Assembly (NCBI GenBank): GCA_016748015.1
Contig: JAAOMT010000745.1
Coordinates: forward strand, 4,881-59,441
Origin: Geosiphon pyriformis
Lineage: Eukaryota > Glomeromycota > Glomeromycetes > Archaeosporales > Geosiphonaceae
DNA: 54,561 bases
Reading direction: 5' to 3'
Below, one piece after another: positions 1-54,561 of this stretch (within the stretch, counting starts at the first letter, position 1; every line of letters begins with the position of its first letter). Made by a program: the position numbers and the translations under genes. The notes beneath the pieces were generated by a model. It saw only the letters and a list, made by a program, of their open reading frames with translations. It had not been told where the DNA came from and searched no databases.

Positions 1-527
1 ACGAACGAAGAACCATATGAGATCTCGGTCACGGAGGGATTCAAACCATATGAAGTTGAAAATTCCAAGGAGATATCAGATTACGTTCAAAATGCAAGTG
101 CGGCGAAGGATATGTTATAACATGTCGTTGTATCAGAGGTGAAGTTGAAGCGAGTACCACCAGCTCAATTTCGGGTTTACATGGTACAAAGCATTAGTTT
201 TAATCTTCGGTTTTCTTTTATGAATTACTTAGGTATGATCACTGCAAGGGGAGGACATTCGCGAGTTATTATAATAAGACCTTTTTTTCTTTAGGTATCC
301 ATAAACTTTTTTGAAATTGACACGTGGGAAATTCTGACAGATCTGAGGTGCTACTGATAGAGAATTCCAATTGGTGAGGACCAAACGAAGCTACGGTACA
401 GCAATACGCACAACTGGATGGTTCTCTTATGGTTAACCCACAATGGATTCCGAGAGAACAGTACGAAACCCATAAAAGCGAGCAAAATTATTTAGGTGAA
501 TTGTGGCAGAAGTGCAGAATTATATAA
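1..527 (+). other. Coding-like remnants of an unidentified gene at the left edge
   Basis: Frame 1 reads as plausible protein from base 1 to about 183. It is interrupted by TAA at 118-120, with sensible-looking codons (HVVVSEVKLKRVPPAQFRVY) directly after it in the same frame. A second segment, 378-527, gives about 49 residues (containing NPQWIPREQYETHKSEQNY) and ends at TAA 525. The base composition is clearly less AT-rich than the block that follows. Either position 118 is the true end of a gene that starts outside the window, or this is a pseudogene with a CAA-to-TAA type nonsense change and a lost intron. I could not find donor and acceptor sites that join the two segments in phase. I do not recognise the protein. 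Confidence 0.35.
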
Positions 528-894
528 TTATAGAATTATGGAGGGAAGATGACCTAAGTTAAATATGAAAAAGTTAGCCAAGACAATCCAAAACTAATGC
601 CACATTATTCTCTATTGCGTGAGTGGGTGTTCAACCTTTAACTTTATCACACCTATTGTACCCTGACACTTAATCTGGACTTGAATTTCATTGATTAAAA
701 CAGAAAAAAACATGAATTTAGTTTTACATTTTCTCGTGAAAACACCAATTACATTCTTTGTAGAGAAATATTTATCTTTTCTCTCTCTCTTATGAGATTT
801 ATCTGTTATCAAATTTTTGAAGTTTATACGATAACCAAAAATTGTAAATCTCATTATGACATCATTAAATGGATACGCCATTAAACGCCATCAC
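528..894. other. Gene-free stretch before the AT-rich repeat
   Basis: No gene is supported here. An 89-codon minus-strand frame at 612-881 has low-complexity composition and no recognisable motif, so I treat it as chance. Confidence 0.4.
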
Positions 895-3800
895 TAGATT
901 ACTTTGAATCTAAAGTTTTTCCAAAAAAAAAGGTAAAATTTATGTCAGATTTAATAAAGTTTATAAAAGATATAGCTTTAGACAAAATTTTCAGCTGTGA
1001 AATAATCATTCAAATTGATATTAAAATAAAGTCTGAAAATTGAAAATTCTAGTTTTTACATTTATAATATTATTATAATAAGCCAATTTAGTGAATTATA
1101 CATTAACTTTTAAAATGATATATATATTGAAATTGTATATTATATTAAAATCAAATTTCACTATAGGAATTACAAAAAGAACCATTCAAAGTATACTTTA
1201 CAAAATGATCTTATCAAATTATAATTATAATTATTATTTTTTTCCTTATTTTTGTTTACAAACCACAAAGCACAATTTTTTATACAATAAGTATAATTTA
1301 ATGTAAATTATTTAAAAGTAATAAAAAAAAAGCACTATTTTTTTGAAGTGTTTAAATTAGTGTTTTTAACCAGTCAAAACTTAATTTGTTAATTACTTAA
1401 AAAGTTTTAACCAGTATTATTCATAAAGTAATAGAGAAAAAATATATAGCATAAATAACCAATTAAATATTAGAAGTTACTAGATAATATAATATCAGAA
1501 ATTCTAGTAATAACTCAAAAAAAGTGTAAAAATCACTAAAATATTTAGGAATTTTAGATTATAAAGATTTATATGTATATATAGCAGTAATATTAAAAGC
1601 AGAAAAAATATCTTTTTATCATTAAAATTTGATTTCTATTAAATATTTTCAGCAATTAAAAAATTTAGTACTTAAAATAAAGTCTATTTTAATAAATTAC
1701 AGTTATTATTCAATATTCAATTTCAAATTTCATGAACTTATATTTATTTTGTTGAAATTACTTATTATTAATACTTTGTTTATTAAAACAACTAATACTG
1801 ATAACACTTATTTAAAGAATTTAACAGCACTAAAACAATAGTTTTGATTATAGTTATTAACAAAATATTAATTCTTTATTTATTTTTATTTTTATTTTTT
1901 ATTTTTATTTTGTTTTATTTTGTTTTATTATATATAATAATTAATTACAAAAAACATTAAGATTACAATATTAAAAATTGTCTGGTAAAAAATATTGAAT
2001 AAACATAAAATTAACTTGTTAAATATTAAATTACATTTCAAAAAAGTAATAAACACCAAAATAAATTGGTTAATATGTCAAAAAAATCAAACACTAAATA
2101 TTATCAATTATTACAATTTAATTTTTGTTTATTATATAAATAACTTAATTATTAAATCTTCAAATTTATCAAAACTTTTAAAATTATTTACCAAACTACA
2201 ATATTAACTTATAAGCCAATAAATTATAATTAAATAATACTTATTATATTTAAAAATAGATTTAAAATTATTTATTATAATTTTTATATAAAATTTTTTT
2301 TATATTAATAATAACTTAAAAAAATATTTACAAAAAAAACAACCAGTTTTTAAAATTTTTAAACTATAAACTATATATGAAAAATAAAACACTAATATAA
2401 AAATAAATATTGTATACAAAAAATTACTTTTTATTATAATCACTAGTTTTTATGTTATTAATTAATTTAAATTTATAAAAAATAAAATAAAATAAGAATT
2501 AATATTAGTTAAATTTAGTATTGGTTTAAATACAATAAAAATAAAGAAATTTAAATATATAGTATTATTAAATATTTACAATTTTACTTTTTTAATACTT
2601 TATTATCTTATGTTTATTATTTTGCAAAGTATATTTGATTATAAAAAAACAAAACTATTTTACCTAAAAACTAAAACCACTTCAATAATAATTATAGAAC
2701 AATATTAAGTCTTTTTTTGTAATAAAACAAAAAAATATTAATTTTTAATTGCTTAAATTTATTATAAATAATTTATAGTTATTTGTATTATTAGAAAACA
2801 TAAAATTTAAAACATTTTATTATTTATTATATCTTAATTATAAACTATTTTATAATATAATAATAAAATTACTTATTTGATAAAATATTAAATTTACAAG
2901 ATAATAACTAGTTAAATTACTTAATAATATTATAGAAAAAGCCAGTTTTATTATCAATTATTGAACTGTTTTTACTGATTATATATTGGTATTATAATTT
3001 ATTAGTTAACCAAAAATTTTTAATTATATAAAATCTTATTTACAATTAAAGAAATACTATATAATTATTTAAAAAAATATTGTCATAAAACTTTTATATA
3101 TATTTAATAAAAAGACAATTAATTTGTATATTAAAATTATTCACAGAGCTATAAACATTAATACAAAATTTTTAAAGTATTTCAAGATATAAATATTAAA
3201 TTTATTTCTTGTTTTACATATACTATTTACCTTACAATTTCGAATAGTTTAAATAATTGTTTTAATATTAAAAAAATTTTTTATTTGAATAAAGCTCATA
3301 ATTTATTTTTTATTTATTATAATTAATATTAGGCTCATTTTTTTAAATTAAAGAGCTTTAAATTTAACAAAAGAATTTTTGTACCAATCTAAGATGTTAC
3401 CACTTAATAAAGCTTAATTTTAAAAGTTTTGAAAAAACTTATTTATTTGAAACATTTAATTAAGACATTGTTTAAAGCAATACAATGTAAAAATAATTGA
3501 CAAATTTATCAAAATAGTAATAAATTAACTACTTTATTTTTGATTTTAAATAAATAAAATAAGTTGAAAAGCTTATCTATCTATTATGTTTATTTGAAAA
3601 AACAATAAAATTTTTAAGCAGCAGTACATATTTTACTTTATTAAAAATATATTCAACAATTAAAAAACTTTTTGTTCATCTTTAACATGTTTTCCTCTTA
3701 TACATTAATAAATTAACAATTTAAGTTTGTAATAAAATTCTTGAATTTATAGAATTACAATAGAAAGATTCAAAAAGATTAGTACTTTTAACTTCTTTAT

Positions 3801-3927
3801 TAGATTTAAGATTTAAATTAATAGCTTTTATATCAAAAAAAAGTTATTTTATTAAAAAATTTTTATTTAAATAATTATCAAATCTATAAAAAAAAACATA
3901 AATTATTTTGTTGTTGTTTTTTAATCC
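895..3927 (+). repeat. AT-rich repeat, left copy of a 2.49 kb inverted pair
   Basis: Bases 1438-3927 are the reverse complement of 52070-54561 at roughly 95 percent identity by eye over the stretches I compared. The right copy runs off the window, so the element may start further left, perhaps near 895 where composition changes. The inner boundary is sharp: both copies end in TTAATCC after a (GTT)n/T-rich run, then diverge. Differences between copies are mostly C/T or G/A. The block has almost no CpG. Two short frames (1629-1841 and 1995-2207) are partly preserved in the right copy but interrupted there, so they probably come from a dead element protein. I cannot name its class, and no terminal inverted repeats or target duplications could be confirmed. 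Confidence 0.85.
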
Positions 3928-4016
3928 GTTTTTCATCTGAGCTCACATTTTCCGACCATTTTCTTTAAAAATATGGGGGAAATATCCTACTTCTTAATTT
4001 ATTTTGAAATAAATCT

Positions 4017-5083
4017 TCATAAACCTCTTAACCTGTGGTTGATATGATCAGCCCATTGACAAATACTAGAGCAATTTTCCAAAATCCATTTTGGAATTTC
4101 AACCCGTTGCAGATCTTTGAAGTCTGCCTTCAATAAAGGAGCAATCATTTTCTCATTAATATTCCAACAAGAGTGGAATAGCAAACTTTCAAGTTTGTGA
4201 CAACATGCTAAATCCGACAATTCGGGGCATCCTTTAAAGTCTGTAGAGATAAATTCAAGACTAAGAAGAGTCTCAGCTTGACTTGGAAGTGCTTCAATTA
4301 CGTGTGAAGCAAACCCATTCATATTTACCACGGATAGATGTTCTAAACCTTTTTGTGATTTTATGAAAGTTGCTAAATTCTTGGTAGTTTCTTCAATACG
4401 AGTCTGATTTATGTCAAAAATCCAAATTTCAAAATCTTTCTGGATATACAAGGAGGATATTAGCTTGGGGAATTTTAATGGTCATGGCACAAAAAAAATG
4501 TCAAAGATTCACATACCACTTTATTACACAATTCTGACAAACTCAACAAAATATCGTTTTTTGGAAATTCCGCGTTAATTTTCAGATACGTAATAGAAGA
4601 AATTAACCCTGCATATCGTGAATCCACCCAAAACCCTAGGTTTCTACTTCCAAATTGATGCACTGTTTTCCGAATGGTAAATGAGCGAAGCATGACATTA
4701 CGTGAGATTAAAATGTCAAAGAAGCTTTCAGCTAAAGATTTGAGTCTATTTCCAGGATTGTTGATAAGCAAAGAATTATAAAAGATTCTGAATGTATCTA
4801 TCATATCTCCAAGGTCAACTGTTGTGATAAATGATAGATAGTCAAATGAGGTGGTTGATCTTTTTGAGATGAGTAAACTATTAGTCGCATGAATTTCGAT
4901 CATAGAAGAGAGAGTTTTCATCAATCTCCATCGTTTTTGAATGGTCCCTACAAAAGGGTTTGCCCAAATTAAGGGAACCGCAATAACACACCATTCTCGA
5001 TTGACTAAAGCACATGAACTTAAATCTTTATGTTTTAAATCTTTAAAAATAGTTGGAAGAACATCTGAGACGAGTTGGGGCAT
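4017..5083 (-). CDS. F-box protein with leucine-rich C-terminal region
   Basis: Two exons, 5083-4517 and 4439-4017, give 329 residues. The 77 nt intron (4440-4516) has donor GTATGT, a CTAAT branch-like site and acceptor CAG; splicing removes the stop that would otherwise end the first frame. Residues about 1-45 form an F-box-like motif (MPQLVSDVLPTIFKDL, then SSCALVNREWCVIAVPLIW). The rest carries spaced leucines and short repeats (LEHLSVVNMNGF, LLSLEFIS, LESLLFHSCWNI) like a degenerate leucine-rich repeat domain. Such proteins usually bind Skp1 through the F-box and select substrates for an SCF ubiquitin ligase with the C-terminal part. That role is inferred from family. Large F-box families of this shape are typical of arbuscular mycorrhizal fungi. 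The gene sits between two AT-rich blocks. Confidence 0.8.
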
Positions 5084-5133
5084 GTTTTGAAATTATTAAA
5101 TACATGTAATGGAAAATGTAAGATTCTGTCTCT

Positions 5134-5142
5134 CTTTTTATA
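5134..5142 (-). promoter_or_regulatory. TATA box of the F-box gene
   Basis: On the minus strand TATAAAAAG lies about 51 nt upstream of the ATG at 5083, followed by a pyrimidine/purine-biased leader. Position and sequence fit a TATA element; function is inferred. Confidence 0.5.
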
Positions 5143-6159
5143 GGGAGTTTTCAAGTTAACACTGGGTAACACAGAAATTCAGATTCCAGTTCTTGTGGTT
5201 ACACTGAGGCGTTATCTACTCCCTAATTGATTAAGCTTGCATTCTTGGAAATTATACATTTTAGCTGACTAAATTATTGATTTTTGTACACACTTCTATG
5301 AAACTTTTTTGGTCTATAACACATAGCTAAATAAGAAAAGCACGGGAATTTTAAGTAATATTTACGACAATTACATTTTCAAAATTTAGAGCTTAAAAAG
5401 TCAATTATCCCGTCTATACAACCAATTATTTGGATAATATTATTGACTTTTTTGCAATTATTTGGTTCATTTTGATGCATGTTAGATTTATTTTCAAGCA
5501 AATTTGACCAGTTAAAAAACGATTTCAACTGATATATTACAAATACTTATTTGATTAGCCAAAGCGAGTCTTTATTTCTCAAGTTAGATATAATAATAAC
5601 AGCAAATCACTAAAGAAATTCATCAATAAATTAGCAATTTGGTTCAAAATAATATAAAATTAATCTATTAAATCAATAATTGAAAACATTTTTTATCTTT
5701 AGATTTTCAAAATTACTGAAATCAACGGTTCTTTATTTTATATTTGATAAAAATAGAGTGGTTTTTTAAATGTTATCATTTCAACTCCACTTTTTAAAAA
5801 ATATGGGATTAATTTTCAATGGTTGTAAACCTCATATTGTTAATTATTTTATCAAAAACTTTATTGCTGCTTGAAAAGTTTTTTGTAAAAATTTTCAAAA
5901 AATATGAATTGACATGCACCACAAAAATTAATATTGGTTTGAATACACCTTTGACACTCGTTAAAATTACCTGCTTCTGAAATAGTGCTTTTAATTCCAA
6001 GGTTTTTAATAGTTTGAATAAAATTGAATACATTATTATAACAATATTAAATAAAATAAAGACTTTTTTTATGTACAGTATATTAAAAAGTAATCTTTTA
6101 AAGGCTGAGTTCATATTTATGCAGTTTCTCATGTGAAAATAATTGAATTACTTTACTTA
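5143..6159. other. Intergenic region upstream of the F-box gene
   Basis: No gene is supported. A 107-codon minus-strand frame at 5809-6132 is rich in I, L, F and K, as expected for chance translation of AT-rich DNA. It has no motif I recognise. Confidence 0.4.
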
Positions 6160-6779
6160 TTGACCTTAAAAATGTTATTATTCACCAAACTATAATTAGC
6201 TATGAAATTTATTGAAATTAATTAAACATTTTCATGAATAGTTTGTAATTGTTTTATTTATTTGAAGCTTTAAATTATTTTTGCAAAAGAATGATTTAAA
6301 GATATATTTTTATGGTAAACTTCACAAGAATAATTTATTTATTAATGATTAATTTATTTTTTAATTTTATTATAATTTTTTATTTATTAAATATATATAG
6401 ATAAAACTTTTAAAATTATAAAAAATATTAATTAATTTCTTTTTTATAATTGATTTATTTAAAAAGTAAAATAAAAGTTATTCTTTTAAAAAAATAATAT
6501 TTAATAAATAATATTTCAAAATTATTTTTTATTAAATAACTGATATAATATTTTTTTTATTCTTAATATCTGATTTATAACATAAAGTTATTAAAAATTA
6601 TTTTATTAATTATTATTTAAAATGCTTGAATATTTTTATAATAAAAAACTAAATTATTTAACAGCTTATTTTAAAAGCAATTTAAATTAATTAAGAGTAA
6701 AACTATTTTAATATTATTTTTATTATTTTACAATTTTGTTATTGAACATTTAATTACTAATTACTTAATTTATTCAAAA

Positions 6780-6812
<33 letters not shown>

Positions 6813-9800
6813 TTTTTTTTCGAAATTTGTCAATTTATAAATATATTTAAATATAATCAAAAAATTATACGAACACTAAAATTTAAATATTTTGAATAAA
6901 TTTTAATCAAAATAATAAAATTTACTAAAATTAAACAAACCTAAAATAAATACATGGAAAATAATTTTAGTAGTTATTTTCTTATTTAATTATTTTTTAT
7001 TAAATCACAAATTTTATAAAATCAGTATTTTAACAATTAAAATAATTTTATTGTATTTTAAACCACTTTAAAAAATAATAATATGTTGTAAAAATCACAA
7101 GACTGTAATTTTTTTGGAATTTTCTAAATTTATTTTGTAAAAAAATTTGAATATAAAAATAGAAATTAATTAAACTTGGTTCTAATTTTTTAAGTAAATT
7201 AATACCAGTTATATAAATCTTATCTTTTTGTTCTTTAATATATCTATTTAAACTATCTTTACTTACATAATATATAATTTTAATTTGCTTTAATTAATAT
7301 ATTTAAATTTAAAATTAATTTATTTAAAAAATTTAACAATAATTTAAAGTTTTGAAAATTTATTAATTAGATTTGATTAGTTATTTATTTTTATTTTAAT
7401 TATTATTTAAACAATATTAATTAAGTCTAACTTATTAATATACTTCTTATAAATATTGTATTTATATAATTGTAATTTTAATTAAAATTTCTTTTTGCTA
7501 TTTTAAAACTTGGCAGAATTTTTTAAGAATTTATTATCAATTTTATTTTTTTATTTTTTTATTTTTTATAAATAAATAAATATCATCTATCTAAAATAAT
7601 AATCTTATATTAATTAATATAACTTGGTTTAAGTTTTTTATTAAAACTAAAAAATTTTATTATCAAATTAATAATTTTATATATATTATAAAAAATCAAA
7701 TTATATAATTAGTTAATATTTTATTAAAACTATTACTAAAATTATTAGAATTTTTTTGAAAAATGATTATGTTTAAATAAAATAAAAATTTTATATTTAA
7801 ACATTTTAGTTTTTATTTTAATTACTTGAAATTCTCTTAAATTATTTTAATTTTTATTTTATTTAAAATTTAGTTTCAAGTTTAAATATGTTTATTAATT
7901 CAAAATTTAGGTTTTAATTCTGTTAAATATTTTTTTTAACATTATTTTTAATAACATATATTTTAAATATTTTAATATGTTGTTATTTTTAAAATATTCT
8001 GGCTATAATTATATTATTCAAAAAATATAAAATTAAATTTTTTAAGCTTTTAAAAATAATTAATTTTCTTTAATTTAAAAAGTTAATTTAGTTAAAACTT
8101 TAATTAATTTAAAAAAAGAAGTTATTTTTATTTAAATTAATTTATAAAATTTAAAATTTTTTATAAATATTTAATAAAAAATCTTAAAAAAAGATTATTT
8201 GTTATTTTAAGTTTTTAATAAATATATTCATATTTTTTGTTAAGAAAAAAATACGTTTTAAGCTTTAATTTTTATTGTTTTTAATTTCAAATTTCTTAAA
8301 CCAGTTATATTTTGTTTAAATATTTACAAAAATTAATTTTTAAAAAATTGATAATCTGATATAAATACATATAAAAAATAAATAAAAGACAGTATTTTAA
8401 ACTTAATATAATTATTTCAAATTTTTAGTAAAACTATTTTGTTTAATAAATATGTACAATATTTTTAATATTTAGTAAATAATATTTTTAGAAATTATTT
8501 GGATTAGTTTATTATTTGTTATTAAAAATTTACCAATTTTTATTAACAATAAATGTTAACAATAAATTAATATTATCAACATCAAAAAAAAGAATAAAAA
8601 ATATTTAATAACAATTAAATTAATAATTAGATTAATAATTAAGTCAAAAATTAAGTTAGTAATCAGATTAATAATTAAGTTATTAATTAAATTATTGTTT
8701 ATTTATCTAAAAATAAGATGGCTAATTATATAATATCAAGTAATTAATATATATAAATTAATAAAAATTATGCCTTTTAATTATATTAATATATTATCAA
8801 AATTTATAACAATATTATAAAATTTACAATATTTACAATATTTTTTATATTTTATTGTTAGAATTTTATGTTAAATTCAATTTTTTAATTAAATCAAACA
8901 ATTACTTTTGTCTATTTAATTTAATAAAATTTTGAATTTATAAAAAGTTAAAAAACATTTAAAATATTTAATTACTTAAGAAAAATATTTTATTTTAGAA
9001 ATAATCTAAAAATTATAAGATTATAAATTGTTTTAATATTTTAAATATTTTTTAAATTTAGTTAGTTAATTATAAAAATAAAAGTTAATTAAACTTAATT
9101 TTAATTTTTTAGCAAATTAATACAAATTATAGAATATTAATTAATAGTTTTATCTTTTTTGTTTTCTTGATTTACCTATTTTTAGTAATTTTTGTTTATT
9201 TAATATGTTTTAATAATATTTTAATATCTTTTAAATATAATAAAAATTGTTATAAATAAGTACTTATATTTATTAATATTAAAAATAATATTGCAATTAA
9301 AAATTATATTTGTAAATTTTACAATTATTGTGAATATTTTGATGTTATAATTTTTGTAATACTTTAAATTTTTGATTTTAAAAATTATATTTGGAATAAA
9401 TTTAAACAATAATTAATAAATAAATCAAAGTTTGCACAAATTTTTAATTATAAGCTCAATTCATGTTTTATTTTAATTTTAATAACTTTATTAGTAAAAA
9501 AATTTCCACATTCTTAATTATAAATTAATTTATTTTATGTTATAATTCCAACAACTTATTAATAAAATAATGTTTTTAAAAATATTTCAAAAAATATTAA
9601 ATATTATGTTTAAATTAAAGTTTTTATTTTGTTTTTAATTAATTTTGTTAAATATTTTTCACTTATATAATTATATAAAAAAGTTATAATTATTTTAGTT
9701 ATTAATTAATAAAGTCATATATTTTAAATTAAAATTTTGGTATAAATTTTTTGGGATATTATAAAAAATTTTCTAAAATTAAAAGACTTTATTTTATGTG

Positions 9801-10010
9801 CTTTTTCTTATGATTAAATGTATTTATTAGCATTAATATAACTGTTAATAAGAATTTTTATATTTTACTTTATTTAAATAGATAAAAATAATTATATAAA
9901 ATATTATTATAGAATTTTTTAATGATTTTGATAATATTATTGGTTTGGTAAATTTTAAACATAAAATCAAAACAATAAAAATCATTTTCAAGTTTTAATA
10001 TTTTTTAATT
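6160..10010. repeat. AT-rich block with decayed internal duplication
   Basis: The block is almost entirely A and T, with only a handful of CpG dinucleotides, and has no credible reading frame. It contains diverged direct repeats: about 7140-7265 and 9075-9190 share an ordered series of words (TTAATTAAACTT, then AATTTTTTA, AAATTAATAC, TTTTATCTTTTT). This suggests two old copies of one element about 1.9 kb apart. It is best read as ancient, mutation-saturated transposon sequence. Confidence 0.5.
6781..6811. repeat. (TTA)n microsatellite
   Basis: About ten perfect TTA units followed by a T run, inside the AT-rich block. Confidence 0.9.
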
Positions 10011-11603
10011 TTTGCTGTGCACTTTTTGGATCAAATGATTCCAAAAAATTATTTATTAAAGTCTTTTACAATTTCAAGATTTTAGCAAGGTCTAGTTTTT
10101 CTTTATCAATTTCAATTCCTAGTTCAAGAAAAATATTCTCTGTGAATAATTATGAAGTAAAAATTTAAGAAAAACTTGCATGGAAAGTAAACTTGGAAAT
10201 TTTTGTCATTGAAAACCTTAATAAAATTGACATGCAGTGAATCATCCAACATTGGGTAATCTAAGGGCTAATATTAAATCAAGTTCTATTTTGGATACAT
10301 GTATTTTTCTGTTGAAAAATTTTCTGCCATTGTTGATTCTTGATTGATTTTATGAAATAATTTTATTATATATTCTCTTGTAGCCTTTTTCGCAAAGAAA
10401 TTTAATTTTATTCAATACTGGACATTGGGCATAGTGGAATATCGATTTAATTTTTTTGAAAAACTTCGTATATATTTCCCTTATTTTATTGGGTAATTCA
10501 TCAAAGATTTGATTAAAAAAAAATTTGGAGTTTATTCAAAAATTTTTGAATGGGCAAATCTCGAATTTAATCAGAAAACATGAAGAAATAATAGTGATTA
10601 AAACAATTATCATGGTACGATATTCACAAAAATCGAGGCTTTATAAGTTAAAAAACAGATATTTTATATTAAAGAAAATATAAGCCTTTTTTATTAAAAG
10701 TCCTATTCCCTACGTGGAAAAACTAAAGAAACTCGTTATTGAATGCATCAAATACAAAAATTTTAAAATGAAAAATCATTCTGGATGATTTGAATCTAAA
10801 ATTTACAAAATAGAGAATCAATATTGGAATTCGAAGCATCTGTCAGAGATTAAAATACTAAAACCATATTAAATTATATCATTTTGAAACTCCATCATGT
10901 TAAGTAAAGTGAAGGGGCGTACGACTAATTTTTAGTAAAACTTCTTGGTCAATAAATATTTTAAAAGGTTGAAATTATGATCAAAATGTTTATAATTTGA
11001 AGGATTTAAATTACAAGTCTCATTTGATTTCTAATTTATATTTTTTTAACGGGGAGAGAGAAACATATTAACATCAATTAATGTCAAAATTAATGATCAA
11101 TTTTACATTCCCATTATTTCAAAAAGCGCACCACTCGTCTTTTAGTACAAAATTAGAGTTCAATAAAAAGCAATAACAATATTAAAACACCAAATCATTT
11201 CTTGTTTCTACTTGCTAATCGAAAATTTCCTTCAAGAAAAAACCACACTCATTTCTTTCATCTGATTGTGTGAAACTTCCAATTAATCATTTGTAACATT
11301 TTTAATTAAAAAAATCGAGTAAATAAACTCAGAATTAGCACTTGATTCTATATTTTGAGTCTTTAACATTGTGACATTAACTTAGGTTGATTACACAAAG
11401 GCCAATATTTTTACAATATTTTTTGAAAGAATAGTGGTCCGAACCTTATCTACCCCGCAGCCGAAACTTAAAATTTTCCTTTTATAGAAGTTTTTGCATT
11501 GTGCTAAATAGCAGGTAATAAGAAATGCTTATCAAATGAGTTCAGTAAACTCTAATTTATATTAATAATTATTCAAATTTAGACTTTTATGTGTGCAACC
11601 GAA
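10011..11603. other. Intergenic region before tRNA-Gly
   Basis: Composition returns to the gene-island level, but all frames are short and broken. I see no splice-joined coding series, RNA gene or repeat that I can support. Confidence 0.4.
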
Positions 11604-11674
11604 GCGTATGTGGTTTAGTGGTATAATTACCGCCTGCCACGCGGTAGACCTGGGTTCGATTCCCAGCATACGCA
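11604..11674 (+). tRNA. tRNA-Gly (anticodon GCC)
   Basis: A 71 nt intronless tRNA. The acceptor stem GCGTATG (11604-11610) pairs with CATACGC (11667-11673), with discriminator A. The anticodon stem ACCGC/GCGGT encloses loop CTGCCAC, with anticodon GCC at 11636-11638. The T arm is CTGGG-TTCGATT-CCCAG (11650-11666). The internal A-box-like TGGTTTAGTGG and B-box GGTTCGATTCC are present. A TTTT pol III stop signal follows at 11684-11687. It decodes GGC and GGT glycine codons. Confidence 0.97.
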
Positions 11675-11683
11675 CTCATACTA

Positions 11684-11687
11684 TTTT
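11684..11687 (+). terminator. RNA polymerase III TTTT terminator
   Basis: A four-T run ten bases after the tRNA-Gly 3' end, the usual minimal pol III stop. Confidence 0.6.
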
Positions 11688-11689
11688 AA

Positions 11690-13404
11690 GTCTTAATTTT
11701 AAATATAACAAGTATAAATCGTCAAACTGCCATTTTGAAAAATTTGGGGGTAACAAGGAGAAATTTTTATCCAACAATAGTTAGGCTAATTTTACTTTAT
11801 GATTGGTGTGATTATTTTAGAATTTGATCGAGTGTAATTATTTTTTTATTAATTCAAAAGATTATAAATATTAGAAGACTAGCATTCTATCAAGGAATTC
11901 TAATTTTTTAAATCTGAAAACCAAAGCTTTGAAAATTCTGATATTCTTTCTTAGAAGTTTTTTATTCGTTGGAGAAACGCAAACATATTTTATCTTGTAA
12001 TTAATTTATTACTGTTGATAAAAAGTATTAGATTGATAATATTTTAGATTTAATATTCTACCTTAATATTTAGTATATTATTAACATATAATATAAAGAA
12101 CAACCGTTAAATTAACAATTGGCTGAGAAATTAATCGATTAATGAAATTAATAAATACCGAAAATTATTTAATGTCTATTCAAGGAAGAATTTTGACAAA
12201 ATTTCTTATTAACATGTTGATTTTTAATATTTTAATAAAATTTATCAAATAATAAAAGCAAAAAATTCTTACTCGGTGAAACATCCCATTTTTGGGTGGA
12301 TTGGCTTCCCAAGCTCATTAATGAATGTATTACATTAATAATATCAACACCAATCACAAAATCCCAAAGTACACAATATGATTATAACGAAACCTGGATT
12401 GCTACTCCGTTCAACCCCCATAACTCGGATCGATCACAATCTTTAGATTAAAATTTGAAAACCTAAAAACCAGTAAGATGATTTATTGGACTGTCACATA
12501 TTCTATGTTCATTTAATATAAACCATAAATTTGCTAACTTAAACTTTTCTTTCCCAGGTCATGCTGTGACATAATGAGTCTAGTTTTCTAACTTAAAAAA
12601 CTTCTTGGGTATTAGGCTTTCTTATTAATTTCGATACTTGAAATAATCCAGCAAAGATTTATCTGTCACAAAAAACGTAATTTGGCAAAATTCGCGAAAT
12701 TAATAAAATAACGATTTTTTTAACTTTCGATGAAAATGGTTTCAGGATTGGAAAATATTATGATACAAGAATCTTTGAAATTTAAAGTATTTCACCTTTC
12801 AAATCAAGTATCTCGGCTGATAAAAACTTTCAGATCCTGATATAGAAGGAAATTTATCATCTAGATATGCACCAGGAATCAATGACAAAGGTATCAAGAG
12901 ACTAAAATGGGGAACTTTAAGCTCGTAAAAAATGTCTCCTAGTTTTAAAGTTCTATCTTATCAGGCTATCTTGGTGCTCTGTAAACTGCATGGTTTTAAA
13001 TAATAAAGGTTAGAAATCGGCACAATCATAACTTAACTCTCGTTTACTAAATTAGAATTTAATATATCCTTTCGATTAAGTTAATTTTGATCAGAAAAAT
13101 TAATCCATGAACCGGGAATAACTTTTTAAGAAAACCAATGATAACATTATTCGGGCGTATAATTTCCTAAATAGCTAGAAAAAAAGGCTTTCTAGCGCGC
13201 AGAAACACCTTTTGAATGTATCACAAAAATTATTAAATCTGTTTCTTATAGTGCATTGCATCATGATTGTTACAAACCCAACTCTTAATTTGAAAGCTGA
13301 AAATAATTAGTCACCACGCAGAATGACTGACGCGTAAATCTTTATTTAATAATTTTGGAGAATAGATATATATTGACTTCGAGTTTTTCGTTCTTCATGA
13401 TGTT
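11690..13404. other. Intergenic region between tRNA-Gly and the dioxygenase gene
   Basis: Moderately AT-rich, with no sustained coding frame or recognised element. It presumably includes the promoter of the downstream dioxygenase gene; no clear TATA box was found. Confidence 0.4.
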
Positions 13405-13528
13405 ATGCAAAGTCTCACCACTTTTTCGTATTCTACTGAAATGTTTTCTCATCGTCTTATTAAGGCTTTTGATAGTCTAGTTATTTCCTGTGCTGCTAAA
13501 GAAAATGCTAAATTTTTTGGAAAATATG
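13405..13528 (+). CDS. Possible first exon of the trimethyllysine dioxygenase gene
   Basis: An open frame begins at 13405 (MQSLTTFSYSTEMFSHRLIK) and stays open to 13623. A GTAAAG donor at 13529 would end the exon in the phase required by the next exon at 13680. The intron between would be 151 nt, with CTAAC (13656-13660) and TTTGCAG as branch and acceptor. The dioxygenase needs an upstream start codon because no in-frame ATG precedes its targeting-like segment. The frame stays coding-like beyond the donor, so it could instead be a separate 72-residue protein. I do not recognise that protein. Confidence 0.35.
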
Positions 13529-13679
13529 GTAAAGACTTTGAATTAGTGTTTGCTATTTTTGTAGGAAAATTAATAGCAAAGTACAAGAGGTTATATTCTC
13601 ATGATGTGGTTCAATTTCAATAATGCTATCGACTTAAAATTGTTTTACCTTTTGATCTAACCTTCACGTAAATTTGCAG

Positions 13680-15718
13680 CTAGATTTTATGCTTCAACAG
13701 CTTTAAAACCATTGAGCGTTCAAAGTACAGGTTTCTTCTTGAGAAGAGATAAAACCCCTTTTTTTGGTTCATTGAAAACAGCACAAATTCGCGAGTTCGC
13801 TCAAGTATGATCATGCATGAAAATGTAATCCGTAGAAGGAGTGCATTTTATTGATAAATCAATTTTAAATTTTGGCTAGATTTCGGAAATTAAAGAAACA
13901 AAGGAATCAGTCACAGATATTCCAAATGCTTCGATCAACAGTAATAACAAAAAATTATTGGTTCACTGGAGAGATAAAAAGAGAATAAGTAAATTGTAAG
14001 TATGTTTATATTATTTGTTGTGAAATTTGTTCGGGTGTGAATAAACCTGAATATTTATTGGACATAGTCACGCGTTCTGGCTAAGGGATCATTGCCAATG
14101 TTTCCAATGTTATCATTCTCTCACCAAACAGCGATTAGTGGATACTTTTAAGGTTTGATTTTTTAATTTTCTGGATTTTTCTCTGACAACTTGTGATTTG
14201 AAAAATGTCTCAAAAAACTTCAAGATTCCTACGGATATTGCACCTTCATCTGTAAGTTCGAATGCAGTTGGTGTAACTATATCATGTAAGAGTTTTCAAT
14301 TGAAACTATCAGTTAGTTGCTTAAATGCAAAGACACATTTCTCATCAATCGTGTGTTGTTTTTTCCAGGGAACGATGGTCATTCGAGTTTATTTGAGTGG
14401 AATTGGCTACGACTTCATTCGTATGATCCACCGTTATTGTTCGATAATCAAAAGCCCAAGTAAGAAAGTTTGCATTGCAGTATGAGTTATATTTCAAGAA
14501 ATTTCGAAAGGATACTAATAAATTTTGATTTTTGAAATTGGTGTGAACTGATATTAGGAGCCAGAAGGTTACATGGAACGCTGAAGAAATAAAAACTTTC
14601 TTCCCGGTGGTTCAATATGAACATGTAAAGTTTTTCCTTTTGTTGTTCTGAAATTTTTTGAGTTATTATATTAATAATATTTCATTTTCTTGGTATTTGA
14701 CCAGGTGATGAAAACTCGGGATGGATTAGCGGAATGGCTTCATAACATAGTAAGATTTTTATGAGTTAATATCAAAAATATGTACTAGCATAATATTAAT
14801 CGCAAAAATCGGATTTTAGGATAAATATGGTTTATCCTTTGTTGATGGCGTGCCACCCAACCCAAAAGATACAGAAGATTTAGCAAAAAGGATCTGTTTC
14901 ATTCGTGAAACACATTATGGTTTGTTAAATGTTACATTTTGCTACTAAATATTTTTATATTTTGCAATTCTTTTTATTGTATTTGATCTTTGAATAATTC
15001 TTATATGCCATGTCTTTCCTTATTAAAGGTGGCTTTTGGGATGTCATGCCCAATCTTGAGCATGGCGACACGGCTTACACTACTCTGCCTCTTAAAGCCC
15101 ATACCGATAACACTTATTTCACAGATCCTGCGGGGTGAGTCAAATAAAAGCAGAAACTTTTAATTTTGGGCTCAAATCTGACCAAAATAAGTCTAAAATT
15201 CCAGGCTTCAGATGTTCCATTTAATTGAGTTTGAGGGAAAAGGAGGTGAATCGTTGTTTGTAGATGGATTGCATGCCGCGAATCTTCTGAAAAAAACTCA
15301 CCCAGAGGCGTACCATATATTATCAACCATACGAGTTCCGGCCCATTGTGCTGGTGATGAAAATATTCATATTCATCCCACCCCAGGTGGTTTCCCGATT
15401 CTTAATCACAATCCATCTACAAATGAGCTCTATCAGATTCGATACAACAATAACGATCGATCGACAATAAATCATTTGGAACCAGAACAAGTGAATTTAT
15501 TTTATGATGCTTTGCTAAAATGGAACGCATTATTGGAAGATAAGAAAAACGAATTTTGGATTCAGTTGACACCGGGACGTGCCATTATTTTCGATAATTG
15601 GCGTGTTTTGCATGGTCGGGCTGCATTCACAGGGCATCGAAGATTGACAGGGGCATATTTGAATTGGGATGACTATCAAAGTCGGTTAAGATGTACGAAT
15701 CAATTACAGACCAAATAA
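13680..15718 (+). CDS. Trimethyllysine dioxygenase, carnitine biosynthesis
   Basis: Ten exons: 13680-13804, 13880-13995, 14068-14152, 14225-14285, 14369-14459, 14558-14624, 14705-14749, 14820-14919, 15029-15134 and 15205-15718, giving about 436 residues plus a start from an upstream exon. The enzyme is an Fe(II)/2-oxoglutarate oxygenase that hydroxylates N6-trimethyllysine, the first step to carnitine. Order of parts: a basic RFYASTALKPLSV-type mitochondrial targeting stretch; an N-terminal zinc-type domain (FWLRDHCQCFQCYH); a WNDGHSSLFEWNWL repeat; then the catalytic fold. Iron ligands are visible as HTD (in KAHTDNTYF) and the late H of WRVLHGR, with the 2OG-binding Arg in GHRRLTGAYL. FIRETHYGGFWDV matches this family and argues for it over gamma-butyrobetaine hydroxylase, its close relative. 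All introns are 70-109 nt. Two use AAG acceptors (14224, 15028). The exon 1 start is unresolved. Confidence 0.9.
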
Positions 15719-16372
15719 CCATATGAGCTAGCTCCTTTCAATTGTGATTTTAAATCAATTTTGATGTTAAATATCGTGTTCTTTAAAAATTGTAATTTTT
15801 CAAGATAGACATAGATTTAGAAATCAAAGCCAGTAATATCATACTATATTTCATATCAATATAAGATCTAATCGATTAGGTCCAATTTATTCTTTTTCAA
15901 TTTATCTCATGATCGATATGAAGTAAAACGAACAGTGTAAATGCTAAATTGAACATTTCCGAAGCTTATATAACCACAACGTTTATTTTCTCTTCTACGT
16001 TGATGCACGATTTCCTTTTTTACAAGGGAGCGGAAAATTTTACTTTTCCCAATACGAATAATCAAATTGAAGTTTCAATTTCATTTTGGTAGATTTATGC
16101 AATCAAAATCTAAATGATTTAAATGTTAAGTCTGATATTCACCAGGAATTTTTTTGGGAATTAAGGTCTTTTTTTAATGCATTACCAACTTTGAGAAAAC
16201 CTATTTTTAATAGGGACTGCATCGAGTAGTCAAAGGTATATTGTTTTTTTTGAGAGCTGTTGACGTCTGAGCTGATCCATCCGCAGTTGTGTTGCTTAAA
16301 TTTTCTACTACACCACATCGATTACCTGATATTTGCAAAATGAAAATTTAAAAAACACCAATTTTTAATTTT
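15719..16372. other. Shared 3' region between convergent genes
   Basis: This gap lies between the dioxygenase stop and the GATA-factor stop. It should contain both 3' UTRs and polyadenylation signals. No coding or repeat structure is visible. Confidence 0.4.
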
Positions 16373-17660
16373 TTAAACAAACTTTTTGGGGAAAAACCCA
16401 CATTTTTCTTGGCCATTAGAATCGCTCAAAAATATGGAACCAGCCACTTTGCAATTCGCACAGGTTCGGCTGGGCTTGTATTTCCTTTGATCCTTGCACA
16501 AATGAATTTCCCCGTCTGGTCCAATATTTACCGGACGATGGCGTCCATTTAATTTCAGACTGTAAATCATAATTATATAAGAAAACATGGGAAAAATATT
16601 TTTCTGTTAAAAAAAAAACTACTTACTAAATTCCACAAGCATTACAAAGTAAAGCAATTCCTTGCATATCTCTTCTCCATGCTGGAGTATTTCGCGTGCC
16701 ACAATTTGAACAACGAAAAATTTCACCTTGTTTTGTTTTTGGCTCTTCAGTATTATTAGTGGTAGAGTTCATTGCAAGGCACGAATCATCCCCGTTTATA
16801 CCGCAGGTGGAATGAGTATCGGTAAAATATTTATACCGACGACGTGAACGTTTCGAATCCAAAGAATCAGCATCATCATTTGGAGATTGCTCTTTTCCTT
16901 TTTCAATCTCGGTATCAAAAGGTATCTCGACCATGCTAGTGGTTGTAATTTTTCTTTTTCCATTAGCATGGGGAATTAAAGTTTGATCAGAAAAACTCGT
17001 GTCACTATCTGTTTGTAATTTAGGATTAGAATGAGTCACGGATAATATATGATGTTGTGAGGGTATCTCTTTAAAAGTGAATTGTTCCTTAGCACAAATA
17101 TGACACCACTGATCAGGACAATCAACCTCGGAACAAATATCTGGGGAAGCAAAAATTAAATTGCTTTTAGGAATATTTACTAAAGGGTAAGGACAAGTAC
17201 TCAAAGTGGTTTGTCTTGAAACAGAAGGAATTGGTGGGGGTAGTCGCCAAGACTCTTTGCTTACAAACTTTTCATTGATATTTTGCCGACCCTTTCCTTT
17301 ATCTTGGGTTGAAACGTCTTTGAAATCAAAATCAGGAACGATTGGTGAGAAGATAGGGAATAAGGAATCAACCAGATTTTTAATCTTCGGTTCAATGACC
17401 AAGGGAGGCGAAACTTCAGAATTTAAAGAGAACGAGTGTATTTTGGTTTCGCATGTGATTTTGTGAGCTGATTCGATTTTATATTGAATCTCGGAAGAAT
17501 CTTCCAGGACGTAGTTGGCTTTTTGATCAATTCGATTTTCAGTCAAAATTGCGAGATCTTCTGCATCTTTTCGGTCGCGTAAATCCAATGATTTAAATAA
17601 TGAAATAGGTGTAGCTTGTATTTGGGATTGATTCGTGTTACTAGACTCAGATTTGTTCAT
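16373..17660 (-). CDS. GATA-type zinc-finger transcription factor
   Basis: Two exons, 17660-16627 and 16559-16373, make 406 residues. The 67 nt intron (16560-16626; donor GTAAGT, acceptor ACAG) splits the finger exactly inside the Tyr codon after CNACGI. The joined finger is C-X2-C-X18-C-X2-C (CSNC, then TPAWRRDMQGIALLCNAC, then IYLKLNGRHRP), the longer-loop fungal class, and predicts binding to GATA sites in the nucleus. The long N-terminal half is polar and low-complexity, with a basic KRSRRRYKY nuclear-signal-like stretch before the finger and an isolated Cys cluster (CPDQWCHIC). After the finger come more cysteines (CKDQRKY, CANCKV), which may be a decayed second zinc-binding unit. The regulated pathway cannot be told from sequence. 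Confidence 0.9.
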
Positions 17661-19275
17661 ATTCTTTTATTATTTTGAATTGATTGCTGGAGAAATAGAG
17701 AAGTAAGTTTTAAGATAATAAATTTCATTTTGTTTAGTGAAACTGAAAAATTTTGGATAAAAATAACACTAAACATTGCATAAATAATCATCTTGAAATT
17801 TAAGCCTCACCACGGAAGGGTTTAATAAACCACAAATGTATTAAAGACTGAAGATTGAGATCAGAATGAAAGCAGGTTTCTATCGCAAATTTCTTATCAA
17901 AAAAAGTTTATTATTAAGAAACCTAACCTTAGCACTTCTATATATACTAATCAAATTAAATATGCCTACCTTTTACTAAAACAAATTTTTAGTGATGCAT
18001 AAAACTACTAAATACTACTACCATCATAATTAACAGTCGTATGCGTCGCAGTGATCTCATGCTTTTACAATCCATTTATAATAATCATTTCTTTCAATCT
18101 TTGCCAGACCGAAATACTGATTGATCTCTTTGTTATGATTTATAATTTGGCTTGCCGTGATAATGAAATGGAATTGATCATTTCAGACTGTGAATTATGA
18201 CTATGAGTAGTTAAATTTTCAAATTGATGAGTTCTATGATTTAGAATACCTAAAATCATAATATCAATTAATGAAAATATCAAGGAGTTTGAGGGGCCTA
18301 TTTCCCTAAAGTAATCATCGGAGTTATAAAATAAGGGATGAATCTATTCTATTCATTCAAAATTTGCACCAGAAGAGTGAGAAATATCCCGCAGGAATAT
18401 CAACAGGCAAAGCAAATTGATCATATTAATTACCAAACCTTTATTTTTGAGTTTTCTGATTGCATTTATCACCTGTTGAACATATTTAAATTTGCCTTAA
18501 TTTTTTTTTTTTTGAGAATTCTCGAATTTATTTAACAAATCTATTACTCAAGATTACAATTTTAAAGATGATTTCAATGATTTTGTAGATGAATTTGATT
18601 AAAGGCTTTAAATATTCCCCCGTGAGATTTTGAATATATTAATTTTCAAAAATTTGGTTGGTTCTACATATTAACTAGGCAACTCTTAATTTTGATCGAG
18701 CATAATCAATTTGCCATTTCCATCTGAAAAATAATATTTTTCAATTGAGTTTTAAGGACAGAGTTTTAATTTAAAAATATAAATCCAAAGATATATTTGT
18801 TGCCGAGCTCAAAAAAGTTGAAAATTTATAAAAAAACCATTAAGAAACTTCATTTCTTTAAGGATTATTTTTGACTGCAATTTTTTCATGATTTTAAAGG
18901 TTGAACCCAACAAATCAATTAATATTAACTATCAGCTAGTATTTTAACTTGACTATTAATCGAACTTTTGTCAAATAGCCGATAATTACCAAATTTTCAT
19001 TTGCTAGCTATATATGTAAACCTTAAACCCAAATATCGAATGATTATCAATTTATCATGCATTTAAGACAGAGTAAAGCTTTTTGATCAGTTTTCTGGCA
19101 ATTATCTATTCCAAAGATGGCACATTAAATAAAAACTCCTAACGGATATCAATAAAATTCTCACAAGATCTTTGGACTCGTAGTGTAAAGCTTAAAGAGT
19201 ATTTATGAAAGGTTTCCTCAAAGGAAAATCTACTCATTTTGAAATATCTCTTACTCAACAATCGTTATTGTTTAA
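17661..19275. other. Divergent promoter region between GATA and KH-like genes
   Basis: About 1.6 kb between two genes transcribed away from each other. Frames such as 18338-18535 show no family signal and lack coding composition. No clear TATA boxes were found. Confidence 0.4.
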
Positions 19276-21432
19276 ATGATGTCACAAAATGAAGAAACTA
19301 TTATCACGATTAATATACCAGCTGAGAACCTTGAATTTATCACTGGCCAGAACGAAGGAAAGCTTCGATGGGTTGAGTAAGTATTAAGCTTATAGCGTGA
19401 CTAATCGAAATTTTAATCTCAAGTCATAAAAATATCTGTCTTAAATTTCATCTGAATAGACAGCTTACTGGAACTATCATTCAATTATCCAATGATAAAA
19501 CTCAGGCGAAAATCAGAGGAACGCTTGCCATGGAAGCAAGAAAACTCTTTGTTTATCTCTACCAACCAGATACAACAAAAAAACAAGTAAAACCACATAA
19601 GTCATTAAATGGGTCCTATAGGGATTTTCAAAGTGAAAGACATTTTTCAAGGCCATCAAACTCCAAATTCTGGCCCAATATTGGCTTCACGATAATCGAA
19701 ACGACTTCTCAAGACCTTTCCAAAGTGAAAATCGGGTTTTTCAAGTATTCAGGCCAAGATTGTAATCCCCATTCTTATGGAAAAGATCTATATTATCCCC
19801 AAAGAATAAACGAAGAGATTGAAAATCGCGATTTCGAAATTGAGTTCGAAAAAGAAATTAACAACAATTTATGCAGCTTACACTGGAGTGAAAAAAATGA
19901 TCAGGACATAAATAATGCTCACAAAATTTTATTTGGGAAATCTTTGAATAAATTTAACTCATCCTCGAAAAATCCTCAAGAAAAAATTTGGAAGGCGAGT
20001 GGCCTTATTTTAAGTAAAGAATTTTTATTTTGAAAATTGAAACCAATTGCAATGAATTCTTTTAACCCCTTAATGTTTTATCAGGTAAGGATAAGACTTC
20101 AGATACTGGTCCATTTGATCAAAATAACCAAGGAAAACCGATTGATATCGCTTTAGAAGAACAATTGAAAATATCGGATTATCGAAACAGCCCCAAAGAT
20201 AACTCTGCCATATTCAATCAATCTAATCTCATGGAAGAAGCATATTTGAAGGGAAAAATAGCCTATAGCAATGACAAGTACCATTGGAGTGATAAGAACA
20301 TAAAGCAACTTCACGAAACCCCTGTTTCTCGTGCAACATCCTGGAACCAGGAGACGCAAACAAGACCGTTCGAGTATACCATGTATGTCCCAAATCGTGA
20401 ATTTCCATATGGGACATCAATTCATCTAGGAGACTGTATAAAAAAAATTTCGACGGTGGCCTTACAATGTTATCCTTTGGATCAAAAGGGAAAAGAAGTT
20501 CATTTAACGATATTCTTTGGGTTGGAGTTATTTTTTAACTTTCAAGAAATCCCGAGAATTCCGCTTACTATTCAACAGTGGTGTGATATTAAACGTGAAG
20601 GAGACGCACTGAAAACTTCATTTCAACACAATGCAATCCTTATCGATGAGCAAAGATTGCTTGATTTAGGTCTTGGATTTAAAAAAAAATGGCAATCACA
20701 AGAAAAGTGGAACACAATTGTATTCTTTAGGGAAAATGGCGTTGATAAAAAAATGAAATTGGTGTGGGACTCAAAAGAACGTAAGCGTTTCAAGTCATAG
20801 CAATTTTTGAGATTGCAACTTTTAAATTAGATTTACTTCTTTTGTAAAGGAATATGGAAGATAAAAAAATTATTTAAAGAAGTTCACCGAGTTGTCGTGA
20901 TGGATGTATTGTCAGGAGCAAATGGACCTGATTTTCGTTTCAGTACCAAAACCCAAGTCAGGATTCCCATTGAGAATCGCTTGCGAGAAATAATTTCTGA
21001 GATTCAACCTGCCATGAAAACTCGTTACGAAGCCCAAAAAGATATGGAGTTTCGTCCTATTGATTTTGAAAATAGGCTTAGAGTGAACCGTAGCCAACAG
21101 ATGATATCGAAAAAACGCTTCATGTAACTCAGTTTTCATTCCTTTGTATATTTAGTGTTTTCCATTAAAGGCTAACTTTTCTGTCTTTGTCAAACAGCAA
21201 TAGGAAATATAGAATCAATATTGTTTTGATGCGACAAGATTCGGGCAATAATGTTGTAAATACCATAAACGAAGTTAGGTTGAAGCATATGGATTGGGTT
21301 GAATTACTCGATCAAGATGACCTAATTTATTTGGCGATGAGGGATAAAACCAAACAAACAAGGCAAATGTTAGATGACACTATCCAAGAGACTATCGGAT
21401 ATACGAGAGAAATTGTTAAAAAGATGGAATGA
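19276..21432 (+). CDS. KH-like domain protein with large uncharacterised C-terminal region
   Basis: Five exons, 19276-19376, 19460-20013, 20085-20780, 20850-21123 and 21198-21432, give 619 residues with all phases matching. The introns are 69-83 nt. The N-terminus (about residues 8-69) has a KH-type pattern: ITINIPAENLEFITG, a G-rich loop (GQNEGKLRWVE), TGTIIQL, then IRGTLAMEARKLF. The loop is GxxxG rather than the usual GxxG, so nucleic-acid binding may be altered. The rest (residues about 80-619) is mixed alpha/beta with no motif I can name. It resembles fungal proteins annotated only as domains of unknown function behind a KH fold. RNA binding is a family-based inference. Adjacent ATGs at 19276 and 19279 are both possible starts. 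The 20849 acceptor is AAG. Confidence 0.8.
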
Positions 21433-21829
21433 TTTTTGAAATTACTTATTTTCAGCAATGAGATGGGTCATCAAAGTGATCTAACATTAAAACTATGTAA
21501 GTCCAATTTAGGTAATATACAAGCCCTATAAGGGGTAGGCTCCCGCGTCGGCCTAAACTGACTCATTTTTAATAAGATAATGAAAGAGAATGTTACGAGC
21601 ACCATTGATATCCCTGTTTTGCATCAAGAGCAGCAAACCACTTTGGAACCATGGATATAGTCGCAGAATCCACAATTTTGCTTGTTTATTCATTTATTCA
21701 AATAACTATTTGATACCATAGATGCTCATGTGCCTTGTAGATTAGATGTTGGCGAAAGCAAATATGTGACTATATATTCCTTGAGAACAAAATTCGGGTA
21801 ATAATATTGTATGGCAGTTTTTCCTAATT
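21433..21829. other. 3' flank of the KH-like gene
   Basis: No gene is seen. A short GC-richer patch near 21525-21560 (GGCTCCCGCGTCGGCC) stands out against the surroundings but matches nothing I recognise. Confidence 0.4.
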
Positions 21830-24800
21830 AAAACACATTAAAAAAGTTTTTTATATATATTCTTAAAGATAATTTTTTTAAGATAAAAATTAATTCTTGG
21901 AATATTGCATAGTCTAATTATATTATTTAAAAAAAAATTATTTATTAAAAATTGAGTTATTAATAAGATAAATAAATAAATCTTTAATATAAAATGTAAT
22001 ACTTAGGTAATAATAAGAATAAAAATTAGTGTTATGTTAAATTTTGATAACACTATTCCAAAACAACAGAATTTTTATTAAATTATACTTCTAAGAGCAA
22101 AACTGCAACACAACAAAATTTTTGACAATTACTGTAATTTTAAATAAAAACAACGACTGTGAAAATATATATAAGCAAAGTGTTTTGAATAATTTAAAGC
22201 TAAGAAAGTTTAAACACTTTCATATAATGACTATAAATTGAACTAAATAAAAAATTTGCTTATATTATTTATCTTTTCTTAATTCAAATTTTAGATTTTT
22301 AATTGTTTAAAAATATAAAAGTTAAATATTAGTAAACATAAAATTAAAGAATTTAATTTTATAGCCACTTTATAACTTCAGTCAATACAATTTCAATTAT
22401 TAACATAAAAATTATTAAATTCTAAAATTATTCTAAATTGTTACAATATTACTTTTTAGAATATATTTAAAAGCTAATATTTTATTCTAAATTCACTATT
22501 ATTTGATAGATTCTTTAATTAAGTAAACAAAATTTTCAGAAGTATTTAATTATTCTATATAATTAATTAAAAATATTTAACATTTTCTTCCAAAAACAAA
22601 TACTATTTTTATTATTAAAATTTTTATTTTGTAATTAAAAATTTTTTTAATTAAATATAAAAAAGCAACTTAAAAAGTTATTTTTGGATATGCTAATAAT
22701 TTTAAATAAAAATATCAAGTTTGATTAATTAATTATTTAATAAATTTTGTGTAAATTATCAAATTTAATAGTATTACAAAAAAATACATAGTTTTATTTA
22801 GAATTAATAAAAAGGTTAAATGCTTTTGGAAATTTAAAATGGTTTTTAACTCTGGAATTAATCAATAAATATTGGCAAATAAAAAGAAATAAAAAATATT
22901 ACAATTTAATATATGTTTTTTAAACTAACAAAAACATCAACAATATTCTAATCATTAATGTACGTAATTTATTCCGAGCTTTGTGAAATCAGTGTACTTT
23001 ATTTGTTGAAAAGAAATATTATTTGCTAATATTTAAATTATATTTATAATATTGTAAAGAAAAATTTTTTAAAATTATAAAAAGTTAAATCAAAAATAAA
23101 TATTGAAAAATATTACTTTGAAAAAAGAGATGGACATTTCTAAAACACAAAATTAATAAAAATCAAATTTTAAATATTGAAAAAATACAAAACTTAAATT
23201 TCCCAAAATTTAACTGAAGTTAAAAAATTTTAGATTTAATTTTTTATTTAAAAAAAATTTATCGATATTTTTCATTAAATTATTATTATAGTAATTAAAA
23301 TCATTTATTTTAATTATGTATTAATTACTAATGTCACATATTTTAGCTATCTTTTTTTTGAAATTAGTTAAATTAATTTTCGATTTAATTATCAACCAAA
23401 TTGTTGACTTTGTTACTTTTTCATTAGCTATATAAACGAAATTTCTCAAAGTTGTTAAAAAGTATTTGAATTCATTTGAATGTCTTAGAATAAAAACTCA
23501 ATTAAGTTTTTATTATTCTTTTTAAATTAAATTTAATCATATATCTCGAATTGTATTTTTTAAAATTAGCTTGAAAAATAAAAAGACTTGTTTTTATAAT
23601 TTTTTAAATAAAGAATTGTTGAAATTAATTAATATCTGCTATTGAATTCTAAAAGTAATAGCTAAAAAAATAAAATTATAACAGTTTTATTATTTTTGGT
23701 TAATAATCACAAACAATTTTTTAATCTTTAAATTTTTTTGGAAATATTAGTGGTTGTAATTTAATACTAATTACATAAATTGAATTACTTACAAATTTAA
23801 TTTGCTTTCTTATTAAGATTTTTTTCAGTTAAATTTATATTGCTTTTTTATATTAATAATTTATAACGGTACAGTTTTTAAAACAACCAACTTAATTATT
23901 AATATTTTGATAAAACATGAATAATTTAAACAATATTAACACATTATTATCAAATCACTTTAAAAAAACAGTTCAATTAAAATAAATGAAAAAATTTTAG
24001 TTTTGAAATATTTTGATAAAACAAAATTTATAATATTAATTTTTTGATTAATAAAAAACTTATTTAAGCGTTAAATATTATTCTATATGTTTTATAAAAT
24101 CAATATAAAATAATTTTTATAATTAATTTATTTATAGAACACAAATTAAAAAGTATAAAAACAACATAATTGGTTATTATTTGTGTAATAAAAAGTATTA
24201 AATAACAATTCACTAAAAAAATTATGAGTAAAAAGCCTAAAGTTTCAAAACAATAATATTTTTTTAACCAAAATATGCGAAATGTGCTTTACATATTTTA
24301 TGAATACTAAATAAAATTTATCTTAATAATTAATATTCTAATTTAAAAAAAGGTTTTAATTATAAATTTAAATGATGTAAAATTAACAATTTATTTCAAA
24401 TATTTTTGAAAATTATGAAAAAAATATGGATACTAAATGGTTTACTTGACAAAATATTTTTAATGGGTAATTTTCAAAATAAAAATTGTAAATTAGTTGT
24501 AAAAAATTACACATGTTTTTAAAAGCTTTAAATTTTAATTACAGTGCTATCCTTAATTTCAAAACCTAAATTTAATTATATTAATTTGGCCTTATTAATT
24601 TTTAATTGATATTATTATTTTTAATTAATTTAATTTTTTGTTTTCTGTTAAATTGTTACTTTAACTTGTAATAATATCAATGAATAATCGTTTTTATGTT
24701 TGTATTTATTTAAAGTTAAAGAATTCGCTTTTATAATTTATTTATAATTTATTTTTTTAATTAATATTATTGTTTAGTCATTTTATATTTTGCTATTTAT

Positions 24801-25000
24801 TTTTTTATTATTTTAATTTATAATAATATGATAACCAAAGAGATTTTGAATATTTTTTAAAATACTTTTTGATTTATAATATTGTCATTTAAATAATTTT
24901 ATAATACAGATGTTGAAGAATATTTTGTGTATAAATGTATAAATAAAATCATTTTTAAACAACCGACAAAATAATTAATTTAGATTTTTATATTTTCCGG
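21830..25000. repeat. AT-rich block, probably decayed repeats
   Basis: About 3.2 kb of very high A+T with no sustained reading frame and very few CpG sites, like the other AT-rich blocks. No repeat boundary or transposon ends could be fixed by eye. Confidence 0.5.
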
Positions 25001-26963
25001 AGAACATAATATTGACAGTGAGATGCTATCTTTGCATAAAATTTCGAACAACATTGTGATAATTATCATTAAAATCTTTTTCCAATTTTTTTTTGGTTTG
25101 GATCTTAATTGGTTATAAAATATTTAAAAAAGTATTAAAACCAAAAATGTAGTTTAATATCTAAAGTACATTATTGATGTTGAATCATATTAATTTTTTT
25201 GACAGATGGTATTTGGTAAAAACCTCGTTGTCATCATTATTTTTCATGCAACTGTAAATAATAACACAAATCCCATTATTGAATCTTGATTCCAGAGATA
25301 ACAAGCAGCAGAAATAAGAAATTAATAATTAAAATGATAAATTAAGATATTTTTTTATTACCACAGAGTTACTTTGTCATTTAGAGTAATTTATTAGTAT
25401 TCGTCTATTAATATGAAATTCAAAGCAATATTCTCCAATTAATTTTTTTCATGAAAAATTTCTTATAGGCGATATAAAAGAAGAGATTCTCTTTGGAATA
25501 CCTCAATCGAATTATTAATGATCCCGTTGAAAACATATGAAGTCAGTTGAAGATTTAGCAAAATAAGAAATTAATAGCGACCATGTTTTTTATTCAGGCT
25601 AAGATATTTTAAGAAGCACGAGATCTTATGATTAAATCATAAGTTATTCTTTTATGTTTTACACAAAACCTTAAACGTTTTATTGTTGCCCTAAAAGCAA
25701 CAAATCATTGAGACAATGGGGAAACTTGTTTGGTACCCTTGTGTACAATAACTACTTAAACCTATTTGGTATGATTTGTGACGAATAATAGTTTCATAAA
25801 TAACAATATTTTTAAAGAGTAAATGGGTTTTATTTAAATACTTTCTTCTCGTAATACTTATTCACATTTTATTCACTATGGAAAATCTTTAAACCAAAAA
25901 AATCCCCTTCGAATCAGTGTTCTTCTTTCATTTCCCCTTAAATCATTATTAATTAAATACTTTTAACTATAAGAATATAAGTAGCTATAGTACAAAAGAC
26001 GCCAAACCAGTACCCCATTGTCTCATTGTCTTGTTGTCTTCAATTTCTCTGTAAAACAACAACAAAAACGAACAACTTAGACATGAAAAATATACATGAC
26101 TGAATTTCATTTGGAGTTTTAAAAACTCAAAGATAATTTTTTCTTTCAAACTTTAAAGTTAGCAATAATACCTAACATGCGTCTTTAACAAAAAATAGTA
26201 TATTTTATTAATGGATTCATTTGTAAAGTTTATAATTAGAAAAATAGTTTTTTCAGAAATGTTCAAAAATTAACTAATTTTTCAAATAATGTAGGCTAAA
26301 TTACAAATTACAAATTTAGAATATTGGTTAAAATAAATTAAATCAAATTTGAAACATTATATTTAAATCTGAGAAATTAAATTTTAATCAATGAATCAAA
26401 AAAACACATTAAAGTTTTTAAAATTGAGTTAACATAGTGTTAATAATAAAATATTAGAGCAAAAAATCAAAATACTTTTCAAGTTATCTGAGAGTAATAA
26501 TTTTGTTTGGTCAATATTGGACACATACTTTAAATTTTTAATGATATATAAAAAATAATTAAATGTGAATAAAAATTTGGATATTTTTTATGGTAAGAAA
26601 ATAGAAAATAAGTTGTGTATGTGTGTGTATCATATTTCTTGAATTCTTTTACAATTTTTATGTTATCATTAAAATTGTTATTAAAATCTTTTTAGTAATC
26701 AAAAAAGAATCGATAGATGTAAATAAATAAATAAATACAATTTATTTTTGATATCAATTTTTATCCAAAAAAAGTATCTTGTTACATTAAATTTGTTAAT
26801 AATGTTTAACAATACATTGTTTTTTTTTGAGGTTTTATTAATAATAGATAAATTTTCAAAAGAAATAAATCATTTAATAGGAAAAATTACAAGCATTTAA
26901 AATTGAAAATAAAGATGGATTTTTTTAAGCGTTTGTTCTTCAAGAATTACTGCGTACACGTAT
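25001..26963. other. Gene-free AT-rich region
   Basis: No coding region is supported. The region contains one imperfect inverted-repeat pair (reported separately) and A/T-rich low-complexity DNA from about 26100. Confidence 0.4.
25709..26025. repeat. Inverted-repeat pair, possible small non-autonomous element
   Basis: TGAGACAATGGGG at 25709-25721 is matched exactly, in inverted orientation, by 26013-26025. A nearby GTTTGG is also shared on the inner side. The arms are about 290 bp apart and the interior has no coding potential. The size fits a MITE-like element, but no target-site duplication was confirmed. A chance 13-mer is unlikely but possible. Confidence 0.35.
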
Positions 26964-27456
26964 TTGAAAATCGCAATTGGGCATTCAATATTAATTTTTG
27001 GTATAAGTAATAGCCTAGTATTTATATGGTATTTCTCAACAAATGGTGTAGGTAAAATAGGCTTTTGTGACATTAGTCATATTATTTGCCTCTGGAAATT
27101 TATGGATGACCTTTGCTCAATCACTCACAAATTTTACGATGCTATTGTCATTCCTCCCTTTGAAGTATCGAACACTGGATCAAAAAACGAGAAAAATCAC
27201 ACGAAAAACAGTTAGGAAGATGCTATGCTGGGCGCACTATCGATTCCGTCAACGTTTGATAACCAAGGAAAAAGAATTTGGAGTCTGAGTTATCATCAAA
27301 ATGAGACCTATCCCAAGAATCGGAGGACCAGAGGTGTACAACTACCGGAATTGTAAGCTTTTCATGGATAGAGATAAAAATGGCGCTCGGGGGATCTTCC
27401 TCCGGGTAAGCCTTGGTGCTAGAGTGACAATACAGGAAATAGTAGACGTTACATAG
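26964..27456 (+). pseudogene. TnpB/Fanzor-type RuvC nuclease, decayed fragment
   Basis: Family motifs appear in order but in different frames. The first part (27030-27170) reads STNGVGKIGFCDISHI, FMDDLCSI, then FYDAIVIPPFEVS, the RuvC-II region with its Glu. The frame then shifts to RKMLCWAHYRFRQRLI (27210-27262), meets a stop at 27286-27288, and later shows RIGGPEVYNYRNCKLFMDRD and NGARGIFLR (27316-27405), the RuvC-III region with its Asp. The RuvC-I DPG segment is unrecognisable. Sequence between the first segment and FYDAI is shorter than in intact relatives. The first CxxC of the zinc ribbon is missing and the second has one Cys changed to Tyr. This is the C-terminal half of a dead IS607/Fanzor-class gene, whose intact members are RNA-guided nucleases. 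No serine-recombinase partner or guide RNA end could be recognised. Confidence 0.8.
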
Positions 27457-29614
27457 CAATGCTTAATAATATTGGCCATTACTGATGTGCTACAATCCAT
27501 CCGAATGGATTTAGTCTTGATTCAATATAATGCATGGACAGTTTGTTATCAATATATTTTTTTATAATTACTGTAATTTTTTATCAATATATATTTTGAA
27601 AGGTCAAATAAATAGACATTTTAAATATAGAGTATAAAAAAAAAACACATAAATTACATATGAGTTTAAAAAAGTTTATAATAATTTATGATCATAGGAT
27701 AGACTTCTTAGCAATTTTTATTCAAAACTTTTTTGTAAAATATTGGTATGAGTATCCTATTGGATACAAGATTTCATGGGGCAAAAAAATTTATTCATTA
27801 GCCATTAACCATTGGTATTTTATTTATATTTGGAAACTTGACGATGAAAATGGGTCCATTTTCTATATAAAATTTCAAGGATTTCCAATATTTGAGAATT
27901 GTTTTAGGATAAAAAAGTAATTAGGTTTGAATAAATTTTTGAGTTTTAAAATCATTTTTAATTTGAAAAGATTTAAAAAGTTTGGCACTTTTAGATAAAA
28001 GTCAGTGAAATTAGTAAAAATTTTTGAATTTCTTGAAAATAGTTTTTCTTTAAAAGGTTCATTTATAATATTTAAGATAAATATACTTGAATCTTATTTT
28101 TTATTAGTCATTGAGTGAACAGATTTCTAACTTAATAGAGTGCATAAAATTCAATGAAAAAACATTCATGGAATTTGAGAATATGTATATTTAAATAGCA
28201 CAGAGTATCAGAATGAAGAATTTTGTATCACAAAACATATTTTTATTAATTGGACTGAAAATTTTAAAAGTTGTATGTGAACCCTGCATGATAAACTCTT
28301 TAAGCGCTATCTTAAATTGAAGTGACAAAATCTTCATTACAACGATCAACAATCAAAAACTTTGTTATCAGAATTATAATGGCCCGTCCTCCAATGAAAA
28401 TTTCTTCGTTTTTACGCCATTGCCTTAAACTTTAAATCAATTTGCCCAATGATCAAATAAATAGTATCACTGTGCAAATCCCACAATGACAATTTCCCCC
28501 AAAAAACCTAATGGGGGAACTATTTCGAAAAATTTTTACACGTGAGAACTGAATCAAAAAAATACCAGTTCTACCGCATTAACAGGTGTTATAACTGGGG
28601 ATAATTATAAGTCATTCAAATAATATTACACCATATACATAAAAACAAAACAATTTTTACAAACTTAATTTTTAAGTTCAACAAAAAAAATTTCAATTCA
28701 AAAGTTACTTCAATTACAAATTAAGCGAAAGGCTGAACCATTGAAAGGTTAAAAGTTTAGCATGAGAAAAAAATTTTCCTCATTAATTGATGTTGAAATT
28801 CTTGGCGAGACACTTGAGTTTGACTGAAAAAATTTATAAAGAAAACTTTGTTTTTCAAAAGCAGGGGAAGAAAGGCGTCATATTACACTAATAGTCACTA
28901 TTACAGAGAACAAAATATTTTTAATATGAGCCATTGGGAGGCATGAATGACAAAAAAGAAAAGAGAAGAAAAAAAATTGGACATTTGATTTAGACCTTTC
29001 ATTAATTGGTTCGAAAAGTGAATATAACGATAAATAAACTCTTAGCCGATGTTTTTGTTGTACAAAATTGATCGAACATATTAAATTAGAAAAAACTCAA
29101 ACTGTTTGTTTTGCTAAAATTGGTTACCAACAATAAACACATGGGATGAAATTCAACATGTGTCAAAAAAAAATTTTTGAGCCTGGAAACAAATCGAATT
29201 CTCATGTAAGATTTGAATAGCTAATTAGGAGAAGAAGAAATGTATGCATAATATTACAAGTTTTTGATTTTTTTATCCATTTGGAGATAGACACAAATTT
29301 TTTTTTTGTCTTTATTTGAGAATTTGATCAATCAAAATCTAATGAAAAACAAGCTAAAGATATTTTGCTACAAAGAATAAACTATTACAACCAATAAATC
29401 TGCATCAAAGATTAAAACTACAAATGAGGAAAAAAAATTACAACAATTAATACAGCTAAGAAAAAGGAAAGGATTTACATCTACCTACAGAACTATAACA
29501 AAAATACATTTAGAAATTAGATATCATAATAATAATGTACAAAAGAGTAATTATAGGTGGCAAAAATTGTTCATTCAATTTGGGGTTCTAGATCAAAAAT
29601 TTCAGCTCAATCGA
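27457..29614. other. Gene-free region
   Basis: AT-rich sequence without a supported gene. The 86-codon frame at 27660-27920 is F/I/K/Y-rich with no motif and may be chance or part of the dead mobile element. The right end presumably includes the 3' UTR of the next gene. Confidence 0.4.
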
Positions 29615-30202
29615 TCAATTAGAATTCGGAATTCTTTTCCAAAAATCCACCAACACTTGCCAACTCAAAAATTCCAAAGTGCCTGGTGGACAAAATTTAC
29701 AAATCTCCACGCCCAACTGCGAACGCATAATGTATCGTTCGTTATCACTGACCCATTGTCCAGTTTCAATTTTTAAAACCATTGCAGCTGCATCAATTAT
29801 CAAATCATATTTAGGATATCCATTATAAAATACTTTCAGATCATGTAGTCGTGGAATTTCGGATTGGGATGAAAAGCTTCGTGAATGAAATGGTTTTTGT
29901 CTTGGAGTTGATTGATTTGAATAACAGGATGATATAGACGAGGTAGATGACGTAGATGAGAAAGAGCTTTTTGAATTTTTTGAATGACGTGTAATAGGAT
30001 GACTGGGATTTACAACAGATTTTGAAAAAGAAAGAGGTGGTATCAGCGGCAATGGTGATTGAAAGTAATCTTCCTCATATTTTCTCTGAAGGTTTTCAAA
30101 AGAGCCATTTTTAATGAAATGTTTAGTAGAGCGTTTTAGGTTTCGAATACTTTTACGCATCGAGGAAGAACGAGAATTATCACTCGCTGGCCAACTTTCC
30201 AT
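29615..30202 (-). CDS. Unrecognised protein: Ser-rich N-terminus plus a core shared with the 51.2 kb gene
   Basis: A single-exon 195-residue frame starting at the first ATG (30202). Residues 1-115 are basic and serine-rich (many S, K, R; a run of FSSTSSTSSISS), as in a disordered region. From about residue 121 a compact core begins (LKVFYNGYPKYDLIIDAA) and ends with GTLEFLSWQVLVDFW. The core aligns without gaps over 60 residues to the small protein at 51187-51489, sharing L..FY..YP..D...DA, I, G T..F..WQ.L. No known family is recognised. The Ser-rich part could be a phosphorylation target; that is only a guess. The upstream region holds a long pyrimidine/purine repeat 50-120 nt before the start. 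Confidence 0.75.
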   Translation of the reverse strand: MESWPASDNSRSSSMRKSIRNLKRSTKHFIKNGSFENLQRKYEEDYFQSPLPLIPPLSFSKSVVNPSHPITRHSKNSKSSFSSTSSTSSISSCYSNQSTPRQKPFHSRSFSSQSEIPRLHDLKVFYNGYPKYDLIIDAAAMVLKIETGQWVSDNERYIMRSQLGVEICKFCPPGTLEFLSWQVLVDFWKRIPNSN

Positions 30203-30247
30203 CGTTTATTAATAAGATGAAGATGAAGATTAAGATAAAGAGAAGAG

Positions 30248-30323
30248 AGGAAAGGAAAGGAAAGGAAAGGAAAGGAAAGGAAAGGAAAGGAAAGAAAAGG
30301 AAAGGAAAGAAAAGGAAAGGAAA
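30248..30323. repeat. (GGAAA)n microsatellite next to a gene start
   Basis: About 15 near-perfect GGAAA units on the plus strand. On the strand of the 29615-30202 gene it reads as (TTTCC)n in the leader or promoter. The 61-codon plus-strand frame here is simply a translation of the repeat. Confidence 0.95.
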
Positions 30324-31964
30324 TTTAAAAAAGAAAAGATCAAAATTATTAAAAGCTTTGAAATCACAACAAAAGGTAAAGACAGAAAACGATGCTATTT
30401 AACAATTTCCAAAAATGTTCAAATAGAAAATTTTAATGAGAGTATAAAAGTTAGAATGAAATGAAAATCAAAACTTAAATATTTTTTAATTTTTTTCACG
30501 AGTAATGAATGATAAAATAAATTGAAGGTAAAAAATTTTTTTTTCAACATCCTTATATTTAATTTTTCGGGGACAAAATTTTTGGTTAGACAATGGGTTG
30601 CATTATCCCTTATCGATATTACGAATGTTAAAGAAAATATTCATTATCTGAGGTTTAACTTAATACCGGATGTTTATCACAATCACGTCACATTCACAAA
30701 ATTGGAAATTCACGATAAAAGGAACTTAACTAGTGATAGAAATCGGAAGATTTCTAAATTATTATCATTATTTTTCATTATCTCTTATTAAGGTATTACT
30801 AATTATAATGTAATCACTAAATTTAATCGTAAGAGGGAATAATAGTTCCTCCTTTGTGTTAATTAATATTCGATAAATTTTTTTTTTTAAAAAAAAAGAG
30901 TTTTTGAATTTTCTTATTATATTTTCGATTTACACGTGTAAATCAATTTACAAAAGTGATCATCACAGAAAAATTCATCAATTATTTTTCTTTAAAAAAA
31001 TTATTTCAATTAAAAACTAATTTTTGCAACCATTTATTAAATTATTTTAACTGACGCAATCTTTCATAATTTATCGCCACGTTGTTTCATGAGGGCTATT
31101 TTTAAACATATCTAAAGAATTAAAAGAACTTTTTTTAAAGAGATCTTCGTACATTGATTTGCTGCATTCGTGAAATTATTGTGATAGAAAATCAAGAATC
31201 TTGATTGGCATGATCGAGAGGTACTGTGGCATTATCATTTAGAGTACAGCAGCATGGCTAGATAATGATTATTTGACGCACTATGATAATATCTCGCATC
31301 ATGCTATGCTAGGTTCTTTATATGCATTATCAAAAATGAAGTGACTTTTTGCTTTAATTCATTGAAAAAAAATCAAATTGAAAGTGGATACAAGTATTGA
31401 CAATTCTTTGGCACAATGATGCTTTTCTATTCCCCCATTTCGTACAAGTTTTTTGGTATATTTCCGATGAAAAAAGGAACTCATCATCGTGACGAAATAA
31501 TTTTATCCAATTTTAAACTTTAACCTAATATTTGGTTACAAAACAAAACACCAATGGTTTCATATTTGTTTCTTAATAAAAAGAAATATATGTAGTAATT
31601 TCAATTGCATCGAATTTAAACTAAAAAATCTTTGAACCTAAAATAGGTATTCAAGTATTATCGAAAGTTTTTAGAACAGGATATTTGCCCATATGAGGAG
31701 ATTTGATGTGTCAAATAATTTTGATGAAAGAGATCGAAGGGATATCCAAATATATATTTATTTTACTTGGTTCCAAATTATTATTTACATAACATAAGCT
31801 AGTGACTATTATTGTGATAGGTAAAATTATTAAAAATAAAAGCTGAAAAGAATCTGATCTGTGTCAAAGTAATTGAAGTAGCTAAATTTACTAGATATTA
31901 AAGGATAGGTGAATGAGGTCAATTTTTTCTATTGAACGGAATAAAAAGATAATCATATTTTATT

Positions 31965-31986
31965 GGGAGGGGGGAGGGTTTGGAGG
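31965..31986 (+). other. G-rich tract with quadruplex potential
   Basis: GGGAGGGGGGAGGGTTTGG continuing to GGAGG: at least five G runs within 22 nt. It is unusual in this AT-rich window. A G-quadruplex is possible in principle; no gene lies close by. Confidence 0.4.
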
Positions 31987-32856
31987 AGTTAAATTCAAAT
32001 TCAAATTCAATCATCATTTCCGTTTCCTAACTGAGAAATTTATCGCAAATTCTATTGAAAAACAAAATTAAGCATTTATTCATTCCAAACCATTTTAGAT
32101 TATTAGAAAGTTATTGAGTAATTTAGGTTTAAAATAGTACTTGATGTATATTTTTCCTTATAGAAATATGTTCATTATCACTTTTGGTAAAATTTAATAT
32201 TTCAAAAGGTGTTGCATATAAGTCTTTATCTGATAATGAAAGCTTAGACCCACTGACATGTATAAGGTTCAATCAAAGATAATACAATATAATTTTAGAT
32301 TGTCAAAAATACACTGAAAACATATTTGATTTTATATTTATCTTTACTCTCTAAAGATAGAACAATATTAATGAAAACTTTTCTTTTCCTTGATTTTCGA
32401 ATCAGCGCAGATTCTGGTTTTTTTTTAAAACAAAAGCAAATTTCTCGTCAATTCAAACAATGTAATACATATGAATTAAATTGAATGATATTTCAGAATA
32501 AATTGTAAATTTTCAAGAATAGAAAAAGCTATTGACTTATTTATGAGTTGAACCTCACATTTTATAAATAGATTCTTTGATATGAATGCAATAATGCTTT
32601 AATAAAATTCAATAATTTGTCGTTTTTATTTTGTCAAACTTAAAAAAAAACAAATTAAAATCATCTTGAATTTTATTTTTAATATAGAGAAATTATAATT
32701 CTATAGAATAATAACAATTGCCAAATTTTGTAACTTTATTTGTGGATACGATTTGAATGAGTGAAAAATTAGTATCAAAATTAATAATTTTAACTTAATT
32801 TTGACTCACACAATACAAACTTGTGGGTTGCAGGTCACGTTTAGAAAGCGGATGAT

Positions 32857-32903
32857 CCCTATCTAAAATAAAACATGTGCATGTTTTACGTAAATAGATA
32901 GGG
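32857..32903. repeat. Strong hairpin with about 20 bp arms
   Basis: The arm CCCTATCTA...TAAAACATG (32857-32877) pairs with CATGTTTTA...TAGATAGGG (32880-32903), with a 2 nt loop and a small internal bulge. The flanking TACAGGGTG-type sequence (minus strand, near 32916-32924) looks like a transposon end. It may be a foldback or MITE remnant. Confidence 0.5.
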
Positions 32904-35900
32904 GTTGGACCATACACCCTGTATTAGCATAAATAATAAGAAAATACAAGTTTCATTGATAATACTGAGAACCAATGATTTTTACTTTCCAAAGTTTTCA
33001 TTTAAATATGAACCATTAAAATAGGTTATGCATGAATGAAATAATATATGGTATCAAAAATAAGTTTTATTCCTGGTTAAACCAAATTACAAAATATTAC
33101 TTGGAACCAAAACAGCGGTTTAAAGGATAAAAAGAAATTAAATATGGACTTTTACAAAACACAAGTTTAAACAAATAATTGAAATGAAGTATTTGATTAA
33201 ATATATATATGTATATATGTATATTTTAAAGTGTATATTACCATAAATTTGTCTTTTAATTAAAAATTTATATAATCTTGTTACATATCTTTTTTTTCAA
33301 TTTATTAAATTTAATGCTTTGAAAATTTTCAAATCTCAATGAAATATATATATTTTTTTTGTTATAACACTTTTGCTTGATTAATAAACTTTGAATAAAT
33401 TAGCAAATTTCATTATAAAATATTCTACACATAAAAGTTTTTACTTGTAAATGATAATCTTATGAAATACTTATAATTCTGATTAAAAAGGATAAAAAAG
33501 ATTTGTAATTAAATGAATTTTATTAATTAAGTAAAATTTTTCAATATATTATTATTTTATCAACCTATAATTTTAATGATAATTGAAAAATAAAATATTT
33601 GAAACTATATTTTTTAAACCCCGTCCATTTGCCTGCATAATTATTTTAATCGTAAAGATGAATTTAATTGTTTTATCAAATAAATTTTAAGTAAAGATTT
33701 CAGGTCTGATATTATTGATGAATCAAAATTCTGTAATATCATTCATGAATCTTTATTTGTAATCAAAGTTAAAAGTTTTCACAATCCTCGTATTTTAAGT
33801 TGCAGTTCATGTCTTTGAATCAATGATATCGTATAATGTATTTAGCCCCTGTTTCATAACTAATAGAGCACAAATTCATCGCTTTTTACGATCAGTGAAA
33901 TGCACCCATTTTTTAAAAAAAATGTATGTTTGCTAAGCTAAGCTAAGCCCCAGTGTATCTTTACTCAAGATAGGTAAGGTTTATCATTTATAATGCTCAT
34001 AGAGGATCAAAAGGTCATGAGTTAGTTTTTAATTGTTCAACAAATTAGGGGTATTCTTGTTGAATATCCATAAAATGCCTATGAAAGTGAAAATTTTTTA
34101 CTCAAATAATCACCTGATTCTAAGTTTGTGGAAAAATAGGAATAAAAATAAATTTGGATGTAAACCATATGAAAAAATCAAAAATTTTTTTTTCCAAAAA
34201 ATTTTCGTAGTTATACAACCATTTCTAGTAACACAACAATTTTTTTTCAGAATAGATTAAGTGTATAATAATCCCGTTTGTGAAAATTTCCCATAGTTTC
34301 AGATAATAGATGGTTTCGAGCTTTACTTTCCTTCCATTTCAACTCTCTTACTTATAATACTTGAATTGTCTTCAATCCATTGACTAAAAATTCTTTCACC
34401 AAAAATAAAAGCGTAGCAAATTCACTTAAAATTCATATTACTCTTTCACATTGTAAGACATTTAGTTTTTTTTTACTCTAAAATTTTCACCCACTTAAAA
34501 GTTTCTTTTTGAGCGTGGGTGAAACCATTTAAGACCAGTTTTCATTAAAAGCCTGTAAAAACTGGCCTGAAGGAACACATGATTTTTGAGATATATTCTG
34601 ATCCGTTTATAGGGTTTTCCAAGGCTTATCTTAATAAAAAACTACTAACCTTTTAAAAATTTTAGACGATAATTCTAATGAGAAGAAGATTCCAACATTC
34701 TACGGAGTTCTGTATACAATTATTAATATAATTGCTAATAAGCAGCAGCCATGTAACTGCCCCAACCTCCAGCATTTTTCATGTAGACTCGGATTCTTGC
34801 AAATGAAAAGACCCTTTTTTTTTGAAGTGGTGACTGCTTTGCTTTCTGTCCCACCTTTGTTTATAAGGCGTGATTGGTTTTTAAAAGATTTTATGAAACA
34901 AAAGATTTTCTTTTCCCGCATAATATTCTTGAATAAAGAACCAATAGACAATGCCCATTTATTTAAATTTCGTAATCAAATTTGTACAAAATTCCCATTT
35001 TTTGGTCCGAGCAAAAAAGCATAAAGTTTGATTCAAATCTAATTGGAATCAAACAAGTTATTTCTTTTATATATTTAATCTTTACTTTTCTATGTTTTAT
35101 TTATGAATTGAATAAATAAATTCGGAAAGGTGATTTTTAATTTAGAGTGCATAAAAATTTCAAGTTTTTGTCAAAGGATCGATCATATATTAATTGTTAT
35201 AATTTTTTACTTAAATCTCATGTTTGCAAAACCTTTTTGAGTCATATTTAAAGTTTATCTTTTGAATTTCTAAAAAATCTAATTTTTGATTGGAGCAATC
35301 CCCGATTCAAATAAATTTTGCTTATCTTTCAATTAGTTGCGCTATTTTTTCATAATGTAGAAAAGATGTTTAAGTGCAGGTAATTGATCCTTTGCTTTGC
35401 AAAACATCTCACAAATTTGGGTGATATCCATCCACGTTCAAATTTACAAATTTGGTGATACATTGAAAAGCTTGAATGAACCTGCAAAAAACATGATACT
35501 TGGAAAAGCATTTATTGAATAATCAAACCGTCATTGGATCACAAAAAAAAAATTTTCCCTCAAGATTCAAAACGTTAAACTTTTTTTTGCAAGATTAATT
35601 ATTACTTTATTGTTTTGTTTTGTTTTGTTTTTTTATGTTTTTTTATGTTTTTTAACTCAATTTATTAACCCTTCATATATATTTATATTTATGAATTGTG
35701 AATCCTTAAAGCCAAATTCATTCATAAAAGAATTAATGCTAGTAAATCATTATCAATTAAAAGTTCCCACATTTTTATCAGAATTTTGATGATGGTTTAT
35801 TGTCAAAAAATATTTAAGGATAGATTCATTTCTGGGCTCTATTTGAGAAATTATTGAAGTTTCAACATAATATAATTATCTCTTATCATTGGTTCCCGGA

Positions 35901-36612
35901 TTCTCAATGAGATTAATTCAGATTTTGAATTCTATTAATAAAAAAAAAAATCTAGGAAAAAGATTTTTCAAATATTGAATTTCTGAATTGGAGATATATT
36001 TTTTTTTCAGAATCTAATTCATCTATTTCACTTTATAGTGAGTTTTTAACTCTCTCAAAACTTCCAACATTGAAATATGAATGCATATTAATTGCATTAG
36101 GATAATTCACTGCTAATAATCACATGGGTTTTTTGCTTATCAACTAATTTTTTTTTTACCTACTACTAGATTATCAAATTTTCAAAGGATTATCTCGACT
36201 TTTTTTTACCGAAATCTCGCAAAGATTAATTTAAATATTTCGAAAATTTTAAAATTAAAATTTCTTCAATCCTATTTCATACGAAATACTTAAATTTTAT
36301 TATAGGCTTCCTTCTTATTTAAATTGAGAGAAACAGGACTTAATTCCCCTATTAAACACCATAAAATGATGCTTTTAATTCAATAATAAAAATTCTACTA
36401 TTTCTTTGATCCTTGAAAATTATCTGTAAACTTTCTTTAACAAAAATGCTCAAAATTATCTTAATAGTCTTATGTGCTTTGGCAGGATGTAATATAATCG
36501 GTGTGTGTTAAAAAAGGAAATATTTAAATATTTTAGTGATTCAAACAAACATAGTAAGATTGGTTATTTTAAAACTATGTTATTTCTTTCTACTCATTAG
36601 CATAAACTTAGC

Positions 36613-37308
36613 TCATACAATTTTAAATGTTTGGCATATCCTTATTCGTGTCGTTTTTGCTTGTTGTAAATTTAAAAGGCAAACGTTGTATCTAAAAATC
36701 TTTAAGAAGCAAGCATTCAGGTGGGTTATTAAAGATTCATGTAATTGTCGTAAGGCTTGGTACTGCAAAAATAAAATTTTCTTACCTAATTTTTGTTCAA
36801 TAGGATTCATTATTCTGCTAAGAGCCATTGGATCCGGATGAAATTTAGGGGAAATTTTTTGTTTGGTGCAATAAGGAAAGTTATATTCTTGAGTTCTCAA
36901 GAGTTTTGAGCGATCAATAGTTGAATTGCGCTTTCTGGGTGAAAGATGCTGTTTTCTAATCGGCTTAGGATTCCACTTGGCCCAAGTCAGGCTCGCTTCC
37001 GATGAAAGATGTTCATATGTTGCTCTCACCTGTTCACCTTGACTCTTCCAAGAGACAGAAGCCATTCGACTAACTATTGGCATTGGCCAATTAACCCCAA
37101 ATCTCTGCAAACTCTCAAGATATTTGATACGAAAAAGAATAAAAGCGTTGGGAGCTCTTTCTTTTCGCTTTGTGTTTTTGAACAATCCTTCAAAGTCAAA
37201 TGATGGAGGATATTCGACAACAAAATTTACTGGCTCTTCGGCTGTAGCATTTGACTTTGAGTTTGAATTTTCGAAAATAAAATATAGGCGTTTTGATGGC
37301 TCACCCAT
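36613..37308 (-). CDS. MATA-type HMG-box protein
   Basis: A 231-residue frame beginning MGEPSKRLYFIFENS. Residues about 50-112 form an HMG box of the fungal mating-type/Ste11 kind: KERAPNAFILFRIKYLESL, then MPIVSRMASVSWKS and VRATYEHLSSEASLTW. Predicted role: sequence-specific DNA binding and bending in the nucleus. Many copies of this class occur in arbuscular mycorrhizal fungi, where a mating role is unproven. The C-terminus after IEQK may be intron read-through: GTAAGA follows immediately, and composition becomes less coding-like (LLNLQQAKTTRIRI). The real protein may end soon after residue 170 or continue in another exon that I could not place. Confidence 0.8.
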   Translation of the reverse strand: MGEPSKRLYFIFENSNSKSNATAEEPVNFVVEYPPSFDFEGLFKNTKRKERAPNAFILFRIKYLESLQRFGVNWPMPIVSRMASVSWKSQGEQVRATYEHLSSEASLTWAKWNPKPIRKQHLSPRKRNSTIDRSKLLRTQEYNFPYCTKQKISPKFHPDPMALSRIMNPIEQKLGKKILFLQYQALRQLHESLITHLNACFLKIFRYNVCLLNLQQAKTTRIRICQTFKIV

Positions 37309-37344
37309 TGTATTTCGCTTTTGGGAACTTGTTGAGCTGGGCGC

Positions 37345-38033
37345 TTAGCTTACAGAAGTGTAGTTTAAATGAAAAAATTGTAGCACAAACCTCGCATTTG
37401 TATTTCTTAACCAATTATCTTTTGGTTTCACCAAGCACCTTTTTGTTGCTTTGGTATCACCAAAGATGACCGCTTCAAAGGCTTCTACCTCTCCATTGGA
37501 GAGAACTAAACACAACTTTTCCTCAAATTAATGATGATGATTATGATGATGAAAGGGAAAAGTTTAAAATTTTAGACTTGCAATTTTTAATCGCCATGAT
37601 TTCCATTACATTCATGAAATTTTTAATGGTGTTGTAGATCGGTATGATCTCACACATTTACCGTGACCCATGATTTTTTCTTTAAAAAACCCTTTACTAA
37701 AATGAAAAACAGTCATGCATAAGTAGAAAAAACACGACTCAATTTCCTTCAATTTAAGCAGCTCTGAGTAAAGAAAACCTTTATAGCTCTCAGAAAAGAG
37801 TGTAATGTTGCCAGTTTACATTATGATTCTCTAAAGGTTAAAAACATACGTTTATTTTTTGCATGTAATAAAACGGTTGTTTGGTTTGCCTCGACTTCAT
37901 CCAATTGCACAAGATCCATTCAGCAGCGATATTCATTTCTAACTATAGACCCATTTTTGATTCCTTGTATTACAACTAGTGGCTCGTTCATAAGCTGAAA
38001 GTGGCTACGTACAACATTATCAACAGAAATGTA
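37345..38033 (-). pseudogene. Coding-like exons of an unidentified gene, with an in-frame stop
   Basis: Two minus-strand segments look coding. Segment 38033-37850 reads VVRSHFQLMNEPLVVIQGIK and later DLVQLDEVEANQTTVLLHAK, ending exactly at a strong GTATGT donor (37849). It has an in-frame TGA at 37922-37920. Segment 37527-37345 reads LVLSNGEVEAFEAVIFGDTK and KPKDNWLRNTNARFVL, ending at TAA 37347-37345. I could not find an acceptor that joins the two in phase. It is either a broken gene, or a gene whose TGA lies in an intron. The family is not recognised. It lies just upstream of the MATA-HMG gene on the same strand. Confidence 0.4.
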
Positions 38034-38846
38034 CTACACAAATTGAACTTTAAAACAGAAATGAGCATTGTCTCGCTTGAGTTTTTTTTTCAAAATACAG
38101 CAAGTTTTTGTGATAGAGCTTGTGACATGATCCTAAATATTATATGATCAACTTTTCATGCAGGAAATTTGAATAAAATATTTTTGTGAGAGATAAACTA
38201 ATTTATTAGTGCTTATTGTTACATTCAAATTTTTTGCTAAATCATTTACTTTTGTGTAAAATTTTCTTTCATTCTAGAACAATTAAATTTTGCAACTTAT
38301 TAGCTTACTTTTATTCTTTAATAGAAATTCTATTTCAATTTGTACAAGAACTCCTAATTCGTTGGGTGGAAATTCAAAGCTCAGATACCCGTTCAATTTA
38401 ACTCAAATAACGTTTACTGTTGGTAATCATTTCAATTTTTTAGGTTTTTAATTTAATAAATTCTTCAAGCAAAAAATTTAGAAATTTTACTTTTAAAAGC
38501 TTTACGTTCTTAAATAAATGCTTTCCATTTATGATAAAGTGTCATTTTTTTTTTGTATTTCCCAATTGCAGAAATGGCACACTATCCCATGTTGCAATGC
38601 ATACATTATCTCATGCATACTATTTATGTTCATGATAAATATTAAATTTCACATTTTAATAAGCAAAAAAAGTTTGGTTATATTTTTATTATTGCATGAA
38701 TTACAAATTAATTTAATTTTTAGTCATTGTTTTTTTCGTGTTTCATGATAATTTAACACAAAAAATATATATATTATAAAAAATGAATAAGTAAAAAAAA
38801 ATTTATTTATTATAGGTGGATTATAAATTTATTGTATTTGATCATG

Positions 38847-38879
<33 letters not shown>

Positions 38880-39690
38880 TAATAATAATTTAATATATAT
38901 GAATCCTTTTTTGGTGTTTTTTTTTTATAAACATAATAGTATCATTAAAAAAAATTTTTTTTTTTTCACTTAAAAATATTATAATTTTTATGCATTCATC
39001 TTACTAATTTAATAAAAGATATTTGATTTATTGACACAAACATTTAATTTGTTCAATAAATTTTTAATTTTAATAAATTAAAATATTTTTTTGAATTGAT
39101 ATTTTTATTTTTTATAAATTAATTTTATTTTTTTTAAAAATTTTTTGTTAATATTCATATTTATTTAAATAAAAATTATTTTCATAATCTTTATTAAAAT
39201 ATTCAAAATTGAATTTAAAATTTTCAAAAAAAAAAAAAATGTAAAGAAATATTACATTTTTATGAAAAAAAAAAAACTAAAGATTTTTTTTTTACGATTA
39301 TATTAAGATTTAGAATTCAGAATGAAATAAACTTTATTTAAATATTATATATAAATATTTTAAAGCATTTTCATAATTTCTACGATACACTTATTATTCT
39401 ATGCAAAAAATATTTCAAAGAAAAAAGCATTAAAATAATTGATTCTAAAGTAATAAATAATGATTACATTGAAAAAACTTGATTTGAATTTAATATTTAA
39501 AAAATTAATTAATTACTTTCGGTCTATTTTCAAATACGCAAAATAATTATTAAATATTCAAGTTTAATGTAAGTTTGTTTTAAAATGTAAATTTTTCTAC
39601 TTATTTACGGCTCTCGTAAAGTCTTTTAATTTTGCTTGACATTTTTACGCTTTTTGTTCATTACGTACTTTATGTATTATTTTATTGTAC
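38034..39690. other. AT-rich gene-free region
   Basis: No gene is supported. From about 38750 to 39620 the sequence is almost pure A/T with long homopolymer runs and an AAT microsatellite, resembling the other decayed blocks. Confidence 0.4.
38849..38880. repeat. (AAT)n microsatellite
   Basis: About ten AAT units in an AT-rich block. Confidence 0.85.
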
Positions 39691-39692
39691 AG

Positions 39693-39895
39693 ACCATAGC
39701 AAAGATGAAACCTTCATGCCTCAACTCCCACCACTAAAGCAATACAAGTGTGAAACAACTAAAGATCTCACAATGACTATTTCCGGAATAATTTGTCATG
39801 AATTTTTACGAGATATTCTGGTTACCCACCTTTTGGATAATAGCTTAGTTTTCAAAAGACCAATAATCTCTGAATATACACTTAAGTTATCTTAG
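39693..39895 (+). other. Terminal-exon-like coding fragment, unidentified
   Basis: After a TTTATTGTACAG acceptor-like site, an open frame of about 67 codons runs to TAG at 39895 (MPQLPPLKQYKCETTKDL, then ISGIICHEFLRDIL). Its composition is clearly more coding-like than the flanks. No upstream exon was found, so it may be a stranded gene fragment. I do not recognise it. Confidence 0.3.
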
Positions 39896-40336
39896 TAGCA
39901 CATCTATTTACCTATTTTGGGTATGTACAGAGTCAAAGGCTGGTATAATCACAATCAAACAGAGAAATTTCTATATAATGTCATGAAACAAAAAATGGTT
40001 TGATTAAATACTTATGGCTGTCAAAAATCTTTTTCCTTTGTTAAACTCGCATTCTTTTTATTAATCTTAACCAGTTAAAAGAATTATTAATAATTTAGGA
40101 AAAATTTAGGAACTTTCAATTATTAGATAAAATTAATTCAACTGGATTATTTCTGTAATTTCTTTTTTTGTCCAATCTAGTCTATAAATTAAATATTAAT
40201 ATGAAACTTAATTAAATTAAAATTAATTAATACCTTTGTGCGCTCTAGTTACTTTAATCTGCCTTTCATCCAGTCGATCGAATGCATGTTGATTTTAAAT
40301 TACTGTCTTATCACTTGTCAACTATATTGGCATAGA

Positions 40337-41237
40337 TACAGTTTTGGACAAAAAATAAATGGTAGTTACATAAGATGGGTTTTAAAAATTTTATTTTATA
40401 AAATCATTTTAATAAACTTATTTATTATATATTATAAAGAATATATCATTAAAAACAAATTTATTAAGAAAAAATTTAAGATTTTACAATAAATATTTTT
40501 TAAATAAACTTATTCTTTAAATATTAAAGAATATATATCTAAATTTTTATTTATTGAATAAAAATAAAAATAATTATTTAAAATTTTTTTTTTATGAATG
40601 AAAAAAGACATACAGTGACCAATTAAAAAAAAAACTTTACGAACTAAAGTAAGTTCCTAATTTTCGTTCTGACAGTCACAAGTACCGTTTGAAAAAATCT
40701 ATGAAACTACTATAGAAGACAGTATCTACAAACGACAGTAAAATTTGATGGGTAACATTATGATTACAGTTCATTGCGTTGTCATATTGAAAAAAAATTG
40801 AATGACGATGGGAATGGAAAATACTTACAAATAATTTCATTGAACTTTAAACTGGTTTGGGGACAATAATATTAAAGTTCTTGATTGGCTCTCACAATCT
40901 TCAGACCTAAATCTCATTCGCCATCTACCTGAGCAAGTTCATAGCAAGAAAGACTTGTGAAAAAAATTAAAATAATATTGAAATCGAACTTTGTACTAAA
41001 CTTATTGAATTCATGCCCAATAGAATAGCAGATCAGATTTTATAAAGGCTGGTGGTAACGTAATAATAGAACTATACCTCAATCATATATCGTAACCATA
41101 TATGCACGTATAGTGAATAAGTAGAATAGATGCCATGCTCGTTACTATGTCAGTCAACCATTTAACCTTTCAAAGAAATAAATCATACAGTTTGAAAGCC
41201 TGCTTTAAATTGATTAATATATGTCCAAAAATAGACA
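40337..41237 (+). mobile_element. Decayed Tc1/mariner DNA transposon
   Basis: A relic of a Tc1-family transposase is readable across frames: EKIYETTIEDSIYKRQ and TVKFDG near 40690-40750, NWFGDNNIKVLDWLSQS with SDLNLIRHLPEQVH near 40853-40943, and IELCTKLIEFMPNRIADQIL near 40983-41043. The usual NPIE.LW catalytic Glu position reads Arg (NLIRHLPE), and several stops and shifts break the frame. TACAGTTTTGGACAAAAA near 40337 and TGTCCAAAAATAGA near 41223 look like degenerate terminal inverted repeats, giving an element of about 0.9 kb, shorter than an intact one. It is inactive. Confidence 0.75.
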
Positions 41238-41531
41238 TTCATGACGAAAGGTTTATATTTTTATCTCCAATCACCAATATGCTATCTGAAATTTAATACA
41301 TTTTCTCGGGTGATACGATGACTTTTGTGAACCACCGTTCCCCAAATTTGAGTCAAAATAAGTTGTTATAAAATCAAAAAGTCTTTTGGAAAAAAATCTC
41401 GTTTTACCAAGATTACTAAAGAATTTAATTATTTTTAACATTGCACTTCTTTTATAAACTTAAAAAATTTTAAATTTATATTCCTACTTACTAAAATATT
41501 TTTAATAATTATACCTAAACCTTCAATACTA

Positions 41532-43300
41532 ATGAAAAGCTTATCCCTTTCTAACGGGCTTATAAACTCATCGGCAACAACATTTCTATTGCATAAATTC
41601 CAATCCGTAATATTCACAAAGCTCCGTCTAAAAACTTTGAACACTTTGAAAAGGATAAAAAATCAAAATATATCGTTTATATTAACAATAATTTGTGCAT
41701 TAACTTTATTGTATGGTGAAGTGATTGTTTATTACTTCACATTTTGGAAATGTAATTGGCCATCATTAAAAGAATGGGTAACCTATTTATAATAATAATT
41801 TGATTTTATTTTAGATATAGAAGAGACTTTCAGGGCTAAAAACTTTGCCCTAAATTTTTTAAGGATTTATCATTAGGCACGCCATATCACATGATTATAA
41901 TTGCTGACCAACGTATAAGTGAAAGTATTTCATATAGACAAAAAGGAATACTCCAAAGAGTTACTGAAATTCATAAAAACACACACTTACGAAAAAATTG
42001 GCGAATTTTACAAGATAGATTTCCTTCTGATGCTATAATGATATTGGGTAATTTAATGGATCGGGGATCAGAATTGGAGTCTCAGGAGTAAGTGGAATTT
42101 TTGTGATTTGTTCTCTTTTGATTTTCCAATTTTGCTCGACATCAGACTTAAGTATTTATCTAATCTATTCTATCAAGATGGGAAGATGAATTACACAGAT
42201 ACAATTTAATATTCAGTCCACGATATTCAAATCAAAGTATACCAGTCTTTTATTTAGCTGGAAATTATGATATTGGAGTTGGAAAAAAAGTTGACAGAAA
42301 GGCCTATTTGCGATTTAGTAATGTTTTAGGACCAACCAATTTCGTTCACACACTTGGTAATCATACCATTGTAGGATTGGATACGATAACTTTAAGTGGT
42401 GAAGATGATTCGCTCAAAAAAGAAGGACTTGAATTACTAGATCAATTGGAAAATGGTATGCTTTTTCGAGATGTCAGTTTTAAAAAAAAATTAAACCTTA
42501 TTTCCAATATTTTTTTCAACTTTTTTTTGTATTCAGATATTAATATATACACCCAAAACAGAATCCTATTTACCCATCTTCCTCTACACCACCGGCCATC
42601 CAACATCAATTGCAAAGGCATTAAAGACCAATACCAAAAAAACCCAATAGATGAGAATATTTCAAATATAATTTTGGATAAGTTACAGCCGAATTTGATT
42701 ATAAGTGGATATGGTCATGATATTTGTGAGATAGAAGATGGAAAAAGCCAAAATGCCGCCGAAATTCGTGTGAATAGTTTTAATTTTGCAATGGTATTAT
42801 ACTTTTATATTTTTTGATTATTCCAAATTATATATATGTTAATGGTCATTAATTTGTAAATTCAGGGAGTTTCAAAACCAGGATTTATTCTTTTAAGTCT
42901 ATACAATCCATATTCATTACTCAATATATCCACAACTCCCACTTACGCATACTCTTTATGCCCCTTACCAAACCAAGCTCAAATATTATTTTCCTACATA
43001 TTCCTCTTAATAATCTCCATCCTACTCATTCTACGAAGCAGCCATACCAAATTTTGTCAAACCAAGTCATTCCATAACTTAAGTATCTATAATTTATTGC
43101 CGATTCACGGAATGGAAGCGAAAAAATTCGAAAAAGGATCAAAACCATTTTTCATTACCTGGATTTATTGGAAGGTTATCCTGCTAGACTTGACAAAAAT
43201 TTTAATTTTTGTACTGGGAACTTATCTCGCTTGCATGGGACTATTTGTATGGGAGAATTGGGATATCGTTACAAGATATTTTAAAAGGAAGGGTTTATGA
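41532..43300 (+). CDS. Cdc1/Ted1/PGAP5-type metallophosphoesterase, probably catalytically impaired
   Basis: Five exons, 41532-41777, 41864-42087, 42178-42455, 42537-42793 and 42866-43300, give 479 residues, with every phase matching. Topology fits the family: an N-terminal membrane span (about residues 50-72), a phosphoesterase domain (about 92-330), then two C-terminal spans (ILFSYIFLLIISILLIL; WKVILLDLTKILIFVLG). The C-terminus KRKGL fits a KxKxx ER-retrieval signal. Relatives remove ethanolamine phosphate from GPI anchors in the ER/Golgi. Family landmarks are clear (MIIIADQR, LRKNWRILQDRFPSDAI, GNYDIG, FTHLPL, CPLPNQ). Yet metal-ligand motifs deviate: GD is GN (145), GNH is GNY (187) and GH is GY (308). 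D97, D148, N186, H263 and H310 remain. Introns 1 and 2 use AAG acceptors. The gene converges with the BTB gene. Confidence 0.88.
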
Positions 43301-43587
43301 TGTTTATAAATACGTTCCCAAAGATCATGTTAATAAAGTTTAAAAAGTATTTCATTTCACGGGTTTGAAAAATGCTCCTGTGTCAAAATCATTCATATAT
43401 GTCTTAGTCAAAAATGCAATAATCTTTCCTACAAAAAATGGAATAGCCTAAACTTCAGCTCTTTCCAAATATTTTAATGATCAGGTGCGATAGAAAAATT
43501 ATATTTATTAATAATAAATTTATAGTTAGCGAATCTTAAATTTGTTATTTGGCAGCAAAATTAAAGATTCGTTTCAAATTTAAAAGA

Positions 43588-45158
43588 TTATTTATCATAT
43601 TTCCTCAACCGTTCCTTTTTTATGTCCATCTTATGTCTCAACACCATTGTATTAACTCTTGGATGGTGACGATGACTATTATTATACGATTGCTCCTCTT
43701 CTTTAGATCTATCGACTGCTGGACTCTTTTCTTCCTCATAAACAATTTCAATGGGTGTCGCAGGATTAATATTCATTTCAAACAGATGATCGAAAAACGT
43801 TGGCTCTTCAAATGTGACTGGTTCCAGATTATCAAGATCAGACGATAAATTTTCGACTTGAACAGGTTCATCAATTGTTGATTGACCTGAATCGGAACAA
43901 GATGAGCTAGTAGTTTTCGACGGTTTGAACTTGATAACTTCTTTATTTTCAACAGGAAACAAAATCTAAAAAGGCAAATTAGTCTGAGCATATATCTAAT
44001 AATTACTCAATCTAGCAATTGAACATCTTACATCTGCTTCTTCCTTGGTTTTAACGAGTTTCTCCACAATTATTTTCATCGCACCATACAGGGCTTCCAG
44101 AGGAAAATATCCTGAAGGAATAACCTAAACGAATTGAAAGGTATAAATTTTTGACTCAATTAATAAAACTAAAAAAGTAGGCTGAAATAGTTTCTACTCG
44201 CCTCTTCAAGAAGCACCTTGGGTCCAACCCCATTCAAATCAACGTAATCAAGCAGCTCTTGTCTTTTTGTAGTTTCCAAAAATGGTCCGTCAATCGAATT
44301 AGTTAGCCAATGCTGGATAAATCTAAATACCTTGGCATCTTCACTAACTACACCAATATTTTCGATATTAGGACACTTCATCTTAGATACTTTTGTCTCA
44401 TTACGTCGATCGAAAAAAAATTTAAGACTCGATATGTTAATCTCATGCGCATTATTCTGGGTGAGAGTTTTTGTCGCCAAAATATCAGAGCCTTCAAGGA
44501 AATCATAACAGATCGTGGCTAGAGTAGTGAAGATTGAATCTAATTCTTTTGAGCCATCATTAGAGTTAACATTCGACTTTTTTGATTCAATTTTAGTCAA
44601 AGGAGAAAATTGATTAAGGAAATAAATTGCATCCGAGGTCCTCAGAATAAGACCTCTGATTCTGGCAATGATTGGTTCAAGAAGGCTGGCTAGACGAAGT
44701 TTTTGAATTAGGACTACAATAGAAACCAAATCTTCAGTTCGGTGATCCACCAGATTTAAAATTCCAGTATGTAGATAATTGTTAATGGTAGAAAAAGCCG
44801 TTGACAAAAGTGTCCCTGGCAGTTCAATTTCACCAAGTAGTTGGGATAGTTTAAAGGCTCCACTTTCCGAGTATACCGACATAAACTCACGCTCAGAGGT
44901 GAGAAATCGATAAATTGTTGGTGATCTAGCTGCCAGAACAAACCTGAAAAATAATGTATAATAGGTAAAAGTTTAGGATTATTAAAAACTTTTCGAACCT
45001 AATTTTTGAAAATCGAAATTATTCAATTACCGATTGGCAAATACACTTTGGCCATCGGCCAAAATTATTTCGCAGTCAAGAAAATGAGGATCGCTAAATA
45101 ATTTACCAATCTCATCTGCCAATAGTGGCCTTTGATCCACAACCTGCCACTGGCTCAT
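43588..45158 (-). CDS. BTB/POZ-BACK domain protein
   Basis: Four exons, 45158-45031, 44943-44202, 44124-44032 and 43965-43588, give 446 residues. The N-terminal BTB fold (about residues 15-115) begins LFSDPHFLDCEIILADG, followed by NRFVLAARSPTIYRFL and IELPGTLLSTAFSTINNYLH. A BACK-like helical part follows (ATICYDFLE, KVFRFIQHWL, LLDYVDLNGVGPKVLLEE, VIPSGYFPLEALYGAM). The C-terminal 126 residues are polar, with an acidic middle and a basic end (HKMDIKKERLRKYDK). BTB-BACK proteins often act as Cullin-3 adaptors; that role here is inferred. There are no Kelch or TLDc repeats. The second intron appears to be GC-AG (donor GCGAGT at 44201). Its stop lies 288 bp from that of the convergent phosphoesterase gene. 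Confidence 0.85.
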
Positions 45159-45844
45159 TTTGAATGAGTACAAACAAAAAACGAGGAATGGATCCTATAT
45201 GTATTGTTCGCAAGTGATAAAGTGTGATCTAAATCATAACATGGCATTTGAAAAAAGTTATCATTTAAAGACCATTTTTGCAACTCGAATTAGAGGTTGG
45301 AAAATTTGATTGGTTAATGATTACTTATCTATCAAACTAATAATGCCAATAATTTTTAATATGTACGTACATTTCTACCAATTCAATTTGAAGTTTCTTC
45401 TGATCATAATTATTGCATTATATCAGAAGAAAGGATAAATTTTGATGTGGGGGCTTATAGTCAATAAAACTGTTTTAGTACTAAATATCTGCAATTGATA
45501 CGTTCGAATTCGCATGACTTGTAATGTCTCTAATAAATAAAATATTTTGAGAGTTGTTATAGAATATTCAAATCGAAATTATCGATTCAAACTCCTCAAA
45601 GACTTGAAAATGTAATGTATTAAAAGTAATAGACTAAAAATTTTAAATACCTCCTTTTTAAATCACTGATTTCATCAAAGTTGTAGTGGAAATTCAGAGC
45701 TCCTATATTTTCTAATGCTTAAAAATATTTTTTATTACACAATCAAAATTAATGTCCGACTTTTTGAAATAATACTATCATATACACGTTTCATAATAAT
45801 TGAAGTATATCTCATCCAGGGAACCGCGACGTAAATGTACCGGG

Positions 45845-45882
45845 GTGATTTGATTTGATTTGATTTGATTTGATTTGATTTT
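45845..45882. repeat. (TTTGA)n microsatellite
   Basis: Seven near-perfect TGATT units directly beside a short GC-richer patch (GGGAACCGCGACG near 45820). Confidence 0.9.
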
Positions 45883-45894
45883 CTTATACTTTAG

Positions 45895-46001
45895 TTAAGC
45901 AGAGACTCCAGTATTTCGGTATACGTCAAGGAAGTGAAAGTCATCCCAATCGTGAAGCTTCTTCCTGAAGTATTCGTCACACCCTTCACCATCTTTATTT
46001 C
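45895..46001 (-). other. Terminal-exon-like coding fragment, unidentified
   Basis: On the minus strand, after a GGCCACAG acceptor, a 35-residue frame ends at TAA (NKDGEGCDEYFRKKLHDWDD, then FHFLDVYRNTG). The composition is coding-like. No upstream exon is visible, so it may be a stranded fragment of a duplicated gene. Confidence 0.3.
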
Positions 46002-46560
46002 CTGTGGCCAATCAATAAGTCAGATAACTAGAAATAATGCAAAATAATACACAATAACTAATTGATTTCTTCTATAATTATTAATTTTCAAACCAATATT
46101 TGAACTTCCAGAGAAACTTATTGTCATTATGAATGTGTATAAAAAATAGCAATCTTAAGACCCCTTGTAATTAGAATAGGAATATTTGAATCATCAATAC
46201 TCTTGATATAAAAGTTACAAATCCAAAAATGTAATTTCTAAATTGAAATATATCTTTAATATTATGTTGTAAATTGCAAAAATCCTTCAATTTAAATGCT
46301 CAATCCTATCAGAAAGTATTTGATTTTTGCTATTTGGCTTTATGGTTGATCAATTTTTGAAAAGGTGCCAACTGATGTAACGATTTTTTCATTATTTACT
46401 GGATGTCGCTATCGATCAAATTTTTTTTAAATCAAAGCAAAATATGAACAATCTTTTGTTGATTTTTTAAACCTATAGCATTTCAAGATTATGAAGAATA
46501 TCCTAAAAAAAATATTCAAATTTTAATGTATTGTACATTGTACAAGTGAAACGTATAAAA

Positions 46561-49000
46561 ACCCAATTGAATTCTAAGCTTTTACATTAATTAATAGCCT
46601 AAGTTAATGGCAACAAAAAAACATAGAACAATAAAAACAGATATAAAACTATATTTAATTTGTAAGAATATCTGAAATTAACAAAATTTGGAAAAGGCTT
46701 TGAGCAATGTTAACATGACTTAGTTTAGGTTTTATAAAAAAAATTACACTCAATGGATATCAAATTTACATGTTAATAAAAATTGAAATATTTCTCATAT
46801 AATTGTTAGTTATAAACATTAAAATAAAAATAAATAAATAAAAATTTTTCATTTATTTATTTATTCATTTATTTGGTGTTTATAAATAGACTTAAGTAAA
46901 AAACTTATCTAAAAATAATTAAAAAGCCAGCTAAAAAGAATTTATTTTCTTCATCCTAAGTTCAAATACACTTAACCAAATTGAAATACAGTTTAGCTAA
47001 TCTTATTGAGCAAATAACTAAATTAATTAATGTTTACAATTATATTATTAGTGGTAGCAAAAATTCTTGCTGGTCAAAAAAATTAATGATTAAGCTTTAA
47101 TGCTTTAAGCAACATAATTAATAATATATTTATAAATGGTTTTTTAAGTTAACATAAGTTTATTAAACAAATAAAAAAAACATCAACAATCTAACAATTA
47201 TGCTGTTGAAATTGATAACAAAAATAGATTTGGGTGGTGATTTTTTTAATATACAATCAAATAGAAAATTTTGTTAGAAATAACCATTTTTTGTTGTTTT
47301 AAAATAATTTAATTCTTTTACAAAAAATTTTTATTTGTAGATTATCTTTTTGTTGTGTAAATACTGTAAGCTAACTTTTTTTAATCTAAAATCCAATTGT
47401 GTTAAAAAATTGTTATTTATTGTTTTTTTAGGCAGTTTTCAGCAATACAAAGTTTTTGGTATAATAACTAATATCTTAAAGTATTACTAATATTAGATTT
47501 ATTTTTAATTTCTCTAGTTTTGTGAGCTGTTATTTTTTGAATAAACAAGTTTTAGATATTAATTTTAATTGGTTTTATTTTTAAGTTTTAAGAATTATTA
47601 AATTTTAAAGTCCAATAAAAATTTTTAATTAGAAGAAAATAAATATTTAAATCTTAATTACTTTATTACTTTATTAAAATTATTAAAAAAATTAAAAAGC
47701 TATATTTCTAAATATTATTTCAAAATAATAAGTATTAAAATTAATTAATTAATTAGTTATTTATTTAAAAAAATTTAAATTTTAACAGATTTTAGAATTT
47801 TAATATACATTTTTTAATAGAAAAAAGCTTTTTTTATACAAATTTTAAGTATAACTATTTTAAGTTTTAGCATTATTTGTTTTGTAAATATTTTTAAATT
47901 CTATTTGAACCACTTAAAACTTTTATTGTTATATATTTTAGAATTTAAATACAGTATTTAGTTAAATTTTTGTAAATTGATGCTAATAATAATTAATTAA
48001 ATAACTTATTTAAATAATAATATATAAGAAAAATAATTAATGTAAAATTTAATAATAATAGAAAAATAGCTTTAGTATTTTAAAATATTGGTATACAGTT
48101 AAAATTTATAATACTTAAAAATTAATATGTATATAAATTTTTTAAATAAAAACTTAAAATTAAATAAAAATATTTATATTGACCAATAATTTTTATTTAT
48201 TAATAAAAAATAAATATAATTTTATAGAATATTTTTAAATATTTTTTTTAACAAAATCTTAATAAATCTGAATTTTTAAATTACTTTTTATTGATATTTA
48301 CTAAAGAAAAATATACAGTCTAAATAAAATCTGATACAACAAAAAAATATTTACAAAATATTTAATATTTTTATTGGTAAATAAAATTTTTATTTTGGAA
48401 AAAAAGAGCATTTAAAAAATATAATTTTCCTAAAAAATCATAACGATATACAATTAAGTATTTAGTATTAAAAGTAAAAAATATGTAAATTTTGGTTAAA
48501 ATTGTGTTGTTATTTTAATTATTATAAAAGATACAAAATTAATATAAATTGCTATTGTATACAAAAAACTGATAATTATTATTTAAGTAGTAAAGTCAAG
48601 ATTAATTTGAAATTACGAAGGATCGAAATTTGTAATTTGTAATCACAGAAAAACATAAGATTTTTACAAAAAAGTTTATAATTCATAGTATTTATAAAAA
48701 CAATCAATATTTTATGGTTTTAAGAATTTGCAACCTTATAACAAAACAACCATAAAAAATAATTGTTTCACAAGAAAAAAATAACCAAAATTTAAAGAAT
48801 AATAAATATGTTACACCTTGCTATAAAAAATTTATGTGAAACTATAACTATGTATTCAAAGTGTTAAAACTTCTAATAAAAATATTTGTACATCTTGATA
48901 TTCAACAAATCAATAAAAGAAAAAAGTTTTTATTTTCATTTATTTTGATCAACACAAGGTTTTAAATTTTACAATAATTATAACTTTGAAAATAAAATAT
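46561..49000. repeat. AT-rich block, probably decayed repeats
   Basis: About 2.4 kb of extreme A+T with no open frame of note. It includes an AT-only foldback near 46820-46875. It matches the other blocks in character, but I could not establish sequence homology to them by eye. Confidence 0.5.
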
Positions 49001-49478
49001 AAAAGATTATTACTAATATAAATCAGGTTGTAAAAATTGTGACTGTTACATATATTCCATTGCAATTAATTGCCAATTCAAACTTTAGATAAAGTAATTG
49101 CAAAATCCTGATTCAATTGCAAAGCCAATATACTAATGACCCCAAATTTTAGCATGATATTTTTCTTCCATTGGTTCTTGAATTCATTAATTAGAAACAC
49201 ATTAGATTCCAGTTTCAATTTTTGCAACAACTTCATATTTTAAAAAATTAACAAGGAATACAGAGATAGCTGAACAGAATATATTATGTGCTAGAGAAAA
49301 ATAAATCTATCCAGTGCAAATTCTCAAATTAAATGACTGTTCCATAGAATGCTTTTTTTATGTTTGTCAAATCGAGAAATTTTATGATTATTAAAGAGGG
49401 AAAATCGTAACTGTTTTACCAAACTTTTACTTATTAATATAATTTTTAAGAAAAAAGAACCAAATGCCACCTACATCT
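49001..49478. other. 3' flank of the small membrane-protein gene
   Basis: No feature is supported in this stretch. Confidence 0.4.
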
Positions 49479-49709
49479 TTATTTCTTTCCGTATGTTTTT
49501 CCTTTCATATCCACGACATAAGAATCGTCTACGTTCTCATTTCCCGCAGTAGCGTTTGGCGGCCGTGTAGTTTCCTTGTGGAAAATTGGACGTTTGTCTG
49601 GCAATGCATAATGTCGATAAGCAAAGTAACCACCAGTTATTGCCGTGAGTGCAAGGATAACCAATCCAGTAGGAGAGCGTTCAGTATTTACTTTGTAAAG
49701 CTTTGCCAT
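49479..49709 (-). CDS. Small single-span membrane protein, possibly mitochondrial
   Basis: A 76-residue single-exon frame starting MAKLYKVNTERSPTG. Residues about 14-33 form one membrane span (GLVILALTAITGGYFAYRHY). A short basic/aromatic loop follows (LPDKRPIFHKETTRPP), then a polar tail ending KGKTYGKK. It uses more G and C than its surroundings, which supports a real gene. Size, a single span near the N-terminus and the lack of a signal peptide resemble small accessory subunits of mitochondrial inner-membrane complexes, but I cannot assign a subunit. Confidence 0.65.
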   Translation of the reverse strand: MAKLYKVNTERSPTGLVILALTAITGGYFAYRHYALPDKRPIFHKETTRPPNATAGNENVDDSYVVDMKGKTYGKK

Positions 49710-50103
49710 TGATTATGCCGTTGGTAAAAAGATTAAAAGACTGAGGAAGTTTGTTTTAAGTAACAAGAGATAGTTTAAATAATGAATTAACATCATAATT
49801 CGTCATTGTTTGTATTACATCATAATTCAGCTTTGATTAATCATTTTGATCAAGGTTAATTATAACGTGAAAGTCAAAGTAAGAGATAATAATTTAACTG
49901 ATCCCCTATATAATTTTTATCTTTTCAATTTACTACTTGAGTCACCCAAAGAAATTTATTCTTCAGTTTTAGAGAGTTTCGTGATAAGTTATTCAAAGGA
50001 TCGCCTTAAGTTTAAGCAATATTATTGTTAAGGATGAATTATAAGAATAAGTGATAAATGCACCGTAAACAAAAACAAACACAAAAACAAAATAAAAACA
50101 CAA

Positions 50104-50137
<34 letters not shown>

Positions 50138-51186
50138 CGTACCTTTAACGAAATTTGATCAAATTATTTTTAAAAGTTGTCTTTGGGTTTTAAAAAAAGA
50201 AAATTTTCAGCAGTACTCTAAGTTAAAACAGTACATAAGGGTAGCTTTTTTGTGATATTCAGGTTTAAAGTTTTTTTTAAAAAAGATAGATCAGTTTTTT
50301 TTGAAATCATTACAAATATGATTATTCTTCATGTTTGAATTCATTTCCAAGCAAAAAGACCAAAACGTCGGTTGATGAAAGCAAAAAATAAATATGAAAA
50401 TTGACTGACAAATAAGACATTGATTTTTTCATGAAATTTTGATACAATTCCAAAACTTATGAATCGGACATGCTTATTAATTTTTTAAATGGTATACCGT
50501 AATTCACTGTATAAACCACCTGGGTGCAAATTGTGGGAGTTTACAATGATGGGTTATTTATCTGGTGAATTAGATAATGATGAGAATAACATTTATATAT
50601 CTATTATTATTATTATTTTATGCTTATTAATGAGAATGGAAAGAAAACTACTTTAATTTGAAATAAAACCAATTTTTAAAATAAGAGAAAATAATATTTT
50701 ACATGTATAAATTGAATGACTTAAAGCCTGAATATCAAGAAGGCAAAGTGGAATCTAAAGAATCAACCTCTAAAAAATTGTCAGATTAAATAAAATGGTG
50801 AATATTTCAATAATAAACTTCCCTTTATTAACGAATAACCAATGTTTCAGCACTAGTTTATTTACTTCTAATTACCAAAGGAAGGTTAATTATTAAAAAA
50901 AGAATTCGATGACATTCATGCTCAATTATTAGAATTGAAAATCGAGACCTAAATTACCTGATCCTAGTAGAAATCTTGCGAATAGAGCCATTCATATTTT
51001 TTATATATATCAATAGTAGCTGATGTCGTATTCCGAAGATTCAAATAACTCTTTAGAATTCGGCCAAAACGGAAGGCTAAAATTCAAAATTTATAAAAAA
51101 AATTTATATTTCTTGAACAACTGAAATTACATTAACCCAAGTATTGAACATTGTCGTATTTATACCTCTATTTGGACATTATCTCG
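49710..51186. other. Intergenic region
   Basis: No gene is supported. The frames at 49846-50031 and 50058-50255 are low-complexity. An ATT microsatellite lies at 50104-50135. Confidence 0.4.
50104..50135. repeat. (ATT)n microsatellite
   Basis: About ten ATT units. A poly-Leu frame on the plus strand is just its translation. Confidence 0.9.
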
Positions 51187-51489
51187 CTATACAGGGCAAA
51201 AAATTGGTTGCAAATTAATGATATCACTCAAAATGTTTAACAATGCTTGCCATCCATAAAACCCTGGTGTTCCGCCATCATAATATCTCAATTTTTCTTG
51301 GTTTATCTTTTTCAACAAATTATTATAAGTTGATTTTAAAATTGGTTCTTTAGCTTGGATTTGGCATCTTAATTCACAAGCATCAGCGAGAACATCACTT
51401 TGTGGATAATTTTGATAGAAAATTCGAAGACTTTGAATGGGAAGCATTTTTTGAATCAGATAACGAGTAGTATCAGGTTGTGAGGACAT
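51187..51489 (-). CDS. Small unrecognised protein, homologue of the 29.6 kb gene
   Basis: A 100-residue single-exon frame beginning MSSQPDTTRYLIQKM. From residue 20 it reads LRIFYQNYPQSDVLADACEL and later GGTPGFYGWQALLNILSDII. This aligns without gaps for 60 residues to the C-terminal core of the 195-residue protein at 29615-30202. It lacks that protein's Ser-rich N-terminal half. The core is probably a small alpha-helical fold with conserved aromatic residues (FY, YP, F, W). The function is unknown. Confidence 0.7.
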   Translation of the reverse strand: MSSQPDTTRYLIQKMLPIQSLRIFYQNYPQSDVLADACELRCQIQAKEPILKSTYNNLLKKINQEKLRYYDGGTPGFYGWQALLNILSDIINLQPIFCPV

Positions 51490-52069
51490 TTTTTGAAATT
51501 AAATTGCTTTGAACTGAGTTTGGGATTGGTAAAAAAAATTTATGATAAAATTTTTAGAGATTTTGGTGATTCAGGGAAAATGAAAAGGAGATTTTCAAAA
51601 ACTTTTTAAATATTTTAGAGAATATAAAAATAGATGTAAGGAATTGTCGCTTAAAATTTATTTTCGAGCCTTAATTCAAATTCATTGTGCAAATGAAGAA
51701 ACATCTTTAAATTCTATTAGAAATATAAGGGATTTTCGAATGTTGGAAACAACTTAAAGACTTATTTTTCTAAAGGATTGAACGATAATTGATAATTGCA
51801 GGAGAATATCAATTTTGAAATCAGCCTCTGGTCCATAATTTTTGTGGAGAGATGACTTGATCGATCGATCGATCGATCAATCTTTACTTTTTATGTACGA
51901 AAGGTATTATAGTTACTGCTTTTGTATATATTTGAAATTAGAAAATATATAAAGCCTCAATTTGCCAAATCTTTGAGTAAGTAATAAATATGGAGCAGAA
52001 AAAGTAAAAAAAAGGATTGTTTAAGAGGAATTTTCAAAATCTCTTGAATATCAGTGTTTTTTTTTTAAT
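51490..52069. other. Upstream region of the 51.2 kb gene
   Basis: Promoter-side sequence with no clear TATA box; contains a GATC palindrome. No gene is supported. Confidence 0.4.
51857..51880. repeat. Perfect 24 bp (GATC)n palindrome
   Basis: TTGATCGATCGATCGATC continuing to AA at 51880 is its own reverse complement. It is a tetranucleotide repeat with several Sau3A-type sites. Confidence 0.9.
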
Positions 52070-54561
52070 GGATTAAAAAACAACAACAAAATAATTTATG
52101 TTTTTTTTTATAGATTTGATAATTATTTAAATAAAAAATTTTTAATAAAATAAATTTTTTTGATATAAAAGCTAATAATTAAAATCTTAAATCTAATAAA
52201 GAAGTTAAAAGTACTTATTTTTTGAATCTTTCTATTGTAATTCTATAAATTCAAGAATTGTATTACAAACTTGTTAAATTGTTAATTTATTAATGTATAA
52301 GAAGAAAACATGTTAAAAATAAATAAAAAGTTCTTTAATTGTTGAATATATTGTTAATAGAGTAAAATATGTACTGCTGCTTAAAAATTTTTTTGTTTTT
52401 TCAAATAAACATAATAGATAGATAAGCTTTTCAACTTATTTTATTTATTTAAAATCAAAAATAAAGTAGTTAATTTATTACTATTTTGATAAATTTGTCA
52501 ATTATTTTTACATTGTATTGCTTTAAACAATGCCTTAATTAAATATTTCAAATTAATAAGTTTTTTCAAAACTTTTAAAATTAAGCTTTATTAAGTGGTA
52601 ACATCTTAAATTAGTATAAAAATTCTTTTGTTAGATTTAAAGCTCTTTAATTTAAAAAAATAAGCCTAATATTAATTATAATAAATAAATAAAAAATTAT
52701 AAGCTTTATACAGATAAAAAAATTTTTTAATATTAAACCAATTATTTAAACTATTCGAAATTGTAAGATAAATAGTATATGTAAAACAAGAAATAAATTT
52801 AACATTTATATCTTGAAATACTTTAAAAATTTTGTATTATTGTTTATAGCTCTGTAAATAATTTTATTATACAAATTAATTGTCTTTTTATTAAATATAT
52901 ATAAAAGTTTTATGACAATATTTTTTTAAATAATTATATAGTATTTTTTTAATTGTAAATAAGACTTTATATAATTAAAAATTTTTGGTTAACTAATAAA
53001 TTATAATATCAATATATAATTAGTAAAAACAGTTCAATAATTGATAATAAAACTGGCTTTTTTTATAATATTATTAAGTAATTTAATTAGTTATTATCTT
53101 GTAAATTTAATGTTTTATCAAATAAATAATTTTATTATTATATTATAAAATAGTTTATAATTAAGATATAGTAAATAATAAAATGTTTTAAATTTCATGT
53201 TTTTTAATAATACAAATAACTATAAATTATTTATAATAAATTTAAGCAATTAAAAATTAATATATTTTTGTTTTATTATAAAAAAAGACTTAATATTATT
53301 CTATAATTGTTATTGAAGTGGTTTTAGTTTTTAGGTAAAATAGTTTTGTTTTTTTATAATCAAATATACTTTGCAAAATAATAAACATAAGATAATAAAG
53401 TATTAAAAAAGTAAAATTGTAAATATTTAATAATACTATATATTTAAATTTCTTTATTTTTATTGTATTTAAACCAATTACTAAATTTAACTAATATTAA
53501 TTCTTATTTTATTTTATTTTTTATTAATTAATAACATAAAAACTAGTGATTATAGTAAAAAGTAATTTTTTGTATACAATATTTATTTTTATATTAGTGT
53601 TTTATTTTTTTTATATAGTTTATAGTTTAAAAATTTTGTTTTTTTTTAAATATTTTTTTAAGTTATTATTATTATAAAAAAAATTTCATATAATAATTAT
53701 AATAAATAATTTTGAATCTATTTTTAAATATAATAAGCATTATTTAATTATAATTTATTATTCTAAAAAAATCTTATAATTTATTGGCTTATAAGTAAAT
53801 ATTGTAGTTTGGTAAATAATTTTAAAAGTTTTGATAAATTTGAAAATTTAACTATTAAGTTATTTATATAATAAACAAAAATTAAGTTGTAATAATTGAT
53901 AATATTTAGTGTTTAATTTTATTGACATATTAACCAGTTTATTTTGGTGTTTATTACTTTTTTAATATGTAATTTAATATTTAACAAGTTAATTTTATGT
54001 TTATTCTATATTTTTTACCAGACAATTTTTAATATTGTAATCTTAATATTTTTTGTAATTAATTATTATATATAATAAAACAAAATAAAACAAAACAAAA
54101 ATAAAAAATAAAAATAAATAAAGAATTAATATTTTGTTAATAACTATAATCAAAAACTATTGTTTTAATGCTGTTAGATTCTTTAAATAGGTGTTATCAG
54201 TATTAATTGTTTTAATAAACTAAGTATTAATAATAAGTAATTTCAACAAAATAAATATAAGTTCATGAAATTTGAAATTGAATATTGAATAATAACTGTA
54301 ATTTTATTAGAATAAACTTTATTATAAGTACTAAATTTTTTAATTGCTGAAAATACTTAATAGAAATCAAATTTTAATGATAAAAAAATATTTTTTCTGC
54401 TTTTAATATTACTGCTATATATACACATAAATCTTTGTAATATAAAATTCCTAAATATTTTAGTAATTTTTACACTTTTTCTGAGTTATTACTAGAATTT
54501 CTGATATTATATTATCTACTAACTTCTAATATTTAATTGGTTATTTATTTTATATATTTTT
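52070..54561 (-). repeat. AT-rich repeat, right copy of the 2.49 kb inverted pair
   Basis: The reverse complement matches 1438-3927. The copy starts sharply at GGATTAAAAAAC (52070) and continues to the window end. Over the segments compared, copies differ at about 1 base in 20, mostly as transitions. The length is nearly the same (2492 versus 2490), so indels are few. Both copies lack CpG and their former reading frames are broken. Confidence 0.88.

Follow-up and report, generated by a model that had tools for sequence, protein, structure and literature searches.

A small paralogous protein family with a conserved C-terminal core in Geosiphon pyriformis

Seven loci in the genome of Geosiphon pyriformis almost certainly form one real, small paralogous family whose members share a helical domain. 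Two of them lie in the window, that is, the whole stretch of 54,561 nucleotides analysed here (contig JAAOMT010000745.1, positions 4,881 to 59,441, designated C127). The best explanation of the whole, duplicated paralogues that would serve as adaptors with a phospho-switch, is put forward tentatively, and its adaptor and phospho-switch part, taken by itself, is doubtful.

Two related reading frames and their family

P0001, a 195-aa long-form member with six further loci in the genome, was an ATG-started open frame on the minus strand at 29615–30202; P0002, a 100-aa solo and strongly diverged member, was an open frame on the same strand at 51187–51489. The preliminary description had placed both correctly but left the strand unstated; on the plus strand at these coordinates the frames were full of stops. 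In a single BLASTP comparison, residues 119–193 of P0001 aligned without gaps to residues 18–92 of P0002 (18 of 75 identical, 36.2 bits, E 2e-08). Their Smith-Waterman score was 86, whereas 5000 shuffles averaged 26.8 and peaked at 56. They were the top pair among the 66 pairs of the 12 window ORFs of at least 90 aa, the runner-up scoring 47. Chance likeness was ruled out by the BLASTP alignment, the shuffles and the codon-position pattern of the cores; as judged from their sequences, P0001 and P0002 are homologous and the likeness is genuine. The shared ungapped core described earlier was real, but it spanned ~75–77 residues rather than 60. Most identities listed for it were present, except for a lone Y, which faced N, and further along E, I and N were identical as well. 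One protein had been called solo and the other Ser-rich in its extension, and so they proved: P0001 carried a Ser/Thr-rich linker, and P0002 just 15 residues ahead of its core, none of which formed the basic motif of the other members, so that its membership rests on the core.

With the P0001 core as query, seven loci (E 2e-52 to 0.0015) were found in the genome to which the window belongs (124.7 Mb, 406 contigs): the two on C127, two on contig C143 and three on contig C331. One of the C143 matches extended across a terminal stop codon, which was that gene's own stop. The same seven loci, and none further at E 10, were recovered with P0002, the C143 copy at 37.9 kb, a composed consensus and the C331 copy at 358 kb. 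These protein queries were run in six frames with introns ignored, and more distant members may therefore be missed; the family members themselves are apparently intronless. A 27-base pattern for GT-x-x-F/Y-x-x-WQ matched six of the seven loci and nothing else, and its reversed control matched nowhere.

Five pairs of loci lay within 100 kb of each other, against 0.03 expected at random places. In a tree, two C331 copies (343 and 358 kb) formed a group with the 38-kb copy of C143 (87/94, under the star level of the program), and P0002 had by far the longest branch, its placement being unsure. For synteny, the window, C143 at 25–95 kb and C331 at 270–370 kb were compared by BLASTP at E 1e-4, using ORFs of at least 60 aa; the contigs were linked only via F-box-type proteins and via the family itself, including its antisense frames. 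By blastn, one further match was seen in the compared stretches: 192 bases of C143 were 77% identical to C331, at a distance of a few kb from family members. On these comparisons the family looks like a locally clustered set of old, mostly local gene duplicates. It had been suggested earlier that the domain was expanded in the genome and shuffled onto different N-termini. Further copies do exist, but the expansion is modest, at seven loci in local clusters. Shuffling is unsupported, because one layout with one basic motif was common to six of the seven members, P0002 being a lone diverged copy without the motif.

The members matched none of the families in Pfam, NCBIfam or the PDB sequences, as the preliminary description had supposed in knowing no such family. 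The Pfam matches ANAPC1 (E 0.22), cNMP_binding (0.12) and DUF4844 (0.21), the last two in one member each, were read as chance, and so were the best PDB matches by sequence (E 0.074 for the family profile and 1.4 for P0002). In prokaryote genomes, 17 stretches fitted the single pattern used and none was confirmed at E 1e-3. In the titles and abstract openings of the literature searched, the family was not described.

Core domain, linker and N-terminal motif

The core of P0001, 80 C-terminal residues with four predicted helices, was located at 29618–29857 on the minus strand by genome search, alignment and AlphaFold2, and that of P0002 at 51208–51444 on the minus strand by BLASTP alignment and AlphaFold2. 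All seven members had the ungapped core F-Y..YP...A...G...WQ...I, with nine invariant columns (P, F, Y, P, A, G, W, Q and I). The most conserved surface candidates were W, Q, D, W and R of the last helix, followed by I-P. The core held no conserved cysteine pair, a single column having Cys in five of the seven. Selection was assessed on the six long-form cores, with P0002 left out. Third codon positions differed most in all 15 pairs; dN was 0.25–0.49, and dS could be estimated in nine pairs, at 1.4–2.3, but not in the other six, giving a dN/dS of about 0.15–0.35 in the nine. This low ratio, together with the third-position excess, indicated by codon comparison that the six long-form cores are under purifying selection and that the duplications are old.

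The preliminary description had called for structure prediction, and AlphaFold2 gave matching helices for both window proteins from one and the same two-row alignment of the pair, so that the two runs were not independent. For the P0001 core, the best model (pLDDT 85, pTM 0.75) had helices at 8–14, 21–35, 42–56 and 65–79, and the other four models reached a pLDDT of only 57–61. For P0002, the five models ranged from pLDDT 56 to 72, the best (72, pTM 0.61) having helices at 5–15, 19–27, 31–45, 52–66 and 75–93; the first of these was a low-confidence extra and the remaining four fell in the core, where residues 19–23, which open its first helix, were below 50. The starts of the last three core helices were offset between the two proteins by a constant 10 residues, as must follow from the gapless alignment. 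The models support the view that the core behaves as a discrete helical domain.

Six of the seven members had the same layout, i.e. a basic N-terminal motif of the RKSIxxLRRxT type, a Ser/Thr-rich linker and then the ~77-residue C-terminal core. In P0001 the motif was MRKSIRNLKRST (residues 15–26, 30125–30160 on the minus strand); the other long forms had IRKSIQHLRRQT, VKKSIQNFRRTT, VRKSLQLLRRNT, FRNTLRTIRKRT and YRTTVARLRKKS. Its general form was [hydrophobic][RK]x[ST][ILV]xx[LFI][RK][RK]x[ST], and this regular expression, written from the six long forms that it recovers, matched exactly those six among the 461 ORFs of at least 60 aa in the three clusters. Hydrophobic residues stood at i, i+4 and i+7 with basic residues between them, and the motif is probably helical. 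At its end was an R/K-R/K-x-S/T site, which we take to be of the PKA/AGC-kinase consensus type; an R-R-x-S/T match within a basic stretch is a weak predictor of a phosphorylation site. The motif could instead be a nuclear-localisation or nucleic-acid-binding element. Ahead of it the long forms started with polar residues, three beginning M-x-x-WP-[TA]-[SN]. A composed 34-aa N-terminus recovered only those three of the six, indicating that the N-termini differ outside the short motif.

The linker of P0001 (29858–30124, minus strand) was delimited by the alignment, by composition and by a FoldIndex-type score, the latter two taken over everything ahead of the core, and is probably disordered. 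Linkers of the paralogues were very different in length and sequence and could not be aligned. Before the core the long forms had a net charge of +8 to +16 and an S+T content of 24–40%, against a net charge of -8 to +1 within the core.

Surroundings of the window loci

An (AGGAA)15 microsatellite at 30248–30323 preceded the start codon of P0001 by about 45 bases and could lie in the promoter or 5' leader of that gene. Near both ends of the window was a 2.5-kb inverted repeat (1438–3930 and 52067–54561, 94% identical). At least 90 matches to it were listed in the genome at 65–100% identity, 40 of 1999 candidates being scored, indicating that it is a dispersed repeat. A 373-base segment of the window (51919–52291), about 2.3 kb from the contig end, was 99.5% identical to C331 at 253216–253587, where it abutted a run of 20 N and lay 27 kb from a family member; further pieces of both C127 ends matched the same 6 kb of C331 at 88–97%. 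C127 may fit into or beside this gap, which is only a hint because the flanks are dispersed repeats.

Other ORFs were observed in the window. A weak HMG-box protein (36613–37308, minus strand, E 0.00036) fell under the Pfam cut-off. The genome had a large number of HMG-box matches, at least 129 at E 0.01 with 150 of 153 candidates scored; among the matches listed, C331 had one, at 41 kb, and the other two family contigs, C127 and C143, had none. HMG-box and family loci did not cluster among these matches, and a link of the family with the window HMG-box gene was discarded. In a GATA zinc-finger protein (16626–17660, minus strand) the finger ended at the ORF end with 28 of 36 profile positions covered, a truncation that points to an intron within the finger. 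TauD/TfdA-type dioxygenase and F-box-like ORFs were seen at 15212–15718 (plus strand) and 4475–5083 (minus strand), and a calcineurin-like phosphoesterase ORF, slightly below the cut-off, at 42164–42811 (plus strand). Adjoining ORFs of 167 and 189 aa at 19530–20800 (plus strand), with no Pfam match at E 0.01, are possibly parts of one gene.

Proposed function and comparison with known systems

We propose that the proteins stay in the cell, no hydrophobic leader being visible, and would act as regulatory adaptors. The helical core would bind a partner protein through the conserved W-Q-x-[LF]-[VL]-D-x-W-x-R-I-P helix. The basic motif would bind membrane, nucleic acid or the import machinery until phosphorylation lowered its charge and ended the binding, and in this way the phosphorylatable motif would set the location of the long forms. 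Of these roles P0002 would keep partner binding only; it might then act as a competitor of the long forms, or it might be a copy in decay. A stronger version, which we consider improbable as it stands, is that an undescribed helical domain, confined to one early-diverging fungal group, forms a kinase-controlled switch, in which the basic amphipathic motif, whose R/K-R/K-x-S/T site is conserved in all six long forms, keeps the protein tethered as long as it is unphosphorylated, the W-Q...D-x-W-x-R-I-P face binds one partner, and P0002 is a natural dominant competitor.

P0002 might be decaying and lack any function itself, leaving the six long forms as the members that matter; this is rather unlikely but is the alternative that survives best. 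Besides its long branch, P0002 departed at 13 of the 22 core positions that were invariant among the long forms, and a dispersed repeat lay about 0.4–0.6 kb away. A regular-expression search of the 3 kb upstream on its strand gave no N-terminal motif, and no upstream exon carrying one was seen there. Yet in A+T-rich DNA its ATG-started frame ran uninterrupted for 100 codons to the stop, it kept all nine family-invariant positions, and its predicted helices agreed with those of the P0001 core.

The core might also be a remote, shortened BAG-like domain, the long forms then being Hsp70 co-chaperones that bind the ATPase domain of Hsp70 through the last three helices of the core and accelerate nucleotide exchange. 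BAG domains did recur among the fold matches of the predicted core, but those matches are at noise level by the models, and we regard a BAG origin as unlikely. Foldseek gave a best E of 1.4 and nothing at 0.001. Unrelated chains scored alike for P0001 (alanyl-tRNA synthetase C-Ala, Z 6.7; Tsi6, 6.1), a Borrelia protein scored 7.4 for P0002, and such Z values are common among helical bundles according to the comparison tool. Pfam BAG hit none of the seven members, and the BAG model matched three other places in the genome and none of the family loci. Profile-profile comparison with two BAG proteins of the same genome gave a probability of 0.4% and a score of 12.5, against a mean of 9.9 and a maximum of 18 in 100 column shuffles.

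Two further origins carry far less weight. As small, unannotated, Ser-rich proteins with quickly diverging linkers and clustered paralogues, the members might be read as effectors secreted by a plant-associated fungus, or as small proteins that it directs at its host; this is very unlikely, since all seven starts were polar or charged with no hydrophobic leader seen by eye, and the core had no conserved cysteine pair. An origin of the domain from a resident mobile element or virus, for which the nearness of P0002 to a dispersed repeat with copies at both window ends might speak, is scarcely credible: there were only seven loci, already diverged, with no flanking DNA shared between contigs in the compared stretches except the 192-base match; P0001 as query matched nothing in phages, the lone match in viral contigs was a 20-residue pattern inside an unrelated protein and not a relative, and no viral fold matched the P0001 core model at E 0.001.

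With nine invariant core residues and no curated domain, this duplicated family with its putative adaptor role could merit a new domain entry and a first functional test, and its discrete core and conserved phospho-type motif make it tractable. It leaves known principles standing. Many small uncharacterised paralogous families exist.

Among known folds, the BAG domain (Pfam PF02179; AtBAG1/2/4, SODD/BAG4) was the commonest recurring match of both models and is, like the predicted core, a small antiparallel helical bundle. The core differs from it by an extra short first helix in the P0001 model, and a sequence-level link was absent by hmmscan, genome family search and profile-profile comparison. 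The MIT domain (spastin 7s7j/3eab, ULK3 4wzx) also appeared as a fold match, with Z below BAG, and no member had a Pfam MIT match. In kind, the family resembles the taxon-restricted, uncharacterised paralogous families of fungi, which likewise have few members, clustered duplicates, disordered linkers and no curated domain.
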